Source: Akkermansiaceae bacterium
GTDB lineage: Bacteria > Verrucomicrobiota > Verrucomicrobiia > Verrucomicrobiales > Akkermansiaceae
DNA: 64,000 nt
Assembly: GCA_905181965.1 (NCBI GenBank)
Contig: CAJIZY010000021.1
Span: forward strand, 1-64,000
Reading direction: 5' to 3'
Shown: positions 1-64,000 of the stretch, piece after piece
How the letters are laid out: every line of letters begins with the position of its first letter
Position numbering within the stretch: position 1 is the stretch's first letter
Translations under genes and position numbers: made by a program
The notes under the pieces: generated by a model
Database searches by the model: none
Told to the model about the DNA's origin: nothing
Seen by the model: the letters and a program-made list of their open reading frames with translations, nothing else

Positions 1-320
1 ACTAGAACCTGAACTCGATTTCCCTCAAGACCACGAATGTTGATCGAGTTGCTTCCACCTTCCAAATAAGGCACTAAAGAATCAACTCCAGCAACATCAA
101 GCGGCACCGAAACTCCGGGTTCACGCTGCAATGAATCAGGTAAGTTCACTGCTCCTTTGCTGAGTAGATCCTCTGCCTTAATCGAGGTTGTGCTCCCTCT
201 CAACTTGCCATCTTTGATTAGCTTAGCAGTTACTTGGACCTCCCTTAATTCCGTGACTTCCCCTTTAACAAAAAAAGAGAAAAAGAAAAAGAATGCTAAA
301 AATTGGGTAAGCCGAGTCAT
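1..320 (-). CDS. TonB-dependent receptor, N-terminal part (runs off window)
   Basis: The gene starts at ATG 320 and continues beyond the left edge, so only about 106 residues are visible. It begins with a Phe-rich signal peptide (residues 1-20), followed by a mature start containing EVQVTAK, typical of the short strand before a plug domain. The plug follows, with LPDSLQREPGVSV and, near residue 93, NIRGLEGNRVQVLV. That last motif is typical of TonB-dependent receptors and resembles heme/hemoglobin receptors most. It should sit in the outer membrane and import a ligand using TonB energy. It lies 28 bp downstream of a DUF6607 gene on the same strand, probably in one transcript. The ligand (heme) is inferred from the motif and the neighbours. 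Confidence 0.8.
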   Translation of the reverse strand, partial: MTRLTQFLAFFFFFSFFVKGEVTELREVQVTAKLIKDGKLRGSTTSIKAEDLLSKGAVNLPDSLQREPGVSVPLDVAGVDSLVPYLEGGSNSINIRGLEGNRVQVL

Positions 321-348
321 TTAGACAGAGACAGACATCGTGATAAAT

Positions 349-1281
349 CTAGCGAAGGAACTTGGTAAGGACTTCACGAATCGCTACTTGGTTTATCGCT
401 TCACCCTTCTCGGCCTTCCGTGCCATACTATTGACCTCAGACATCAACCGATTCCCATCCACTATCAGGGCGTAACGAATAGGTTCATCGGTATCTGAAA
501 TCACTTGATCCCAACAATTTCTAACCTGGCCCCAAAAAGTGCGCGTTTGATCCCATTTTTTTCTAGCCAGCTTGAATCCTCCTTTTGAATTCTCATCCGA
601 AACCCTCCTGTATTGATTCAACCCTCGTTCCATACAAAGAAATTTTCGTTTTCCCTCGCGAGAAACAAGCTTGCTATTTTCTTGTTGGTGAACCCAGCCT
701 TCCGGGGTTATCACATGCCGATTCGTAACCATTAGTAAATCATAATCGTTTCTCTTAGTATACTCACGACGTGGAAGAGGACGTGTCGAGAGTCGAGATG
801 TCCAGATTGAGGTATTTGCGGTATGAACCCAGGCCCCAAAAGCCTTGTATCTTGGGCTCTCGTCAATTTGTGTCACAAACTGCGTCCAGGTCCCTTCGAC
901 ATCCGCATCCGAATGAGTCACAGGCAGCCATGTGTTGCCACCTTCATAATTCAAAGTCCTCCGATCCTCATATTTCCATACTTGTCCCCAGTGTTTAATA
1001 ACAACTGGACCATCTTCACCTTCGACGACTAACAAATGCTGAAGAGTGATCGATTTGCCCGTATCTTGAGCCACTTCTACGAGCTCATAGGCGTCTGCCA
1101 GATACGGTTTTTTGAGCTTGTAACCTTCATCTAAGGAGACGGTTTCTTCAAAATTGAACTCGACCTCAAATGCCCCGGACATTGCGAGGATTGCAGCGCG
1201 ATCTTGTGCAAACTTCTGTGAATCCGCGAGAGCACAGATACTAGTGATTATCGTAGATAGGAGAGTCAGGTATATTTTCAT
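349..1281 (-). CDS. DUF6607 family exported protein
   Basis: A 310-residue protein with a signal peptide (residues 1-19, ending ALA) and no other membrane segment. The body matches my memory of the DUF6607 family: an early FNFEETV, then YELVEV and LQHLLVV, a GQVWKYEDRRTLNYEGGNTW block, and PLPRREYTKRNDYDLLMVTN followed by RHVITPEGWVHQQENSKLV. The biochemical role of this family is unknown to me. It lies just upstream of the TonB-dependent receptor on the same strand, so a role in uptake or processing of that receptor's ligand is a reasonable inference. Confidence 0.75.
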   Translation of the reverse strand: MKIYLTLLSTIITSICALADSQKFAQDRAAILAMSGAFEVEFNFEETVSLDEGYKLKKPYLADAYELVEVAQDTGKSITLQHLLVVEGEDGPVVIKHWGQVWKYEDRRTLNYEGGNTWLPVTHSDADVEGTWTQFVTQIDESPRYKAFGAWVHTANTSIWTSRLSTRPLPRREYTKRNDYDLLMVTNRHVITPEGWVHQQENSKLVSREGKRKFLCMERGLNQYRRVSDENSKGGFKLARKKWDQTRTFWGQVRNCWDQVISDTDEPIRYALIVDGNRLMSEVNSMARKAEKGEAINQVAIREVLTKFLR

Positions 1282-1363
1282 TTACTTCAACCAACATAAT
1301 TACACTTTTTGGATGCTTTGAATTGCGATCACTTGTCAAATTATTGCGCTAAATTGACAGCCC

Positions 1364-1783
1364 TCACATCAGGAACAAATCCGGGCCGCGTCCAAAATAC
1401 TTCCCAAGGCGCATCGCGTGCTGCCGAGTGATAGCCCTCTGCCCATTCAAGATCATTGAACAAAGAGGCGGGGATTTCCCCAGAATTTTCGAAAGATCTT
1501 TGATCCGTAATTTATGCTCTTCTAGAAGTTTCTTGAGGTACTCAACAGCCCGTGGTTTTTCTTCTGGTCCTTCATATCGCTTTACCAAAAGGTGAAGTAA
1601 TGAGAGATAGTCAAGCTCGTCAGCGGTTAGTTTCCGTGATCGCCCTTTGAATGATTTAATATGACACAGAGTTTTCAAATAAGACTCACGAGAACGAATG
1701 ACCCGTGGTGGGAAACGATTTACCAAGGACTCATAAGCAGAGCTCGAACGAGAAGAAATTTTCACTTGGTCAATTACCATCAT
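1364..1783 (-). CDS. HigA-type HTH protein, no toxin partner seen
   Basis: A 139-residue protein whose second half is a helix-turn-helix: LLEEHKLRIKDLSKILGK, then SPPLCSMILNGQRAITRQHA, then LGKYFGRGPDLFL. This is the usual C-terminal half of HigA/COG5499 antitoxins. The N-terminal half (YDYLSLLHLLVKRYE-like helix) also fits that family. HigB toxins normally lie directly upstream. The 115 bp upstream encode nothing longer than about 20 codons, so no partner is visible. It may be an orphan antitoxin, a plain regulator or the survivor of a decayed module. Translation can start at either of two adjacent ATGs. Confidence 0.7.
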   Translation of the reverse strand: MMVIDQVKISSRSSSAYESLVNRFPPRVIRSRESYLKTLCHIKSFKGRSRKLTADELDYLSLLHLLVKRYEGPEEKPRAVEYLKKLLEEHKLRIKDLSKILGKSPPLCSMILNGQRAITRQHAMRLGKYFGRGPDLFLM

Positions 1784-1898
1784 TTTTAATTTGATCTCAT
1801 ATATTCCCGAGATCGTGCGTTGGCGATGGCATTGCGCTTCTTTGGCGCTTATTTAAACCTTGGTATTTTTTCTTTTCGAAAATTCAGACTGCCCCTAG

Positions 1899-2693
1899 CT
1901 ACACATGGTCATCGTCATATCCTGCGGCTGTATAAGAACTTCTTTCACAATTCAGAACTGATCGCCATAGCTCTCCTACCTCAGAAGACTTTGCCGAAAT
2001 CTCACAAAAGTTTTCTCCGTGAGTATTAAATAGTAATAGCAATTGATGCACTTCTCCATCGAGTTCCGCTTGGACAAGGCGGAATGCATATAGATGATTC
2101 ATATCGACTTCCATTGAATAACTCTGACCCTCGGAAACTAAGAAATCCCCTTTCTTTAAGAGATTAATGGGGGCGTGTGAACTTACCAAAGTTCCATCTC
2201 TGCTAGACATCGAAATCGTGACAGCAATCTCCTCATTGATAGTCCTAGCCAAGATTGTAGTAAGTGGATTTTGTGCCATTCTAACGGTTCTCAAATCGGC
2301 GGCATCTCGGCAACACGGACAAAGAGTTGGAGTTTTTACAGAGATCCGTTCAAAGTCCTCCGTCATATTTTTTTCACAAAATGTTCCAGTTATAAAATAC
2401 AGCTGGCGCCTGGAAGAAGCCAACTTTGGCTCCAAAACGATCGCCAACTCACGATTTTCTGAGACGAAATACAGGCTAGCGTTTTTGACTGATGCATAAA
2501 CCATGCCACGGGAAGCCCCTCTAAAAGAGAATCCAGCTTCGGGAATGAAAAAATCCTCATCTGAAAGATACCCGGACGAAAGATTAATTTCGCCTCTACT
2601 TGAAGACATCGGAAATCTTATTTCATACTTGCAAATTCCTAGAGTAGATAAGCCTTCCCAAAATGAAGGACTAGAACAATCAACCTGAATCAT
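1899..2693 (-). CDS. Possible HemS/ChuX-like heme utilisation protein
   Basis: About 264 residues from ATG 2693; an alternative GTG at 2726 adds 11 residues and overlaps the end of the upstream gene. No signal peptide, so probably cytoplasmic. The C-terminal third (DMNHLYAFRLVQ, then HQLLLLFNTHGENFCEI, then GELWRSVLN) resembles the end of HmuS/HemS/ChuX domains, which bind or degrade heme in the cytoplasm. A central LCPCCRDA segment could bind metal. The match is by eye and weak. The adjacent receptor with a heme-type plug motif supports it. It could instead be an unrelated hypothetical protein. Confidence 0.45.
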   Translation of the reverse strand: MIQVDCSSPSFWEGLSTLGICKYEIRFPMSSSRGEINLSSGYLSDEDFFIPEAGFSFRGASRGMVYASVKNASLYFVSENRELAIVLEPKLASSRRQLYFITGTFCEKNMTEDFERISVKTPTLCPCCRDAADLRTVRMAQNPLTTILARTINEEIAVTISMSSRDGTLVSSHAPINLLKKGDFLVSEGQSYSMEVDMNHLYAFRLVQAELDGEVHQLLLLFNTHGENFCEISAKSSEVGELWRSVLNCERSSYTAAGYDDDHV

Positions 2694-2712
2694 AACTTTA
2701 AGATTATAAATT

Positions 2713-3438
2713 TTAAAGAGAGACACTATCAGGATGGAAAAGCTTCATACCCCGGCTCCTATGCCCCAACAAAGCAAGACTTCCGATCGTGAGTAAAATT
2801 AGCGCAGACGGCTCAGGAATCTGCTCTACCCTGAGAAAGGTTGCTCCTGGGACTTCGGAATTATTAGAAAATCCATGAAGAAAATCACTTCCCGATCCAT
2901 CTTCTCTACCCGTCAACGCGATAAAATAATTAGAGTTTTTTTCATCAATCCAATCATTGATCAAATCAGTGACATCAAACGTTACGAGTCCCAAGGAATC
3001 TACCGAAGCCGAAGAGACAATATTTAGGATGTGAGTTGATTCAAACTCGACAGCGCTCATCATCCCGCTGGGGTTAGTATCATCTACAATAGCTAGCAAG
3101 GGGTTTGCACTAAGCCCATGAGCAGAAACCAAGAATGGGTTCTCTATGTCTGCATCCGCATTAAAACCTCCACTTACTGAGGTTACTGAAAGAATCGCGC
3201 TAGCTACCGGATTTTCAAAGGATCTAGGATCAAATGAGGTAAAGTCAAAGTAAATCCCTTCGGGCTGTCCAAGCCCAAAGGGCTCCGGGGAACTAACCCT
3301 TAGAATTGGACGTGAATCACCATCGTATCCTCTAACCTGATCCACTCCTTGAAAAAAACCTGACGTCATCACGCTGTTTTTCGGAGATAAAACTATACTT
3401 GCTTCTTTATTATTAAAATCTTCATTACAAACATACAT
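2713..3438 (-). CDS. PEP-CTERM sorted protein with DNRLRE-like domain
   Basis: The C-terminus carries a PEP-CTERM sorting signal: IPEPSALILLTIGSLALLG, then a basic HRSRG. Such proteins are processed by an exosortase and exported or anchored. The mature part (VTFDVTDLINDWI, then NYFIALTGREDG, then PGATFLRVE) looks like a beta-rich DNRLRE/CBM96-type domain. Oddly, the predicted N-terminus (MYVCNEDFNNKEAS) is not a signal peptide, which a PEP-CTERM protein requires. Either the true start lies upstream in another frame, or the 5' end is damaged. The HemS-like gene overlaps or follows it directly. Confidence 0.65.
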   Translation of the reverse strand: MYVCNEDFNNKEASIVLSPKNSVMTSGFFQGVDQVRGYDGDSRPILRVSSPEPFGLGQPEGIYFDFTSFDPRSFENPVASAILSVTSVSGGFNADADIENPFLVSAHGLSANPLLAIVDDTNPSGMMSAVEFESTHILNIVSSASVDSLGLVTFDVTDLINDWIDEKNSNYFIALTGREDGSGSDFLHGFSNNSEVPGATFLRVEQIPEPSALILLTIGSLALLGHRSRGMKLFHPDSVSL

Positions 3439-3580
3439 AAAACGACCGGTATGTTTTTTGTCATGGTTCGAACGCTATCGAAAAAATGACATATTACTTG
3501 TTGTCGGTTATGATCCCCTGACTCTGGGTTGTGAAAAAGATGGGATGAACTCCATTCGTTTTTAAAAACGTGATCAGCCC

Positions 3581-4393
3581 CTACGAACTTCTTTTAAGAA
3601 ACTGGGACGGTGTCATCCCCTGTTCCATAGAGAATGCTTTCGAGAAGTGAGACAGCGATTGATATCCGACTTCTAATGCAACCTCGGTCACATTGAGCCG
3701 ATTCTCCGAAAGCATTTCAGCCGCTTTAGAAATTCGTAACGATCTTAGATGCAAAAGAAGCGTTTTCCCTGTTTCCTGCTTCACTAAACGACTCAAGTAT
3801 GGAGGAGCGCATCCCACATCTCGAGCTAGCTTTTTCAAATCAAGGGCCTGCTCTAGCCTTCCCTCTAGCAGCATTAAGGCTTCGCGAACATGGCGGTGGG
3901 CATTTGATTTAATCATCGAGCAAAAGAAGCTTGGTTCTTCCTTGGGCTGACGGAACAAGTGCAACGATAAAATCTCTAAAGTCTTAGCCAAATACCATGC
4001 CTTCTCGACGGCAGATTGAATGGGCGGACTGACCAAATCGCCCAAGAAGCCTGAGTCGCGTTCGGACCAGCGGCGAAGAATTCCCAAATTTTTCTTCATG
4101 ATCAGCTCCACCGGCCCAAAGACCCGCTCTACCGATTCGATCGCGATCACTAAAATCACAAAATTATGTCCAGCATCGGAGGCGAATCGAGTCGCTGACA
4201 TCAGACCCGCCTTACTTCCAGTCGTAAAAAGACCCGCCGTCGAGGGAAGGAGCGTGAGGCGAGTTCCCGCATCCATCATGAGGCCCTCCCCTTTTTGATT
4301 TAATACAAGATGAAGCGAGGATCTTTTTACCACATCAGCCCACGAGCCAGCCTCACCGGGATTCCCGGTGAGATGCCAAATTTCAAAGTCCAA
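3581..4393 (-). CDS. AraC-family transcriptional regulator
   Basis: A 270-residue protein with an N-terminal sensor region (residues 1-165) and a C-terminal double HTH of AraC type from about residue 170. The HTH contains DLKKLARDVGCAPPYLSRLV, then LRISKAAEMLSENRLNVTEV and ALEVGYQSLSHFSKAF, ending MTPSQFLKR. Family members activate nearby operons in response to a small ligand. It lies 142 bp upstream of the PEP-CTERM/heme-type genes on the same strand and is a good candidate for their regulator. The intergenic gap holds a perfect 14-bp palindrome (3557-3570), a possible operator or small hairpin. Confidence 0.85.
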   Translation of the reverse strand: MDFEIWHLTGNPGEAGSWADVVKRSSLHLVLNQKGEGLMMDAGTRLTLLPSTAGLFTTGSKAGLMSATRFASDAGHNFVILVIAIESVERVFGPVELIMKKNLGILRRWSERDSGFLGDLVSPPIQSAVEKAWYLAKTLEILSLHLFRQPKEEPSFFCSMIKSNAHRHVREALMLLEGRLEQALDLKKLARDVGCAPPYLSRLVKQETGKTLLLHLRSLRISKAAEMLSENRLNVTEVALEVGYQSLSHFSKAFSMEQGMTPSQFLKRSS

Positions 4394-4565
4394 ACTACCG
4401 GACTGGCGATGGATTAAGGTCTTCCGAATGGCTATTGGTATTGAGACTCAATCCCAATAGCAACCTTTTGTCGTAGAACAATTCACCAAACGGCCAAAAA
4501 TACGCTCTCTTTTCTCGGCAAGAAATAAGAGTTTTCCAATCCACCAATCGGGTTTAGTTACGGCC

Positions 4566-5438
4566 ATGTATTTGACCGGATTCGCAGATGAAGCAGCTCA
4601 GGACCTCGCCACCCAAATCAAAGCGACAAAGGAAATTGGTTGGACCCGCATCTCCGCACGGGGGGTGAACGGGGCCAATCTTCACGAACTCCCTGATGAT
4701 GAGTTTGATAAAGTCGCAGGCCAACTCAACGATTCCGGTATCACCATCCCTGAATTTGGCTCCTTGATTGGCAATTGGGGGAAGAAAATCACCTCCGACT
4801 TCGATATTACCCTTGCTGAAATCGAGCGAGCAATTCCCCGCATGCAGCGCCTCGACACCAAGTTGATCCGCATTATGTCATATGCACAAGAACCTTGGGG
4901 AAACGACCAGCAGGAAGAAGAACGCTTTCGACGCCTCCGCGAAATCCACGCTCGATTTGCCGACGCAGGGCTCCAAGCGGTTCATGAAAACTGTATGAAT
5001 TGGGGCGGTTTCTCTCCCGACCACACCCTTCGCCTTGTAGAAGAAGTTCCAGGCTTAAAACTGATCTTCGACACCGCCAATCCTGTTTTTCAACTCGACC
5101 GCTCCAAGCCTGAGCCCTTTCCTTGGCAGGATCCCCTTGAATTTTACAACAAAGTCAAAGAACACGTCGTTCACGTTCATATCAAGGATTGTACTAACCC
5201 CGGTATGGGCGAGACCGAGCCCACCCAATACACCCTTCCTGGCGAAGGTCAGGCAAAGGTCGTCGAGATTCTCAGAGCACTCAAAGATAATGACTACAAC
5301 GGTGGCCTTGCCATTGAGCCACATGTTGCCACTGTCTTCCACTCGACCGAAGGCGAAGAGCCTGATTGGCGGCAGTGTTACGATTCCTACGTTGAATACG
5401 GACACGCCATGAACCGATTGATGGAAGATCTTGTCTAA
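4566..5438 (+). CDS. Sugar phosphate isomerase/epimerase (TIM barrel)
   Basis: A 290-residue AP-endonuclease-2-like TIM barrel, the fold of xylose isomerase-like and tagatose 3-epimerase-like enzymes. Metal-site motifs are visible along the strands: HENCMNWGG (about 140), LIFDTANP (about 165), HVHIKD (about 205) and GGLAIEPH (about 255). No signal peptide, so cytoplasmic. It probably interconverts a keto sugar or sugar derivative during carbohydrate catabolism. The substrate cannot be told. The next gene follows after 9 bp on the same strand. Confidence 0.8.
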   Translation: MYLTGFADEAAQDLATQIKATKEIGWTRISARGVNGANLHELPDDEFDKVAGQLNDSGITIPEFGSLIGNWGKKITSDFDITLAEIERAIPRMQRLDTKLIRIMSYAQEPWGNDQQEEERFRRLREIHARFADAGLQAVHENCMNWGGFSPDHTLRLVEEVPGLKLIFDTANPVFQLDRSKPEPFPWQDPLEFYNKVKEHVVHVHIKDCTNPGMGETEPTQYTLPGEGQAKVVEILRALKDNDYNGGLAIEPHVATVFHSTEGEEPDWRQCYDSYVEYGHAMNRLMEDLV

Positions 5439-5447
5439 GCTAATCCA

Positions 5448-6245
5448 ATGGACCAACTTTCACCCCTGACCTTAATTGGAGGCGTTATTGCGCTCTTCAC
5501 CATTCTCGGGTTTTTGAAGAGATTCGTCTCCTTCTTTTTAAATCTCGTTGCCCTGTCCCTCGGAGCCATCGCTGGATTATGGGCTTATAATAACGGATTC
5601 GAAATCGCGCAGAAGGCCGTCGATAAGCCCCAACCGTGGATGTCAACGGCCCTTGGAATTTCAACCTTCATATTCACCGTTGTAGTCTTCCGGAAGATCT
5701 CTGCCTTTCTTGTTGGAAAAAATAAAGAAGATAATCAAGCACGTTCCGGAGGATTCAGAATGGCCGGAGGGATTTTCGGGCTCCTTCTTGGTGCTAGCTT
5801 TACCTACTTCATGCTCACTGGCGTGCGTTACGCAGGCACGGTCTCCGAACTCGATCGCTTAACTCAATATGTCAGCGGTAAAATCGACGCCTCTAGTAAA
5901 GAGCCAATCTTTGCAAAATTAAAACTATGGATCGACAGCAGTCAAATTGGACAATGGCACCAGAAGATTGATTTTCTAAACGACCCGGTCGAAGCCAATG
6001 CTGCTAAGTTGGCGATCGTCAAAGAAGAGAACCTTGAGAAGTTTGCCACGATGACCTCACAACAGGGAGTCGAATTCATCCCTGATGCCATCCCAGTCGA
6101 CCCCGCAATTCAAAGAGCATACGACCGCCGCAACTTCGGAGCACTTCTTAGAAATGAAGCCATCCAAAAAAAGCTCCGCGAAACTTTCACCGAAGAACAA
6201 CTTCGCCAACTGGATATCGAAGGTGAATTAGGCCTTCGGAAATAG
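5448..6245 (+). CDS. CvpA-like membrane protein
   Basis: A 265-residue protein with four likely transmembrane segments in the first 130 residues, followed by a soluble, helical, charged tail. The layout (LIGGVIALFTILGFLKRF, then a Gly/Ala-rich second helix, and GGIFGLLLGASFTYF as the fourth) resembles CvpA/colicin-V-production family proteins. The molecular role of that family is poorly defined. It forms a two-gene unit with the isomerase upstream. Its stop lies 11 bp from the convergent lipoprotein gene. Confidence 0.55.
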   Translation: MDQLSPLTLIGGVIALFTILGFLKRFVSFFLNLVALSLGAIAGLWAYNNGFEIAQKAVDKPQPWMSTALGISTFIFTVVVFRKISAFLVGKNKEDNQARSGGFRMAGGIFGLLLGASFTYFMLTGVRYAGTVSELDRLTQYVSGKIDASSKEPIFAKLKLWIDSSQIGQWHQKIDFLNDPVEANAAKLAIVKEENLEKFATMTSQQGVEFIPDAIPVDPAIQRAYDRRNFGALLRNEAIQKKLRETFTEEQLRQLDIEGELGLRK

Positions 6246-6256
6246 CCTTCGGAACT

Positions 6257-7471
6257 CTAACGGGTCAGCGACATCATTGCGGCCAGCAGGCCCACAAAGT
6301 TAGGATTCCACTGATCATGATGGCTCCTTATGAAGGTGCCAGGAATGGGGACAATCCAGTAAGGTGTGTCATTATAATAGGGCCCTTTCGGTCTTGAGAA
6401 TCGGTAGACCTCTTTTTCACCCCGAACAAGAAATCCATCTAATTCACGCGCATCTCTATTGTCCCAATAAAGCTCCTCAAGAGACCTTTTTTGGTTCTTT
6501 AGTTTTTCAAACTCGTGACTGAATAGTGGCTTAAAATGTCCCACTGTCGACCTGTGAGCTGCCGCCTGCCGCCCGCGCAACTTATCCCTCTTAGGGTCCC
6601 TGCGATACATCCCGGCAACTCCAGTATTGAAAAAATTAAGCCCCGGAACCCATCTGCCCATGAGATTTCCCATAGGCCAAAAAACACTCGTAATGAAATC
6701 GCGCTGACTAGTTAAAGAAACCATAAGAGGCCCTCCTTCAACATTCTTGATGCCACGATTCTTAAAAGTCGAAAGAAGCTGCCGGGCATAGATTGCAGAT
6801 TCGGCAGAGTTGATAGAAACCATCAAGTCCGCCGGAAAGTCCTTGCGCATCAGCTTCCGTCCGCGTGCAGAATCCATCGCGACACGGGCTGAAATTGACT
6901 CCGCCATCGCACTTTCAAGAATTGCACCGCCCAACGAGTGGCCAATCATCACAATTCGATTTTTCGAATTAGCTCCGCGTGCTGCGGCACCTAGCTCGTG
7001 AAGCACTTCAGTGCCTGAAACTCCACCGACTCTTCGCGCTGCCGCATGCCGATGAAAATAATCAACTCCAATTGGAAAAGTTGCCAAAGACCTTCCCCGC
7101 CAACTCACAAAAACTCCCATCACTTTTCTCCCACTAGCTTCCCCTAGATCCTTGAGCATCTCCCGAAAATCATGAAGGTCACCAGCCCCCGTGATCAAAC
7201 GCTCCGAAGCATTATGATTCCAGCCGTGAATATAAACGACCATCAACAGAGGCTCGGTTGACTCGGCCTCAATCTTGGCTGTCACCCGCTTTAATTGATC
7301 AAAGCTAATCAATTCACCCTGATCATCGATTTCAACATGTCCGAGAGAAACTTTTGGGTCGAGCTTTTCAAGAGTCAACTCCGACGTCTGGCGATATCCC
7401 GAAGTATGGGTGCACGCAGAGTTCAGAAACCATAGAGACAGCAGACAAAGAATAATTCGCATCGCAGTCAT
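6257..7471 (-). CDS. Alpha/beta-hydrolase lipoprotein (lipase-like)
   Basis: A 404-residue protein with a lipoprotein signal ending LNSAC (Cys20). The hydrolase core shows an oxyanion-type HGWNHNA after strand VVYIHG (about residue 83) and the nucleophile elbow GHSLGG (about 180). An Asp/His pair is expected later; candidates are QRD (about 265) and AAHRSTVGHF (about 310). It resembles the esterase/lipase-like DUF900 group. It probably hydrolyses esters at the outer membrane or periplasmic face. The substrate is unknown. The gene stands alone, convergent with the CvpA-like gene. Confidence 0.75.
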   Translation of the reverse strand: MTAMRIILCLLSLWFLNSACTHTSGYRQTSELTLEKLDPKVSLGHVEIDDQGELISFDQLKRVTAKIEAESTEPLLMVVYIHGWNHNASERLITGAGDLHDFREMLKDLGEASGRKVMGVFVSWRGRSLATFPIGVDYFHRHAAARRVGGVSGTEVLHELGAAARGANSKNRIVMIGHSLGGAILESAMAESISARVAMDSARGRKLMRKDFPADLMVSINSAESAIYARQLLSTFKNRGIKNVEGGPLMVSLTSQRDFITSVFWPMGNLMGRWVPGLNFFNTGVAGMYRRDPKRDKLRGRQAAAHRSTVGHFKPLFSHEFEKLKNQKRSLEELYWDNRDARELDGFLVRGEKEVYRFSRPKGPYYNDTPYWIVPIPGTFIRSHHDQWNPNFVGLLAAMMSLTR

Positions 7472-7549
7472 TAAATCTCACCCACCAAAAACTGCCCATC
7501 GATAAAATCGAAGTAAGCATTGCCTTTAACAATGACCTCGCGCACGAAG

Positions 7550-7632
7550 TACCTCCGGCCGGGATCGAACCGGCACGACCTAGGGTCAATGGATTTTAAA
7601 TCCACAGCGTCTACCAATTCCGCCACGGAGGC
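7550..7632 (-). tRNA. tRNA-Leu(UAA)
   Basis: An 83-nt class II tRNA read on the minus strand. The D-arm segment GGCGGAATTGGTAGACGC is typical of tRNA-Leu. The anticodon loop contains TTTAAAA, with anticodon TAA. There is a variable arm and the T-loop GGTTCGATCC. The acceptor arm GCCTCCG pairs with CGGAGGT, leaving a G-U at 1-72. The discriminator is A. CCA is not encoded. Confidence 0.95.
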
Positions 7633-7774
7633 CTTTCGTTTCGAAAGCGGGCGCAGTCTTCGGCAGCGGATCAATCTTGGCAAGGCTGGAACTGCTTAAA
7701 GGCGATTTTGAACCCGCCCGCATGGTCATTTTCTCACCTAAGCCTTAGCAAAAGCCTAGACCAGTCGAGACGAC

Positions 7775-9013
7775 ATGGAAGCTGGACCCAATCAACAAAT
7801 TGTTCAGACTCCTTCTGTGACAGTCACTCCGCGCGGCATTCTTTTTCTTCTTGTTGCGCTCACCCTCACAATGGTGGGGGTTTTCCGAATCGATGGCGAC
7901 TTAATCGCACTCGGCACCGCCGGACTCCTACTAGGACTTATGGTAATAGTATTCGGAAAATGGAACCTCCGGGGCATCCACCTTAAACTCTCTGCCCCCT
8001 CCCGCGTCTTTGCTGACACCTCTTTCGACTTGCGGCTCACCCAGCTGAACAAGCGGAATCTTTTCGATGCCTGCAGCACAAACCTTGAGCTTAACTTGTC
8101 CCATGTTTCCAAAATTGAAACGCATGCGACATGGACTGCTGCCCGCTCCTCTTCGACAAGTAAACTCCGGGGAAGTATTGCCAAAAGGGGGGCTATTTCG
8201 GATCACCCCTGCACTTTAAGCTCAGCCTTCCCGTTGGGGATATTTCGTTTCTCGAAAAAAATCACCCTTGAACATGAGATTTTGGTCTTCCCTAAGCCTC
8301 TTGTCCCAAAAGAGTTCTTTGCGAACGGTGAATTCGATGACGCGTGGGATGGTAGAGGCTTCCAATCCGGCGACACTCCTGGAGAACCACGAGGACTGCG
8401 CCCTTACCAACCAGGTGATCGAGCCAAGCAAATTCATTGGCCAGCCACCATAAGATCTCAGGCAAGAGGTCGAAGCCCCAGGGTCCGGGAATACGACCCA
8501 CCAGGCTTACGCCCCCACCATGCAGTTGTCATTTTCCATAGCTTTGGAACCGATCACACCCTCATTCGCACCGACCTGTTTGAGCGTTCGCTCTCACTAG
8601 CCTGCGGGACCCTGAGACACCTCAGAGGAATCGGATTACCCGCGAATCTTCGAGCCGATTTTCTGGCCTGGAAGAGTCAAAAGACTTTCCACTCCGAGGC
8701 TTGGAGCGACACCCTGACTCTCCTTGCTCAAGCTAAACGGTCCAACCACACTGAAGCGCATGACGTCCTCTCCGAAATCGAAGCAACTCCCGCCGAAGAT
8801 GCTATCATCATTATTTCTGATATGCCTCTGACATCTTGGAAACACATCTTACCAGAACGGCGTGTTTTAATCATCGACATCCAACAACATCGCTTCGAAC
8901 AGCGTGGCCTGAACTTCAAATCTCGCGAGCCGAGGCGCTTGAAAGATTTGGCCAAAGAAAATTCAAGGGCTACTCACCCGCAGCAACCTGACGGGCTAAA
9001 TCCTCAGCGGTAA
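7775..9013 (+). CDS. DUF58 domain protein
   Basis: A 412-residue protein with two N-terminal membrane helices (about residues 20-62), a beta-rich middle and a DUF58 core. The hallmark segment is RGLRPYQPGDRAKQIHWPAT (about residue 205), followed by LRVRE-like RSPRVREYDPP. DUF58 proteins are usually encoded beside MoxR AAA ATPases and von Willebrand A proteins, and are thought to help assemble envelope or metalloenzyme complexes. No moxR gene lies nearby, which is unusual. Its last 44 bp overlap the 3' end of the convergent TlpA-like gene. Confidence 0.8.
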   Translation: MEAGPNQQIVQTPSVTVTPRGILFLLVALTLTMVGVFRIDGDLIALGTAGLLLGLMVIVFGKWNLRGIHLKLSAPSRVFADTSFDLRLTQLNKRNLFDACSTNLELNLSHVSKIETHATWTAARSSSTSKLRGSIAKRGAISDHPCTLSSAFPLGIFRFSKKITLEHEILVFPKPLVPKEFFANGEFDDAWDGRGFQSGDTPGEPRGLRPYQPGDRAKQIHWPATIRSQARGRSPRVREYDPPGLRPHHAVVIFHSFGTDHTLIRTDLFERSLSLACGTLRHLRGIGLPANLRADFLAWKSQKTFHSEAWSDTLTLLAQAKRSNHTEAHDVLSEIEATPAEDAIIIISDMPLTSWKHILPERRVLIIDIQQHRFEQRGLNFKSREPRRLKDLAKENSRATHPQQPDGLNPQR

Positions 9014-10049
9014 TTTTCACGAAAGCCCCTGGCTCACCCGAATAGCGAATCTTGTGCTCCTCATCGAGAACGTAAACAAAGGGCCATTGTTCAATTCGGT
9101 AAATCTTAGTAATCGATTGAGTGGAATCCGAAAAGTTCGTCCAATTCACTGTTCCCTCCGCAATATGCCTGCGCAAAGTGCGCGGATCGTCCATATTAAC
9201 ACCCAAAATTTGAATATTTTTGTCTACAAACTCCTCTTGATATTTTTCCATTAGAGCAAGACTTTCGTCATGCGCCGGCATGAGGGCATGCCAAAAAAAG
9301 AGGATAGTCACCTTCCCACGGTAGTCACTCAGAGAAGACTTATTGAGAGTCACTTCGACACCCGTGAAATCGGGAGCCTCGGCACCAAGATTGAGTCGGC
9401 TCATACGGAAGAGTTCATCCCTCAGAATTGCCTGAGTAGTGGTCTTTCCCACGGTTAGATCAGGCGCCATAATCGCCTTGCGGAGTTTATCTTGCCGAAT
9501 CGCCATGCCGCGTTTCCCTCCACCAATACGACGGTGCAAAATAGCCTGCGCCAGAGCAGAAGCCCCGCGAACCATCTCGGAAGGGTTGGCTTTCTCAATG
9601 GTCTCGAGCAGCGCCATGGATCGTGGGTCCTGAATGTGCGTCAATGCAATACAGTAGGAACCAAGCTTAGGACTTAGAAGATGATTGCTTCGAACAGCTT
9701 CCCTGATGATACCTGCCGGGCGAGTCGGATCTCCGCGTCGCGTGGGTTTTCTCACTTGCTTGACCGCATAAGTCGAGGCGTTCACCAACAACCAAGCTGC
9801 TGATTCAAGGGTCCAAGATTTATCAAGATCATTCCGGATTTCCTCCCAGATCTTTCGACCAACCTCGATTTCATCTGGGCGACGACGCCACGCTGCATTT
9901 TGGGCATCATTAGTGGCGGCGGTGCGAACATCGCTAGTCCACTGTTGATAGGATTGGTCAAAAGCGCGCGAAATGAGTCGCGCTCTCTCAGGTGAGCCAG
10001 CAAAAGCCAACCCCGTAGTCACGGCCAAAATAAATAGAATCGCTTTCAT
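8970..10049 (-). CDS. Exported TlpA-like protein lacking the redox CxxC
   Basis: A 359-residue protein with a signal peptide (residues 1-17) and a helical, repeat-like middle. The C-terminal thioredoxin-fold domain starts at about residue 218: APDFTGVEVTL, then DYRGKVTILFFW, and a cis-Pro strand WPFVYVLD. Where TlpA/ResA proteins have WCxxC, this one reads FFWHALMPAHDES, with no cysteine. It therefore cannot act as a disulfide oxidoreductase and may be a chaperone-like or binding domain. It is probably co-transcribed with the SET-domain gene upstream (gap 50 bp). Confidence 0.75.
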   Translation of the reverse strand: MKAILFILAVTTGLAFAGSPERARLISRAFDQSYQQWTSDVRTAATNDAQNAAWRRRPDEIEVGRKIWEEIRNDLDKSWTLESAAWLLVNASTYAVKQVRKPTRRGDPTRPAGIIREAVRSNHLLSPKLGSYCIALTHIQDPRSMALLETIEKANPSEMVRGASALAQAILHRRIGGGKRGMAIRQDKLRKAIMAPDLTVGKTTTQAILRDELFRMSRLNLGAEAPDFTGVEVTLNKSSLSDYRGKVTILFFWHALMPAHDESLALMEKYQEEFVDKNIQILGVNMDDPRTLRRHIAEGTVNWTNFSDSTQSITKIYRIEQWPFVYVLDEEHKIRYSGEPGAFVKITAEDLARQVAAGE

Positions 10050-10099
10050 GGTGTCCCTAGAGATTGCACGCTTTCAAAGGATTTGCCAAATTTGAAAAA

Positions 10100-10675
10100 T
10101 TAAGAAACATCTGAGGTCTCTTTCGCAGCGAGGCGATCGGCCAAATCATCGTGATAGTCGCGACCCACAATGTATCCAATACAATCAGACGAGCCACACC
10201 GGCAAGGATGATCCTCATAGCAGTCGACGTCGAACCCGTAGTCAAAAGTAATCTCTTCATCCACTCCAATATCCCTCAGAGCCTGAATAAAAATCCGTTT
10301 TCCATCCTGAATCGCCTCACTATTCGGATTACAAGAATGATTGATCAAGCGGGCTGGATTCCATTCAACGTTACCGTCAAGATCCCACTTTTTAGTAAGA
10401 TTGAAAATATAAACCGCCGCCGCACCACTTTTCTCGTGCTCTTCAAATTGCTTCAAAGCTCGCTTTTCACTTTCCTCTTTGCTCACACGATTGCCGACGT
10501 ACTCAATAAAGTATTGCTCCTTCTCGATTGGATCGATGCAATAAACTCCTTGGCCGTGAATCACGGATCCGCGAACTTCCACAAAGTCGCTCTCACCCCG
10601 TCTGCGAAGTTTCTCGACACGACGTTCCTGCTTATCTTCGGAATGCTTGCGATCCTTTTTTTTATTTTTTCCCAT
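10100..10675 (-). CDS. SET-domain protein (lysine methyltransferase-like)
   Basis: A 191-residue protein. After a very basic start (MGKNKKKDRKHSEDKQERR) comes a compact SET domain: VIHGQGVYCIDPIEKEQYFIEY, the AdoMet-binding and catalytic-knot motif RLINHSCNPNSEA (about residue 112), EEITFDYGFD (about 142), and a Cys-rich post-SET tail (HPCRCGSSDCIGYI). All core SET motifs appear intact, so methylation of a protein lysine is likely; the target is unknown. It sits between a hypothetical exported protein and the TlpA-like gene, all on the minus strand. Confidence 0.85.
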   Translation of the reverse strand: MGKNKKKDRKHSEDKQERRVEKLRRRGESDFVEVRGSVIHGQGVYCIDPIEKEQYFIEYVGNRVSKEESEKRALKQFEEHEKSGAAAVYIFNLTKKWDLDGNVEWNPARLINHSCNPNSEAIQDGKRIFIQALRDIGVDEEITFDYGFDVDCYEDHPCRCGSSDCIGYIVGRDYHDDLADRLAAKETSDVS

Positions 10676-10693
10676 CTTAAATCTAAAACGAAG

Positions 10694-11368
10694 TTACTTA
10701 AGTTCCTCAACCTTGACCTCGGGGAACTGAAATTCCTTATCCTCCTTCGGAAGAAACTTAAAGATCTTCCTTAGCTGCAGCGCGTTCATACCGTTGCCAT
10801 TGACGAAGGTCCAACTCTCTTGCTCCTTTGGAGAAATCGCGATTTCATATTCCCACTTTCGAAAGCGGCGAAGTTTCGCAGGCTTCTTCGATTGGTCGAG
10901 ATACTGAAAATCTTTGACTGTCGGAACGAAAACCATCCACTTGCGATAGCGTGCAACCTTCTTGGGCTTTCCATCTTCCCCCATCACCTTTTCTCCATCT
11001 ACCAAGAAATCTTCGAAGCCATAATCCACCTCGAACGCGATATCAGCCCTACGAGTGATGGCAGCTTGGAAAGTGACTCCGTTCTGTCCCATTTCCTTCA
11101 TCTGCTTTAAATACTGAGCCTTCAACCTCTTCGGCCCACCGAAGGGACGAGCGATCACCTTTAAATATTCAGGATTCATTGAGTCCAAAGCCGCCTGAAA
11201 ATCTCCGCGGATTGTCTTGTTAACTACTTCCTGAACTGCCGCTTGCGCACGCTCTTTCACTTCCATCGGAACGATGTTTCGCTTGGGAACTGTTGAAAGC
11301 GGCACGTCATTTCTCTGACAAATCGCATTCATGGTTAGGATGAATAAAAGTAGGAGTGGACTTTTCAC
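10694..11368 (-). CDS. Hypothetical exported protein
   Basis: I do not recognise this family. GTG 11368 gives about 224 residues with a signal peptide (VKSPLLLLFILTMNAICQ). The frame stays open to 11485, but the extra N-terminus is not signal-like. The mature part opens with a helical region (KERAQAAVQEVVNKTIRGDF, then ALDSMNPEYLKVIARPFGG), reminiscent of exported NTF2-like or DUF4878-type domains, followed by beta strands with several Trp and Tyr. The upstream boundary is divergent with parB. The SET-domain gene follows after 18 bp. Confidence 0.6.
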   Translation of the reverse strand: MKSPLLLLFILTMNAICQRNDVPLSTVPKRNIVPMEVKERAQAAVQEVVNKTIRGDFQAALDSMNPEYLKVIARPFGGPKRLKAQYLKQMKEMGQNGVTFQAAITRRADIAFEVDYGFEDFLVDGEKVMGEDGKPKKVARYRKWMVFVPTVKDFQYLDQSKKPAKLRRFRKWEYEIAISPKEQESWTFVNGNGMNALQLRKIFKFLPKEDKEFQFPEVKVEELK

Positions 11369-11493
11369 CCCTCTGGGATGCCCTGAGATCCGTGTCACGT
11401 CAAGGCTGTGGAGCCAGTCCAGAATTTCGGATAAATTAAGGATCGATTCCATTCTTCCTTTTCTGGAAGACCTTGGATATCTCATGAGTCGTC

Positions 11494-12378
11494 ATGGCGA
11501 AGAAGGCATTAGGAAAAGGACTCGGGGCACTAATTAGGGGCGCCTCTTCTGACACTGTTCCCAATGCCAAGGTCGAGTTGAGGCCAGGCGAAAGCGTAAG
11601 CCAAGTGTCACTCTCGACGAGGTCACCCCCTCTCCCCTGCAGCCTCGGAAACGATTTGCAGAAGGTCAACTCGACGAGCTGATGCAGTCAATCAAAGAGC
11701 TCGGCATCATCCAGCCGCTTATCACCCGTCGCGTTGACGGCAAACTCGAGCTGATTGCGGGCGAACGACGTTGGCGTGCCTCCCAAGCTCTCGGACTAAA
11801 AACCGTTCCCGTTATCGAACGGGAAGCAACAGATAAAGAAGTCCTCGAGATGGCTCTCATCGAGAACCTACAGCGCGAGGATCTCAACCCGATAGAGGAA
11901 GCCGCTTCACTGCAGCCTCGCCAAAGATTTTGGGCTCAAACAGGACATCATCGCCAAGCGCGTTGGCAAATCAAGAGCCAGCGTAGCCAACTCAATGCGC
12001 CTCCTCGATCTTCAACCCTCCATCCAGCGACATCTTGCTGATGGCCACCTTACTGTCGGTCACGCCAAGGCCATCCTTGGAATCAAAGATCCAAACGAGC
12101 AAATTTTGGTTTCGGATCAGATACTCCGACAAAACATGACAGTGCGTTCGGCTGAGAAATTCGTTCAAGATTATCACAAAACCGGACGTAAAAAGTCTTC
12201 AAGTAAGTCGAAGGTCGTAGATCCCCATATCACCGCAATTCAAAATCGCCTTCGCGATCACTTCGCCACCCAAACTGTGATTCATCACACCAATAAAAAG
12301 GGGCGAATTGAAATCGAATACTACGGCAACGATGATCTCGGGAGAATCTTGAACCTTCTTGGTCTCGACCTAGACTGA
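11494..12378 (+). pseudogene. parB: ParB chromosome-partitioning protein, two frame breaks
   Basis: Three pieces add up to a normal ParB of about 290 residues. The start is MAKKALGKGLGALIRG. Near 11611 the frame must change (two extra bases, TC, in CTCTCGAC, or one missing), after which it reads LDEVTPSPLQPRKRFAEGQL, the ParB N-domain, and GERRWRASQ. Near 11905-11920 a second change restores the first frame and gives LAKDFGLKQDIIAKRVGKSR, the HTH, and the C-terminal dimer domain. ParB binds parS and CTP and segregates the origin. As written the gene would yield only about 62 residues. Sequence error or a real pseudogene are both possible. No parA or parS site is visible nearby. Confidence 0.85.
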
Positions 12379-12382
12379 TCTC

Positions 12383-13339
12383 GTGATCAAAACCACTTTC
12401 GCCGGCGCCATTGCCCTTGTTTTCTTAATCGCCTGTAGCAGAGAAAAAGAGGGGCCCAAACCCGTCTCCGGAGCTTCGATTACAGGCACTATTTCGGCGG
12501 AGACCATCGAAAAATTCTCCGGCAAAAAGGCTTTAACCCACATCGAAGCTCTCACCGTATTCGGCCCACGGCCTATTGGATCCGAAGCCTACCAATTGAG
12601 CCTGCATTACCTCGAAACTAAGCTCGCGCAATTAGGTTGGAAAACTAAGCGCCAAAGCTTCACTGGGATCACCCCTATTGGCCCGCAAGAATTCACAAAC
12701 CTTCTCGCCCGCTATTCGCCCGGATCCGAGCCCGATTGGAACTCCTCAACACCCTTCCTCCTGTGCTCCCATCTCGACACCAAGCTTTACGCAGAATTTG
12801 AATTTCTCGGCGTCAACGACAGCGGATCATCCACCGGAGTACTCGTCGAAATAGCCCGCGTTCTTTCCGAGAAAAACGAAGGAGCTCAAAATATCGAACT
12901 CGTTTTCTTTGACGGCGAAGAAGCCATCCTCAAAAACATCAATCGCAAGGACGGACTTTATGGAAGTCGCTACTACGCCTCTCAACTAGACAAGCGCAGA
13001 GTTAAACCCCAAATCGGCATCGTTCTCGACATCGTCGGCGACCCGAAAATCCCCCTCCTGATCGGCGGAGACACCCACCAAAAACTTAAAAGTCATACCC
13101 AGTCCGCTGCATCCAAACTTAGCTTACAAAACTGGGTCAAACCGCACCCTATGACCATCATCGATGATCACGTCCCTCTCATGAACCGCGCCAACCTTCC
13201 CGTCCTCCACCTCATCGGTAACTTTAGCGAAGCAACCTACTGGCACCAAAAAGGCGACACCTTGGACAAAATCACCTTCGGCGCCCTCGAAAACACCGGG
13301 AAACTTACCCTCCAAGTTCTCCACCAGCTTACCAAGTAA
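12383..13339 (+). CDS. M28-family metallopeptidase lipoprotein (glutaminyl cyclase-like)
   Basis: A 318-residue protein starting at GTG 12383, four bases after parB. A lipoprotein signal ends FLIAC. The M28 zinc ligands appear in order: CSHLDTK (His/Asp, about residue 130), VNDSGSS (about 149), FFDGEEA (about 178), LDIVGD (about 214) and the last His in YWHQKGD (about 290). Such enzymes are aminopeptidases or glutaminyl-peptide cyclotransferases; the short form and WHQKGD ending suit the latter. It should act on peptides in the periplasm. Confidence 0.8.
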   Translation: MIKTTFAGAIALVFLIACSREKEGPKPVSGASITGTISAETIEKFSGKKALTHIEALTVFGPRPIGSEAYQLSLHYLETKLAQLGWKTKRQSFTGITPIGPQEFTNLLARYSPGSEPDWNSSTPFLLCSHLDTKLYAEFEFLGVNDSGSSTGVLVEIARVLSEKNEGAQNIELVFFDGEEAILKNINRKDGLYGSRYYASQLDKRRVKPQIGIVLDIVGDPKIPLLIGGDTHQKLKSHTQSAASKLSLQNWVKPHPMTIIDDHVPLMNRANLPVLHLIGNFSEATYWHQKGDTLDKITFGALENTGKLTLQVLHQLTK

Positions 13340-13468
13340 AAGACAACCAAGATGGGGCCGAGAGCCAACTCCACCTCGCCCCAAATACCATGCCCCAATC
13401 TCCTAGGACACAGAAAAGGATTTCAAAACCGGTTGCACGCCCAGAAAACACTGTTTAATCTTTGCAGA

Positions 13469-13948
13469 ATGAGAGCGTTTTTCGTCCTTCCCTTTCTCGC
13501 GCTCTTTGCGGCGAGCTGCAGTAGTTCGCAAACTCCGGACTCTCGTATCGCGAAAAATCCTAAAATTTTTCGCGCCCTAGAACTAGAGCAACAATCTCTC
13601 GTCGAGGTTGGTAAAATCCAAAACGGTATGACTCCCGCTGCAGTCTTTCTTGCTTGGGGAGGTCCCGATCGTAAAGCTGAGGGTGAGAAAGATGGGAGCC
13701 GCTACGAGCAATGGATCTACAACAGCCTCTCACCCGTTGTATTGCAATCAGCCTGGGGCGGCTGGAGCGGACGAGGTTGGGGTCCTGGTTGGAGCGTCCG
13801 TCGGAGTGGAATCGCTGGTCCCGGTTGGGGCCCTTGGGGATGGAATGGCGGAATGGGAACAAATGTCGCCTATATTCCTAGTGCTTCTTCCTGGGTGAAA
13901 TTCATCAATGGAAAAGTCGAGAGCTGGCAGCGGGGGCGTCCAGAATAA
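13469..13948 (+). CDS. Small Gly/Trp-rich lipoprotein, BamE/SmpA-like start
   Basis: A 159-residue lipoprotein starting at ATG 13469; the frame is open further upstream but only this start gives a signal peptide (MRAFFVLPFLALFAASC). The middle reads VGKIQNGMTPAAVFLAWGGP, the pattern of SmpA/OmlA/BamE-like domains. Then comes a strongly Gly/Trp-rich stretch (about residues 93-130), WGGWSGRGWGPGW and onward. Its function is unknown; the fold hint suggests an outer-membrane or envelope role. The next gene is convergent, 9 bp away. Confidence 0.65.
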   Translation: MRAFFVLPFLALFAASCSSSQTPDSRIAKNPKIFRALELEQQSLVEVGKIQNGMTPAAVFLAWGGPDRKAEGEKDGSRYEQWIYNSLSPVVLQSAWGGWSGRGWGPGWSVRRSGIAGPGWGPWGWNGGMGTNVAYIPSASSWVKFINGKVESWQRGRPE

Positions 13949-13957
13949 GCGCAACTC

Positions 13958-15064
13958 TCAAAGCTCTCCACGCTCCTCTTTTTCGAGCTCAATCCGGTCA
14001 TCACGGTTCCGCGCTTTTACGCGATTATTTCTCTTACTCCAGCGTTCCACAATCATTTGCCGCTTCTTGCGGCGAAAGTTAAGTTCCTCGATTTCTTCAT
14101 CGAGGCGCAGAAACCCCTGATAGCGGGCCAAATCCAAATCACCCGCTTTCACGGCACTTTCAATCGCGCATCCTTTATCGCCCTGATGCTTACAATCGCG
14201 GAACTTACACTGATTTGTCAAATCCTCCACATCCGCAAAACTATCACGTAGGGTATCCTCATCTGTCCACATCTGGACTTCACGTATCCCTGGGTTGTCC
14301 ACCAACATTCCCCCTGCTTCGAGGACCACCAATTCTCGCGCCACAGTTGTATGACGCCCCTTACCTGTAACTTCGTTTACCTCACCGGTCCACAACCATT
14401 CCTCGCCGAGCAATTGATTCACTAGCGTTGATTTCCCCACTCCGCTAGAACCCACTAAGGTGAGCGTAATCCCAGTTTGGAGGTAAGATTTCAGAACCTC
14501 CAAACCCTCATGACGTGTCGCACTAGTCACATAAACTTCCGAATCGGGAGCTAATTCCTGAATCTCTTGGCTGGCTTTTTCATTCACCTCCGCCTCGAAG
14601 AGATCAGACTTATTCACTAATACCACGCAACGCGCGCCGCTCTTTTGAATAATCGTAAAGTAGCGCTCCATGCGCCGGAGGTTGAAATCAGATCCCGCAT
14701 CAGTCACCACAACTACGATATCGACATTTGCCGCCATCACCTGCTCTTCGCTACTCTTACCAGGAGCTTTTCTTGAAAAACAGGTCTTCCGGGGAAAGCG
14801 AGCTCGAATAATATGCTCATCGTTTTCACCCGCGCCCAACTCAATGGCCACCCAGTCACCCACCGCAGGAAGTTCGGCGTCGCAGGAGGCATCGTGCCAA
14901 ACCTTACCACCAACCACGCAATCAACTTCCTCGGCATCATCAAGCAGGGCCGAGAAATTAATCTTTGTCTCCCGAATCAACCGTCCAGGCACCCAGCCAT
15001 CCTTCGAGGCCTCATTAAAGGCCTTTTCAAAGTCATTATTCCATCCGAGATCGCTCAGCGTCAT
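13958..15064 (-). CDS. rsgA: Ribosome small-subunit-dependent GTPase A
   Basis: A 368-residue circularly permuted GTPase. The order of motifs is G4 VLVNKSDLF (about residue 155), then G1 GSSGVGKSTLVNQ (about 205), then G3 VDNPGI (about 260). The C-terminal zinc knuckle is CKFRDCKHQGDKGC. An N-terminal OB-fold region precedes them (VWHDASCDAELPAVGDWVAI). RsgA assists late maturation of the 30S subunit and releases RbfA. Length and all motifs are normal. It is monocistronic. Confidence 0.95.
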   Translation of the reverse strand: MTLSDLGWNNDFEKAFNEASKDGWVPGRLIRETKINFSALLDDAEEVDCVVGGKVWHDASCDAELPAVGDWVAIELGAGENDEHIIRARFPRKTCFSRKAPGKSSEEQVMAANVDIVVVVTDAGSDFNLRRMERYFTIIQKSGARCVVLVNKSDLFEAEVNEKASQEIQELAPDSEVYVTSATRHEGLEVLKSYLQTGITLTLVGSSGVGKSTLVNQLLGEEWLWTGEVNEVTGKGRHTTVARELVVLEAGGMLVDNPGIREVQMWTDEDTLRDSFADVEDLTNQCKFRDCKHQGDKGCAIESAVKAGDLDLARYQGFLRLDEEIEELNFRRKKRQMIVERWSKRNNRVKARNRDDRIELEKEERGEL

Positions 15065-15167
15065 CGCGTATTAGTTCAAACCGGAATCGCCTCGAGAAAA
15101 AGTTTCATTTTCCAGTCCTGCAAATCACTGCTATTGCTCTGGCGTGGGATACAGTGATCGTGAATAC

Positions 15168-16034
15168 ATGCAACCTGACTATCAATCCGGCCCGCCACGC
15201 ATGCCCGGCCCCTTCGAAGGGGCCCCAGTCAGCAAATGGCTTCTTATCATTAATGTTACCGTTCTCTTCTTACAAATTCTTTTAACCGGCCCGGGTGAAC
15301 GATTACAAGAATCTACATTTTACAGATTTGGTAGCTTTAGCATCCAAGATGGACTCTATGGATTTCAGGTTTGGCGTCTTATCACCTTTCAATTTCTCCA
15401 CGCAGGATTAGGACACCTCTTCGCTAATTGCCTCGGGCTCCTCTTCTTTGGTCCGCACATTGAACGGTGGATGACCAGCCGAGCCTATCTGACCTTTTAC
15501 CTCCTCTGTGGGGTGGCAGGAGCCCTCTTTTACACTTTGCTCTTCTTCTTACCGGGGTTTTTTGACGCCTATATCCCAGCCGTTCAGATGGTAGGAGCCT
15601 CAGCCGGCCTATTTGGAATATTAGCCGCGTTCTATTTCATCGCACCTGACGCACGGATCCTCCTCTTTTTCGTCATCCCGCTAAAGATGCGAACCTTCGC
15701 GATTGGTTATCTCATTATCGAATCCTTGGCTGTCATTTTAAATTGGCATAATGCTGGAGGAAGCGCCGGCCACCTCGGCGGAGCGATCTTCGGATTCGCG
15801 GTCCTCAAGTTACCTCCACTCAAAGAATTTGTGATTCAACTTTCCCGGATCGGATCAGGCACAACCAAAAAGGGGATCAAAAAGACCCGTGACGCCACTG
15901 TATTGCGCGAAAGCAATCGCTCTCCTCTAGAACTGACCAAAGAAGTAGACCGAATCCTCGACAAAATCAGTGCTCAGGGCATCCAATCCCTGACTAAGAA
16001 GGAAAAAGAGGTGCTCGACAAAGCCCGACGCTAG
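15168..16034 (+). CDS. Rhomboid-family intramembrane serine protease
   Basis: About 288 residues from ATG 15168 (GTG 15144 is an in-frame alternative). Six membrane helices run from about residues 20 to 215. The catalytic pair is present: Ser in GASAGLFG (about 147) and His in GHLGGAIFG (about 206). The loop-1 W-R-like segment and H-x6-N motif HAGLGHLFANCLGL (about 88) are also present. It cleaves single-pass membrane proteins. A soluble charged tail ends LTKKEKEVLDKARR. It abuts mazG (2 bp). Confidence 0.9.
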   Translation: MQPDYQSGPPRMPGPFEGAPVSKWLLIINVTVLFLQILLTGPGERLQESTFYRFGSFSIQDGLYGFQVWRLITFQFLHAGLGHLFANCLGLLFFGPHIERWMTSRAYLTFYLLCGVAGALFYTLLFFLPGFFDAYIPAVQMVGASAGLFGILAAFYFIAPDARILLFFVIPLKMRTFAIGYLIIESLAVILNWHNAGGSAGHLGGAIFGFAVLKLPPLKEFVIQLSRIGSGTTKKGIKKTRDATVLRESNRSPLELTKEVDRILDKISAQGIQSLTKKEKEVLDKARR

Positions 16035-16036
16035 TC

Positions 16037-16844
16037 ATGACAGACGACGAAATGATCAAATGCGCTGAGCCCAGCCGCCAAATCGAGCGGTTGCGCGCCA
16101 TCATGCATCGGTTGCGCGCTCCGGGCGGTTGCCCTTGGGACGCAGAACAAACCCACGAATCACTTGTTTCCAACCTCATCGAGGAAACTTATGAAACCGT
16201 CGCAGCTATTCGCGCCAACGATGAGGAAAACCTGCAGGAAGAGCTTGGGGACCTCCTCCTGCAAGTCGTCTTTCACGCTGAGCTTGCCGAAGAAGGGAAA
16301 CGTTTCGACCTCAATGACATTGCACGCGGCATCAGCGACAAGTTGGTCCGCCGTCACCCCCATGTCTATGGCGATTCCAACGTCGGCGGAACCGATGGCG
16401 TCCTCGCCCAATGGGAAGACATCAAACGGGCCGAAAAAGGCCACGAAGAGAAGCCCTACCTCCATGGGGTCGGCAAGGGGCTTCCCGCCCTCTTAAAAGC
16501 AGCTAAACTCCAGAAGAAAGCCAGCAAGGTGGGCTTCGACTGGCCAGATACCACCGGCATCGCCGAGAAGATAGACGAAGAACTCGCCGAAGTCCGAGAG
16601 GAACTAGCGAAGCACGAAAACGGAGCTCCCGCCTCGAGAGAACTTCAGGCCGAAATTGGTGAAGCTCGTTGTTATTTTCTCAAATTTAGCGCAAATCACA
16701 AAAGCCACACCCAATCACCCTATTGAAAAAGAACTCGCTTCTGGCGGCAGGTTTCAACTGGAAAAAAGCCTTAAAAGAGACCAAATAACTTTGGAAGAAG
16801 CGACTCTCGAACAAATGGATGCTTACTGGAACGCAGCGAAATAA
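16037..16844 (+). pseudogene. mazG: MazG nucleoside triphosphate pyrophosphohydrolase, frameshifted
   Basis: The start reads RLRAPGGCPWDAEQTHESL, followed by EETYE and EELGDLLLQVVFHAELAEE, the first MazG domain, then the linker and second domain. At about 16661-16666 the frame breaks. Removing one G (GGTGAAGCTC to GGTGAACTC) gives EIGELVVIFSNLAQ, followed by the expected MazG ending ATLEQMDAYWNAAK at 16844. MazG hydrolyses all dNTPs/NTPs and guards against damaged nucleotides. As written, the last third is replaced by 20-odd wrong residues. A one-base consensus error is most likely. Confidence 0.85.
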
Positions 16845-17000
16845 CGTAAATGACACGTATCTCGTTTCGCGGTTTTCTAGTCGCACTTCTCGAGATCGTC
16901 TCACCCTCTTCGTCATGCTCTATTCGTCGTGTTCGTAGATACTTTCTGCGACTGACGAAGAAAAATCATTGCCCTTCTCGCAGCTCTCCCTTACCTCTCC

Positions 17001-17092
17001 CCAGTCAGGAGCCGCGGAGTGTGGGCTTGTGGACCCGGTCAGGACGGAAACGTAGCAGCCGCAGCTTGTCCCTCATTGCCGTGGCTTCCTGG
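17001..17092 (+). ncRNA. ffs: Small signal recognition particle RNA (4.5S type)
   Basis: The domain IV core GGTCAGGACGGAAACGTAGC with flanking AGCC (17038-17060) matches the conserved SRP RNA tip with its GGAA loop. Flanking arms pair into one long hairpin: AGCC/GGCT, CGG/CCG and GGGC/GTCC, extending to AGGA/TCCT with one bulge. A T-run follows at 17095. It forms the signal recognition particle with Ffh. It sits between mazG and the aldo/keto reductase. The exact ends are estimated. The 155 bp before it hold no gene I can support. Confidence 0.88.
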
Positions 17093-17179
17093 CATTTTTC
17101 ATTTTAAGCCAACCTACCTTACGTTCAGTGGCTTTTTTATTGGCCGGAAGCACTTCTCTTTTCCTAAGCTCTTGGTGAT

Positions 17180-18145
17180 ATGTCAGCACACCTCTTTCCC
17201 GATGGCTCAGCCCTACCTTCTCCCGGTCTTGGCACTTGGAAAATCCCGGAAGAACTAACCCCGCAAATCGTCCATCAAGCAATTGAGCTCGGATACCGAC
17301 ACCTCGACTGCGCCGCCGACTATGGCAATGAAGCCCTCGTTGGAAAAGGAATCGACTCCGCCATCAAAGCCGGACTGTGCACCCGCGACGACCTCTGGGT
17401 CACCGGCAAACTTTGGAACACTTACCACGAGCCCCAACATGTTCGCTCCGCTTGCGAAAAAACTCTGAATGATCTGGGGCTCGAACAACTCGACCTCTTC
17501 CTCATCCACTTCCCTATCGCGCTCGAATTCGTTCCTTTCGACAAAATGTATCCTCCCGGCTGGACCGCCGGAGCCGAAGCCATGAAGCCAGTATCCGTAT
17601 CTTATTACGATACGTGGCGTGCTATGGAAGAACTCATCGACTCCGGCCTCACCAAACGCATAGGAGTTTCTAATATCGGCACCACTATGCTTCGTGAGGT
17701 TCTTGCCTACGCCCGCATCAAGCCAGCCGTCCTGCAAGTCGAAATGCACCCCTACCTTTGCCAGGAAAACCTTCTCCGTTTCTGTCAGGAACAGGACGTC
17801 GCGGTCACCGCCTTCTCGCCCTTCGGAGCAGACTCCTATCTCCCCCTTGGCATGGCCGAGGAACACGAGCGTATCCTCTCCCACCCGGTCCTCGAAGAAA
17901 TCGCGAAGACCCATGGCAAATCAACCGCTCAAGTCGCCCTTCGCTGGGCCATGCAACGTGGCACTATTCCCATTCCCAAAACACAATCACCCGACCACTT
18001 ACGCGAAAATTTCGATCTCTTCGAATTCACTCTTACCTCCGAAGAACTCAACACGATCTCTGCTCTCGACCAGCACAAACGTTTTAACGATCCCGCCATC
18101 TTCGGAGAACAAGCCTTCAACACTTTCTTCCCTATCTTTGACTAA
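17180..18145 (+). CDS. Aldo/keto reductase, xylose reductase-like
   Basis: A 321-residue (alpha/beta)8 NADPH-dependent reductase. The catalytic tetrad is present: Asp and Tyr in LDCAADYGNE (about residues 43-50), Lys in TGKLWNTYHE (about 76) and His in LFLIHFPIALEFVPF (about 109). The LIHFPIALEFVPF and MYPPGW wording is close to xylose/aldose reductases. NAD(P)-binding IPIPKTQSPDHLREN lies near residue 272. It probably reduces an aldose or aldehyde. The SDR gene follows with no gap (stop then ATG), so the two may act in one sugar or polyol route. Confidence 0.88.
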   Translation: MSAHLFPDGSALPSPGLGTWKIPEELTPQIVHQAIELGYRHLDCAADYGNEALVGKGIDSAIKAGLCTRDDLWVTGKLWNTYHEPQHVRSACEKTLNDLGLEQLDLFLIHFPIALEFVPFDKMYPPGWTAGAEAMKPVSVSYYDTWRAMEELIDSGLTKRIGVSNIGTTMLREVLAYARIKPAVLQVEMHPYLCQENLLRFCQEQDVAVTAFSPFGADSYLPLGMAEEHERILSHPVLEEIAKTHGKSTAQVALRWAMQRGTIPIPKTQSPDHLRENFDLFEFTLTSEELNTISALDQHKRFNDPAIFGEQAFNTFFPIFD

Positions 18146-18853
18146 ATGAAACCACTCACAGGAAAAACAGCCCTCGTTACCGGAGGTGGAAGCGGAGTTG
18201 GGCTAGGCACGGCAAAGGCCCTCGCTGAAGCTGGAGCCACCGTAACCATCTGCGGACGCAATCTTGAAAAGCTCGAAGCAGTGGCCGGAGATCAGCTTTC
18301 CGCACGCAAGTGCGACATCTCAAAGCGAGACGAAGTAGACGCACTCATTGCCGGAATTGGCACGCCCGATATCCTTGTCAACTCGGCCGGAGTGAACATT
18401 GTAAAACGCAAGGTCAGCGAAATTGACCCTGCGGACTTTGATAAACTACTCGCTATCAACTGCACTGGCTTTTTTAACCTCATCCACGCCGCCCTTCCTG
18501 CGATGCGCGAACGGCGAGACGGCCTCGTTTTTAATATTTCCTCAATCGCAGGAAAACGTGCTTACCCGCTTGCCGGTATGGCCTATGCCACTTCCAAGTT
18601 TGGTGTCTCTGGAATGGCTTCTGCCATCAACGCCGAGGAAGCTAGAAATGGTATCCGTATTACCAGCATTTTTCCTGGTGAGATTAACACCCCTATCCTA
18701 GACGAACGTCCAGTCAAAGTCCCAGACGAACAAAAAGCCCGCATGGTGCACCCCGAGGATATCGCCTCTCTTATTGTCGCCATCGCTCAGCTCCCCCAAC
18801 ACGTCGTCGTCCCCGAATTGATCATTAAACCCACCTATCAGGAATTCATCTAA
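18146..18853 (+). CDS. Short-chain dehydrogenase/reductase
   Basis: A 235-residue classical SDR. The cofactor motif is TGGGSGVGLG (residues 12-21), with NSAGVN (about 77). The catalytic Ser is in FNISSIAGKRA (about 130), and Tyr/Lys in YATSK (about 146). It oxidises or reduces a hydroxyl or keto group with NAD(P)H. The substrate is unknown. It is translationally coupled to the aldo/keto reductase upstream. Confidence 0.88.
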   Translation: MKPLTGKTALVTGGGSGVGLGTAKALAEAGATVTICGRNLEKLEAVAGDQLSARKCDISKRDEVDALIAGIGTPDILVNSAGVNIVKRKVSEIDPADFDKLLAINCTGFFNLIHAALPAMRERRDGLVFNISSIAGKRAYPLAGMAYATSKFGVSGMASAINAEEARNGIRITSIFPGEINTPILDERPVKVPDEQKARMVHPEDIASLIVAIAQLPQHVVVPELIIKPTYQEFI

Positions 18854-18940
18854 AAGGCCGGCTAGAATTAGCCCCAGAAAGCAAATAGCCTGCGAGCTTG
18901 GTTCCAATTGCTGCGGACACTCTTACAGCTCCTAGGCCTA

Positions 18941-19339
18941 TCAGAAGTCTACCTTTTCCCACTCTACCGGCCCCCCAAAGCCTGGCACAAAATATCCTCG
19001 AAAAGCCTGAACCTGACCATTTTCTTTGATCACATAAATAGCCTGAAGATCATCCTTGGAATCCCCAGTCTCAAGAAAACTTGCGGCAGCGATAGCATTA
19101 GCCGGGATACCTTTCTGCGAAAACTGCCTTTTAGTGATCATAGTAAAGTTCCGAATATTTTCCTGAATCGGGTGTGGTTCCCCACCTGCCCGCACATAAA
19201 GCCCCATCCCACCCCCTGGTTGCCAAGGAGTTATGAACTGGACCTCATAAGGGGATGAACGGGCTCGTTCATTCTGTCCCTCCTGAGTGCAGGATTGCAA
19301 GAAGGAGAGACCGCAGATTAAGACGAGAAGGTGGTTCAT
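18941..19339 (-). CDS. Hypothetical lipoprotein
   Basis: About 132 residues from ATG 19339; the frame is open further upstream but only this start gives a lipoprotein signal (MNHLLVLICGLSFLQSC). The body (VQFITPWQPGGGMGLYVRAG, then AIAAASFLETGDSKDDLQAI, ending PVEWEKVDF) matches no family that I recognise. It should be anchored to a membrane facing the periplasm. It lies downstream of, and on the same strand as, the OmpA lipoprotein (115 bp gap). Confidence 0.55.
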   Translation of the reverse strand: MNHLLVLICGLSFLQSCTQEGQNERARSSPYEVQFITPWQPGGGMGLYVRAGGEPHPIQENIRNFTMITKRQFSQKGIPANAIAAASFLETGDSKDDLQAIYVIKENGQVQAFRGYFVPGFGGPVEWEKVDF

Positions 19340-19454
19340 AAAAATGGATAGGGGCGTAAGGGTGCGGCCAATCTCGTAGTTTATCCAATCAAAACGCCCA
19401 CAAAAAACGACGAAGTAGGGGAACCACTTCACCGTTTGTCCTGATTAGAAAATT

Positions 19455-20123
19455 TTAATTAAGGGGAGCCAACTGAATACTCACCCGGCGGTTAGCCTGG
19501 CGACCTGCCGCGGTATTATTGTTGGCAATCGGCTGATCCATTCCCCGCCCACTAACTTGAAATCTTTGCGACGCAACTGCTTGAGTCTGCAGGAACTGAG
19601 CCACACTGCTGGCACGGGCCTCAGAAAGGCGGTAATTATAGTCGCGCGCGCCCACGTTATCGGTATGACCGGTGATCGCGACCATCGTCCTATTGTATTT
19701 ATTCAAAACCTTCGCAACGGAGGCCAATGTCGGATAAAACTGCCCAACAATGCCCGAGCTTCCTGTCGAGAAAGTAATATCCCCCGGCATCACCAAGGTA
19801 ATCTGGTTTCCATTACGACTAATTCCGACGCCGGCCCCTTCGAGTTCACGACGAAGCTCGGATTCCTGCTTATCCATGTAAGCCCCAATTCCAGCTCCGG
19901 CGAGGGCACCAACCCCAGCCCCAAGTAATGCCCGTTGTTTCCTTTCCGCATTACTACCTCCAGACAAGGCTCCAATCCCAGCTCCAAACAATCCGCCAAA
20001 AATTGCGCCAGTTGTTGCTTTCGCTTGCTGGGATTCACCGGTGTATGGATTTGCCGTTTGACAAGACGTCAGGGTCAAACTGCCAACTACAAAATATGCG
20101 ACAACATTTTTAGTGATGTTCAT
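19455..20123 (-). CDS. OmpA-family peptidoglycan-associated lipoprotein
   Basis: A 222-residue lipoprotein. The signal ends LTSC (Cys21). A Gly-rich glycine-zipper region follows (about residues 38-80, with AGIGALSGG and GAGIGAY). The C-terminal OmpA domain contains ITLVMPGDITFSTGS, AITGHTDNVGARDYNYRLSE (about 155-175) and RGMDQPIANNNTAAGRQANR. OmpA-like domains bind peptidoglycan non-covalently and link it to the outer membrane. The layout resembles YiaD-type proteins. The gene appears intact. Confidence 0.9.
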   Translation of the reverse strand: MNITKNVVAYFVVGSLTLTSCQTANPYTGESQQAKATTGAIFGGLFGAGIGALSGGSNAERKQRALLGAGVGALAGAGIGAYMDKQESELRRELEGAGVGISRNGNQITLVMPGDITFSTGSSGIVGQFYPTLASVAKVLNKYNRTMVAITGHTDNVGARDYNYRLSEARASSVAQFLQTQAVASQRFQVSGRGMDQPIANNNTAAGRQANRRVSIQLAPLN

Positions 20124-20210
20124 GTTAAAAACGATACCTCGGAAAATTAGTTAATCCACCCTAAATAACAGTTCGCCTAATCGGCAGGGTCTCAGTATCC
20201 TTGAGAAGCT

Positions 20211-20699
20211 ATGCCAAACGCCCTACCCAATCCCATCGAAGACGTCTTTGCCCTCAACGAGGTAATCCTATCCAAAGGGAAATCTGCTTCTAGAAAAAGC
20301 TCCCGACTTCGCATGATCCAACCCGTACAGCGCACACAAACCGCAAAGGTCCAACGCCTCCTCAATTTCCTTCAACCCGGAACTTATATTCGCCCGCACT
20401 GTCACCCTTTGGAACAAGCCACTGAGTCGGTGTGCCTTCTTAATGGACATCTGGAAGTTCTTATCTTCAATCCGGAAGGATCAATTCACACTCGGCACCA
20501 TCTGACTCCCACATCATCCCTCATTGATATCGAACCAAGAGTTTGGCATGGCATGATCGTCCACGAACCGGACACCGTAATCTTTGAAGTCAAAAAAGGC
20601 CCCTATAATCCAGAGACAGACAAGGAATTCGCCTCATGGTCTCCCGAAGAAGACTCTCCCGAGGTGAAAGATTTCCTCGCCCGCCTCAACGAGGATTAA
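20211..20699 (+). CDS. WbuC-family cupin metalloprotein
   Basis: A 162-residue cupin. LQPGTYIRPHCHP (about residue 56) supplies two metal-binding histidines with the acid in EQATES, and IEPRVWHGMIVHEP (about 110) supplies the third. WbuC proteins are often found in O-antigen loci, but their reaction is not firmly known. No polysaccharide genes are adjacent here. It probably binds a divalent metal in the cytoplasm. Confidence 0.75.
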   Translation: MPNALPNPIEDVFALNEVILSKGKSASRKSSRLRMIQPVQRTQTAKVQRLLNFLQPGTYIRPHCHPLEQATESVCLLNGHLEVLIFNPEGSIHTRHHLTPTSSLIDIEPRVWHGMIVHEPDTVIFEVKKGPYNPETDKEFASWSPEEDSPEVKDFLARLNED

Positions 20700-20728
20700 T
20701 CAGTAAGGAAGATGTTTCCGGCGGTTGG

Positions 20729-22417
20729 CTAGCCAGATACAGTCATTACACTTTTTCTGACACCCTCTTCATCTTCTAAAATATCTCCCGAAATTAAATC
20801 CAACCACTCTTCGGTCGAAATCAAATTTATGGCTGCTACCGGAATCCGTTGTTCCTCACCTGAAACATTATTGAGACAAAATATATTGCTTCGTCGGTCA
20901 ACCGATTGACGCCAGAAAGAAAAGACCTGATCTCCCATGTGGAGAGTAAACTGAGTTGCGTTTGGATGAAAAGCAGCCTGCTCCCTTCGCAAATCAATTC
21001 GTTCCAGTAACTTTTTCAAAACACTGGCGTGAGGAGATTTTTCGTTTTCGAGTTCGTTCCTCAACTCGTCCGCATTCCATTGATGACGATTAATCCGACG
21101 ATTCATTCCAGAACTGATCGCACCCTCTCGATCATTCCGCGTTCCAAGCAGGCTATGAATATAGAAAGCTGGGACTCCTTCTAAGCCCAACAAGATAGTA
21201 TGCGCACACAGGAATTTCTCTTCGGTTTGGAGTGCATCAAAAAGACTAATATTGATCTCGTATGGGCGTTTACCCCCACCGGGTAGAGCGCGCTCAGAGA
21301 TCAGCCCACCATATTCCACCATTTTGCCCACCATAGATTGAATCTCTTCATGCGACAACAAGCCCTCTGCCGGCCTGAGCCCGATCCCATCGTGCGATGC
21401 AATAAAATTAAAATACATCGTCCCAGGCTGGGCCGGAGGCATCCTCATTAACCACTGAATCAAACAGCGACAATCTCCGTAAGTCAGGGAATACAAAAGA
21501 AGCGGAGGAAGCGAAAAATTGTAAATTCCATGTGCCTCGTTTCCATTTCCAAAATACGAAAGATTCTCCTGATTCGGAACATTAGTCTCAGTGATAATCA
21601 CCGCATCGGGCTTGAGATGCTCAATTAAAGTCCGGAACAAACGGACCAATTCGTGGGTCTGCGGAAGATTAATGCACTCCGTTCCAGGCTCCTTCCAAAC
21701 AAAGGCCACAGCATCAAGGCGGAAGACACTAATCCCGTGGTCGAGATGGGTCCGAATAATTTTAACGAACTCAACAAGGAGATCGTGATCACGAAAATTG
21801 AAATCAACCTGATCATGTCCAAAAGTACACCAAACATGCTTTCTTCCCGATGGCGTCTCAGTGGGCCGCAAAAGTAGACTCGTTCGCGGTCGCACCACTT
21901 CGCTCAGATCATCAAGAGGTGACGCTTTCACAAAAAAGCGGCACCCCGGCTCCTCATCTTTCTCAAATTGCTGAAACCACTCATGCGAAGTCGAACAGTG
22001 GTTCACGACGAGATCGGACATGATCCGATAATCTTGCGAAAGATTTTCGAGATCAGACCAATCACCTAAATCAGAATTGACCTGGTCGTAGTTAGCAACC
22101 GCAAAGCCATCGTCTGACGTCCAAGGAAAGTAGGGTAAAACGTGAACAATCGAAACCGAGTCGCCCAATCTCTCTCTTACAAATGAAGCCAACTCCTTGA
22201 GTGGTGTTCCCTCTCTTGGGATAAGCGAATCCCCGTAAGTAATCAGCGCAACGTCCTTCTCAGACCAATGAGTGGCAAAAGGCACTGGCTCGAAAAAGTG
22301 CTCATGTAAGCGCATCGCATCAATCAAACGCCCCACCAGAGCCGAGTGATCCCCCTTCCCGTATATCGCGGCAAGATGAGTCTCGATACGAAGGTTAAGG
22401 TGGTCTAGCGGGCTCAT
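20729..22417 (-). CDS. GH13 sugar phosphorylase, probably glucosylglycerate phosphorylase
   Basis: A 562-residue GH13 enzyme of the sucrose-phosphorylase group. IVHVLPYFPWTSDDGFAVAN (about residue 98) and DLVVNHCSTSHEWFQ (about 135) lie in the N-terminal part. The nucleophile is in FRLDAVAFVWKE (about 236), the acid/base in IITETNVPNQEN (about 277) and the third Asp in IASHDGIGLRP (about 343). Its neighbours are a glucosyl-3-phosphoglycerate synthase and a HAD phosphatase, so phosphorolysis of glucosylglycerate to glucose 1-phosphate and glycerate is the best guess. It overlaps the synthase gene by 4 bp. Sucrose phosphorylase is the alternative. Confidence 0.8.
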   Translation of the reverse strand: MSPLDHLNLRIETHLAAIYGKGDHSALVGRLIDAMRLHEHFFEPVPFATHWSEKDVALITYGDSLIPREGTPLKELASFVRERLGDSVSIVHVLPYFPWTSDDGFAVANYDQVNSDLGDWSDLENLSQDYRIMSDLVVNHCSTSHEWFQQFEKDEEPGCRFFVKASPLDDLSEVVRPRTSLLLRPTETPSGRKHVWCTFGHDQVDFNFRDHDLLVEFVKIIRTHLDHGISVFRLDAVAFVWKEPGTECINLPQTHELVRLFRTLIEHLKPDAVIITETNVPNQENLSYFGNGNEAHGIYNFSLPPLLLYSLTYGDCRCLIQWLMRMPPAQPGTMYFNFIASHDGIGLRPAEGLLSHEEIQSMVGKMVEYGGLISERALPGGGKRPYEINISLFDALQTEEKFLCAHTILLGLEGVPAFYIHSLLGTRNDREGAISSGMNRRINRHQWNADELRNELENEKSPHASVLKKLLERIDLRREQAAFHPNATQFTLHMGDQVFSFWRQSVDRRSNIFCLNNVSGEEQRIPVAAINLISTEEWLDLISGDILEDEEGVRKSVMTVSG

Positions 22418-23640
22418 TTCCCCGTAAACTCCTTCTGATCTTCCTCTACCGCTTCGATCAAGCGCTCGTAGACATCAGGCATCGCACTTCTTACCCGAGA
22501 CCAACTTGGGATAAACGGTTTCTCATGCGGCGTACTTAAAAAGTTTTTACCCGCCGCGATAATGTTTTCAGCGAAAAGCTCAACTGCTTCCTCCTCTTTA
22601 TGAACGTCCAAATCCAAGCCATTCATGATCGCGTCATTTTTGTAGCGCTCCACGAAATCAAGAGCATTTCGAAAGTAGGCGGCCTTAAGAGTACGGAAGA
22701 CCTCCTTACTAAAAACCGTACCCATTACTGCCATCTTGCGATAAACCAATTTACAAATATCAATCGACATTTTTGACAATCCCTTTGCTCGATCATCAAC
22801 TGAAATATCCTGGTGCTTGTGGTCATAGACCTCAGCAATATCGACTTGGCAAAGCTTGTTATTGGAGTAATTCCTGAACATTTCTGAGAGCGTCCCCATC
22901 TCAAGCCCCCAATCGCTCGGCATGCGTATATCCGGAATCACGCCCTTGCGGAATGAAAATTCCCCCGCCAGAGGATAACGGAAACCATCCAAATAACTTA
23001 GATAATCGCTATCCCCGCATACCTGTTGGAGCGACTGTAAAAGAGGTGTGATTAGGAGCCTCGTCACTCGACCATTGAGACTTCCATGGGCAATCCGCGG
23101 ATAATACCCCTTCGCAAATTGGTAGCTGAATTGAGGATTAGCCATTGGGTAAATCAAACGAGCTAGAAGCGAGCGGTCATACGTCACAATATCGCAGTCA
23201 TGCAGCGCAATCGCCTCCACCTTATCGGTCGCTAACATATACCCTAGGCAGTACCAGACGTTTCTTCCTTTCCCTTCTTCTTCCGGAGCAAGTCCTTGTT
23301 CTTGGAGCTCGGCATCTAGAGCGCGCAAGCGAGGCCCATCATTCCAAAGCACGCGATGGTGCTGCGGGAGTTCTCCAAAAAAATCCAATGCTTCACGATA
23401 CTGAATCTCACTCGCCCGATCCAAACCGATCACAATTTGGCTTAAATATGGAACTTTCTTCACCTCATCGAGAATCTTTGGCATCGCCTCAGTTTCGAGT
23501 TCAGAAAAGAGCGAGGGCAGCAACAAACCCATTGGTCGTTTCTCTGAAAAGCCCACCAGCTCGGCCTCCAATTCTTCCAGAGGTCTAGCAGTCAGATTGT
23601 GAAGCGTGGCAACAGAGCCACCTTGATGAAAATCAGCCAT
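22414..23640 (-). CDS. Glucosyl-3-phosphoglycerate synthase-like glycosyltransferase
   Basis: A 408-residue GT-A glycosyltransferase of GT81 type. MGLLLPSLFSELETEAMPKI opens the fold. The nucleotide-binding metal motif is ALHDCDIVTYD (about residue 168), and LAGEFSFRK (about 243) and SDWGLEMGTLSEM (about 258) match GpgS-like enzymes. The reaction would join glucose from a nucleotide sugar to 3-phosphoglycerate. The adjacent HAD phosphatase (8 bp overlap) would then give glucosylglycerate, a compatible solute. Mannosyl-3-phosphoglycerate synthase is a less likely alternative. Confidence 0.8.
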   Translation of the reverse strand: MADFHQGGSVATLHNLTARPLEELEAELVGFSEKRPMGLLLPSLFSELETEAMPKILDEVKKVPYLSQIVIGLDRASEIQYREALDFFGELPQHHRVLWNDGPRLRALDAELQEQGLAPEEEGKGRNVWYCLGYMLATDKVEAIALHDCDIVTYDRSLLARLIYPMANPQFSYQFAKGYYPRIAHGSLNGRVTRLLITPLLQSLQQVCGDSDYLSYLDGFRYPLAGEFSFRKGVIPDIRMPSDWGLEMGTLSEMFRNYSNNKLCQVDIAEVYDHKHQDISVDDRAKGLSKMSIDICKLVYRKMAVMGTVFSKEVFRTLKAAYFRNALDFVERYKNDAIMNGLDLDVHKEEEAVELFAENIIAAGKNFLSTPHEKPFIPSWSRVRSAMPDVYERLIEAVEEDQKEFTGK

Positions 23641-24406
23641 TGTTTGTTGTTGATTGTGGGATTTGAAGTCGATCGAGAATTTGAGTCATCATTTCAGCCC
23701 AGCCGCGAGGGCCAATCTCCTTACTGAGGAGCATGTCCTTTGCTTCTAAGACATAATCGCCAGGGGCCTTGATAATGACCCCGATATCCGCAGCCTTTAA
23801 CATCGCTAGGTCATTAGGTCGATCTCCCAGCGCAATGATCGCCACCTTCTCTTTTCGAAAATACTGCAATGGTTTACTTTTATCTGTCTGGCCAAGAACA
23901 TGAAGAAAACGCCCTCCACGCAGAGTTCTGAGGCCACGTTCCTTGATTAAATCGCAAAATTTATCCTCCTTCTCTGGCGAATCTTGCCAGACCAATGGTT
24001 CACTGAAATGTCGATCTGCGGATCGTTCCGCAGACTGCCGACCCAGACCAGTCCACTGCATAATCTCAGACACCCCAACATCGGAATAACCCTTAAATTT
24101 AAACTTCCCTCGCAACGACTTAAGAACATCGAGAATTTCGGCACGCGAAACGCCAAAAGTCTCAACTTTTTCGCCATCATAAATAGCCGAGCCATTTTCA
24201 ACGATGTAAGGATCGAAATTCCCCAATTCTCCCCGAATCGCTATCCACTCCGCTCTTGTTTTACTGGTATTGACCACAAGAGGGATCCCCGCTTCGTCCA
24301 TTCGATCTAAAACAGGCAGAACAAGGTCAAACGAATAATCGCTATGGTCTAGCAACGTTCCATCTAGGTCGCTTACCACCATTAACTTCATCGTTTCATT
24401 ACCCAT
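23633..24406 (-). CDS. HAD phosphatase of the MpgP type (glycosyl-3-phosphoglycerate phosphatase)
   Basis: About 257 residues from ATG 24406 (ATG 24391 also possible; the frame is open to 24448 without a credible start). HAD motif I is VVSDLDGTLLDH, motif II VVNTSKTRAEW, and motif III/IV IALGDRPNDLAMLKAAD. The cap has GLGRQSAERSADRHFSEPLV, as in mannosyl-3-phosphoglycerate phosphatases. It should dephosphorylate the product of the downstream synthase. It is the first gene of the three-gene overlapping operon. Confidence 0.85.
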   Translation of the reverse strand: MGNETMKLMVVSDLDGTLLDHSDYSFDLVLPVLDRMDEAGIPLVVNTSKTRAEWIAIRGELGNFDPYIVENGSAIYDGEKVETFGVSRAEILDVLKSLRGKFKFKGYSDVGVSEIMQWTGLGRQSAERSADRHFSEPLVWQDSPEKEDKFCDLIKERGLRTLRGGRFLHVLGQTDKSKPLQYFRKEKVAIIALGDRPNDLAMLKAADIGVIIKAPGDYVLEAKDMLLSKEIGPRGWAEMMTQILDRLQIPQSTTNNG

Positions 24407-24490
24407 CACGACTGTCGTAGCGCATCCCGTGCCAAATCCCGAACGCAAAAATTTCTCCTACTCGAAACAAGACAACGTTACGGGTGAACG

Positions 24491-24523
24491 AAAAAAATCC
24501 GCACCTTCTATCGAAAGCGCGGA
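24491..24523 (-). terminator. Rho-independent terminator of the PEP-CTERM gene
   Basis: On the minus strand a TCCGC/GCGGA stem (24519-24523 with 24498-24502) and a 16-nt loop are followed by seven Ts. It lies 22 bp after the stop of the PEP-CTERM gene. The stem is short, so strength is uncertain. Confidence 0.5.
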
Positions 24524-24544
24524 ATCTGAAAACGCTCGACTGAA

Positions 24545-24952
24545 TTACCGACGCAGACGCATGCCAATCATCAAGCCACCTAAACCGAACAAGAAAGCGG
24601 AGGTTGGCTCTGGAACAGGAGCTACCGTGGTGACATTGAATGCTAATTCGTATTGGTTACCAAAAAGTTGGTTAGCCCCTTCAAATAGACTCCCATTACT
24701 TCCCAAAAGTCCGCCAGCAGTCGCCCCATTTAAACCACACCGTCCAAGAGCTTCGTTTCCATTCACGACCTTCGCTGCAAAGACACCAATCTCAGAGAGC
24801 TGGTTTTCGACACCAATCGTTTCCGTCGTGAAAGTCTGGGTCATGGTGAGATTGGCTTGGGCACCTCCACCGCTTGAGGGAACGTCGAGTTTCACGGCAC
24901 CCTGAGCGAGAGAACCGGCAAAGAAAACAGGAAGAAGATTTCGTAAATTCAT
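24545..24952 (-). CDS. Small PEP-CTERM sorted protein
   Basis: A 135-residue protein from ATG 24952 with a signal peptide (MNLRNLLPVFFAGSLAQGA). The mature part is rich in Thr, Gly and Asn. The C-terminal sorting tail is PVPEPTSAFLFGLGGLMIG, then MRLRR. Exosortase-dependent export or surface attachment is expected; the exosortase is not in this window. The function of the mature part is unknown. Confidence 0.8.
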   Translation of the reverse strand: MNLRNLLPVFFAGSLAQGAVKLDVPSSGGGAQANLTMTQTFTTETIGVENQLSEIGVFAAKVVNGNEALGRCGLNGATAGGLLGSNGSLFEGANQLFGNQYELAFNVTTVAPVPEPTSAFLFGLGGLMIGMRLRR

Positions 24953-25144
24953 ATAAAGGCGAATTGGATTAGTTCGCGCCCCTTTCACATCCCTTAACTC
25001 CATCATTAAGAAGTTTCTACAGGTCTCTTTATGAGACCAGTTTGAATTACTTTGTCTTCTGGTTAGTCAAAGGTATCTCTAACTCCAATCGCCCACTTTC
25101 CCACTAGCGAAATATTTCCAAAGAATCGTCCGTTTCCCTAACTT

Positions 25145-26278
25145 ATGAACTTTATTCGACTGCCCCTTTTTCTCCCCTCGCTCATCCTCGCGTCGGAACC
25201 TGTGACTCTCGATCTCAATGACCGAACCACCCACCAGGTCATCGTGGATCGTGAACAAAATCAATATTTGGGCCACCCTACTACAACCTTGCTTGAGGAC
25301 GGAAAAACGATCCTTTGCGTTTACCCAAAGGGACACGGGAAAGGACAAATCGTTTACAAACGCAGCACGGACGGAGGCCTCAGCTGGAGTAAACGCCTTT
25401 CAACCCCGAAAAGCTGGGCGACCTCTAAAGAGGTTCCCACCATTCACAGAATGATCGCTCCAAATGGTAAAAAGCGGCTGATCGTCTGGTCTGGCCTCTA
25501 TCCCGCGCGTCTCTCAGTCAGCGAGGATGATGGTAACAGCTGGAGTGAGTTCAAGCCCGCCGGTGAATGGGGAGGGATTGTGGTTATGGGATTTGTGGAG
25601 GCACTTGAAACAGGACCCGGCCACTACCTCGCGATGTTTCACGATGACGGCCGCTTCTTCAACAAAGAGCCAGTCAAAAACAAACTCCGAACATTCACTC
25701 TTTACCAAACAAAGTCGATCGACGGCGGATTAACTTGGTCACAGCCCGATGCTGTTTACAAATCATCCGAGGTCCATCTTTGTGAGCCCGGTTGCGTTCG
25801 CTCTCCCGATGGAAAAACTCTCGCCGTCCTCCTTCGTGAGAACGCGCGGCGCAAAAACTCCCATATTATTTTCTCTAAAGATGAAGGGAAAACATGGAGT
25901 TCTCCCCGTGAACTCCCCCTCGCTCTCACCGGCGATCGGCACACCGGAAAATATGGACCCGACGGCCGCCTCTTCCTTTCCTACCGCTGCATCTCGCCCA
26001 AAGCGAAAGCCAAAGAGCGTTCGTTCGAAGGAGATTGGGTCGGTTGGGTTGGGACCTGGGACGACCTCGTTGAGGGCAATTCCGGACAATATTTTTTCAG
26101 ACTCAAGGACAACACTAAAAATTACGACACCTCTTATCCGGGAGTCGAAATCCTCCCCAATGGTACCTTTGTTACGACGACTTATGGACACTGGGTTAAA
26201 GGAGAGGCTCCCTACGTGATCTCAAGTCGCTTTCAGCTGAAAGACCTTGATGCCATGGCCAACGAAGCCAAAGAGTAG
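25145..26278 (+). CDS. Exported sialidase/BNR-repeat protein
   Basis: A 377-residue protein with a signal peptide (residues 1-17, ending ILA). The six-bladed propeller carries Asp boxes: STDGGLSW, SEDDGNSW, SIDGGLTW and SKDEGKTW. Catalytic-type segments follow: an Asp near FHDDGRF, a Glu near VHLCEPGCVRSPDGK, and YPGVEILPNGTFVTTTYGHW. It probably removes terminal sialic acid or a related sugar from glycans outside the cytoplasm. It is the plus-strand partner of a convergent, larger sialidase. Confidence 0.78.
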   Translation: MNFIRLPLFLPSLILASEPVTLDLNDRTTHQVIVDREQNQYLGHPTTTLLEDGKTILCVYPKGHGKGQIVYKRSTDGGLSWSKRLSTPKSWATSKEVPTIHRMIAPNGKKRLIVWSGLYPARLSVSEDDGNSWSEFKPAGEWGGIVVMGFVEALETGPGHYLAMFHDDGRFFNKEPVKNKLRTFTLYQTKSIDGGLTWSQPDAVYKSSEVHLCEPGCVRSPDGKTLAVLLRENARRKNSHIIFSKDEGKTWSSPRELPLALTGDRHTGKYGPDGRLFLSYRCISPKAKAKERSFEGDWVGWVGTWDDLVEGNSGQYFFRLKDNTKNYDTSYPGVEILPNGTFVTTTYGHWVKGEAPYVISSRFQLKDLDAMANEAKE

Positions 26279-26329
26279 CCTGCACTTTTGCAAAACTGGC
26301 ATCACAAGCTGACCAGCCAGATCCTGCTT

Positions 26330-28285
26330 CTAATTTGATAACTCATTAAGTGGAAAACGAATAAAATACAACTCAGTCACCCCCTCATAAAGGACTCCGA
26401 TCTTCTCATCTCCCACTGGAGCAAGGCTCGAATAACCATTTCCAAGCCTAGCATCGTAAAGCGTGTGCCACTTCTCTGGCCAGGTCATCCCCTCATCTTC
26501 CGAAACCTTAATCGTCGTATTGTATCGTCCCCTCGTTGTGTTCGGATTGGAAAAATACAACCGATCTCCAATTCGGATTAAACTTGCCATGCACACCGGC
26601 TCACGAAGCCCAGCGCGATCAGTCGGGTGAAGCTCCCATGTCTTTCCCAAATTACGCGTCACTCCCACCGTCCTAGCCCCTCCGCGATTGTCACGGCAAT
26701 TAAGCATCAAAGATCCATCTTTGAGCTCCACCACTTGAGCCTCGGTGGTGTTCGATTTAATTCCAGTCCCCATTTGCCAAGTCTTCCCCCGATCCTGACT
26801 AAACATAATCGAAGAATACGGCGTCCTTTTTGGGCCTGCCTGAAACTGGGTAGCAAACACTAGGGTCCCATCCTTCATCGTGATTCCCGCACCTGGCCCC
26901 TGTAAAAGAAAATGCCACTCTGGCTTTTTTAATTCCTTGGTCAGATTAATCAGCTCCGACCAACTCACCCCATCGTCATCGCTATAACACATCATCACTT
27001 GCCCTGTTTCCTCGGGCATTATTCCCTGCCCCGAACCATTCCATGACCGGTTTCCGTGACTCCATGTTGCTATCACCCAAATTCGCCCCGTCATACGATC
27101 TACTAAAATTGCCGGATCACCCACTCCATCATGCCGCCACTTAGGGTCATCTCCCGTGTCCATGATCACCTTCATCTTCTCCCAGCTCTGACCTCCATTT
27201 ACACTTCGGCTCATCCCCACATCAATATCCCCCGGCAAATCACCTCCTCCACGCCATCGCACATCATACACCGCAATCAAACTCCCTTCCTTCGTCTGAA
27301 CCATTCCAGGAATTCGATAAGCCTTTGAGTCATCGTCCCCGTGTAATCGCAGAGCATAACCAATCCGCTGATTCCCTTTGGGCGAAGTGACCTCCGGCTT
27401 CTGAGTCGCGCCGTCACTCCACTCCACCGAAAGGATCTGTGCATCCACTCTTCCATCCAAATCAGCGCTCTCGTTCAGTTCCACCGAAACCCAAAAATAA
27501 TTATCACCCGTAACCAGCTTCGCGCTCCCCTCACAAATTAAATCTCTCCCATCCTTCTTCGCTATACCAAAAACCTCACCAACTCCCGCCTTCGCTTCAC
27601 TACCTGAGACAAGAATCTTCACCGACTTCACCGCATCAATTTCCGTCGTCCCTTCCAAACCAATCCGAAGTTTCACTACCTCCTTCGCATCTGTGCGACC
27701 CTCCGCCACCAAATGTAATCCCACCACTGGGTTCACTTCCTTGCGAATCAACACAGGCACCACCGGTTGGATTGAGGTCACCTTCGTCACCACCATTGGC
27801 TTCACCGGTTCAATCCTGAGCTCATCAATCATAATCCCACTCGCTTCCGGAGTCGTGCTCCGAAATCGTAGAGCCTTTACCTCCGCCCCTAACTGCACCT
27901 CCACCAAAGTTAAAAAACCTCCCACCCGAATCGCCTTATCCCCTCGGTAAATCTCGCTCCAGCGATCTTTCTCCAAAGCTTCAATCCCAAAAAAAAATGG
28001 CTTTCTCGAAGTCCACCGCTCCAGCCAAAAAGACAAAATCATCTTTTCTCCAAGCGACTCCTCAAAAACAAATTCGACCTCACGTTTCTCACCCCCAAGC
28101 AAACGCAACGATTGCTTGCCAGCCTTGGCATGACCCCCATGAATCACCGCGTCCCCTTTTCGCGCAACCAAAATTCCACCCTCAAGCTTAAGCTTTTCAA
28201 ATTCACCCAAGGGTAATTTTTCAAACCCTTCCCCCGCCGCCCGTAAGCAGATCACCACCAAAATAATCCATACCAAAGTTGTCAT
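26330..28285 (-). CDS. Exo-alpha-sialidase (GH33) with N-terminal accessory domains
   Basis: A 651-residue exported protein with a signal peptide to about residue 18. The N-terminal 310 residues form two beta-sandwich-like domains, the second resembling the sialidase N-terminal domain (VNPVVGLHLVAEGRTDAKEV). The catalytic propeller begins YRIPGMVQTKEGSLIAVYDV (about 325). Asp boxes are SVNGGQSW, SDDDGVSW, SQDRGKTW and SEDEGMTW. The Glu in TEAQVVELKDGSLMLNCR (about 520) and the Tyr in GYSSLAPV (about 625) complete the site. It starts 81 bp from a divergent regulator, which probably controls it. Confidence 0.88.
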   Translation of the reverse strand: MTTLVWIILVVICLRAAGEGFEKLPLGEFEKLKLEGGILVARKGDAVIHGGHAKAGKQSLRLLGGEKREVEFVFEESLGEKMILSFWLERWTSRKPFFFGIEALEKDRWSEIYRGDKAIRVGGFLTLVEVQLGAEVKALRFRSTTPEASGIMIDELRIEPVKPMVVTKVTSIQPVVPVLIRKEVNPVVGLHLVAEGRTDAKEVVKLRIGLEGTTEIDAVKSVKILVSGSEAKAGVGEVFGIAKKDGRDLICEGSAKLVTGDNYFWVSVELNESADLDGRVDAQILSVEWSDGATQKPEVTSPKGNQRIGYALRLHGDDDSKAYRIPGMVQTKEGSLIAVYDVRWRGGGDLPGDIDVGMSRSVNGGQSWEKMKVIMDTGDDPKWRHDGVGDPAILVDRMTGRIWVIATWSHGNRSWNGSGQGIMPEETGQVMMCYSDDDGVSWSELINLTKELKKPEWHFLLQGPGAGITMKDGTLVFATQFQAGPKRTPYSSIMFSQDRGKTWQMGTGIKSNTTEAQVVELKDGSLMLNCRDNRGGARTVGVTRNLGKTWELHPTDRAGLREPVCMASLIRIGDRLYFSNPNTTRGRYNTTIKVSEDEGMTWPEKWHTLYDARLGNGYSSLAPVGDEKIGVLYEGVTELYFIRFPLNELSN

Positions 28286-28366
28286 AACCGAATGCTGTCA
28301 CAGAGAAGCCCTGAAACCCCGAATATTAACTGGTATTAAAAAAAGACCACCTTAACCTCTTCTGAT

Positions 28367-29455
28367 ATGTCACGTCTTCCTATGCGCCACGGCCTCCCCT
28401 CGCAAGCCGCCGGTATCATCCAAGAAATGATTACTACCGGAGAGCTCCGAAATTTTATCCCAGGTGAACGCACTCTTGCCGAAAAACTCCAAATCGGGCG
28501 CGACACCCTTCGAGCTTCTCTTCAAATTCTAGAACAGAAAAAGGTCATCTCCGAACCCCAACACGGCAGAAGACGGTCCATCCTCAACCAATCCCCCTCG
28601 CCCACCCGCACCTCCTCCAAGCGGGTCGGATTCCTCTCCCCCAAAAAGCTACTCCAACTTCCACCGCAGCTTCTCGCAGAATTCGACACCCTTCGCGAAC
28701 TCCTTCAAAAGCAATTTTACGAACTCGAACTCGTCTCACCCGGAATTTTTCACCTCCAACATCCCTTCGCTAAATTAGAAAGTCTGATCAAGGACCACGA
28801 AGCCGACGTCTGGATCCTCTACCAATGCAATCGCAAGATACAGGAATGGTTTTACCAAAAAAAAATCCCCACCCTCGTCCGGGGATTTAGCCATGACTCC
28901 GTCGATCTCCCCTGCATCGACGATGACTGGCGCTCCGCTGCCTTTCACGCTGGCCACCATCTAAAGCGCATGGGCCATCACCGCATCGGACTCCTCATGC
29001 CCGATACCGAACTCGCCGGACTCCGCGCCACCGAAGCCGGACTTCAAGAGGCGGCCATCAAGAATCCCAAATCACTTTCCATTCACAAAATGACCGAAAA
29101 AGGCGACTCGAAAAGCGTGACCCGCGCCCTCGAAATCGCCCTCGGCCTCGATCAACCGCCAACTGCACTCATCGCCACCCGCTCACGCCACCTTCTCACC
29201 CTCATCTCCTGGCTTGCCGCTCACAAGCTCAGCATCCCCCGTGACCTTTCAGTCATCACTCTGACCTTTGAGCCTTGGTTCGACCACCTCTACCCATCTG
29301 TCAGCCATTACCGCTCCAATCCCATCATGATCGCACGTTCAGTCACCCGAAAGGTCCTCCAACTAGCCGAAGGAAAATCCTCGACAGCCCAAAAAAAACT
29401 TCTCTCTCCTGAATTTTTGGATGGCGACTCGGTTAAAAAATTGACTCGCTCCTGA
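28367..29455 (+). CDS. GntR-LacI hybrid transcriptional regulator
   Basis: A 362-residue protein. A winged-helix GntR domain (residues 9-72) contains IPGERTLAEKLQIGRDTLRA and LEQKKVISEPQHGRRRSI. A LacI/periplasmic-binding sensor follows (about residues 85-355) with HHLKRMGHHRIGLLMPDTEL, PPTALIATRSR and the end RDLSVITLTFEPWFDHLYPS. Such hybrids sense sugars. It is divergent from the sialidase gene, which suggests control of host or marine glycan use. Fpg follows after 1 bp. Confidence 0.85.
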   Translation: MSRLPMRHGLPSQAAGIIQEMITTGELRNFIPGERTLAEKLQIGRDTLRASLQILEQKKVISEPQHGRRRSILNQSPSPTRTSSKRVGFLSPKKLLQLPPQLLAEFDTLRELLQKQFYELELVSPGIFHLQHPFAKLESLIKDHEADVWILYQCNRKIQEWFYQKKIPTLVRGFSHDSVDLPCIDDDWRSAAFHAGHHLKRMGHHRIGLLMPDTELAGLRATEAGLQEAAIKNPKSLSIHKMTEKGDSKSVTRALEIALGLDQPPTALIATRSRHLLTLISWLAAHKLSIPRDLSVITLTFEPWFDHLYPSVSHYRSNPIMIARSVTRKVLQLAEGKSSTAQKKLLSPEFLDGDSVKKLTRS

Positions 29456-29456
29456 C

Positions 29457-30275
29457 ATGCCCGAACTCGCCGAAGTCGAACTTGCCCGCCGCCAATGGGC
29501 TGCCTTTCATGGAGAAAAAATCATCTCCATCGACACCCAGCCCAAAGCACGCATCTACCGAGATTGCCCCTCGCCCGCTCTGCGCATCCTCAAAGGCAAA
29601 CCCCTCCTCTCCTCCCGCGCCCACGGTAAGCGTATGCTCTTCACCTTCGCGCCCAAACTTCATCTCGAAGTCCACCTCGGCATGTCAGGAAAACTCGCCA
29701 CCGAGCCGCTGGGCTACCAAGAGCAAAAGCACGACCATCTTATTCTCCACACCACCAAAGCCGCTCTTATTTTTAACGACTACCGCATGTTCGGCCGTGT
29801 CATGCTCCACGACTGTGCAGCCCCTTGGTCCGATTTCCCACCCCAACCACAAGATTCAAAATTCTCGCTCGTCCATGTCCGCAAACTCATTAAACGCCAT
29901 CCAAAAAAACCTCTTAAGGCACTGCTCCTCGATCAAAACGCCTGCCCTGGAATCGGCAATTGGATGGCAGATGAGATTTGTTGGCGATTAGGAATGCATC
30001 CAGGCATCGTAACCGGGACGCTCGAAGCTGCAACGCTTCGCAAAGAGATCCGCTTTGTAACCTTCGGAGCCCTCAAACATATTGCCGAAAAAAACACCAC
30101 CGCCTCATCCGATGGTTTCGCCCCCGGCAGCTACGTTGCTAACGTGCCCCCGAAGAACTGGCTTTTCCAGCATCGCTGGAAAAAGGGCGGCACATGTCCC
30201 AAGTGCAAAACTGCGCTGGCCCGCGATACAATCGCCTCCCGGACTACCGCTTGGTGTCCCAATTGCCAGTGTTAG
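29457..30275 (+). CDS. Formamidopyrimidine/endonuclease VIII-type DNA glycosylase
   Basis: A 272-residue enzyme with the obligatory N-terminus: Met, then PELAEVE, whose Pro is the catalytic nucleophile and whose Glu is essential. Lys in HGKRMLF (about residue 60), the H2TH region with LLDQNACPGIGNWMADEIC (about 160-178) and the C-terminal zinc finger (CPKCKTALARDT, then CPNC) are all present. It removes oxidised bases from DNA. It is translated directly after the regulator. Whether it is Fpg (mutM) or Nei cannot be settled here. Confidence 0.9.
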   Translation: MPELAEVELARRQWAAFHGEKIISIDTQPKARIYRDCPSPALRILKGKPLLSSRAHGKRMLFTFAPKLHLEVHLGMSGKLATEPLGYQEQKHDHLILHTTKAALIFNDYRMFGRVMLHDCAAPWSDFPPQPQDSKFSLVHVRKLIKRHPKKPLKALLLDQNACPGIGNWMADEICWRLGMHPGIVTGTLEAATLRKEIRFVTFGALKHIAEKNTTASSDGFAPGSYVANVPPKNWLFQHRWKKGGTCPKCKTALARDTIASRTTAWCPNCQC

Positions 30276-30327
30276 TCGCATTAAAATACCTCATTGATTC
30301 CAAATTAAAAAACAACATTCTAAAGAT

Positions 30328-30906
30328 ATGGCTGCACAAAAAAAAGGCTACGGCTTTCTCATCACCGCTCTCGTTATTCTGCTCTTGGGCGGAGGCCTTA
30401 CGATCTTTCTTGGGATAAGCGCGTTCAACTCTGGAAAAGAATTTACCGAAAACTTCGAAGGGGGTGAATCCTTCATCACTCCAGAGACATTCAGCTATAC
30501 TTCCGAGGAAAATAAGGAGGTTACAATCTGGATTCTGGGCGATGAAGATATCGACCTCAACGAAATCGAGATCGAATTTACCGACCTTTCGACGGGTATT
30601 ACAAATAAGGCTTCCAAGCCTAACGGCACAAACCATGTAAACAGCCAATATCATCTCGCCGACTTTCGCGTGGAGAAAGGCCGAACCTATCAGGTCACTG
30701 CGAAGGGTGCTACCAATGGCAGCACCATTTTGATCTCCCATGTCTCGTCTGACGCAATCCTACCCACTCTTGGCAAAGTATTCGGAGCATTCGGGGTTGC
30801 CGGCGTCACCTTTATCCTCACTCTCATCTTTGGTATCATCGGCCTAGTCAAATACCTCGATTCCAAAAAAACAAAACCTCATCAATCTCCTCCTCCTCTC
30901 TCCTAG
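30328..30906 (+). CDS. Hypothetical two-helix membrane protein
   Basis: A 192-residue protein with membrane helices at about residues 7-30 and 153-178, enclosing an acidic beta-rich extracytoplasmic domain (EENKEVTIWILGDEDIDLNE and onward). I do not recognise the family. No neighbour suggests a function. The following 250 bp before argF hold no gene; they contain a nested inverted repeat, CCACAAT (30938) with ATTGTGG (30970), of unknown role. Confidence 0.6.
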   Translation: MAAQKKGYGFLITALVILLLGGGLTIFLGISAFNSGKEFTENFEGGESFITPETFSYTSEENKEVTIWILGDEDIDLNEIEIEFTDLSTGITNKASKPNGTNHVNSQYHLADFRVEKGRTYQVTAKGATNGSTILISHVSSDAILPTLGKVFGAFGVAGVTFILTLIFGIIGLVKYLDSKKTKPHQSPPPLS

Positions 30907-31156
30907 GAAATTCGATCACTCCTAGCAAAACGAGGGACCACAATTACCAAACCCCTGGTTCTCTGCGTTATTGTGGCCTACGCCCACCACTTTCTGAACA
31001 CCATTAAACATTAAGACAGCTACTGAGATAGCAAGGGAGACGATCTGAGTCACTGCCTCCACATAGCTTACAAATCAATCATCTCAAAAAGTCATTAGGC
31101 AAAACTTGAACTTTCTCCGGATATAGCTCATTCATTGCGTTTCCCGCTGTTTAAAC

Positions 31157-32050
31157 ATGAAATTTCTCTCAATCGAAGAATCCAATTCCCAGGAACTTGA
31201 GTCTCTTCTCAATCTCGCTGCCGAAATGAAGTCGACTCGTGCCACAACTTCCAATCAGCCACTTGCGGGACAAACATGGGCCATTATTTTCACCAAGGCC
31301 TCGACCCGAACACGCGTCTCTTTCGAGGTCGGGATTCGCGAACTCGGTGGCAATGTCATGTTCCTTTCCGGCAACGACATCCAGCTTGGACGCGGCGAAC
31401 CCATCAAGGACACCGCCCGTGTCCTTGGCCGTATGGTCCACGGAGCTGTGATCCGGACCTTTGATCAAGAGGACGTCGAAGATTTCTCCTCCTACTCAGG
31501 AATTCCCACGATTAATGCCCTCACAGACAAGGAACATCCCTGCCAAATTCTCGCCGACCTTCTAACGATTCAAGAAAAGCTTGGCACCTGGGAAGGCAAG
31601 AAAGTGGTCTTTATTGGAGATGGTAATAATAATATGTCGCGTTCTTGGATGTGGGCCGCCAAATATCTTGGCTTCGAATTCGTCGTCGCGGCACCAAAGT
31701 CCTGCCTTCCTCCGCAAGATTTCATCGATCATCTCGATGCTCCCAATGTCGCTCTGATCACTGACCCAGCGGCGGCAGCCAAAAATGCTGACGTCATCAA
31801 CACAGACGTTTGGCTTTCAATGGGGCAGGAGGGCCAAGATGAAAAAGAAGCACTTTTTGGCGACTACCAAGTTAACGACGATCTTCTTTCCCACTGTTCT
31901 CCTAACCACATTGTTCTTCATTGCCTACCGGCCTACCGAGGCAAGGAAATCAGCGAAGAGACTTTGGAAGCGCATGCTAACACCATTTTTCAACAGGCAG
32001 AAAACCGCCTCCACGTCCAGAAAGCGGTCCTCGCAACTCTCGTCGAATGA
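31157..32050 (+). CDS. argF: Ornithine carbamoyltransferase
   Basis: A 297-residue enzyme. The carbamoyl-phosphate motif is STRTRVSFE (about residue 48), then EHPCQILADLLTI (about 126) and the ornithine-binding/catalytic HCLPAYRGKEIS (about 255). It converts ornithine and carbamoyl phosphate to citrulline in arginine synthesis. Length and motifs are normal. The stop overlaps the start of the GtrA gene (ATGA). argD, another arginine gene, lies far away near 60 kb. Confidence 0.93.
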   Translation: MKFLSIEESNSQELESLLNLAAEMKSTRATTSNQPLAGQTWAIIFTKASTRTRVSFEVGIRELGGNVMFLSGNDIQLGRGEPIKDTARVLGRMVHGAVIRTFDQEDVEDFSSYSGIPTINALTDKEHPCQILADLLTIQEKLGTWEGKKVVFIGDGNNNMSRSWMWAAKYLGFEFVVAAPKSCLPPQDFIDHLDAPNVALITDPAAAAKNADVINTDVWLSMGQEGQDEKEALFGDYQVNDDLLSHCSPNHIVLHCLPAYRGKEISEETLEAHANTIFQQAENRLHVQKAVLATLVE

Positions 32051-32544
32051 TCACACGGGAAGTCGGTAAAGCCTGGCAATTTTTTCGGGAGCAAGGGTTC
32101 AAGAAAACCCTTCTTACAAGCGAGGCCCCCTTCCTAATTCAATTTGGGAAATATAGCGCCTGTGGTGTCATCTCGGTTATAGCTCTCGCTCTTGTGATCT
32201 ACCTCGGTGAACTTCTGTTTCCTCAATCTTTTTCAGACAACCTTTCAAATAAAACCCTCGCATGGAATACCGCAATTTTACATTTCATTGCGTTTATTCC
32301 GTCAAATCTAGTGGCTTATGGGCTCAATCGATGGCTCGTCTTCACTCCCGGGCGACACTCTAGAAAGAAAGAATTGACCCTATTCACAATTATCTCGCTT
32401 CTAAGCTTTTCGATCGGAGAATTTTTTCCATTCTGGCTGATTAACAACTTAGACCTCCCTCGACCTGTCGTTCACTTTTCCTTTATTCTGTCTTCGGCGA
32501 TGGTCAATTTCGTCTGCCGTAAATTCCTCGTCTTCGAAAAGTAG
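32047..32544 (+). CDS. GtrA-family membrane protein
   Basis: A 165-residue protein with four membrane helices (about residues 33-55, 75-98, 108-130 and 137-158) and the family ending VNFVCRKFLVFEK. The second-helix motif LVAYGLNRWLVFTPG is typical of GtrA. GtrA-like flippases move lipid-linked sugars across the membrane. A polysaccharide cluster with a GtrB-like glycosyltransferase lies just downstream on the other strand, so the two may cooperate. Confidence 0.82.
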   Translation: MITREVGKAWQFFREQGFKKTLLTSEAPFLIQFGKYSACGVISVIALALVIYLGELLFPQSFSDNLSNKTLAWNTAILHFIAFIPSNLVAYGLNRWLVFTPGRHSRKKELTLFTIISLLSFSIGEFFPFWLINNLDLPRPVVHFSFILSSAMVNFVCRKFLVFEK

Positions 32545-32601
32545 CCCGAGCGGCTCGCAACTGCCTCTTTTCCTCTCACCAGAAGGCACTGGAAGATTAT
32601 T

Positions 32602-33925
32602 CTACTCTTCTTTCTTTTCGCGGAGAAAACTTGGTTTCTCATCGAGATACTTTTCCATCACCATTTCAGTGAAGGGATCGAATGGTTCATAACCATCTTC
32701 AAAATTACGATTTAAGATCACCGTCTTGACCTGACCTTCAGCCCAAACATAGCTAAGAAGCGGATTGGTCCACCCCCAATGGTCGATGTCTCCATGATCA
32801 GCCGGATCAACAAACCCTTTTTCCTCTTTCAGAATCCCCTGAAATTCTCCTTTAAAAGTTACCCAGCTCTGGAGATGGCGGACATACAAAAAGGATAGCC
32901 CAACAACAATCAAGGAAACCGAAACGGCCAAATCTTTAGTCATTTTTCCGCTTTCAACAGTTGAATAAAAAAGTGATTAACATTAACAAAGGCAAAGCTG
33001 TTAAAGTGAGCGTCCTCGTTGAGAAGGAGATCCCACCCATGATCCCGGGCGAAAGCAGGGAAATACCTCCAATGACTAGTGGGACAATCCAAGCCGCCAA
33101 TCTAAGACGAGATGATGAAAACATAATGCCGACCATATTCAAGGTGACATAAGAAAGCCCTATCCAAGGATAGGGATGCGCTAGAGAAGCTACAATCGCC
33201 CCTAGAAAATGCCCACGGTTCTCAAGATCCCGTGGAAAAAGAATCCACGTTACGGCGATCACCACCGAAGCCAAAGCCAAGCCCGCTAACACCCCGCTCC
33301 CCCATCTCTCGCGGGGATTCTTTTCAAGCCAAGACCGAAAAGCAAAAATGAAAGTGAAGATCACACCTGAAACCAAAGCAGTTTCATAGAGCTTTAGATG
33401 GGCCACCAGAAGCAAAGCGGTCAAAATCTGCTCCAAAAACGTGAGCCGGCGGCGCATGATTCCAAAATAAAAGATAGGCCAGACCAGCACGAGAAGGGTG
33501 AGATGCTCACCATAAATGAGACACCATGACGAGAGGTTAAGGCTAACCATGGAGATCAGAAAAAAGAAAATAAGAGCTGGTCGCTCGCGAGTGGCATACA
33601 GCGAAATGGCAAAAGAAAGAATCCAAGGGAACCAAACCCCCAAACCAAAAAATATCTCCAAAGCTTTTAAATCAGTAACTCCAGAACGAACAGCCAGCAC
33701 GAGAGGCCACTGAGTAAGATATTCAGCATGGGCGCGAGAAGGAGAAACGTGAGTGAAAGTGGCATTATCGAGAATGATGGCGAAGTAAAATGGACCATCG
33801 CTTGCGAAGTAAGTGTCTGCGGAAAACCCAATCCAAAGCGCTGCTGAGATCACAGTAAACAACGCAATCGATAGCCCTCGGATTCTCCAAGGAGATAATA
33901 AGACCGCTCCAGAAATCACATTCAT
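32602..33925 (-). pseudogene. Polytopic membrane protein split by a T-tract frameshift
   Basis: Two minus-strand frames join into one protein of about 441 residues. The first (33925 to 32954) gives about nine membrane helices and stops after LLMLITFLFNC. The second (32943 to 32602) starts with another helix and ends in a soluble tail with GWTNPLLSYVWAEGQ. Removing one T from the T6 run at 32967-32972 fuses them as LMLITFYSTVESGKMTKDLA. It may be a glycosyltransferase-C-like or polymer-export protein. The preceding GT2 gene overlaps it by one base, so it belongs to the same cluster. As written it is two genes. Confidence 0.6.
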
Positions 33926-34896
33926 TATGAAGATTTCTCAAGCCCCACTTTTTCTGCCACCAAAAACTCAGGTCGTCCCTTCACCTCGGTGTAAATCCGG
34001 TTAAGATACTCCCCAATCACCCCCAAAAAAAGCAACTGCACTCCTCCTAAAAATAAAATGATTACGATCGTCGCGGCAAAGCCGGGCACAATGGGCAGAC
34101 CCATTTCTCGGAAAGGGTCAGGATACAGCTTTTGAACCACGAAGAACATGGCTCCCAAGGCTGAAAAAATTGATACCATCAGACCTACGAAAGACGCCAA
34201 ACGTAACGGAACGCCGCTGAAAGAAAAAAGGCCGTCACTCGCTAAACCAAACAACTTTTTAAAAGTGTATTTGGGCTCTCCCGCAAAACGCGCACTACGT
34301 TCGTATTCCAGCCCCACTTGCCGAAACCCCGACCAAGCCCGCAAACCACGAAGAAAGCGGTTTTTCTCAGGAAAAGCCACTAGAGTATCAACCACCTTGC
34401 GGTCCAATAGGCTAAAGTCACCAGAGTCGAGAGGGAAATCCTCAATATCAGTCATCGATTTCATCAAACGATAAAAACAAAAGTAAGCAACCCGCTTGAA
34501 GATTCCTTCCTTTCGTTTTTTGCGCACCGCATAAACCACTTCAAAACCCTCACGCCACTTTTCGATCAAATCCGAAATTAATTCAGGAGGATCTTGGAGA
34601 TCAGCATCAATGATCGCCACGACCTCACCAGTAACAGATTCCAAGCCGGCTGAAACAGCAGCTTGATGACCAAAATTCCTACTTAAAATCACTAGTTTCC
34701 ACCGTGAGTTCTTTTCGTTCTGCTCGCGGATTAGCTTAACCGTGCGATCATTCGAGCCATCGTCTATACAAACGATTTCGTAGTTTTCAGGCCAGCTCCC
34801 CGAAACTTTTTCGATACGCTCAAAGAGAGCCGGTAACGAATCTTCTTCGTTATAACACGGGACGATCACACTCAGTGAATTGGGACACTCTTTCAT
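33925..34896 (-). CDS. GT2 glycosyltransferase, GtrB/DPM1-like
   Basis: About 323 residues from ATG 34896. LSVIVPCYNEEDSLPALFER starts the GT-A fold, then VCIDDGSNDRT (about residue 45) and AIIDADLQDPPE (about 97), the nucleotide- and metal-binding site. Two C-terminal membrane helices (about 230-255 and 265-295) match polyprenyl-phosphate glucosyl- or mannosyltransferases. It would load a sugar onto undecaprenyl phosphate for a membrane-located acceptor. A longer start at 34995 would overlap the upstream gene and is less likely. Confidence 0.88.
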   Translation of the reverse strand: MKECPNSLSVIVPCYNEEDSLPALFERIEKVSGSWPENYEIVCIDDGSNDRTVKLIREQNEKNSRWKLVILSRNFGHQAAVSAGLESVTGEVVAIIDADLQDPPELISDLIEKWREGFEVVYAVRKKRKEGIFKRVAYFCFYRLMKSMTDIEDFPLDSGDFSLLDRKVVDTLVAFPEKNRFLRGLRAWSGFRQVGLEYERSARFAGEPKYTFKKLFGLASDGLFSFSGVPLRLASFVGLMVSIFSALGAMFFVVQKLYPDPFREMGLPIVPGFAATIVIILFLGGVQLLFLGVIGEYLNRIYTEVKGRPEFLVAEKVGLEKSS

Positions 34897-34942
34897 AAAC
34901 TGGACGTGATCTTTAACACCCGAAAACCTACCAAGCAATCTC

Positions 34943-36403
34943 TCACGGCCCTTCGGTAGCGAGATTAAATTTAGAGAACAACCTCTCTGGGGCATCAGGG
35001 AACTTTTCGCCTAACAAATCCAACCATTCCGAAGGCTTTTCCTGGGTCAGAACACTGCCATCCGGCCCAATGATGTCATCGAGATGAATCTCTTCTGGTG
35101 GACCGTAGGAAAAAGGATTTTCCCATACAAAGGTCGCCACCCACCCATCACGATACCAAGCCATACAAACTCCACTCACCCCGGTATTACAGGCGAAGGA
35201 CATCTGTGTTCTTTCCGCGCCAGAAGCCTTTAGAAGTGAGCAGCCTAGCATACCCGGAACTTTAGGAAGCTCAAGTAAATCGCGTAAGCTCGGCAAAAGA
35301 TCCAAATGAGACGCAGAAGCTTGAGGAGGAGCTTCCACTCCCTTTGGCCACTTGATCAGGATTGGCACCTGAGTCTGGGCTGGCAGGAGTGATGAACTAT
35401 GAAACCAGCTCCCATTTTCATAGAACTCCTCTCCGTGATCACCTGTCACTATGATAACGCTATTATCATAACGACCCTGATTTTTTAGCTCCTCAACGAA
35501 TTCCTTCACTTGAAAATCAACCCAAGCCACTGAGTTGTGATAGCGTCTCTTTATTGAGGCAATATCCTCGTCGCTTGGAAAACCTGGAACACCCGCTTCA
35601 TCGTGAAAATCAGAATAAGGCGGCTCAAAATCTTCATGCCATCGGTATCCGTAGTGGGTAGAATCGAGAGCAATAAAGTGAAAGTTTCCACCGGAAGGAG
35701 CCACCTTCAAAGCTTCCATCGCTGAAGTAAACGCTGCCTTTTCCCGTTGTGGAATCTGATCATAGTAATCTTGCCAATGGATATCTCCCGCAAGCGATTG
35801 CTCGTAAACTTCAAATAACCCCTGATTTGTTCCAAAGCTCGTGCTCCCCATATTTCGATATGAGAGGTCACAAACCGTTCGAATTTCCATCCGGTATTTC
35901 GCTTGTTGAAGGTCGAGGAACCAGAAAGGCGTCTCCAGTTTGCTTTCGCTTACCGACTTGGCCTTATCTCCCGCCCAAAATACCGGAAGCGCTCCATGAA
36001 AAAGACCATACCACGACAAGGCCGTTGAATTCGAAGAAGCCCAAGTCTTCCCAATTTTTTGGCATTCGTTGTCGCGGAAATCTGAGAGGAATGGAGCATG
36101 TTCCGGCGCAATCGCATCCTGCCGGGTGCTCTCCACCATGATAATGAAAATGTCGGGAGAGTTTACCTTCCCATCGCCCCCCACGGCAAGCTCTCCTGCC
36201 TCGAACATCGCTTTGGGGTGAAATTTAACATTAAACCGAGCCACGCCCAGCGGCGGCTCAAAACCCGCGATGACATGGACATCGTAGACGTTATGCCCCC
36301 ATCTCTGGGCATTTCGCGATTTCCAACTCGTCCCAACTGCCTTCTCAGCCCAGACGCCCCCCCAGAGTCCGCTAAGAAAAACCAAAAGAAACCAGCGCGC
36401 CAT
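34943..36403 (-). CDS. Exported sulfatase/LTA synthase-like phosphotransferase
   Basis: About 486 residues from ATG 36403, which gives a signal peptide (MARWFLLVFLSGLWGGVWA); the longer frame to 36547 overlaps the upstream gene. The alkaline-phosphatase-superfamily core shows DIFIIMVESTRQDAI (about residue 80), whose Thr is placed like the LtaS nucleophile, and ITGDHGEEFYENGSWFHSSS (about 330). No FGly-type CxPxR is present, so a phospho- or phosphoglycerol transferase/hydrolase is likelier than a sulfatase. It sits between a membrane protein and a GtrB-like gene, which suggests decoration of a surface polymer. Confidence 0.72.
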   Translation of the reverse strand: MARWFLLVFLSGLWGGVWAEKAVGTSWKSRNAQRWGHNVYDVHVIAGFEPPLGVARFNVKFHPKAMFEAGELAVGGDGKVNSPDIFIIMVESTRQDAIAPEHAPFLSDFRDNECQKIGKTWASSNSTALSWYGLFHGALPVFWAGDKAKSVSESKLETPFWFLDLQQAKYRMEIRTVCDLSYRNMGSTSFGTNQGLFEVYEQSLAGDIHWQDYYDQIPQREKAAFTSAMEALKVAPSGGNFHFIALDSTHYGYRWHEDFEPPYSDFHDEAGVPGFPSDEDIASIKRRYHNSVAWVDFQVKEFVEELKNQGRYDNSVIIVTGDHGEEFYENGSWFHSSSLLPAQTQVPILIKWPKGVEAPPQASASHLDLLPSLRDLLELPKVPGMLGCSLLKASGAERTQMSFACNTGVSGVCMAWYRDGWVATFVWENPFSYGPPEEIHLDDIIGPDGSVLTQEKPSEWLDLLGEKFPDAPERLFSKFNLATEGP

Positions 36404-36428
36404 TATCTGAGATACAAAAATATCAGCC

Positions 36429-37115
36429 CTATGGCCGAAGATAAAAAACCCAAACCACCAACAGGAAGCCAAACACCACTGCCCATGGAGGAACCGGAAC
36501 CCCGCTTGAAGCAAGATTCGACCCAAGATCAAAACTTCCCATTTCATCCAACATGTTGAGCAAATTGATGATTGGGTTTTTCCAATAGAGAATCGCCACG
36601 AAATCAGCCAACATCACAAATGGTAAAAACGCCGCTACAACCCATGGCCATCGACGCATTTTTTTCGGAGCCAGAGCCCCTGACAAACCGCAAGCTAACC
36701 AATAGATTCCAACAATGACCGCACCAGTAAGGACACGTCCAAACATCGTGCTCATCTTCTCAATGGGCGTAAAGCGAAAGCCTTCCAAAAAGAGGTAGTT
36801 ATGAAACCCAAAAACCCCCACCGACAAAATAAACCACATCCAATGAAACTGGTGACGCTCGGCACACCAGAGTCGAAAACTACCAATCATAGTATGCCCC
36901 GAAAGCTTGATCCAAATCAGGCCACCAAGAGCAGAACCACCCAGCCCCCACCAAATCGCAAGGATAACATTATCCCCAAACCTACCAGCCTCGAGAACCC
37001 ATGGAGCACGTGGGCCATTGAAGCCAACTGCCACAAAAAATGGCAGTAATGCCAGCGCTGCCCCCACTAACCAAAGGGGTCCATGCCAGCTCTCACTCAG
37101 TTTCCGATTCATCAT
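36429..37115 (-). CDS. Membrane protein paired with the LTA synthase-like gene
   Basis: A 228-residue protein with five or six membrane helices and few soluble parts (WLVGAALALLPFFVAVGF, then ILAIWWGLGGSALGGLIWI, WFILSVGVFGFHNYLFLEG and others). It is followed after 25 bp by the exported sulfatase-like protein. LTA synthase-like enzymes usually carry five N-terminal membrane helices and the extracellular enzyme domain in one chain. Here the two parts may be encoded separately. The start codon abuts a strong hairpin (37116-37135). The family is not recognised. Confidence 0.6.
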   Translation of the reverse strand: MMNRKLSESWHGPLWLVGAALALLPFFVAVGFNGPRAPWVLEAGRFGDNVILAIWWGLGGSALGGLIWIKLSGHTMIGSFRLWCAERHQFHWMWFILSVGVFGFHNYLFLEGFRFTPIEKMSTMFGRVLTGAVIVGIYWLACGLSGALAPKKMRRWPWVVAAFLPFVMLADFVAILYWKNPIINLLNMLDEMGSFDLGSNLASSGVPVPPWAVVFGFLLVVWVFYLRP

Positions 37116-37135
37116 GAATCCGCCGAAGCGGATTC
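37116..37135 (-). promoter_or_regulatory. UUCG-tetraloop hairpin abutting a start codon
   Basis: An 8-bp perfect stem (GAATCCGC/GCGGATTC) closed on the minus strand by the very stable TTCG loop. It ends directly at the ATG at 37115, where a ribosome-binding site should be. It may restrain translation of the membrane protein, be a processing site, or mean that the true start is further downstream. No T-run follows, so it is not a typical terminator. Confidence 0.5.
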
Positions 37136-37227
37136 GTGTGTTAACATGCCCACCCGGTCATAGCAACATTCCCGCCATCTCAGAAAACAGCGATTTTTAT
37201 AAATGCGCATTCCGGTTACTGTGTAGC

Positions 37228-38339
37228 CTACTTTTTGAAGGAGATGATCGCGGTGGCCGCCATTGCAGGATCTAGCCGCTGCTTGAAAGACTGTTGAATC
37301 GCCTTCTGCGTCCTTAGCACTTTCCCATTATAAACCTGTTTGCCATCCAGAAAAACTTTTACGGACTCGTCAAGATTCAACAGTTGGTCATTCAAATACA
37401 GAGTCAGAGGAGTTTCACCAGCACCCTTGATCGTAATTTCTTGGCCTTTTACCGAAGCAATACCACTGGTTACAAATATATCCCCTATCTTAATATCAGA
37501 CTCTAGAGGAATAAATTCAACGACCATACCCTTTTCATTTGAGGCCAAGCCTTTCGTGTCTTAGTTGCCATCCACGGAACTGCCTCAGCATCCTTTTTTT
37601 TCATCCAGTGCCCCATCTCTGGGTAAATGGTGACTTTGTGCTCATAACATCCTCGTTCTTTTTGAAGTTTTGCCAGTTTTTCACCCCATTGTGCTGCGAC
37701 TTCATTTCGCTTATACGCCGCATCCTTACCCCCCATATAAATTCGGAAAGGTAGATTACAGAGTCCATCCGCTGTCGCGTCATTGGGATGACCCGCCATC
37801 ATAGTTGCTGCACCAAAACGGTCTGCCAAACGTGGGGCCAGCTGATATACTCCATCGCCTCCAGCCGAGTAACCCATTAAATAGACCCGATTGGGATCAA
37901 CCCCCTTCAGAGCCACCATGTCTTCGATGAGCTTCGAAAACAGCTCGTCAATGTGCCACTCGTGCCAAAGATTCCACGTGTCACTCGGTGCGCGCGGCGC
38001 AACATACCAACCTTCCTTCGGAACGTAGAGTTGAATTTGATTATTCCACTGTTGGTCATTCACCCGAGTCGGTGCTCCTCCTCCTCCGTGCATCGAAATG
38101 TAAAGCGCCCGCTTCCCTGGCTCAACCTCACCATAAAGTTTACCCACGCATTTCATCGTCTTCTTCGCCGCCTTGATTTCGAAATATTGGAATCCACCCT
38201 TCACCTCTCTCATCTTAAGCTCACGATTCGCAGCCATTCCCTCAAACGTCTCGGCCACGATCTTGGATGCTGCTTCCTTGGTCAGCTCAGCTCGAACCAC
38301 CCCAAAAAAAGCCCCAACACAGCAAATCAAAATCTTCAT
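37228..38339 (-). pseudogene. Exported PHB-depolymerase-like esterase, disrupted C-terminus
   Basis: From ATG 38339 (signal peptide ILICCVGAFFGVVRA) the frame encodes an alpha/beta hydrolase: YISMHGGGGAPTRVNDQQWN (oxyanion), YLMGYSAGGDGVYQLAPRLA (nucleophile Ser, about 160) and YPEMGHWM (His, about 245). It stops at 37503 after WPQMKRVWSLNLFL. The remaining domain is in another frame: VKGQEITIKGAGETPLTLYL, then LLNLDESVKVFLDGKQVYNG, to 37228. Both parts match one esterase family in my memory. The segment after RVW seems shortened as well as shifted. This is a pseudogene or a sequence error. Confidence 0.65.
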
Positions 38340-38378
38340 AAGAAAACACACCATTAGTTTCAAAACCAATCCATGTAC

Positions 38379-38618
38379 CTAACATCTGCGCAACATTTCC
38401 AAAAGTCTTGCGGAGTAAAATGTTTCCAAAAGGCTTCCATGAATACCGTGACCAGAATCCTCATCTCCATGATGTGGGAATTCAAAATTAGATAGATTCA
38501 GAGATCGATATCTCAGATTACAAATGTTCCACTGCTTGAAATTCCCTACAAAAAAATACCCTTCCGTATCACAACTAAAATGCCAATATTCGGATTCCTG
38601 AAAGAACGATAATGACAC
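38379..38618 (-). pseudogene. Unidentified C-terminal gene fragment
   Basis: A 79-codon frame that reads like real protein (CDTEGYFFVGNFKQWN, then FEFPHHGDEDSGHGIHGS and ETFYSARLLEMLRRC) but lacks a proper start (GTG only) and any signal or complete domain. Its 5' side runs into the divergent oxidoreductase gene. It could be the stranded end of a longer gene. I cannot name the family. Codon use is AT-rich compared with the neighbouring genes. Confidence 0.35.
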
Positions 38619-39661
38619 CCAAGCAGAAAATCGGAATCATCGGTAGTGGCTTCATCGTCAATGATTGCCACCTCCCAGCCTACCGAAAAATCGGACTAAA
38701 TATTACGGCGATCGCATCACGAACAAATGCCAATGCCTGCAAAACTGCAAAACTTCATAATATTCCCAAGGTCCACGAAAACATAGAGTCCCTCCTCGAT
38801 GATTCCTCTATCGAAATTCTAGACATTGCAGTCCCTCCTCAACATCAACCCGATCTAATTCTTGCCGCCTGCCAGCGAGGAACGGTGAAAGGAATTCTTG
38901 CTCAGAAGCCCCTCGCTCTAGACTACGCGACCGCCCGTAACTTGGTCGACACATGTAAAGCAAAAGGAATCATCCTCGCGGTGAACCAAAATATGCGCTT
39001 CGACCCTTCAGTGGCCGAGGCATCTTCACTCCTCAGCGAGGGGCGGTTTGGAGATGCGGTCTTCACCACCATCACGATGCGCGGAATCCCCCACTGGCAA
39101 CCTTGGCAAGCTGAACTCGAATCCGCTACCCTTAAGGTTATGTCAATCCATCACCTCGACTGCCTTCGCTACTGGCATGGCAGCCCTGAAGCGATCTATT
39201 GCAGCACCCGCTCTGACCCACGCACCACCTTCCCACACCACGATGGGATCTGCACCAGTATCCTCGAGTATTCCGATGGCTTCCGCGCAACCATCATCGA
39301 TGATGTTTGGACCGGGCCTGCTCATGAAGGCTGCCCGTCCGACATTCATATCGAATTTCGCATTGAAGGCACCCAAGGCCTCGCTATCGGAAGTATTGGT
39401 TGGTGTCAGGATCCTTATACCAGCCCTTCAACTTTGCGTCATGCAGCCATCGGGGACTCAAAATTCACTGAAGCAAAGCTCAAAGGCAGCTGGTTCCCCG
39501 ATGCCTTCGGCGGCACCATGCTTGCTCTGCTCCGTGCTCTCCAACTCGAGACCCAGCTAACCATAGGCGGGTCTGATAATTTAAAAACCATTGCTCTAGT
39601 CGAAGCCGCCATCCTCAGCTCAACTGAAAAACGACGTGTTCTTCTCGACGAAATTCTCTAA
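38612..39661 (+). CDS. Gfo/Idh/MocA-family oxidoreductase
   Basis: A 349-residue enzyme. The Rossmann motif GIIGSGFIVNDCHLPAY (residues 7-23), the EKP-like AQKPLALDYATA (about 108) and the C-terminal beta-sheet domain with HHLDCLRYWHG (about 177) fit NAD(P)-dependent sugar or inositol dehydrogenases. It is followed after 18 bp by a TIM-barrel isomerase. Together they suggest a route that oxidises and isomerises a sugar or cyclitol. The substrate is unknown. Confidence 0.87.
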   Translation: MTPKQKIGIIGSGFIVNDCHLPAYRKIGLNITAIASRTNANACKTAKLHNIPKVHENIESLLDDSSIEILDIAVPPQHQPDLILAACQRGTVKGILAQKPLALDYATARNLVDTCKAKGIILAVNQNMRFDPSVAEASSLLSEGRFGDAVFTTITMRGIPHWQPWQAELESATLKVMSIHHLDCLRYWHGSPEAIYCSTRSDPRTTFPHHDGICTSILEYSDGFRATIIDDVWTGPAHEGCPSDIHIEFRIEGTQGLAIGSIGWCQDPYTSPSTLRHAAIGDSKFTEAKLKGSWFPDAFGGTMLALLRALQLETQLTIGGSDNLKTIALVEAAILSSTEKRRVLLDEIL

Positions 39662-39679
39662 ACTTAAGACCTTCAACTA

Positions 39680-40537
39680 ATGAAACTTGGAATCATCAAC
39701 AGCGCGTTTAGCCAAGCCGGCGTCGACACCGTCACTGGCCTCGAGCATATCGCACGAATCGGATTCGACTCCGTCGATATCTTTACGGAGCCCTCTATGA
39801 TTTCAACTGACGAAATATCTGCGATTACTAAAACCTGCGAAGCCAACAAACTCCCCATCTTCTCTCTTCCTGTCGTTGCAATAGGCCTAATCGATTTCAA
39901 TGAACCGGTCCGCGAATACCACATCGCCCGCTGCAAGGAATTCATTGATCTCGCCGCCCATTGGGGTGCCAAAAACATCCTACTAGTTCTTGGCGAATAT
40001 ATTTGGCAGCGCGAAGTCATCCCTCCCGAAGAACAATGGCGATGGGGGCTCGAGTGCTGCCGCATTCTAGGCGACTACGCCGACCGCAAAGGCGTCGACA
40101 TTGCCCTCGAACTTGAACCCTTCCGCCTTAGCCTGCTCTGCAGCATTGATGAGATGTCCCGCTTCGTTCGCGAATGCGACCACCCGCGGGTCCGGGCCAA
40201 CATCGACATCTCCCATCTCGTCCTCGCCGACAACGGACCCGAAGAAATTTCAAAACTGGCCGGCCAAGCCATTCACGTCCACATTAGTGATTGCGATGGC
40301 ATGGTCCATGGCGATCTCCCACCGGGACGCGGTGTCGTGAAATTCTCACCATATTTGAATGCGATTAAGGAACTGAAAATCGACGGGGCGATTTCGATTG
40401 AGTTGGAGTATTCTCCGGATCCCTCCCGCATCGTCGAGTGGGTCGAAGAGGCGTATCGGGAGACTGACCGACTCATGGACCAGGTCGGCCTGCGGCGGTT
40501 AACGCCCCGTTCAAGCAATGAGCCCTCCTTCCAATAG
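39680..40537 (+). CDS. Sugar phosphate isomerase/epimerase (TIM barrel)
   Basis: A 285-residue xylose isomerase-like TIM barrel. Metal-site segments are ALELEPFRL (about residue 141), RANIDISHLVL (about 175), AIHVHISDCDG (about 202) and GAISIELEYSPDP (about 237). It forms an operon with the Gfo/Idh/MocA oxidoreductase. It resembles but is not closely similar to the isomerase at 4.6 kb. Confidence 0.85.
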   Translation: MKLGIINSAFSQAGVDTVTGLEHIARIGFDSVDIFTEPSMISTDEISAITKTCEANKLPIFSLPVVAIGLIDFNEPVREYHIARCKEFIDLAAHWGAKNILLVLGEYIWQREVIPPEEQWRWGLECCRILGDYADRKGVDIALELEPFRLSLLCSIDEMSRFVRECDHPRVRANIDISHLVLADNGPEEISKLAGQAIHVHISDCDGMVHGDLPPGRGVVKFSPYLNAIKELKIDGAISIELEYSPDPSRIVEWVEEAYRETDRLMDQVGLRRLTPRSSNEPSFQ

Positions 40538-40758
40538 AGGGAGAACATCGGGTATCCGTCCTTACGATTGACAGTGTAGATCTTAACCCGGGCCGGTTCC
40601 GATCTCCACGACACTGCTGCGGCGTTTGCGCTTCCGGGTCATCGGACCCGGTTGCCGTGTCAAGTTTGCTGGAATTCTTTTTGGAATTCCTGTCGCGACA
40701 TCGCCGCGATCCTTGGATTTCGTTGATCCTGAAACACTTGGGGGAGTGCTCCTAGGAG

Positions 40759-40836
<78 letters not shown>

Positions 40837-40923
40837 TCACTTCAAGGGCGGGAAACTGTGTCAGACAGCGACATTTGGCAAGCCGAAATCTCTGACTTTT
40901 CTCAGAAAAAGCCTCCACTCTAC

Positions 40924-41922
40924 TTAGCAACAGCACCAAAAGTCCTTCCCTTCTCTAAAACCTACCTCATTAGCCAACTTTCTGACTTCGAATCGCCCCC
41001 CTCCGACTCCCACCGCTGCCAATAAAATAGAATCCCGCCAGCGGCGCCCGAACTCCTCCGCGCCCGCGATTGGAGCCCCCTGGCACGTTCTTCCTATCCT
41101 TTTGGGACTCACCTCAAAATACCCTCGCAAATTGATTCCCCGCAAAATCAACTCACGACCCAATACCTTCCCAATCGGTCCAGCTCCCGAAATCACCACT
41201 CCCTTCTTCTGGATTTCCGGGAGGCGAGCCAAGGCATCGGCTTTTAGCGTTAGCATCGTCTTGTGATCAAATCGTGGATCGCTTCGGGTCAACCGACCCG
41301 GTCGATCATACCAATCGTACAGAAAATCCGGCACTTTTCCAAACCGTGCACCATGCTCGAGCAAGCGAAGCCACAAATCGTAATCCTCCGCAAAACCATT
41401 TCGCAGATACCCACCAACCTCCTCAAACAAGCTCTTCGTCATCATCACCGAAGGTTGCACTACCGGACTCTCTACGAATCGCTCACGCGAAACCTTCTCC
41501 GGAGTGTCCAAACCATTCACCCAATCAACATACCGATGCATTCCATCGCCCATCGCAGCCTTAAGTGAAATTCCGCAACTCACTACCTCACACTCACCTA
41601 CCTCCAACAAGCCAACCTGCTTCTTGATCCTTGTGGAGCTACAGCGATCATCCGCGTCCATCCGCGCCAACCACCTTCCCCGACTCTCAGAAACCGCTAG
41701 GTCTAGCGCGTCCAACAACCTCGGTTTATTCCCCAAATCAATCACCCTAAGTCGTGGATCATCTCGAGACAAAAACTCAGCTCTTACCAATTCGGAACAA
41801 CCATTCAATACCGCCACTATCTCAAGGTTCTCGTAGGTTTGCCTGACCAAATCATTAAGAGCAAGACCCGCATCCGGCACACCGGGACCAACCGGAAAAA
41901 CGACTGACACCAAATCGCTCAT
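40924..41922 (-). CDS. GT2 glycosyltransferase fused to a Rossmann-like domain
   Basis: A 332-residue protein. Residues 1-210 are a GT2 domain: VSVVFPVGPG, then LNDLVRQTYENLEIVAVLNG, WLARMDADDRC (about 87) and GFAEDYDLWLRLLEHG (about 175). Residues 235-332 form a second alpha/beta domain opening with GVVISGAGPIGKVLGRELI, a dinucleotide- or nucleotide-sugar-binding look, and ending KDFWCCC. Its start is directly after the proposed TAG stop of the CPXCG gene, with GGAGGT upstream as ribosome-binding site. The acceptor is unknown. Confidence 0.8.
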   Translation of the reverse strand: MSDLVSVVFPVGPGVPDAGLALNDLVRQTYENLEIVAVLNGCSELVRAEFLSRDDPRLRVIDLGNKPRLLDALDLAVSESRGRWLARMDADDRCSSTRIKKQVGLLEVGECEVVSCGISLKAAMGDGMHRYVDWVNGLDTPEKVSRERFVESPVVQPSVMMTKSLFEEVGGYLRNGFAEDYDLWLRLLEHGARFGKVPDFLYDWYDRPGRLTRSDPRFDHKTMLTLKADALARLPEIQKKGVVISGAGPIGKVLGRELILRGINLRGYFEVSPKRIGRTCQGAPIAGAEEFGRRWRDSILLAAVGVGGGRFEVRKLANEVGFREGKDFWCCC

Positions 41923-42093
41923 CTAGTAACCTCCACTCGCGCTTACCCCTCCTTGCTCATCGACCAAGAGCGTCATCGGGCGTCAACACACCTCGCAATC
42001 GTAGTCCATCTGGCTTCCGTAGTCCTCCGGCGCCACCACCGAAATAGCAAACCACTCACCGCAGGATGGACATTGGACCTCACTGTCATTCAT
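41923..42093 (-). CDS. CPXCG zinc-ribbon protein with in-frame TGA at a conserved Cys (candidate selenoprotein)
   Basis: From ATG 42093 the frame reads MNDSEVQCPSCGEWF and then DYDCEVC, TGA (41985-41983), RPMTLLVDEQGG, ending at TAG 41923: 56 residues. CPXCG-family proteins usually end CxVCCRP, so TGA stands exactly at the fifth cysteine (position 37). Reading stops at TGA would lose the conserved tail. A 17-nt hairpin starts 11 nt after the TGA. The TAG is directly followed by the ATG of the glycosyltransferase, as expected for a compact operon. Sec insertion is inferred. A Cys codon mutated to TGA is the alternative. The family's role is unknown beyond metal binding. Confidence 0.68.
41955..41971 (-). 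promoter_or_regulatory. Putative bacterial SECIS hairpin of the CPXCG gene
   Basis: On the minus strand GCTC pairs with GAGC. Inside are a T.T mismatch, one T-A pair and the loop GGTCG. It begins 11 nt after the TGA and is 17 nt long. The minimal E. coli fdhF SECIS, as I remember it, is also a 17-nt hairpin 11 nt from its UGA, with GGUCU in the loop. SelB binding is inferred, not shown. Confidence 0.5.
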
Positions 42094-42331
42094 ATTTGAA
42101 GAATCCACCTGAACAGGTGAGTCGGCAACCGTTTCTTTTGCTATCCTGAAATCGGGATCCTTCCCTCCAAAAACTCTCAATTCTCCTCATCAATTTTGTG
42201 ATCCCTCGCCTGATAAAGAACGATGAATCCACAAGAATCTTAATCTTACGAAATAAATCACGACATCACTGGATGGCATCCAGTTTCAAATCGAGACTCA
42301 GCAACGGTGACTCCACCCTCAAATCTCAAAC

Positions 42332-43054
42332 CTATCTTAGTCGAAAAATAAAAGGAATGGCTGCTTTCGTTGCAACTCCCTGTCCAGCAGAATCTTTTGC
42401 CGGCACGAAACGGTAGAGTCTTGCCGCCTTCAAGGCGGCTGCATCTAGCGATCCACTACCACTGCTTGATGCAACCCTAGCATTTGAAACCCGCCCAGAA
42501 GGCGCCACGCCTACCAGAACGACCACCTTACCCTCAATCCCAGACCGTCGAGCTCCACTAGGATAAACGGGCGCACTGCGGAAAACAACCTTCGCAGAAC
42601 TTGGCTTGCTTGTTGATGTGGGATTACGAACCACCTGAGATTTAGGTTTCACCTCAGGCTTCTTTTTTTCGTCCCAAGGTTCAAAAGCTTCCTCTGACCA
42701 AGCCAGATCGTCCATCGTCGGTATTTCTTCGATTTTGGGAATAGGAATGGCATCGGGTGACTGCACCAATTGCAGGTCAAGTGGAACCGATGAAAGCGGA
42801 GGAATCGAAATACTCGGCGAAGATTCGTAGTTTTTTGAAACCTTTTCTACTTCCTCGAGTTTCTCGATTTCTTCTGAATACTGAACGACTGGCCCACTTG
42901 ATTCGACAACGTAAAGAGCTGTCGCGAGAGAGATCGAAATGAGAGCCAAGGCCCCAAAGACACCAAGCACGATAAAAACCGAACCAATTGACGAAAACAA
43001 AAGCTCGCGACGACACGGCAATTTTATTTCGAGGGTTGGACGTTCTATGTTCAT
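42332..43054 (-). CDS. tonB: Energy transducer TonB
   Basis: A 240-residue TonB. One N-terminal membrane helix (about residues 20-48), then a Pro/Glu/Lys-rich periplasmic linker (about 60-150) and the TonB C-terminal domain: SAPVYPSGARRSGIEGKVVV, then GRVSNARVASSSGSGSLDAA and ALKAARLYRFVPA. It transfers proton-motive energy to outer-membrane receptors. ExbB/ExbD are not adjacent. The MerC-like gene lies 90 bp upstream on the same strand, hinting at metal uptake. Confidence 0.88.
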   Translation of the reverse strand: MNIERPTLEIKLPCRRELLFSSIGSVFIVLGVFGALALISISLATALYVVESSGPVVQYSEEIEKLEEVEKVSKNYESSPSISIPPLSSVPLDLQLVQSPDAIPIPKIEEIPTMDDLAWSEEAFEPWDEKKKPEVKPKSQVVRNPTSTSKPSSAKVVFRSAPVYPSGARRSGIEGKVVVLVGVAPSGRVSNARVASSSGSGSLDAAALKAARLYRFVPAKDSAGQGVATKAAIPFIFRLR

Positions 43055-43144
43055 AACGACGAATCTTTTTTTAAGATCTGAAGCCGACGCGACGAAGGAG
43101 TGAGGCTAAATGACTGAAAAGTTGAAACCAGATAGAGCTCAATA

Positions 43145-43795
43145 TTAGCAACGAGAGCAATCGCCAACTGAGCAAATCCAAACACCTGAACGGAGATTTC
43201 CTACATGAGCTGCAATTAAGAATACTCCGCCAAGGGTGGTTATGATCGCTGCTGGCGGGATATGCAGCGAAGTTTCTCCGGACTCCGAAACTTGAATACT
43301 GGGGCAGCACCCGTCTACGCAAGCTTCTGTATCAGTAGGCTCATCCATTGCCTCGCTAGCACATCCCTCGCAACTCGATTCACAAGATTCATCACACGAC
43401 GATTCACAGGCTTCAACTTTTGCAGGTTCAGCTCCATTCGTTGGCTCATTAACTAACCCCGAAACGGGATTATCAACCTTGGAAAAGGCGGGAAGAGTCG
43501 CCCCAAAAAGAACGAAAACAATTCCAACCGAGGCTGAAACAACTATCCAGCGCTTCCGATGTTTCCGATATCCTTTCAGAAGAGAAAAGCCGGCAAGAGG
43601 AACAATAAAAATCGCAACGAGGGCATGTGAAGCAGGGTGCGCCCAGATCTTACCGAAAGTTGGCAGAAAAATAAGCAGTACTGGTGCCAGAGCACAGTGA
43701 ATCGCACATAAAACTGAGGTCGCAACGCCAATTCGGTCAGCAGTTTTCTCGGTGAGTTGGATTCGGTTCGGATCGGCGGCAGCGGCTATGTTCAT
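43145..43795 (-). CDS. MerC-domain membrane protein with Cys-rich loop
   Basis: About 216 residues from ATG 43795. MerC features are ADRIGVATSVLCAIHCALAP (first helix, with the Cys pair) and three further helices, ending AHVGNLR. Between helices 3 and 4 lies a loop unusually rich in Cys and Glu: CESSCDESCESSCEGC, then EACVDGCCPSIQV. The C-terminus has three more Cys (ICSVGDCSRC). MerC proteins carry heavy metals such as Hg. The extra thiols suggest tight soft-metal binding on one membrane face. TonB follows. Confidence 0.82.
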   Translation of the reverse strand: MNIAAAADPNRIQLTEKTADRIGVATSVLCAIHCALAPVLLIFLPTFGKIWAHPASHALVAIFIVPLAGFSLLKGYRKHRKRWIVVSASVGIVFVLFGATLPAFSKVDNPVSGLVNEPTNGAEPAKVEACESSCDESCESSCEGCASEAMDEPTDTEACVDGCCPSIQVSESGETSLHIPPAAIITTLGGVFLIAAHVGNLRSGVWICSVGDCSRC

Positions 43796-44204
43796 AATAA
43801 AAATCACAAAAGATTCTCGCCATATTGTCTTAGCGCAGGCGAATCAAGTAGCAGTGTTTGGGTAATAAACAAACCAAAGAAAAGCACCTCGGGACGTGGC
43901 AAGAACATCACTTCCGGCTCTCATTCGTATGGATGTTAAACTGATACCCGTTGGAAGTCTTTTCTTATCGCAGTTTACTTGCAATAATAAAATGCGTCTT
44001 TTTGGGAATTTTTCTAAAAAAGAATACCGATTCTCTAGTCAAGGACTAGCGAAGGTCGATTTTAGAACAGGGCTCTATAATCCACGTTTCCATCGTATCT
44101 TCAGGGGCTAATAAGATAAGATCGCTTATAAAGATTAAGCGAAACGACCTCAGCTGAAAGACTCGCTGCACTTAAGCCATCCTTTCACTGAAACTAAGAC
44201 AGCC
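43796..44204 (-). other. 409-bp intergenic region
   Basis: No gene is supported here; a 71-codon plus-strand frame has no domain look. On the minus strand, upstream of the MerC gene, TTGATT and TATGGC with a 17-nt spacer (about 43840 to 43815) could form a sigma-70 promoter. I saw no clear Zur, Fur or MerR operator. Confidence 0.4.
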
Positions 44205-45083
44205 TTATTTTAACCGGTCAACCATCTCAAGCCCCAGTCGGGGAGCATAGATGACACCCTTTGAGCCAAGACCATTAATCATCCACCCTTTACCTTCTTG
44301 GAATTCCACTACCGGCCTGCTTCGGTTGATAATTGGACGAATACCTGCCACATGATTAACCACTTCGTAATCGCGCGCTGTGAAATTCTTCAGGATGTTT
44401 TCGACTTTTCTACGACCTTCGTCTGTTGGCCCGCTTTCCAGACGATCCCAATCGTAAGTCGCACCGACTCGGTAGAGGTTCCCACCAATTGGAATGAGCC
44501 AGCCGGCTCGATTTAGAATCCGGCTCTCGCCCCAACCCGGAATACGAACGGTAAGGATCTCTCCCTTCGCGCTTCGATGATCGATATCCGAAAAGTCACG
44601 ACGTATTAGCCCCGAAGCTCCCGTACACCAAATCTGAGAACCTCCCAGCGGAGCATCATGCCACTCTCCTCCTTTATCCAAAAACTCCTCACGAGCCGCT
44701 TCCAAAAATCTTGGACAATCCAACCATCCACCTTGTTTCCAAAGAACACCCTCATCCGTAACGTCAGCGATCCATGGTTTAACAAGCTCACGTTTTCGTT
44801 CAAACTTTGCTCGGTCAACCTCATCAAACCACAAGCGTAAAATAGGCACGGAATGGAAGAGTCGCTTTCCCAAACTTTGATAAAACGGAAGCGCGATCTC
44901 CCAAGCTTTTTGAACCTCCCAACTCGGTTCAAAATTACGACCCGCAACCGGATTGACTAAGCCTGCCGCCACTTGAGAGCTCCCCCCGTGGCCGTCATCG
45001 ACAACACGCACGCGATACCCGGCACGCTGCAACTGCAAGGCTACACAAGCTCCTGCCAGACCAAACCCGATAACTTCCACCAT
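44205..45083 (-). CDS. FAD-dependent oxidoreductase (DAO family)
   Basis: A 292-residue protein with an N-terminal FAD motif VEVIGFGLAGACVALQLQRA (residues 2-21) and ARVVDDGHGGSSQVAAGLVNP-like continuation. The C-terminal block has VNHVAGIRPIINRSRPVVEF (about 245) and WMINGLGSKGVIYAPRLG, as in glycine oxidase/MnmC C-terminal-type DAO enzymes. It oxidises an amine or amino acid, or modifies a tRNA side chain. Length is short for DAO but motifs are complete. It is monocistronic. Confidence 0.8.
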   Translation of the reverse strand: MVEVIGFGLAGACVALQLQRAGYRVRVVDDGHGGSSQVAAGLVNPVAGRNFEPSWEVQKAWEIALPFYQSLGKRLFHSVPILRLWFDEVDRAKFERKRELVKPWIADVTDEGVLWKQGGWLDCPRFLEAAREEFLDKGGEWHDAPLGGSQIWCTGASGLIRRDFSDIDHRSAKGEILTVRIPGWGESRILNRAGWLIPIGGNLYRVGATYDWDRLESGPTDEGRRKVENILKNFTARDYEVVNHVAGIRPIINRSRPVVEFQEGKGWMINGLGSKGVIYAPRLGLEMVDRLK

Positions 45084-45127
45084 CAGTGCCTAGAGCTGGA
45101 TATTTAAAGCCACTAAAATTAGACGGG

Positions 45128-45154
45128 CCTTCACTCTCGCCGTTCCAGTGAAGG
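45128..45154. other. 8-bp perfect inverted repeat
   Basis: CCTTCACT and AGTGAAGG are separated by 11 nt in the gap between the FAD oxidoreductase and the thioredoxin-like gene. No T-run flanks it, so it may be an operator or a leader hairpin of the minus-strand gene. Confidence 0.35.
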
Positions 45155-45315
45155 AAGTTCCAATATTTGCCATGACGACATTAAAAACCATCAGTCTGCA
45201 TCTGCAAAGCGTGAAGCTATTTTGCTAACTTCTGGTTTTTTAAATCCAGGAAAATTACTTAATTCAGGATCAGAACCCCTGAGATTTTCCTAGCCTGAGC
45301 GAATAAATCGGGGAC

Positions 45316-45343
45316 TTGCTCTCGACCAAAGAGATTCTATGAT
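45316..45343 (+). promoter_or_regulatory. Probable sigma-70 promoter of the thioredoxin-like gene
   Basis: TTGCTC (45316-45321) and TATGAT (45338-45343) are separated by 16 nt. Transcription would begin near 45350, only a few bases before ATG 45355, so the mRNA may be nearly leaderless. Confidence 0.45.
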
Positions 45344-45354
45344 CCCTACAGCCC

Positions 45355-46029
45355 ATGAAACTTATTTTTGCTCTGACCCTCAGCTTCACCTCCTTCGCGG
45401 GAGCATTTAAGATTCCAAGAGAAGCGCACAATCTTGCGCAACTCGATGAAGTTCAGGAAAAAGCAACTAAAGCAAAGCAACCAATTGCTTTTGTCATCGC
45501 AGAGAAAAAAATGACCGCGACATGAGTTGATTGCCCAGGAGCCGTCAGTGTGTCGGCCAGTAAAGCAGTCCTCGGATTTTCAAAAAGTATTGTCGTCGAT
45601 GTCTCGGAAACCGCCGGTCTTCCAGCTCTTATTAAAAATGCCTACCGGACTGGAGGCGCATCAATTCCTATCGTCATCTTTACAGATCCGGGTGTGACCC
45701 AGATTTTTGGCCGTTACGATCACCCCGCGATGAAAAGCCAGAAGTATGGAACAATTTTCAAACCAGCACGCGATGGCGTCGCCAAAGCTAAAAAAGACGG
45801 TAATTTTCCCGGAGGAGGGAAGCCCGTCGTAGTCATCAAAGTTCAGGGTGGAAAAGTTGAAAGTTGGAAAAGTTCTGCCGGAACCGAAATCAGAGCCAAA
45901 CTCGTGGCTATTGAAGACGAAAAGACCTATCTTTTCGTCACTGAAGCTGGAAAAAAGATCCGTGCGACTGCCGCACAACTCGATGAAACTAGCGTCACAA
46001 AGGCGCGCAAGTTGGCAGGATTAAAGTAA
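45355..46029 (+). CDS. Secreted thioredoxin-like protein with in-frame TGA in a UxxC motif (candidate selenoprotein)
   Basis: From ATG 45355 there is a clean signal peptide (MKLIFALTLSFTSFAGA), then PIAFVIAEKKMTAT, TGA (45523-45525, codon 57), VDCPGAVSVSASKAVL, a cis-Pro strand ASIPIVIFTDPG (about 105) and a C-terminal SHD1-like region (ESWKSSAGTEIRAKLVAIED), ending at 46029 with 224 codons. The TGA stands where the first Cys of a CxxC active site belongs, giving UxxC. Coding quality is equal on both sides. A 17-nt hairpin follows 15 nt later. Sec insertion is inferred; a mutated TGC/TGT is the alternative. It would act as an exported redox protein. Confidence 0.72.
45541..45557 (+). promoter_or_regulatory. 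Putative bacterial SECIS hairpin of the thioredoxin-like gene
   Basis: GCCG pairs with CGGC. Inside are a T.T mismatch, one C-G pair and the loop AGTGT. It starts 15 nt after the TGA, with the loop about 20-22 nt away, within the usual bacterial range. The design is the same as at 41955-41971. Confidence 0.45.
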
Positions 46030-46101
46030 AGCCTAAGTCTCTATCCCACATCTGACTTAGACCGTTCAATTATTAACGAAGGTTGCTTGCCAGCAAAAAA
46101 T

Positions 46102-46137
46102 AAAAAAGCACGGAAGTTTTCCCTTCCGTGCTTTGAA
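46102..46137 (-). terminator. Strong Rho-independent terminator (dehydrogenase-azurin gene)
   Basis: A perfect 12-bp stem, AAAGCACGGAAG (46105-46116) with CTTCCGTGCTTT (46123-46134), and a 6-nt loop. On the minus strand a run of T follows (46107-46102 and beyond). It may also slow plus-strand transcription from the thioredoxin-like gene. Confidence 0.85.
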
Positions 46138-46154
46138 AATAAGCTAACTCAAAA

Positions 46155-49100
46155 CTACTTCACACTCATGATGCCACGCATCAGGAGAGCATGTCCTGGA
46201 AAGGTACAAATGAAGTTGTATTCGCCTGCCTCGGTCGGAGCATTAAATTCGAGAGTCTCACTCTGCCCTTTCTCCAGCAACTTAGTCGCATGAAGGATGC
46301 TATCGGACTTGGGTAGGAATTGTTTCTTGAAACCATCAGCACCGAGAGCAATTGCTGCCGCCGCAACCGAATCAGCAGTCCCAGGCTTAGTGATCACCAA
46401 ATTATGAGGCATGAAATCGGGATTCACAAAAGTAAGCTTCACTTTTTTACTTGCATCTTTTGTTGACCTTCTTCACGTCGAATTGGATCTTCTCAACAAT
46501 CGCATTCACTCGGATCTCAGTCAGTGAGGGCATGTCCTTGACTCCCCCAGGGATGATCTTCATCTCCTCTTCTTTCTCGATTTCCTGTTTCCCTTTGGTC
46601 GGATCGGCAGGTCCCCACCAATGCTTGACGGTCTTAGCCCCCTGAGAAACGTGTGGATCAACTGATTTCAGAACGAGATCAAGAAGATCAGTGTTGCGCA
46701 CGTTGTGCTGTTGGTGAACCCAAAGTGCTTCGAGCATAGGAATACCATCTTCCTTCTTTGAAGGATTAAACTGCTTCACCCAAGCCTGGGTCGCCTTGAT
46801 GACCTCGTTGGTGTCGCGCTCACTAATTTCCACGCGAGTACGGTGACGGACATACATGTCCGGGTGTTTAAAATTTTCAAGGAGTTGAGTCATGGAAGCA
46901 CCATCAATTTTGACAGGCTTTTGAAGTGGCTTCTTCGTATTCACCAAACGATAGATTCGACCGTGCTCCTTATCACGATTTGGGTCGCGCACGTTGTGCT
47001 GCATGTGCCCGATGATCACATTATGCCAGTCGGCAATGTAAAGCGCTCCATCCTCGCCGAAAATGGCGTCAGTAGGACGGAAATTACCATCGCTACTACG
47101 AATAAGTTCAGCAGCTGGAGTTCCCCAGACTTCGCCAGACTTATACTTCTTTTCTTCAAAGCCGTCGCGATGAAGATCATATTGTTTGATGCCCAGATAA
47201 CCAATGGTGTTACAGAGAATGAAATTCTGCTGCATCTCATCTGGGAAGTTGGTGCCCGAAATGATCGCGTCAGCGGCTACCGGACGAACTTCCTTATTCA
47301 CCAGAGGAAACATTTTGAAGCCATCGCCATTGGAACGGACCTGATACGAACGGCCACCTGTGCCATCATTTGCATAGAGGTAACCCCATTGATCAAAACT
47401 GGTGCCATGGGGATTCGGGCTATTGCCAGCGACTAGTGAAACGGTGTAACGGCGTGGATCAAAACGATACATCGCGGATGAACCGGTAGTCAGAGAAGGC
47501 CCCCACGGAGTCTCATGATTGTGCTGTAGGAAAATTCCACTTTGCCAGTAGATCCCACCATCGGGTCCAAAGATTAAGTTATTGGCAGCGTGATGAGTAT
47601 CGGAAGACCCAATTCCCTGCATGATGACATAGCGAACGTCGGCAACGTCATCGCCGTCGGTGTCTTTCAGAAAAATAATATCCGGCTGGCTGGTAACGAT
47701 CACCCCACCATTCCAGAATTCAAAACCGAGCGGGTTATGAACTTTGGCGAATTCCTTCACTTTATCGGCTTTACCGTCCTTGTCGGTATCCTCGAAGATT
47801 AGAAGCGAATCATTCATCTTCTTAAGCGGTTCCCACTTCGGATAAGTCGCCCAAGCGGCAGCCCAGAGACGACCTTTACCGTCAACTTGAAGCTGAACAG
47901 GGTTGGCCAACTCAGGGAACATTTTCTCATCTGCAAAGAGATTCACTTTGAATCCCTCGGGGACATTCATCTTCTTAAGACCCTCTTCTCCACTGAGATA
48001 TTTCAGGTTCCCTTCCTTGGACTTGCTGGAGCTACGAGATCCGCCGCCGACATTAGAAATTACAGGAATTGCCTTAGGAGTATTGCTATCACTGACTCTA
48101 TATTTTTCACCTTGAGCCTTTGCCCAGATTTGCGGATCGCGGTTCGCAGTCATGACATCGAGCATCTTGAGCTCATGCTGAAGCACCTGCGCATTAGTCT
48201 GGCCGTCAACAAATTTCAATCCGGAGCGCCCACCCCAAACATCATTCCCGTCGGTCGCGCGGTAGCGGTTGTGCCAATGCCAGTTTTTATCAAGGACTGC
48301 TTCACGAAGCGGTTGCTGACTGGGAGAGGCCACAATTTCCTTCTTTAAGAGAGCCTTTGCCAACACCTCGCCAATGAGACGGTTCCCATCCTCGTTCAGA
48401 TGAATCCCATTGAGCGTCAGTAGTGATTTAGCCGTTCCATAGAGCTTAATAGATGGGTGATAGAGATCGACGAAGCTAACTCCATTTTTATCGGCAGCCA
48501 CGCGAGTTGCTTCGGTCATTGCAAGGAGCCGCTTGTTGTTGGCACGTCCTGTTGGGAGATTACGATCTCGGAGATTTTCATGACCGATCGGACTACAGAG
48601 AACGATGCGTGGAAAGCTCTCGCCATTCGGCATAGCCTTACGAAATTCCGCGATCATTTTAGTAAGATTCTCCTCATGATCCTCAGGTTTGGTATCGAAG
48701 GATTCGTTATAGCCAAACATCGCGATGATAACGTCAGCACCAACTTGCTGGAGATACTGGGGCATGGAAGTGAATCCGCGCGAACGCGGATATTTGTTCG
48801 GGCGATCTCCAGTAAGGCCCATATGCCGAAATTTAAGTTCCATTCCCGGGGTTGCAGACTGGATTAAAGTCTCGGTCCAACCATCATGCTGCATTCGGTC
48901 GGCCAGACCATTACCAACGATGGCCACGGTGTCGCCTTTCTGAAACTTAAAGGGAGCAGGATCTCGATGGCCGACTGGCACACTTACTGTTTTCGCAATT
49001 TTCCCATCGGCGCCGACGTAGGCCACATCGCCACCCCTTTTGAGATTAAAGACGACGGCTGTCTCGGGAGCTGTGATACTCTTGGATGTGAAAACCTCCT

Positions 49101-49500
49101 TTTTTTTGGCGTCCAGCAAGCTCAGTGTGAACCCATCGAGACGCTTCCCAAGATCTCCTTCGTTTCGATTCCAAACCGAGATCGAATCAACCTTGGAGGT
49201 TTTGCCAAGATCGATCTCCCACCATGCGTCTTTCTTCCCTTCAATCGTGTGAGTTTGACCACCAGAGCTGAAACCGGGATTCTTATTACCATCGATGGCG
49301 CGCTCGGCACCGGCATTGTTCGAAGTTGTCGATTGGCTGGCTTTTCCGGAGCGAGCGATGTTCTTCGCACCTGACATTACCTCAACTTCAGCGAGGGTCA
49401 GCGTGCGGCCTTTACCAGGGAGCTCAATCCGGACAAAGCGAGCTTCCTTCTGAGCAGAAGCCAAGGAACTTAGGGCGAGTATTGGAAGAAGAAACTTCAT
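46155..49500 (-). pseudogene. PVC-type dehydrogenase with discoidin, SGNH and azurin domains, one-base frameshift
   Basis: From ATG 49500 (signal [17 protein letters not shown]): an F5/8 type C-like domain (to about 155), an SGNH hydrolase ([15 protein letters not shown], then [18 protein letters not shown]), a membrane-bound-dehydrogenase beta-propeller ([20 protein letters not shown], then [16 protein letters not shown]) and helical repeats. The frame stops at 46447 after [11 protein letters not shown]. Removing one A (T run 46458-46461 on plus) continues [20 protein letters not shown] into an azurin-like copper domain ending at 46155. Cys/His ligands are seen in FICTFPGHALLMRG. No heme CxxCH is present. 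It probably acts on sugars or their esters outside the cytoplasm. Confidence 0.8.
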
Positions 49501-49581
49501 AGATCGGACTGCCACCTACGGCAGGAAGGCTGAGCTTATTTCAGGAAAGAACTGAGAGCAATCTACAAAAGCGCCAACTCG

Positions 49582-50409
49582 TTAACCCACCACGTTCTCC
49601 AGAACCCCAAGACCTTCGATCTCAATCGCCACCACATCCCCCGGAGTCAGTGTGAAATCGGATCCCGGCACTAGTCCTGTCCCCGTCATCAACATCGCCC
49701 CATTTGGAAAATCGAGCTCCCGATAAAGGAACTCCACTAACTCCTCGAAACTCCGCTTCAGCTGCGTCAGATCCGTGGAATCATCGAAAACCACCTCACC
49801 CGCCCGCGTTATCGTAAGCTGAATCGAAGCATCAGACTTCAAAGCGTCACGCCCCAGCAACAAACATGGCCCAACTGCACAACTTCCTCGGTAAACCTTG
49901 GCTTGAGGCAAATACAGTGGGTTTTCCCCCTCAATTGAACGGGAACTCACATCATTCCCTACCGCAAATCCAAAGATTTCCCCCCCCGAATTGATTGCCA
50001 AAGTCAATTCCGGCTCCGGCACATCCCAAGAAGAATCATCCCTAACCCGGATTTCCCCACCCGCACCAATAGCCCGATAACCCATCGCCTTGAAAAACAA
50101 CTCAGGTCGCTCCGCATCATAGACCATATCATAAAAAACATCACCACCCGCCTTCTCCGATTCCTCCATTCTAGCCGATTTCGATCGCAAATAGGTCACC
50201 CCGGCCGCCCAGATCTCCGTGAAATCAGGGACTGGCGGCAAAATCCCCCCATTTACTTCCATCGGATTAGCAGTCTTCACACCTTCCAAAATGCTCTCCA
50301 CTTCCCCCGCCTTCGACCGAAAGAGTCGCCTCAGAAGTTCGTTTTCTACCGCGTGGCACTCGCCATCCTTTTCCAGTAAGGTCCCACTCTCAAGACAGTG
50401 TAATTTCAT
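49582..50409 (-). CDS. Fumarylacetoacetate hydrolase-family protein
   Basis: About 275 residues from ATG 50409; longer starts give a poor N-terminus. The FAH core shows EIWAAGVTYLRSKSARMEES (about residue 65), ELFFKAMGYRA (about 100), the metal ligands in VPEPELTLAINSGGEI (about 130) and VGNDVSSRSIEG (about 150), and the end TGTGLVPGSDFTLTPGDVVA. Enzymes of this family hydrolyse or decarboxylate acylpyruvates or sugar-acid derivatives using Mg. It is divergent from mutS (gap 168 bp). Confidence 0.85.
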   Translation of the reverse strand: MKLHCLESGTLLEKDGECHAVENELLRRLFRSKAGEVESILEGVKTANPMEVNGGILPPVPDFTEIWAAGVTYLRSKSARMEESEKAGGDVFYDMVYDAERPELFFKAMGYRAIGAGGEIRVRDDSSWDVPEPELTLAINSGGEIFGFAVGNDVSSRSIEGENPLYLPQAKVYRGSCAVGPCLLLGRDALKSDASIQLTITRAGEVVFDDSTDLTQLKRSFEELVEFLYRELDFPNGAMLMTGTGLVPGSDFTLTPGDVVAIEIEGLGVLENVVG

Positions 50410-50577
50410 ATCGCGAGCCTGACCTCCATTCCTCGCCATCGAAAGCCGAAAGTCACCTGACAAGGTCCCTTTTAAGGCTCGCAACTTTTCATCTGCTGAT
50501 GCCAATTCGACGAAAAGGAGCTTTTCTTGATTTCACGATTCCCCCCACCGGCTTGGCTCTCTTAAATAGCCAGAGCA

Positions 50578-53068
50578 ATGGCAGGAGAGAAAAAGCTTAC
50601 CCCGATGATGGCTCAATATATGGCCATGCGCCGGTCCCTGCCCGATGATATTCTTCTCCTCTATCGCCTCGGCGACTTCTACGAAATGTTTTTTGAGGAT
50701 GCCAAAGTAGCTGCGGGAATTCTCAATGTCGCACTCACCAAGCGAAATGATATCCCCATGTGTGGCGTCCCGCACCACGCAGCGCAAGGTTACATTGCGA
50801 AGCTCATCAAAGCCAACAAGCGAGTCGCCATTGCCGAGCAAACCACCGAGCCTCAACCAGGGAAAATTGTCGAACGCGAGATCGCCCAAATCATCTCGGC
50901 CTCTACCGTTAATGACCTTTCTCTTCTCGATGATACCCGTCACAATTATCTCGCTGCTGTTTTCCTTGGTGGCACCACCAAGAAACCTTGCCTTGGGCTT
51001 GCCTGCGCCGATCACACCACCGGAGAATTCACAGTCTCCGAATTCGCTGACAAACAACAACTCGAAGACGAATTGACACGCCTGTCACCTTCCGAACTCC
51101 TCATTCCGGAAGACCAAGCCAAAGAGCTTGGCGGACTCCCAAATTCTCTTCCTTACGATTCCTATGCCTTCTTGTCAGATCAAGCTCTGAACACTCTCAA
51201 AGATCAGTTCAAAGTCCAATCGCTCGATGGCTTCGGCTGCTCAGGAATGACCGCCGCCTTATCCGCCGCCGGGGGAGCTTTACATTATCTCACTTTCCAG
51301 CTGCGGCGAAATTGCGATCACCTAAAAGCACTCACAGTCAGAAATGTCGCCGACTTCGTCCTCATCGACTCCGCTTCACAACTTAACCTCGACCTTGTTG
51401 ACTCCCGCTCCGGAAAGCAACACACCTTACTTGGAGTTCTCGACCGGACCTCAACCCCTATGGGCGCTCGTAAGCTTCGCGACTGGATTCTTCATCCGTT
51501 GCGCGATCTTTCTGAACTCACTGCCCGTCTCGATCTCGTCGATTCTCTCCTCGCCGAACCATACCTCCTCACCAAGCTTCGCGATTCACTTAAGCGAATC
51601 CGTGACATCGAACGCACCACTGGGCGACTCTCCCAAGGATCGGGCAATGCCCGTGATCTCAAATCCCTCCAGGTCTCGCTCGAGCGAATCCCCGACCTTA
51701 AAGCCGACCTTTCCTCTCTTCCCTCTGCAGATTCGGATCTCAAATCTCAAATTTTAGATCTCGTCCAAGAATTCCCAGACCTCGTTGAGACTCTTCAACA
51801 TGCCCTTGTTGATGAGCCGCCCGCCCAACTCCGGGACGGGGGAATCATTCGTGACGGTCATTCTGAAGCCCTCGACGAACTGCGGGACGCATCCCGCTCC
51901 GGCAAACAATGGATTGCTGAAATGCAGGCTTCCGAGCGCAAGCGCACTGGAATCGACACTCTTAAAATCAAATTCAACAACGTCTTCGGCTACTTCATCG
52001 AGATCACCAAATCAAAGGCCGCCCAAGCCCCCGATGACTACCAGCGCAAGCAGACCATGGCCAACGCCGAGCGCTTCATCACACCCGGCCTGAAGGAAGT
52101 AGAAGGTAAAGTTCTTGGTGCCGACGACCGGGCAAAATCGCTGGAGTATGATGAGTTTATCAAACTCCGTGCCGGAGTCACTGATCATCTCGTTCCCCTT
52201 CAAAACACTGCCGACTCTCTTGCGACACTCGATGTCCTTATTTCTTTTGCCGAGACCGCTCAGCTCTACCAACACACCCGCCCAGTTCTTGACGAATCAC
52301 GTCATCTACAAATCGTCGAGGGCCGCCATCCAGTTCTCGAGCAAACCCTTGTCGAAGAAAATTTTGTTCCCAATGACACCCTCATTGATCCCGAGGAAAG
52401 CCTTCTCCAAATTCTCACCGGCCCCAACATGGCCGGAAAATCGACTTATATTCGCCAAATCGCCCTCATCACCCTCATGGCTCAAATCGGTGCGTATGTT
52501 CCCGCCGAACACGCCCACATCGGTCTTACCGATCGCATCTTCTGCCGGGTCGGCGCTTCTGATGATCTCGCTAAAGGTCAGTCAACTTTTATGGTCGAGA
52601 TGAATGAAACCTCACTCATCGTCAACAACGCTACCAAAGAGCCTCGTCATCCTCGATGAAATCGGCCGCGGCACCGCTACCTTCGATGGCCTCTCAATCG
52701 CCTGGTCCGTCGCCGAGCACCTTCACGATGAGGTCCGATGCCGCACCCTCTTTGCCACTCACTACCACGAACTCTGCGCGCTCTCCGACTCCAAGGACGC
52801 CGTAGCCAACTTCAACGTCGCCGTGCGAGAGTGGAACGAAGACATCATCTTCCTCCGCAAGATCCTCCCCGGCCCAGCCGATAAAAGCTACGGTATCCAA
52901 GTCGCCCGTCTGGCAGGGCTACCTAAGAATATTCTCGACCGAGCCAAGGAAATCCTCAGCCATCTCGAGATGAGTTCTGCCAAACCAACCGAAGAGAAAC
53001 AGAATGCACCCAAAGCCAAGAAAGCTCTTCCTGAGGCCAACTCACCTCAAATGAATCTCTTTGATTGA
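50578..53068 (+). pseudogene. mutS: DNA mismatch repair protein MutS, frameshifted
   Basis: From ATG 50578, KLTPMMAQYMAMRRSLPDDI, YRLGDFYEMFFEDA and VALTKRNDIPMCGVPHHAA (domain I with the Phe-x-Glu), the core, and Walker A LTGPNMAGKSTYIRQ (about residue 616) are all in frame. At 52631-52640 the frame breaks in ACCAAAGAGCC, so the chain ends wrongly at 52659. In another frame [20 protein letters not shown] (Walker B), ATHYHEL and the C-terminus continue to 53068. Two bases appear lost, or one gained. MutS without its ATPase end is inactive, giving a mutator phenotype if the break is real. Confidence 0.88.
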
Positions 53069-53214
53069 TCGCTCAATTCTCGAAAACTGAGAGAATCTAG
53101 CAAACAAGCTCCTCTGATCCGGATGCCCGAGCGAACTAGAAATCACAAAGATTCGGGTGAATTGATCGGCCTCAAAATCATCAAAAATCACCAGTTACAA
53201 TACCAGTGCTTTTT

Positions 53215-54444
53215 CTATTGAGACACTGGCGAATCAACCGTGACGTCTTTGACCCATCGCTCAACAAGTAAGCTTAGTCTGCCCACTATTTCAGGATGCT
53301 TTGTGGAAAGATTGTTCACCTCATTTCGGTCCTTCGCTAAATTAAAAAGGAGAACTTGCTTCTTTTTTTTCCCAACTGTCACCACCAGCTTCCAATCGCC
53401 ATCTCTAACCGCCAAGCTGCCACCGTGCTTCCAAAAAAGCGGCCTTCGGGTGATGGTCGCTCCCTTCAGAGCTTTTGTCACATCAATCCCGTCTAACTTT
53501 CTTTTAGGCTCGATCTCCCCCCCTCCCATCGAAACAAAAGTAGGGAGTAAATCCATCGTCAAAATCGGGGTCTGGCAGACCTCTCCTTTTGGCAATCGCC
53601 CAGGCCAGTTGAAGATCCCTGGAACCCTGTGCCCCCCTTCAAAGACTTGCCCTTTTTTTCCACGTAATCCGCCGGAGGAACCATCCGGCGCTGGCCCGTT
53701 GTCAGAACAAAATACGATTAAAGTGTTCTTTCTTAAATCAAGCTCTTCAAGCTTCGATACAATACGGCCCACTCCTTCATCCATAATTTCCACCATTTTA
53801 GAATAAACAGCCTTCCGGTCCACCTTCTGTTTAGGTTGGTCACGATTACCTTTCCCGATCACCCGGAAGCCAGGAGTCTCCCGATCCTGCAACGGGTAGT
53901 GGGGCGCGCCGTGATGCAAAACTAGGAAAAAAGGCTTGTCCTTTTTACGATCGATAAAAGAGAGCGCATCTTCCGTAATCAGATCGGTAATATAACCAGG
54001 TTCATCTTCCTTTTTGTCACGCTTCCACCAATCAAAATACCCTTCTTGATCGATGTGGCGATGGTAGTCAACGTTACCCGAAACGAAGCCTTCAAATTCA
54101 TCAAATCCTTGATGAATGGGATTATATTTCGCCGGATATCCTAGATGCCACTTCCCAAACAAAGCTGTTGCATAACCGAACTCCTTCATGGCCTCCCCCA
54201 GCGTCCATTCCTTGAGGGGCAAACCCGTATCACGATGAGACTTTGCCGTAATGACCCCGCCTACGCCACTCCGCTGCTGATAACGTCCTGTCATTAAAGC
54301 AGCCCGAGTTGGAGAGCAGACTGCTCCGTTCGAATGGAAATCAAGACACTTCACTCCTGTCGAAGCAAGCTTATCGAGATGTGGAGTCTGGCTCGTTTTA
54401 CTTCCATAACACGACAAGCCACCGTAGCCGAGATCATCGGCCAT
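53215..54444 (-). CDS. Sulfatase with stop codon in its signal peptide region
   Basis: From ATG 54444 about 409 residues: MADDLGYGGLSCYG (metal Asp pair), then the FGly motif CSPTRAALMTGRYQQRSG (about residue 41), HLDKLASTGV, LFGKWHLGYP and FCSDNGPAP. This is a formylglycine arylsulfatase. The family's first strand (KPNIVFI) and a signal-like ILLPWVAFAETE lie upstream in the same frame, but a TGA (54504-54502) and no start codon precede them. The start used here lacks that strand and the export signal, so the gene is probably damaged or misread. It lies 76 bp after another sulfatase. Confidence 0.72.
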   Translation of the reverse strand: MADDLGYGGLSCYGSKTSQTPHLDKLASTGVKCLDFHSNGAVCSPTRAALMTGRYQQRSGVGGVITAKSHRDTGLPLKEWTLGEAMKEFGYATALFGKWHLGYPAKYNPIHQGFDEFEGFVSGNVDYHRHIDQEGYFDWWKRDKKEDEPGYITDLITEDALSFIDRKKDKPFFLVLHHGAPHYPLQDRETPGFRVIGKGNRDQPKQKVDRKAVYSKMVEIMDEGVGRIVSKLEELDLRKNTLIVFCSDNGPAPDGSSGGLRGKKGQVFEGGHRVPGIFNWPGRLPKGEVCQTPILTMDLLPTFVSMGGGEIEPKRKLDGIDVTKALKGATITRRPLFWKHGGSLAVRDGDWKLVVTVGKKKKQVLLFNLAKDRNEVNNLSTKHPEIVGRLSLLVERWVKDVTVDSPVSQ

Positions 54445-54520
54445 AATGAAAACGATATTCGGTTTCTCTGTCTCAGCAAAAGCGACCCAAGGTAAAAGGA
54501 TTCAAGCTAGGTGTAGTAAG

Positions 54521-55882
54521 TTATTTCTTTTTTGAATTTTTTCTGGAAGCTCCAGGCCCCCATCGCGGTTCCTCCAATTGCTTCTCCCAAGCATTAAGCT
54601 TTCTCAACATTGTTTCCAGCACCTCACCATTTTCGTTCGCCAGATCTTTAGACTCGCCGATATCCTTGCTCAAATCAAAGAGTGCGGGTTTATCTCCAGA
54701 CTTGCGATCATGAATAACTTTCCATTTTCCTTCCCTCATAGCCCGAGGACCATCACTCCCACCCTGCCTCCAAAACAACGGCCTAGGCGCTTCCACCACC
54801 GCTCTCGTCTTTAGCTTCTCACCAAGTAGCGCCAGAAAACTTCTTCCATCAAGATTCCAATCCAAAGACACCTCACCACCCGCTGCCTCAATCAAGGTCG
54901 GCAGAAGATCAAGCGCGATCACCGGCTGATCAATGACTCTTCCAGCTGGTATTTCACCCCTCCACCTCATCACCCAGGGAACCCTCACACCACCTTCCCA
55001 CAAAGTCCCTTTCTTTCCCTGAAGTGGCGAATTATTAGCTCCATTTGCAGTCTGCCCACCATTGTCATTGGTGAATAAGACAATCGTATCCTCATCCAAA
55101 CCTTCTGCCTTCAAGCAATCCAACACCTTCCCTACATTATCATCAAGGCTCACGACCAACCCGGCATAGCTTGCTCTCCTCTTCTGATCAATATGAGCCA
55201 CTCTCTTCACATCTTCTGGCTTGGGCTGAAGAGGCCCGTGGGGTGAAGTGAAAGAGACGAAAAGAAAAAACGGCGCTTCTTTATTCTCACGGATGAAGCG
55301 ACAAGCCGCATCACCAAAACGATCGGTCACGTAGCCATCTTCTTGAGTAATCCTCCCATTCTCTTGAATCACTCGGTGGGCGCTAGGTTTCGGTATTTCA
55401 TAATAAGGTCGTGAACCTTGTAGAAGACCATAAAACCAATCAAACCCACGTTTATTGGGGTGATATTCTTCGGGATATCCAAGATGCCACTTACCAACCA
55501 GCCCCGTAGTATAGCCCAAGGATTTGAGGTGTTTGACTCCGAATTTCTCCTTCAAATCCAAGCCGCTTTGAAAGCCAGGAGGAAGATTATTATCATACCC
55601 AAATCTCTGTTGATAACGTCCGGTCATTAAACCTGCGCGGGAGGGCGAGCACACCGAACCCGCCATGTAAGCATTTGTAAACCTCGCGCCTTCCTTTGCG
55701 ATACGATCGATATTGGGCGTTAGTTTCTTCATATCCGCCGCGCAATTGGGCTGAAAACCAAAATCGGCATATCCCGCATCATCAGAGTAGAGGATAATAA
55801 TGTTTGGCTGCGCCGATCCCACGGATGAGGCCACAAGGAAAGCACTTAGAATTCTCAAAATCATGTTTTCGATCATGACCAA
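54521..55882 (-). CDS. Exported formylglycine-dependent sulfatase
   Basis: A 453-residue protein with a signal peptide (residues 8-24, ending SVGSA). QPNIIILYSDDAGYADFGF holds the metal-binding Asp pair. The formylglycine Cys is in GSVCSPSRAGLMTGRYQQR (about residue 78). TTGLVGKWHLGYPEEYHPN (about 125) and LFTNDNGGQTANGANNSPLQ (about 285) complete the site. It removes sulfate from carbohydrate esters, probably in the periplasm. Together with the second sulfatase it suggests use of sulfated polysaccharides. The maturase (FGE or anSME) is not in the window. Confidence 0.9.
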   Translation of the reverse strand: MVMIENMILRILSAFLVASSVGSAQPNIIILYSDDAGYADFGFQPNCAADMKKLTPNIDRIAKEGARFTNAYMAGSVCSPSRAGLMTGRYQQRFGYDNNLPPGFQSGLDLKEKFGVKHLKSLGYTTGLVGKWHLGYPEEYHPNKRGFDWFYGLLQGSRPYYEIPKPSAHRVIQENGRITQEDGYVTDRFGDAACRFIRENKEAPFFLFVSFTSPHGPLQPKPEDVKRVAHIDQKRRASYAGLVVSLDDNVGKVLDCLKAEGLDEDTIVLFTNDNGGQTANGANNSPLQGKKGTLWEGGVRVPWVMRWRGEIPAGRVIDQPVIALDLLPTLIEAAGGEVSLDWNLDGRSFLALLGEKLKTRAVVEAPRPLFWRQGGSDGPRAMREGKWKVIHDRKSGDKPALFDLSKDIGESKDLANENGEVLETMLRKLNAWEKQLEEPRWGPGASRKNSKKK

Positions 55883-55903
55883 GAATCTGTTTGCGACAAT
55901 CTC

Positions 55904-58204
55904 CTAAAAAACAACTTCATCCTCACCAAGGATCTGTATCTCAGTCTCGAGAACCACGCCCCTATCTTCCTTTGCCTTCGCTTTGATCTTCTCGATTAAC
56001 GAAAGGACATCAGAAGCACTGGCCTTCCCTCGATTAACGATAAAATTACCATGCTCCGGCGACACTTCGGCCTTGCCTACCCCAGTCTCTTTCAAGCCCA
56101 TCTCATCGATCAATTGACCCGCACCACAGACTGCGGGGTTTTTGAATGTGCACCCAGCACTCGCAGCCTTCGGCTGGGTTGTATTGCGATGATGGCGAGA
56201 TTCATTAAGCTTATCCTGTATCGCTTTTTGATCTGAGGGAACTCCAGCGAAGGTCGCCTTCAGAGCATAATTCCGGCGAAGTTCGGGGACGTTGCGGTAA
56301 TAGAATTTTATCTCATCACGCTTGCGCGTTCTAATCTCTCCATCCTCATCCAAAAAAGTTACTGCGACAACTTGATCGAAAGTTTCCACACCCATTGCTC
56401 CGGCATTCATACGCAGCCCGCCTCCGACATTCCCCGGGATTCCTTCCATCCATTCAAATCCTCCAATGCCGTGCTCACGTGCTATACTGGCAACCTTTTT
56501 GAAGCGAACTCCAACACCTGCCGTGATCGTAGTCCCCTCAACAGTGACCGCAGAAAAAGCACCGCCTGCCGGATGAATAACAGCCCCACGAATTCCTCCA
56601 TCTCGAATCAACAGATTAGATCCACGCCCCACAATTCGCACTGGAATCCCCCGAGCTTTGCAGAAAGAAACAGAATCGGCTAATTGCTCAAATTCCGATG
56701 GCTCAATCCAAAACTGAGCCGGGCCTCCAACGCGCATCGTACTATGACGCGACATCGGTTCGTAAAGTTTGATTGCCGAGACTTTCGTTTCATTCCGGAT
56801 TTCTTCTAAAACTTTAAGATCGCGAATGATCTTATTGCCAGCTTCATGAACATTCCCAGCCCCCAAAGTTAGAAAAAGATCACCCTCCGCTAGAATATTC
56901 CCCACCGCGTAATGCGCGGTTGAAAGATCCGGGACGAAAGACGCCTTCGTAGAGCCGTTGGCTAAAATTGCATCAACAATTGTCTGCCCACTCACACCAG
57001 GAATAGGATCTTCGCTGGCCGCGTAAATATCAGTCACGAAAACTAGATCGGCAGCTTGTAAGGTCTTACCAAAATCATCAGCTAGCTTATGAGTCCGGCT
57101 ATAGCGATGAGGCTGGAAGAGCACAATCACGCGGCCCGGCTCGTAACTACGAGCAGTCTGCAAGGTAGCTGCAACCTCCGTCGGATGATGTCCATAATCA
57201 TCCACAATACGATATCGCTTGCTCAGATGCTTGGTTTCGAATCGTCTCTTAGCACCCGCAAAAGAACTAAGGGCCTGATTCATTTTTGAAAAATCAACCC
57301 CACAACTTGAAGCCACTGCGATTGCTCCCAAAGCATTCAATACATTATGTAGACCAGGAATACCAAGTTGAACCCTGCCCAGCTCCTGACCTTTATAGTT
57401 GACCGTAAAACTCACTGTTCCGATCTGCCCAGAAAGATCAGTCGCAGTCCAATCGGCCTCCTTCCAACCATACGAAATGGAATTGTCTCGTGTTCCGCAA
57501 AGCTGAGTCGCTTCTTCACACTCACAGCAATAAAAAATGGAACCCGAAGTCTGGTTCAACAAGTTATTAAAAACCTCACGGATTTGCGCAATCCCTCGCG
57601 TGTAGTGGTCAAGATGCTCTTCCTCGACATTCAGCACAATTGCGTGTTTTGGATGATACAGAGCCAACGTGCCATCCGATTCATCACCCTCCGCCACCAA
57701 ATACTCACCATCTTGGTTCCATTCGGCATTAGAACCCAAAACTGGGATCTCCGCCCCCACATAATGACAAGGCATAAGATCTCCTTGGCGAAGAATATGC
57801 GCGATCATTGCCGAAGTAGTTGTCTTCCCATGGGTGCCCGAAACCACTACTCCTGCCTTTGTGTGAAGAATAGCCGCTAGGCATTCTGCTCGCCGAAAGG
57901 TCGCAATTTTCTGAGCTAAAGCCTCGGAAAGGGCGGGGTTTGTCGAACGAATCGCTGAGGAATAGATCACCGCATCCGCACCCTTGACGGCTTCCCCTGA
58001 ATGCGGAGTAGAAAAATCGAGCCCTAACTTACGGAGACGCTCCGTCTCCCCAGAAGTCACTCGATCGGATCCGCTAACCCGATGGCCCATCTGAATCAAG
58101 AGCCGAGCTAACCCACTCATACCCGAACCTGCCACGCCGATTAAGTGAACCCGGAGTGGTTGTTCCGGATTTAAAATTTTCTCGCTGAATTGCTCAATAG
58201 TCAT
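55904..58204 (-). CDS. murC-murB: MurC-MurB fusion: UDP-MurNAc L-alanine ligase / UDP-MurNAc dehydrogenase
   Basis: A 766-residue fusion. The MurC part (residues 1-465) has GVAGSGMSGLARLLIQMGHR, the ATP motif VVSGTHGKTTTSAMIAHIL (about 115) and EEEHLDHYTRG (about 195). The MurB part (about 480-766) has STMRVGGPAQFWIEP, the FAD motif RIVGRGSNLLIRDGGIRGAV (about 545), EWMEGIPGNVGGGLRMNAGA (about 605) and GCTFKNPA. MurB makes UDP-MurNAc and MurC adds L-Ala, so the fusion joins consecutive steps. It follows murG with a 4-bp overlap. Confidence 0.93.
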   Translation of the reverse strand: MTIEQFSEKILNPEQPLRVHLIGVAGSGMSGLARLLIQMGHRVSGSDRVTSGETERLRKLGLDFSTPHSGEAVKGADAVIYSSAIRSTNPALSEALAQKIATFRRAECLAAILHTKAGVVVSGTHGKTTTSAMIAHILRQGDLMPCHYVGAEIPVLGSNAEWNQDGEYLVAEGDESDGTLALYHPKHAIVLNVEEEHLDHYTRGIAQIREVFNNLLNQTSGSIFYCCECEEATQLCGTRDNSISYGWKEADWTATDLSGQIGTVSFTVNYKGQELGRVQLGIPGLHNVLNALGAIAVASSCGVDFSKMNQALSSFAGAKRRFETKHLSKRYRIVDDYGHHPTEVAATLQTARSYEPGRVIVLFQPHRYSRTHKLADDFGKTLQAADLVFVTDIYAASEDPIPGVSGQTIVDAILANGSTKASFVPDLSTAHYAVGNILAEGDLFLTLGAGNVHEAGNKIIRDLKVLEEIRNETKVSAIKLYEPMSRHSTMRVGGPAQFWIEPSEFEQLADSVSFCKARGIPVRIVGRGSNLLIRDGGIRGAVIHPAGGAFSAVTVEGTTITAGVGVRFKKVASIAREHGIGGFEWMEGIPGNVGGGLRMNAGAMGVETFDQVVAVTFLDEDGEIRTRKRDEIKFYYRNVPELRRNYALKATFAGVPSDQKAIQDKLNESRHHRNTTQPKAASAGCTFKNPAVCGAGQLIDEMGLKETGVGKAEVSPEHGNFIVNRGKASASDVLSLIEKIKAKAKEDRGVVLETEIQILGEDEVVF

Positions 58205-59271
58205 CCTTCAATAACGTTAACGATTTGGGCCGCGGCGGCGGGATTCGTGAGATTCAGCATCGATTCCGACATATTTTTAAGAATTCCATCATCGAGTTCA
58301 GACAACATGTCAGTGATCGTTTTAGCCTCGAGATCTTTCTCATGAATTAAGATCGCAGCCCCTGCTTTTTCGAAGACCATCGCATTAGCTGTTTGATGGT
58401 CATCAGCAGCGAAGGGGAACGGCACCAAAAGCGCGGGCAACCCTGCATGGCTCAACTCTGTCAGAGACGAAGCCCCAGATCTCGCCACACAAAAATCACT
58501 CACCGCATAGGCTGCCGCCATACCTTCACAAAATGCGAGTACCTTGTAACCATCACGCTTGCCCACCTGTTCAGAAAGATTGCAGAACGCTGCCTGCCCA
58601 GTCAAGTGAAGAACCTGCCATGCCGTGCCCTCCGTTCCTTCGGCAACTAGTTCATTAAGACGTCGCGCACCCTGTGACCCCCCCATCACGAGGAGCGTTT
58701 TCTTTAATGGATCAAGACCGAATTTTTCGCATACCGTTTGGCGTAATGGAAGCTTCTCAAGCTCGTCACGAACCGGAGTGCCGGTATGAATCACCTCGAT
58801 ATCAGGAAAGTAAGCTGAAGCTTCCTCCAATCCCACCAAAACCGCAGTACAACGCTTGGCCGTCATACGATTAGAACGCCCAGGAATAGCATTGGAGTCA
58901 TGCACATAGGTTCGAAGTCCTTTTTTTGACCCAGCGACTACCGGAGGAAAAGAAGTAAACCCTCCCATTCCAAGAACCACATTTGCTTCCTCACGATCAA
59001 TGATAAGGCCGCACTGCTTGATTGTCTTGCGCAGACGCCACAGAAAAGAAATCATTTTGAGCGAAAACGTCGGCGGCTTCGCAATGGCCCTGACAGTCTC
59101 AAAACGAAGATCCGAGTATTTTTGGGAAGCCTGAGCATCGACTTTCTTTTCAGAAATCAGAAGCAGGACCTTGTGCCCCCGTGCCTTAAGCTCTTGGGCA
59201 ACAGCGATTCCAGGAAATAAATGCCCTCCGGTTCCGCCGCAGGCGATTATGATTTTTTGAGAATTAGACAC
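58201..59271 (-). CDS. murG: UDP-GlcNAc transferase MurG
   Basis: A 356-residue GT28 enzyme. IACGGTGGHLFPGIAVAQEL (residues 9-28), then VLGMGGFTSFPPVVA (about 99), DSNAIPGRSNRMTA (about 122), LLVMGGSQGARRLNELVAEG (about 193) and SGASSLTELSHAGLPALLVP (about 270) are all canonical. It adds GlcNAc to lipid I, giving lipid II, on the inner face of the membrane. It precedes murC-murB. Confidence 0.95.
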   Translation of the reverse strand: MSNSQKIIIACGGTGGHLFPGIAVAQELKARGHKVLLLISEKKVDAQASQKYSDLRFETVRAIAKPPTFSLKMISFLWRLRKTIKQCGLIIDREEANVVLGMGGFTSFPPVVAGSKKGLRTYVHDSNAIPGRSNRMTAKRCTAVLVGLEEASAYFPDIEVIHTGTPVRDELEKLPLRQTVCEKFGLDPLKKTLLVMGGSQGARRLNELVAEGTEGTAWQVLHLTGQAAFCNLSEQVGKRDGYKVLAFCEGMAAAYAVSDFCVARSGASSLTELSHAGLPALLVPFPFAADDHQTANAMVFEKAGAAILIHEKDLEAKTITDMLSELDDGILKNMSESMLNLTNPAAAAQIVNVIEG

Positions 59272-59630
59272 TAGCTACGCCAAAACCTAGGGCCTGAGAT
59301 CAGTTTTTTGAACTTCGAAATGCAGGAAATATCGCCTTTCTGTCGCAAGCAGCTTATTAACATTTAGCTTCACCCAAAAAATTAGCCAATCAGTGATCCA
59401 AAACATTCAGCCAAACTTCCTTCGACAAACAGCGCTCTGATTTGGTTCAGAGTAAATTAAGTATTTCATCTTTTGAGACCGCTCCAGATAACCGCCACGC
59501 TAGCGGCGCTTCCTTGGGTATTCTCATTCCGGAAGGTCGCACCTAGCCCTTCTTAAGCCACCCACCCTGATGCTTGATCGTCGCGCTTTCAAATTTACCG
59601 AAAAAAAGTATCGTTTCCTCCAATAAACTC
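59272..59630. other. 359-bp intergenic region between murG and argD
   Basis: This is the divergent spacer between murG (minus) and argD (plus). I found no RNA gene, repeat or convincing operator. The frame open before argD (from 59574) is not needed, as ATG 59631 fits the family. Confidence 0.4.
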
Positions 59631-60831
59631 ATGACCACCACTGAGAAAACAAAACAGTATGTCCTAGAAACCTATGGGAGATTTCCCCTTACCGTAACCC
59701 GCGGTGAAGGCACTAGAGTGTGGGATGAGCTTGGTCGTGAATATCTCGACTTCTGCTCAGGTATCGCGGTTTGCTCGCTGGGGCATTGCCACCCCGCCTT
59801 GACACAAGCCATCGCGGAACAATCGGAAACTCTGATGCATTGTTCCAATCTCTACTACATCGAGCAACAGGCTGACCTTGCTAAGCTCATTGTGGAAAAG
59901 GTCGTCGGACATCCGGGCAAGATCTTCTTCTCCAACTCCGGAGCGGAAGCGAATGATGGGCTCATCAAATTCGCACGGAGATTTGGGCAAGCCACCGGGC
60001 GCTACGATGTCATCACCTTCAACAAGTCCTTCCACGGTCGGACTATTGGAGCCATGACTGCGACCGCCCAGGCCAAAATCCACGAAGGCTTCGATCCTCT
60101 TCCGACCGGCTTCACTTACGTTGAGCCCAACGACCTTGATGCTGTCCAAGCCGCGCTCACTGACAAGACCATCGCCTTCCTCCTCGAGCCCATCCAGGGC
60201 GAAGGGGGGGTGAACCCGATGACCAAGGAATTTCTCGAAGGCCTTGCTGCTCTCGCTCAGAAAAAAGACCTCCTCCTTCTCCTCGATGAGTTTCTTGTCG
60301 ATGTGCTCCTGAAGCCGCTTCAAGTCAGCCATCAGGTCCTCAGTTGTCTTCTCGTGGGCCAAAGGCATGGGCGGTGGCTTCCCAATCGGCTCATTCTATG
60401 TTGCCGAAAAACACGCCCACCTCCTCGGCCCCGGCAGTCATGGCTCAACCTATGGAGGCAACGCCCTCGCCTGCGCCGCCTCCAAGGCGGTCATCGAAAC
60501 TATTATCGCGGAGAATCTTACCGAGAACGTCAAAACACGAGAAGCCCAAGTCCGAAAGATCATCGAGAGCTGGAATCATCCTGCCATCACCGAAGTTCGC
60601 GGATACGGTCTCCTTCTCGGAATCGCATTAGACTTCGATGCTCTTGTTGTCCCTGAAGGCAGCATACCATCCATTCTCCTGTGCACGGCCCTCATTAAGA
60701 AAGGTCTTTTAGTTCCACCGGCTGGCCCCGAAATCGTCAGACTTCTGCCTCCTCTCAATGTCAGCGCCGATGAAATAGACCAAGCACTCAAGTTGATCAA
60801 AGAAGCCCTCGACGCTCACCTCAAATCCTAG
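59631..60831 (+). pseudogene. argD: Acetylornithine aminotransferase-like gene, interrupted by an anomalous segment
   Basis: From ATG 59631 the protein is a normal class III aminotransferase: VWDELGREYLDFCSGIAVCS, then FFSNSGAEANDGLIKFARRF, SFHGRTIGAMTATAQ, FLLEPIQGEGGVNP and LLLLLDE. The next roughly 23 residues expected (VQxGxGRTG to PDA) are missing. In their place lie about 58 nt (60290-60347) that do not encode them. The frame then resumes differently with FSWAKGMGGGFPIGS (PLP Lys) and runs to 60831. It would catalyse the fourth step of arginine synthesis. As written it is non-functional. Confidence 0.82.
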
Positions 60832-60845
60832 CCCTCCACTTCCCC

Positions 60846-61835
60846 ATGCCTTCCACCCGACGCCAATTCCTCACTTCAAGTCTTATTATGGGAACCAGTA
60901 TCCAATCAGTTCGAGCTAAAGCCGCACCCGGTGAACCGCTCATCGTTTCAACCTGGCCCTTTGGGAAAGCAGGTAATGATAAAGCTCTCGACACACTAAA
61001 AAACAAGGGCTCTCTTTTGGATGCAGTTGAACAAGGGATTCGCGTGGTGGAATCTGATGAGAAAAATCGCTCGGTTGGAATCACCGGTCTCCCCAATGCT
61101 GCCGGAGTGGTCCAACAAGATGCCTGCATCATGAACGGATCAGACCACAACGCCGGGAGCGTAGCCGCCATCGAAGGAATTCTTCATCCCATCACTGCCG
61201 CCCGACGGGTCATGGAGAACACTCCTCACGTCATGCTCGTTGGCGACGGAGCTCGAGAATTTGCGATCAGGGAAGGACTGGAATCGATCAAGGTCGATTC
61301 TCAAAAACTCCATAAAGAATGGCATCAAAAACAAATCCAACTCATTCCCAACAAACGCCCCAAAGACAACCATGACACCGTCGCCTTACTCGTCCTCGAC
61401 CGTAAAGGTCACATCGCCGGTGGTTGCTCTACCAGTGGCTGGGGTGGCAAACTCCCAGGCCGCGTTGGCGACTCCCCAATCATAGGAAGTGGGCTCTACG
61501 TCGACAATGAAGTTGGAGCCGCCGGTGCCACTGGCTTGGGAGAAAACGTTATGCGTTACTGCGCGTCCTTCATGGTGGTGGATTACATGCGACAGGGACT
61601 CCACCCGGAAGAAGCCTGTGTGAGAACGATTCAACGTATCGCCGCCATTGACCCAAAATCAGCAGCAGATCTCCACCTAAACTTTGTTGCCCTTGATAAA
61701 AAAGGTCGCTTTGGAGCAGCAGGTTCCGGCTCCGGCTTTCAATATTCGGTTACCACTCCCAATTTTAGCAAGGTCTTCGAAGGTTCCGCCTTGAGCAAAA
61801 AAGACATTGGCCCAGAAGGAGGTAACACCAAATAA
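60846..61835 (+). CDS. N(4)-(beta-N-acetylglucosaminyl)-L-asparaginase-like Ntn hydrolase
   Basis: A 329-residue protein with a twin-arginine-type leader (STRRQFLTSSLIMGTS). The Ntn nucleophile Thr is in DNHDTVALLVLD (about residue 178), preceded by an autocleavage site, and followed by GGCSTSGWGGKLPGRVGDSP (about 194) and GATGLGENVMR (about 227). This matches glycosylasparaginase/isoaspartyl peptidase. It would cleave the GlcNAc-Asn bond of glycopeptides in the periplasm, which fits the glycan-scavenging sialidases. It begins 14 bp after argD. Confidence 0.85.
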   Translation: MPSTRRQFLTSSLIMGTSIQSVRAKAAPGEPLIVSTWPFGKAGNDKALDTLKNKGSLLDAVEQGIRVVESDEKNRSVGITGLPNAAGVVQQDACIMNGSDHNAGSVAAIEGILHPITAARRVMENTPHVMLVGDGAREFAIREGLESIKVDSQKLHKEWHQKQIQLIPNKRPKDNHDTVALLVLDRKGHIAGGCSTSGWGGKLPGRVGDSPIIGSGLYVDNEVGAAGATGLGENVMRYCASFMVVDYMRQGLHPEEACVRTIQRIAAIDPKSAADLHLNFVALDKKGRFGAAGSGSGFQYSVTTPNFSKVFEGSALSKKDIGPEGGNTK

Positions 61836-61921
61836 TTCGAAAAACTAAAATCGAAACCTAACGGGAAAATTGCTCGATCTGATGAAATGAATAAAAAGAA
61901 ATTCCAGAAAATTGACTTTTG

Positions 61922-61944
61922 TTATTGCGAAACAGTCTCAATAA
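61922..61944 (+). promoter_or_regulatory. Fur-like operator upstream of feoAB
   Basis: TTATTGCGA and TCTCAATAA form 9-bp arms with one mismatch around a 5-nt centre. This resembles the classical Fur box with TTATTGAGAA/TTCTCAATAA ends. It ends 19 bp before the feoA ATG, with TTGACT (61912) at its upstream edge as a possible -35. Iron repression of feoAB is inferred. Confidence 0.6.
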
Positions 61945-61963
61945 GATTTGTTGTTTCTAGCAA

Positions 61964-62212
61964 ATGCCCAAATCAGCGACAGATCTTAAACTCGATTCCG
62001 CTCTGACCCTCAGTCAGGCCGCAATCGGTTGTGATTTCCAGATTCGCCAAGTCGAGGGTCCGGCTTGCAGCCAGCTTCGTGACATCGGTTTCTGTGAGCA
62101 AATGCGCGTAAAAAAGCTGACGAATGGTCGTAACATGCTCTGCACGGTTTGCGGAACCCGCCTCGCCCTAAGCAAGGATCTGGCAGACCAAATCCAAGTT
62201 GTTCCTGCTTAG
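61964..62212 (+). CDS. feoA: Ferrous iron transport protein A
   Basis: An 82-residue SH3-like FeoA protein: TLSQAAIGCDFQIRQVEGPA, then QLRDIGFCEQMRVKKLTNGR and TRLALSKDLADQIQVVPA. FeoA assists the FeoB transporter at the cytoplasmic side. It lies 12 bp before feoB, under a Fur-like box. Three to four Cys are present (GCDF, ACSQL, FCEQM, CTVCG), more than usual. Confidence 0.88.
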   Translation: MPKSATDLKLDSALTLSQAAIGCDFQIRQVEGPACSQLRDIGFCEQMRVKKLTNGRNMLCTVCGTRLALSKDLADQIQVVPA

Positions 62213-62224
62213 ATCACCCATCTG

Positions 62225-64000
62225 ATGAGCAGCTCATCCATCGAGGCGAGAATTGCGTTGGTCGGAAATCCTAACGCAGGAAAGACCACCCTTTTCAACG
62301 CCCTCACCGGGCAAAACCAAAAAGTCGGTAACTACACCGGTGCTACCGTCTCTCGAAAATCCGGAACTTTCTTCACGCCTCACGGGCATAAGTTCGAACT
62401 CATCGACCTTCCTGGTGCCTACTCCCTAGATCCCAATTCACCAGACGAAGAAATTACCCGGAATGTCCTCATTGGTGATCAGGAAGATGAGGAAACCCCC
62501 AACCTCATCCTCTGTGTTCTCGATGCCACCCACCTCGAACGTCATCTCTACCTGCTCATCCAAGTTATCGATCTTGGCTATCCCGTCGTCGTCGCTCTGA
62601 ACAAAACCGACAGCGCCGAATCCCAAGGACTCCGCCTTGATCCCACCGCGCTAGGTGAAAGATTCGGCGTCCCGTTCGTCGCGATTTCCGCGATGACCGA
62701 GCGTGGTATCACACAGCTCAAACAGGCTCTCCGCCATCCTTTTCCCTCTCCTCCAGGCAGACTTTGGAAAGGTCCCGCCGAACTGGAAGAAGCCATTAAA
62801 AAATCAACCAAACTCGCCGAAACCAACAGAGAAAATAATCCTGCTGCATCCGGCTTAATGGCAGTGGTGAAAGATAACCCGGAAGCTAAGGAGTTCATTC
62901 AGAAGACCCGCTTTGAATATATCCACCGCGCAGTCGAAGTCGGGCTCCAACGCCCCAATGAAGAATTACTCGCGCTCACAGACCGTATTGACGCCCAGAC
63001 GCTCCATCCAATCAAAGGTTGGTGTATCTTTACGGCCCTGATGATCACCGTCTTTTGGTCGATCTTCAAGTTTGCCGAAATGCCCATGGGGTTGATCGAA
63101 GAAGGGCAGGAAACACTTCAAGGGTGGGTGAGAGATTTTATTGGCGAGGGGGATTTTCAGAGTCTCATCGTCGATGGCATCATAGCCGGAGTCGGGGGGG
63201 TCCTCATCTTTCTTCCACAGATCATTCTCCTCTTTTTCTTCATCAGCCTTCTTGAAAGCACCGGCTATATGGCACGCGCAGCTTACTTGATGGATGGGGT
63301 TATGAACAAAGTCGGCCTCAGCGGAAAATCGTTTCTCCCCCTTCTTTCAGGCTACGCCTGCGCTATTCCCGGCATCATGGCCACTCGCACTATTCCGAAT
63401 AACAAAGAACGCCTCGCTACTATTCTCATTCTCCCGTGGACCTCATGCACAGCACGACTTCCAGTTTACACCCTGATTATTCCTTTGATATTTGTAGGAG
63501 CCCTTCAGCAAGGTCTCGCGCTCTTCGGCATCTATGCATTAGGCACAATCACGGCTCTTCTCGCTGCAAAAATCCTCAAACCCCGACTCGGTAAAACCGA
63601 ACCCTCCCAATTCCTTCTCGAGCTCCCTCCCTACCAAAAACCACAATGGAGACACATCCTACAACAGGTCAGTGAGCGAGCCTTCGCCTTCATCAAAAAA
63701 GCGGGCACCGTTATCCTCGGGCTCAGTATTATTCTTTGGTTTCTCGAGACCTATCCCAAGAGCGACTCGGATGACCCCATCGTTCAGCAGGCCGAATCCT
63801 TTAACGGTCAAATCGGCGAGATCATAGAACCCGTGGTCGCTCCACTAGGTTGGGATACCCGCATGGGAACCGCCATGATTGCATCCTTCGCCGCGCGCGA
63901 AGTTTTTCGTTCCTCCATCGCCATTTCATACGCTACCGATGAGGAAGATGGGAAAGAAATGCGTGACAAGCTATCTGCCTCAACCCACTCCGATGGAACC
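62225..64000 (+). CDS. feoB: Ferrous iron transporter FeoB, N-terminal part (runs off window)
   Basis: Open from ATG 62225 to the window end, 592 codons, no stop. The G domain has IALVGNPNAGKTTLFNAL (G1), VGNYTGATVSRKSG (G2), LIDLPGAYSLDP (G3) and VALNKTD (G4), then a GDI region. The membrane part includes GGVLIFLPQIILLFFFISLL, ESTGYMARAAYLMD, the first gate helix with GYACAIPGIMATRTI and TSCTARLPVYTLI, and AFIKKAGTVILGLSIILWFL. It imports Fe2+ across the inner membrane. The C-terminus is not seen. Confidence 0.95.
   Translation, partial: MSSSSIEARIALVGNPNAGKTTLFNALTGQNQKVGNYTGATVSRKSGTFFTPHGHKFELIDLPGAYSLDPNSPDEEITRNVLIGDQEDEETPNLILCVLDATHLERHLYLLIQVIDLGYPVVVALNKTDSAESQGLRLDPTALGERFGVPFVAISAMTERGITQLKQALRHPFPSPPGRLWKGPAELEEAIKKSTKLAETNRENNPAASGLMAVVKDNPEAKEFIQKTRFEYIHRAVEVGLQRPNEELLALTDRIDAQTLHPIKGWCIFTALMITVFWSIFKFAEMPMGLIEEGQETLQGWVRDFIGEGDFQSLIVDGIIAGVGGVLIFLPQIILLFFFISLLESTGYMARAAYLMDGVMNKVGLSGKSFLPLLSGYACAIPGIMATRTIPNNKERLATILILPWTSCTARLPVYTLIIPLIFVGALQQGLALFGIYALGTITALLAAKILKPRLGKTEPSQFLLELPPYQKPQWRHILQQVSERAFAFIKKAGTVILGLSIILWFLETYPKSDSDDPIVQQAESFNGQIGEIIEPVVAPLGWDTRMGTAMIASFAAREVFRSSIAISYATDEEDGKEMRDKLSASTHSDGT

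Follow-up and report, generated by a model that had tools for sequence, protein, structure and literature searches.

An internal UGA almost certainly read as selenocysteine in a predicted exported thioredoxin-like protein of an Akkermansiaceae bacterium

The window, i.e., the whole stretch of 64,000 nucleotides analysed from the genome of a marine Akkermansiaceae bacterium, contains on its forward strand a coding sequence of 224 residues (45355–46029), which ends with TAA and has a single in-frame TGA, at codon 57 (45523–45525). Translation through this codon gives the motif UVDC, in which TGC codon 60 (45532–45534) would supply the resolving cysteine. The TGA and the following VDC had been noticed in an inspection of the letters alone (the sequence-only reading), with about 168 further codons in frame; the translation contains 167. 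Under translation table 11 the gene is split; of the pieces, just one ORF is of appreciable size, with 159 amino acids from GTG 45550, and it is the short and misplaced frame near 45550 that had been expected of gene callers. This GTG lies partly within the loop of an RNA hairpin (see below). Stops in the remaining two frames of 45355–46029 numbered 7 and 13, respectively.

The gene stands by itself, flanked by a divergent FAD oxidoreductase-like ORF and a convergent blue-copper-like one. Relatives retain this arrangement only in part, and nothing about function could be learned from the neighbourhood. The convergent ORF (46155–46442, reverse strand) resembles azurin/plastocyanin and is adjoined by an ORF of 1022 amino acids (46447–49515, reverse strand) with GDSL-like and dehydrogenase-like stretches; both were assigned by eye, and both stay beside the selenoprotein gene in several relatives. 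Elsewhere in the window, two overlapping ORFs in different frames of the forward strand (59574–60656 and 60367–60831) look by eye like one acetylornithine aminotransferase gene (ArgD), with a frameshift near 60300 that is either an assembly error or a sign of a damaged gene. An ORF of 766 amino acids (55904–58204, reverse strand), likewise judged by eye, has the look of a MurC-MurB fusion and is located directly downstream of a MurG-like ORF (58201–59271, reverse strand).

Residues 1–17 (MKLIFALTLSFTSFAGA, then F18; 45355–45405) have on reading by eye the appearance of a Sec-type signal peptide, with a predicted A-G-A cleavage site before F18; the fast evolution of the N-terminus in dN/dS comparisons and its low pLDDT are consistent with this. 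An AlphaFold2 model, computed with 49 family members (mean pLDDT 85.5, pTM 0.63), showed a thioredoxin fold and, C-terminal to it, a domain rich in beta structure. Its elements are strand 44–49, the motif at 57–60, helix 61–74, strand 77–82, helix 91–99, Pro105 and strands 106–110 and 117–121, i.e., thioredoxin topology. Pro105 (45667–45669), the cis-proline candidate, precedes a central strand of the fold and is one of five invariant columns in the 49 members, as is the Sec/Cys position; the column of C60 is nearly invariant. The signal peptide, the thioredoxin-like strands and the cis-proline strand proposed in the sequence-only reading are all recovered. Foldseek searches against the PDB retrieved thioredoxins as well as C-terminal domains of DsbD (E about 2e-3 to 2e-2), with probabilities up to 1.00 and TM scores, normalised by target, up to 0.59. 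Since no match against the PDB fell under E 0.001, only the fold class, and no specific relative, is claimed.

The C-terminal domain (approximately residues 160–224; 45832–46026) would appear to be of the SLA1 homology domain 1 (SHD1) type. Pfam SHD1 (PF03983) matched 10 of the 49 members (best E 1.4e-4), the window protein itself not being among them, and the family profile gave a weak match (E 0.0057) to the SHD1 structure of SLA1, 2hbp; the beta-rich character of the domain in the model agrees with this. Other proteins of the window's genome possess the same kind of C-terminal domain. A Pfam match to HgmA_C (E 0.04) and the Cake/SRP structure matches were regarded as chance or compositional.

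The read-through protein was searched against 116 related genomes, mostly metagenome assemblies, and homologues were found in 46; the nearest named relatives are metagenome assemblies of Akkermansiaceae and Verrucomicrobiales, whose loci seem to be identical with some of the records among the 116 and were counted only once. Homology to proteins of the same genus extends over the full length, at identities of 52–97%. Codon 57 is TGA in all 22 close homologues, never TAA or TAG, and TGA occupies the aligned position in 40 of the 116 genomes, down to about 20–25% identity, paralogues at 20–40% identity included. Close relatives have the motif UVDC or UVAC, paralogues UPTC, UATC or UGTC, and a distant subfamily UGPC; the TGA of the window gene falls in the Sec column of 47 UxxC members. 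Pairwise comparisons with the window gene yielded dN/dS values of 0.00–0.12 for codons 18–56 (up to 0.22 in the most diverged pair) and 0.03–0.12 for codons 58–149, both ranges being those of pairs without saturation at synonymous sites, and 0.07–0.24 for the C-terminal domain. Since the TGA is kept, dN/dS is low on both of its sides and the other frames are rich in stops, both halves constitute one coding sequence under selection.

Two members of the family have an unusual structure. The copy in genome G088 (L064, 183–875) has two in-frame TGA codons in the motif UGNUGPAA: a second Sec lies three residues upstream, the Cys that usually stands downstream is lost, and a strong hairpin follows the TGAs. 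Another copy (L056, G024:C14:10021–11094) appears to be frame-broken into a TGA-bearing N-terminal piece and a C-terminal piece, with no single open frame.

Cysteine at the Sec position (CPLA, CPLC and CPKC forms) was found in distant homologues only, and no Cys homologue was found within the window protein's own subfamily. In a tree of 57 rows the Sec state was strongly clustered (3 changes versus 16.2 in shuffles), with Sec members only in the subfamily of the window protein and the Cys members remote; the forks are too weak to tell whether Sec or Cys is ancestral. The genomes with Cys forms among the 116 (G044, G056 and G064) are all three without selA. A genus of the same family (g3), from which several genomes are single contigs, has the form TTCPLA, with Cys at the Sec position and the second Cys lost; a search for selA in one of its genomes (G052) was negative.

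A hairpin of the bacterial SECIS type is located at 45541–45557 on the forward strand. Its six-base arms, GCCGUC and GUCGGC with one U-U mismatch, enclose the five-base loop AGUGU, which starts 21 nt after the UGA; as in SECIS-type elements, the stem-loop lies immediately downstream of the UGA and has a G in its small apical loop. The loop conforms to AGUNY in 46 of 47 family sequences. Codons 63–67 (GCC GTC AGT GTG TCG) have the same bases at synonymous positions in practically every one of the 22 close homologues, versus an agreement of 22–39% predicted from codon usage, and the top windows of synonymous conservation in the gene fall in this region. Among 39 distinct sequences the helix had 30 two-sided changes versus 7.1 in shuffles (a number reached in 0 of 500), and 86% of the cells were paired, a value which dropped to 15–55% when the pairing was slid by 1–3 bases; the slid controls and the frozen synonymous sites are the better support for the hairpin, since the shuffles ignore relatedness.

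A covariance model of the hairpin (R1) scored the window gene at 49.9 bits; its second-best match in the genome reached 17.1 bits. Six Sec relatives kept out of the model, which are close to the training members, scored 50–54 bits, and loci with Cys or with neither residue at most 11.3 bits; the hairpin was absent from the Cys homologues tested. A further selenoprotein gene of the same type was not detected in the genome with R1, the remaining matches being at or below about 17 bits. Two R1 matches in the window, 60655–60694 (reverse strand) and 58607–58648 (forward strand), are not surrounded by a coherent frame and were treated as chance.

The genome of the window (2.64 Mb assembly, 61.6% complete) contains selA, selB and selD, all of them over the curated cut-offs. 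The selD gene is itself a selenoprotein gene, with an in-frame TGA in the context SCGGUASK (L141, G000:C22:7000–8400) and, after its UGA, a hairpin of its own with an AGUUU loop. In this 61.6% complete assembly the search for tRNA-Sec gave nothing above the gathering score, though near relatives (for example G020, G025 and G017) contain one. Among the 116 genomes, selA was present in 37 of the 40 with the TGA gene versus 23 of the 76 others (Fisher p = 4.8e-11, a count that ignores relatedness). The three TGA-gene genomes without a selA match (G001, G023 and G074) are 72–86% complete, and all have selD.

If the TGA were a real stop, the locus would be a pseudogene, or two genes for an exported peptide of 56 amino acids and the protein of 159 amino acids from GTG 45550, exactly the pieces which table 11 yields. 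We consider this very improbable, since the codon is invariably TGA, and not one of the other two stops, in the close homologues and recurs in 40 genomes, since purifying selection is strong on both sides of it, and since the presence of the TGA form tracks that of selA; moreover, the sequence VDCPGAV between TGA and GTG is conserved and the GTG itself falls within the conserved hairpin. Still less probable is a general change of the code or an unspecific suppression, by which the UGA would be read through and no selenocysteine inserted. The open frame through the TGA would suit such a change; however, TGA terminates 12 of the 48 window ORFs of at least 200 amino acids (some of these ORFs being mechanical), and 10 Sec members of the family themselves end in TGA. 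The codon also occupies the place of the attacking residue in a redox motif, where distant homologues have Cys, and it is accompanied by the hairpin and the Sec genes. Both readings were rejected.

As judged from sequence data, the internal UGA almost certainly encodes the active-site selenocysteine of a thioredoxin-like enzyme that is predicted to be exported. This is in essence the exported UxxC selenoenzyme of the sequence-only reading, which had looked for support to homologues, Ka/Ks and selenium genes: homologues have TGA at codon 57, the more distant ones in part Cys, dN/dS is far lower than 1 upstream and downstream of it, selA, selB and selD are present, and the covarying hairpin adds to these. 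Beyond that reading, the analysis brought to light the SHD1-like domain, the hairpin, the wide spread of the family and its lack of a close Cys relative. The complete explanation, for which we estimate a probability of about 0.9, is an exported thiol:disulfide oxidoreductase of the thioredoxin fold with Sec57-V-D-Cys60 and an SHD1-like domain, made by SelB- and hairpin-dependent recoding. Recoding by this mechanism is very likely. The predicted enzymatic role is probable; it is deduced from the signal peptide, the thioredoxin fold, the invariant Sec/Cys and Pro105, and a DsbD-type membrane protein (DsbD_TM) encoded in the same genome.

Built upon the computed frame, conserved TGA, hairpin, Sec genes and fold class, the following course of events may be envisaged. 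SelB with Sec-tRNA-Sec would bind the hairpin at 45541–45557, and selenocysteine would be inserted at UGA 45523. The product would be placed in the periplasm or at the surface, where Sec57 could act in the reductase direction and attack a substrate at its disulfides, or at oxidised sulfur groups of a similar kind, with Cys60 resolving the mixed selenide-sulfide. The oxidised enzyme would then be reduced again by a periplasmic electron donor, for which the DsbD-like protein of the genome is the most likely candidate, and the C-terminal SHD1-like domain may target the substrate.

Some weight, corresponding to an unlikely but not far-fetched case, is given to a true selenoprotein that is a peroxidase or an exported selenium- or metal-binding protein on a thioredoxin scaffold and has no thiol:disulfide reductase activity. 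Entries of Table 1 in PMC13188914 include peroxiredoxin-like and metal-binding types among thioredoxin-fold selenoproteins. The second Cys has been lost in the Cys forms of genus g3 (TCPLA), a resolving Cys being therefore dispensable in some cases, and the UGNU protein of G088 is without the downstream Cys as well. On the other hand, U57xxC60, of which the first position is invariant and the second nearly so in the 49 members, constitutes together with the invariant cis-proline candidate the classical layout for disulfide exchange, and a DsbD-type partner is available in the genome. The oxidoreductase remains the preferred explanation.

On a wider scale, the gene could represent a family of exported selenoenzymes, so far undescribed and spread throughout the Verrucomicrobiota, with a thioredoxin fold and an SHD1-like domain, whose main UVDC/UPTC subfamily has no Cys version at all and which would be a primary reason for these bacteria to keep the selenium machinery, lineages without selA holding only remote Cys forms. 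This view is tentative, and its chances are put at slightly under even. If it is true, the family would have escaped search methods that depend on close Cys homologues. A Sec-only subfamily matters for discovery: for deep-Sep, to give one example, it is stated (PMC12013277) that selenoproteins without Cys homologues may be identified incorrectly and may be filtered out. With this gene, a phylum unmentioned in the selenoprotein surveys considered here gains a widespread family of selenoproteins. The locus also demonstrates a systematic annotation error, since the called start would fall within the SECIS hairpin and standard callers would truncate the gene. Finally, it provides a good test case for the Sec/Cys question, since Sec and Cys forms are sorted according to whether selA is present, and a single family includes both UxxC and UGPC variants.

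Comparison with known families was made through NCBIfam, including the models of catalogued selenoproteins, where no family matched the window protein and no credible selenoprotein-family match was obtained among the 49 members; all Pfam matches of the window protein were below cut-off. A 2026 inventory of prokaryotic selenoproteins contains many thioredoxin-like UxxC families (PMC13188914); in the portions of its main text covered here, Verrucomicrobia were unmentioned and no Trx/SHD1 entry was found. No description of the family was met in the corresponding main-text portions of PMC2398784, PMC1088965, PMC12013277, PMC9312934, PMC5029168, PMC1794560 and PMC4807772. As neither NCBIfam nor Pfam claims the family and these texts do not describe it, we regard it as a selenoprotein family that is uncatalogued but belongs to a well-known kind. 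It is a large one, and may partially overlap with GOS Trx-like 3, for which the libraries had no model. The GOS/Sargasso Trx-like 1–3 and GOS_C proteins in Table 2 of PMC2398784 are likewise marine bacterial UxxC selenoproteins of the thioredoxin fold; the GOS_C hypothetical protein model (NF045500) gave no match in the NCBIfam search of the family.

The nearest relevant NCBIfam models, likewise of bacterial thioredoxin-fold (seleno)proteins, are NF041199 (Trx7/PDZ domain-containing (seleno)protein) and TIGR02187 (PDO_seleno_TRX), with weak matches in 2 and 10 of the 49 members, respectively (best E 0.07 and 0.005), and none in the window protein; Trx7/PDZ appears with CxxU in Table 1 of PMC13188914. 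In Pfam, Thioredoxin_9 (PF14595) and Thioredoxin_7 (PF13899) share the thioredoxin fold, a CxxC-type motif where the first long helix begins behind the first strand, and the cis-proline candidate. Their profiles matched 13 and 5 of the 49 members weakly (best E 7e-4 and 2e-4), the window protein being below the curated cut-off (17.1 versus 25 bits), and they differ from it by its Sec in place of the first Cys and its additional SHD1-like domain. Thioredoxin-like disulfide reductases are resembled in fold, with matches to thioredoxin h and to the C-terminal domains of DsbD. The SHD1 of 2hbp is a module of SLA1, a yeast cytoskeleton assembly control protein, whereas here the domain follows a redox domain that is predicted to be exported.
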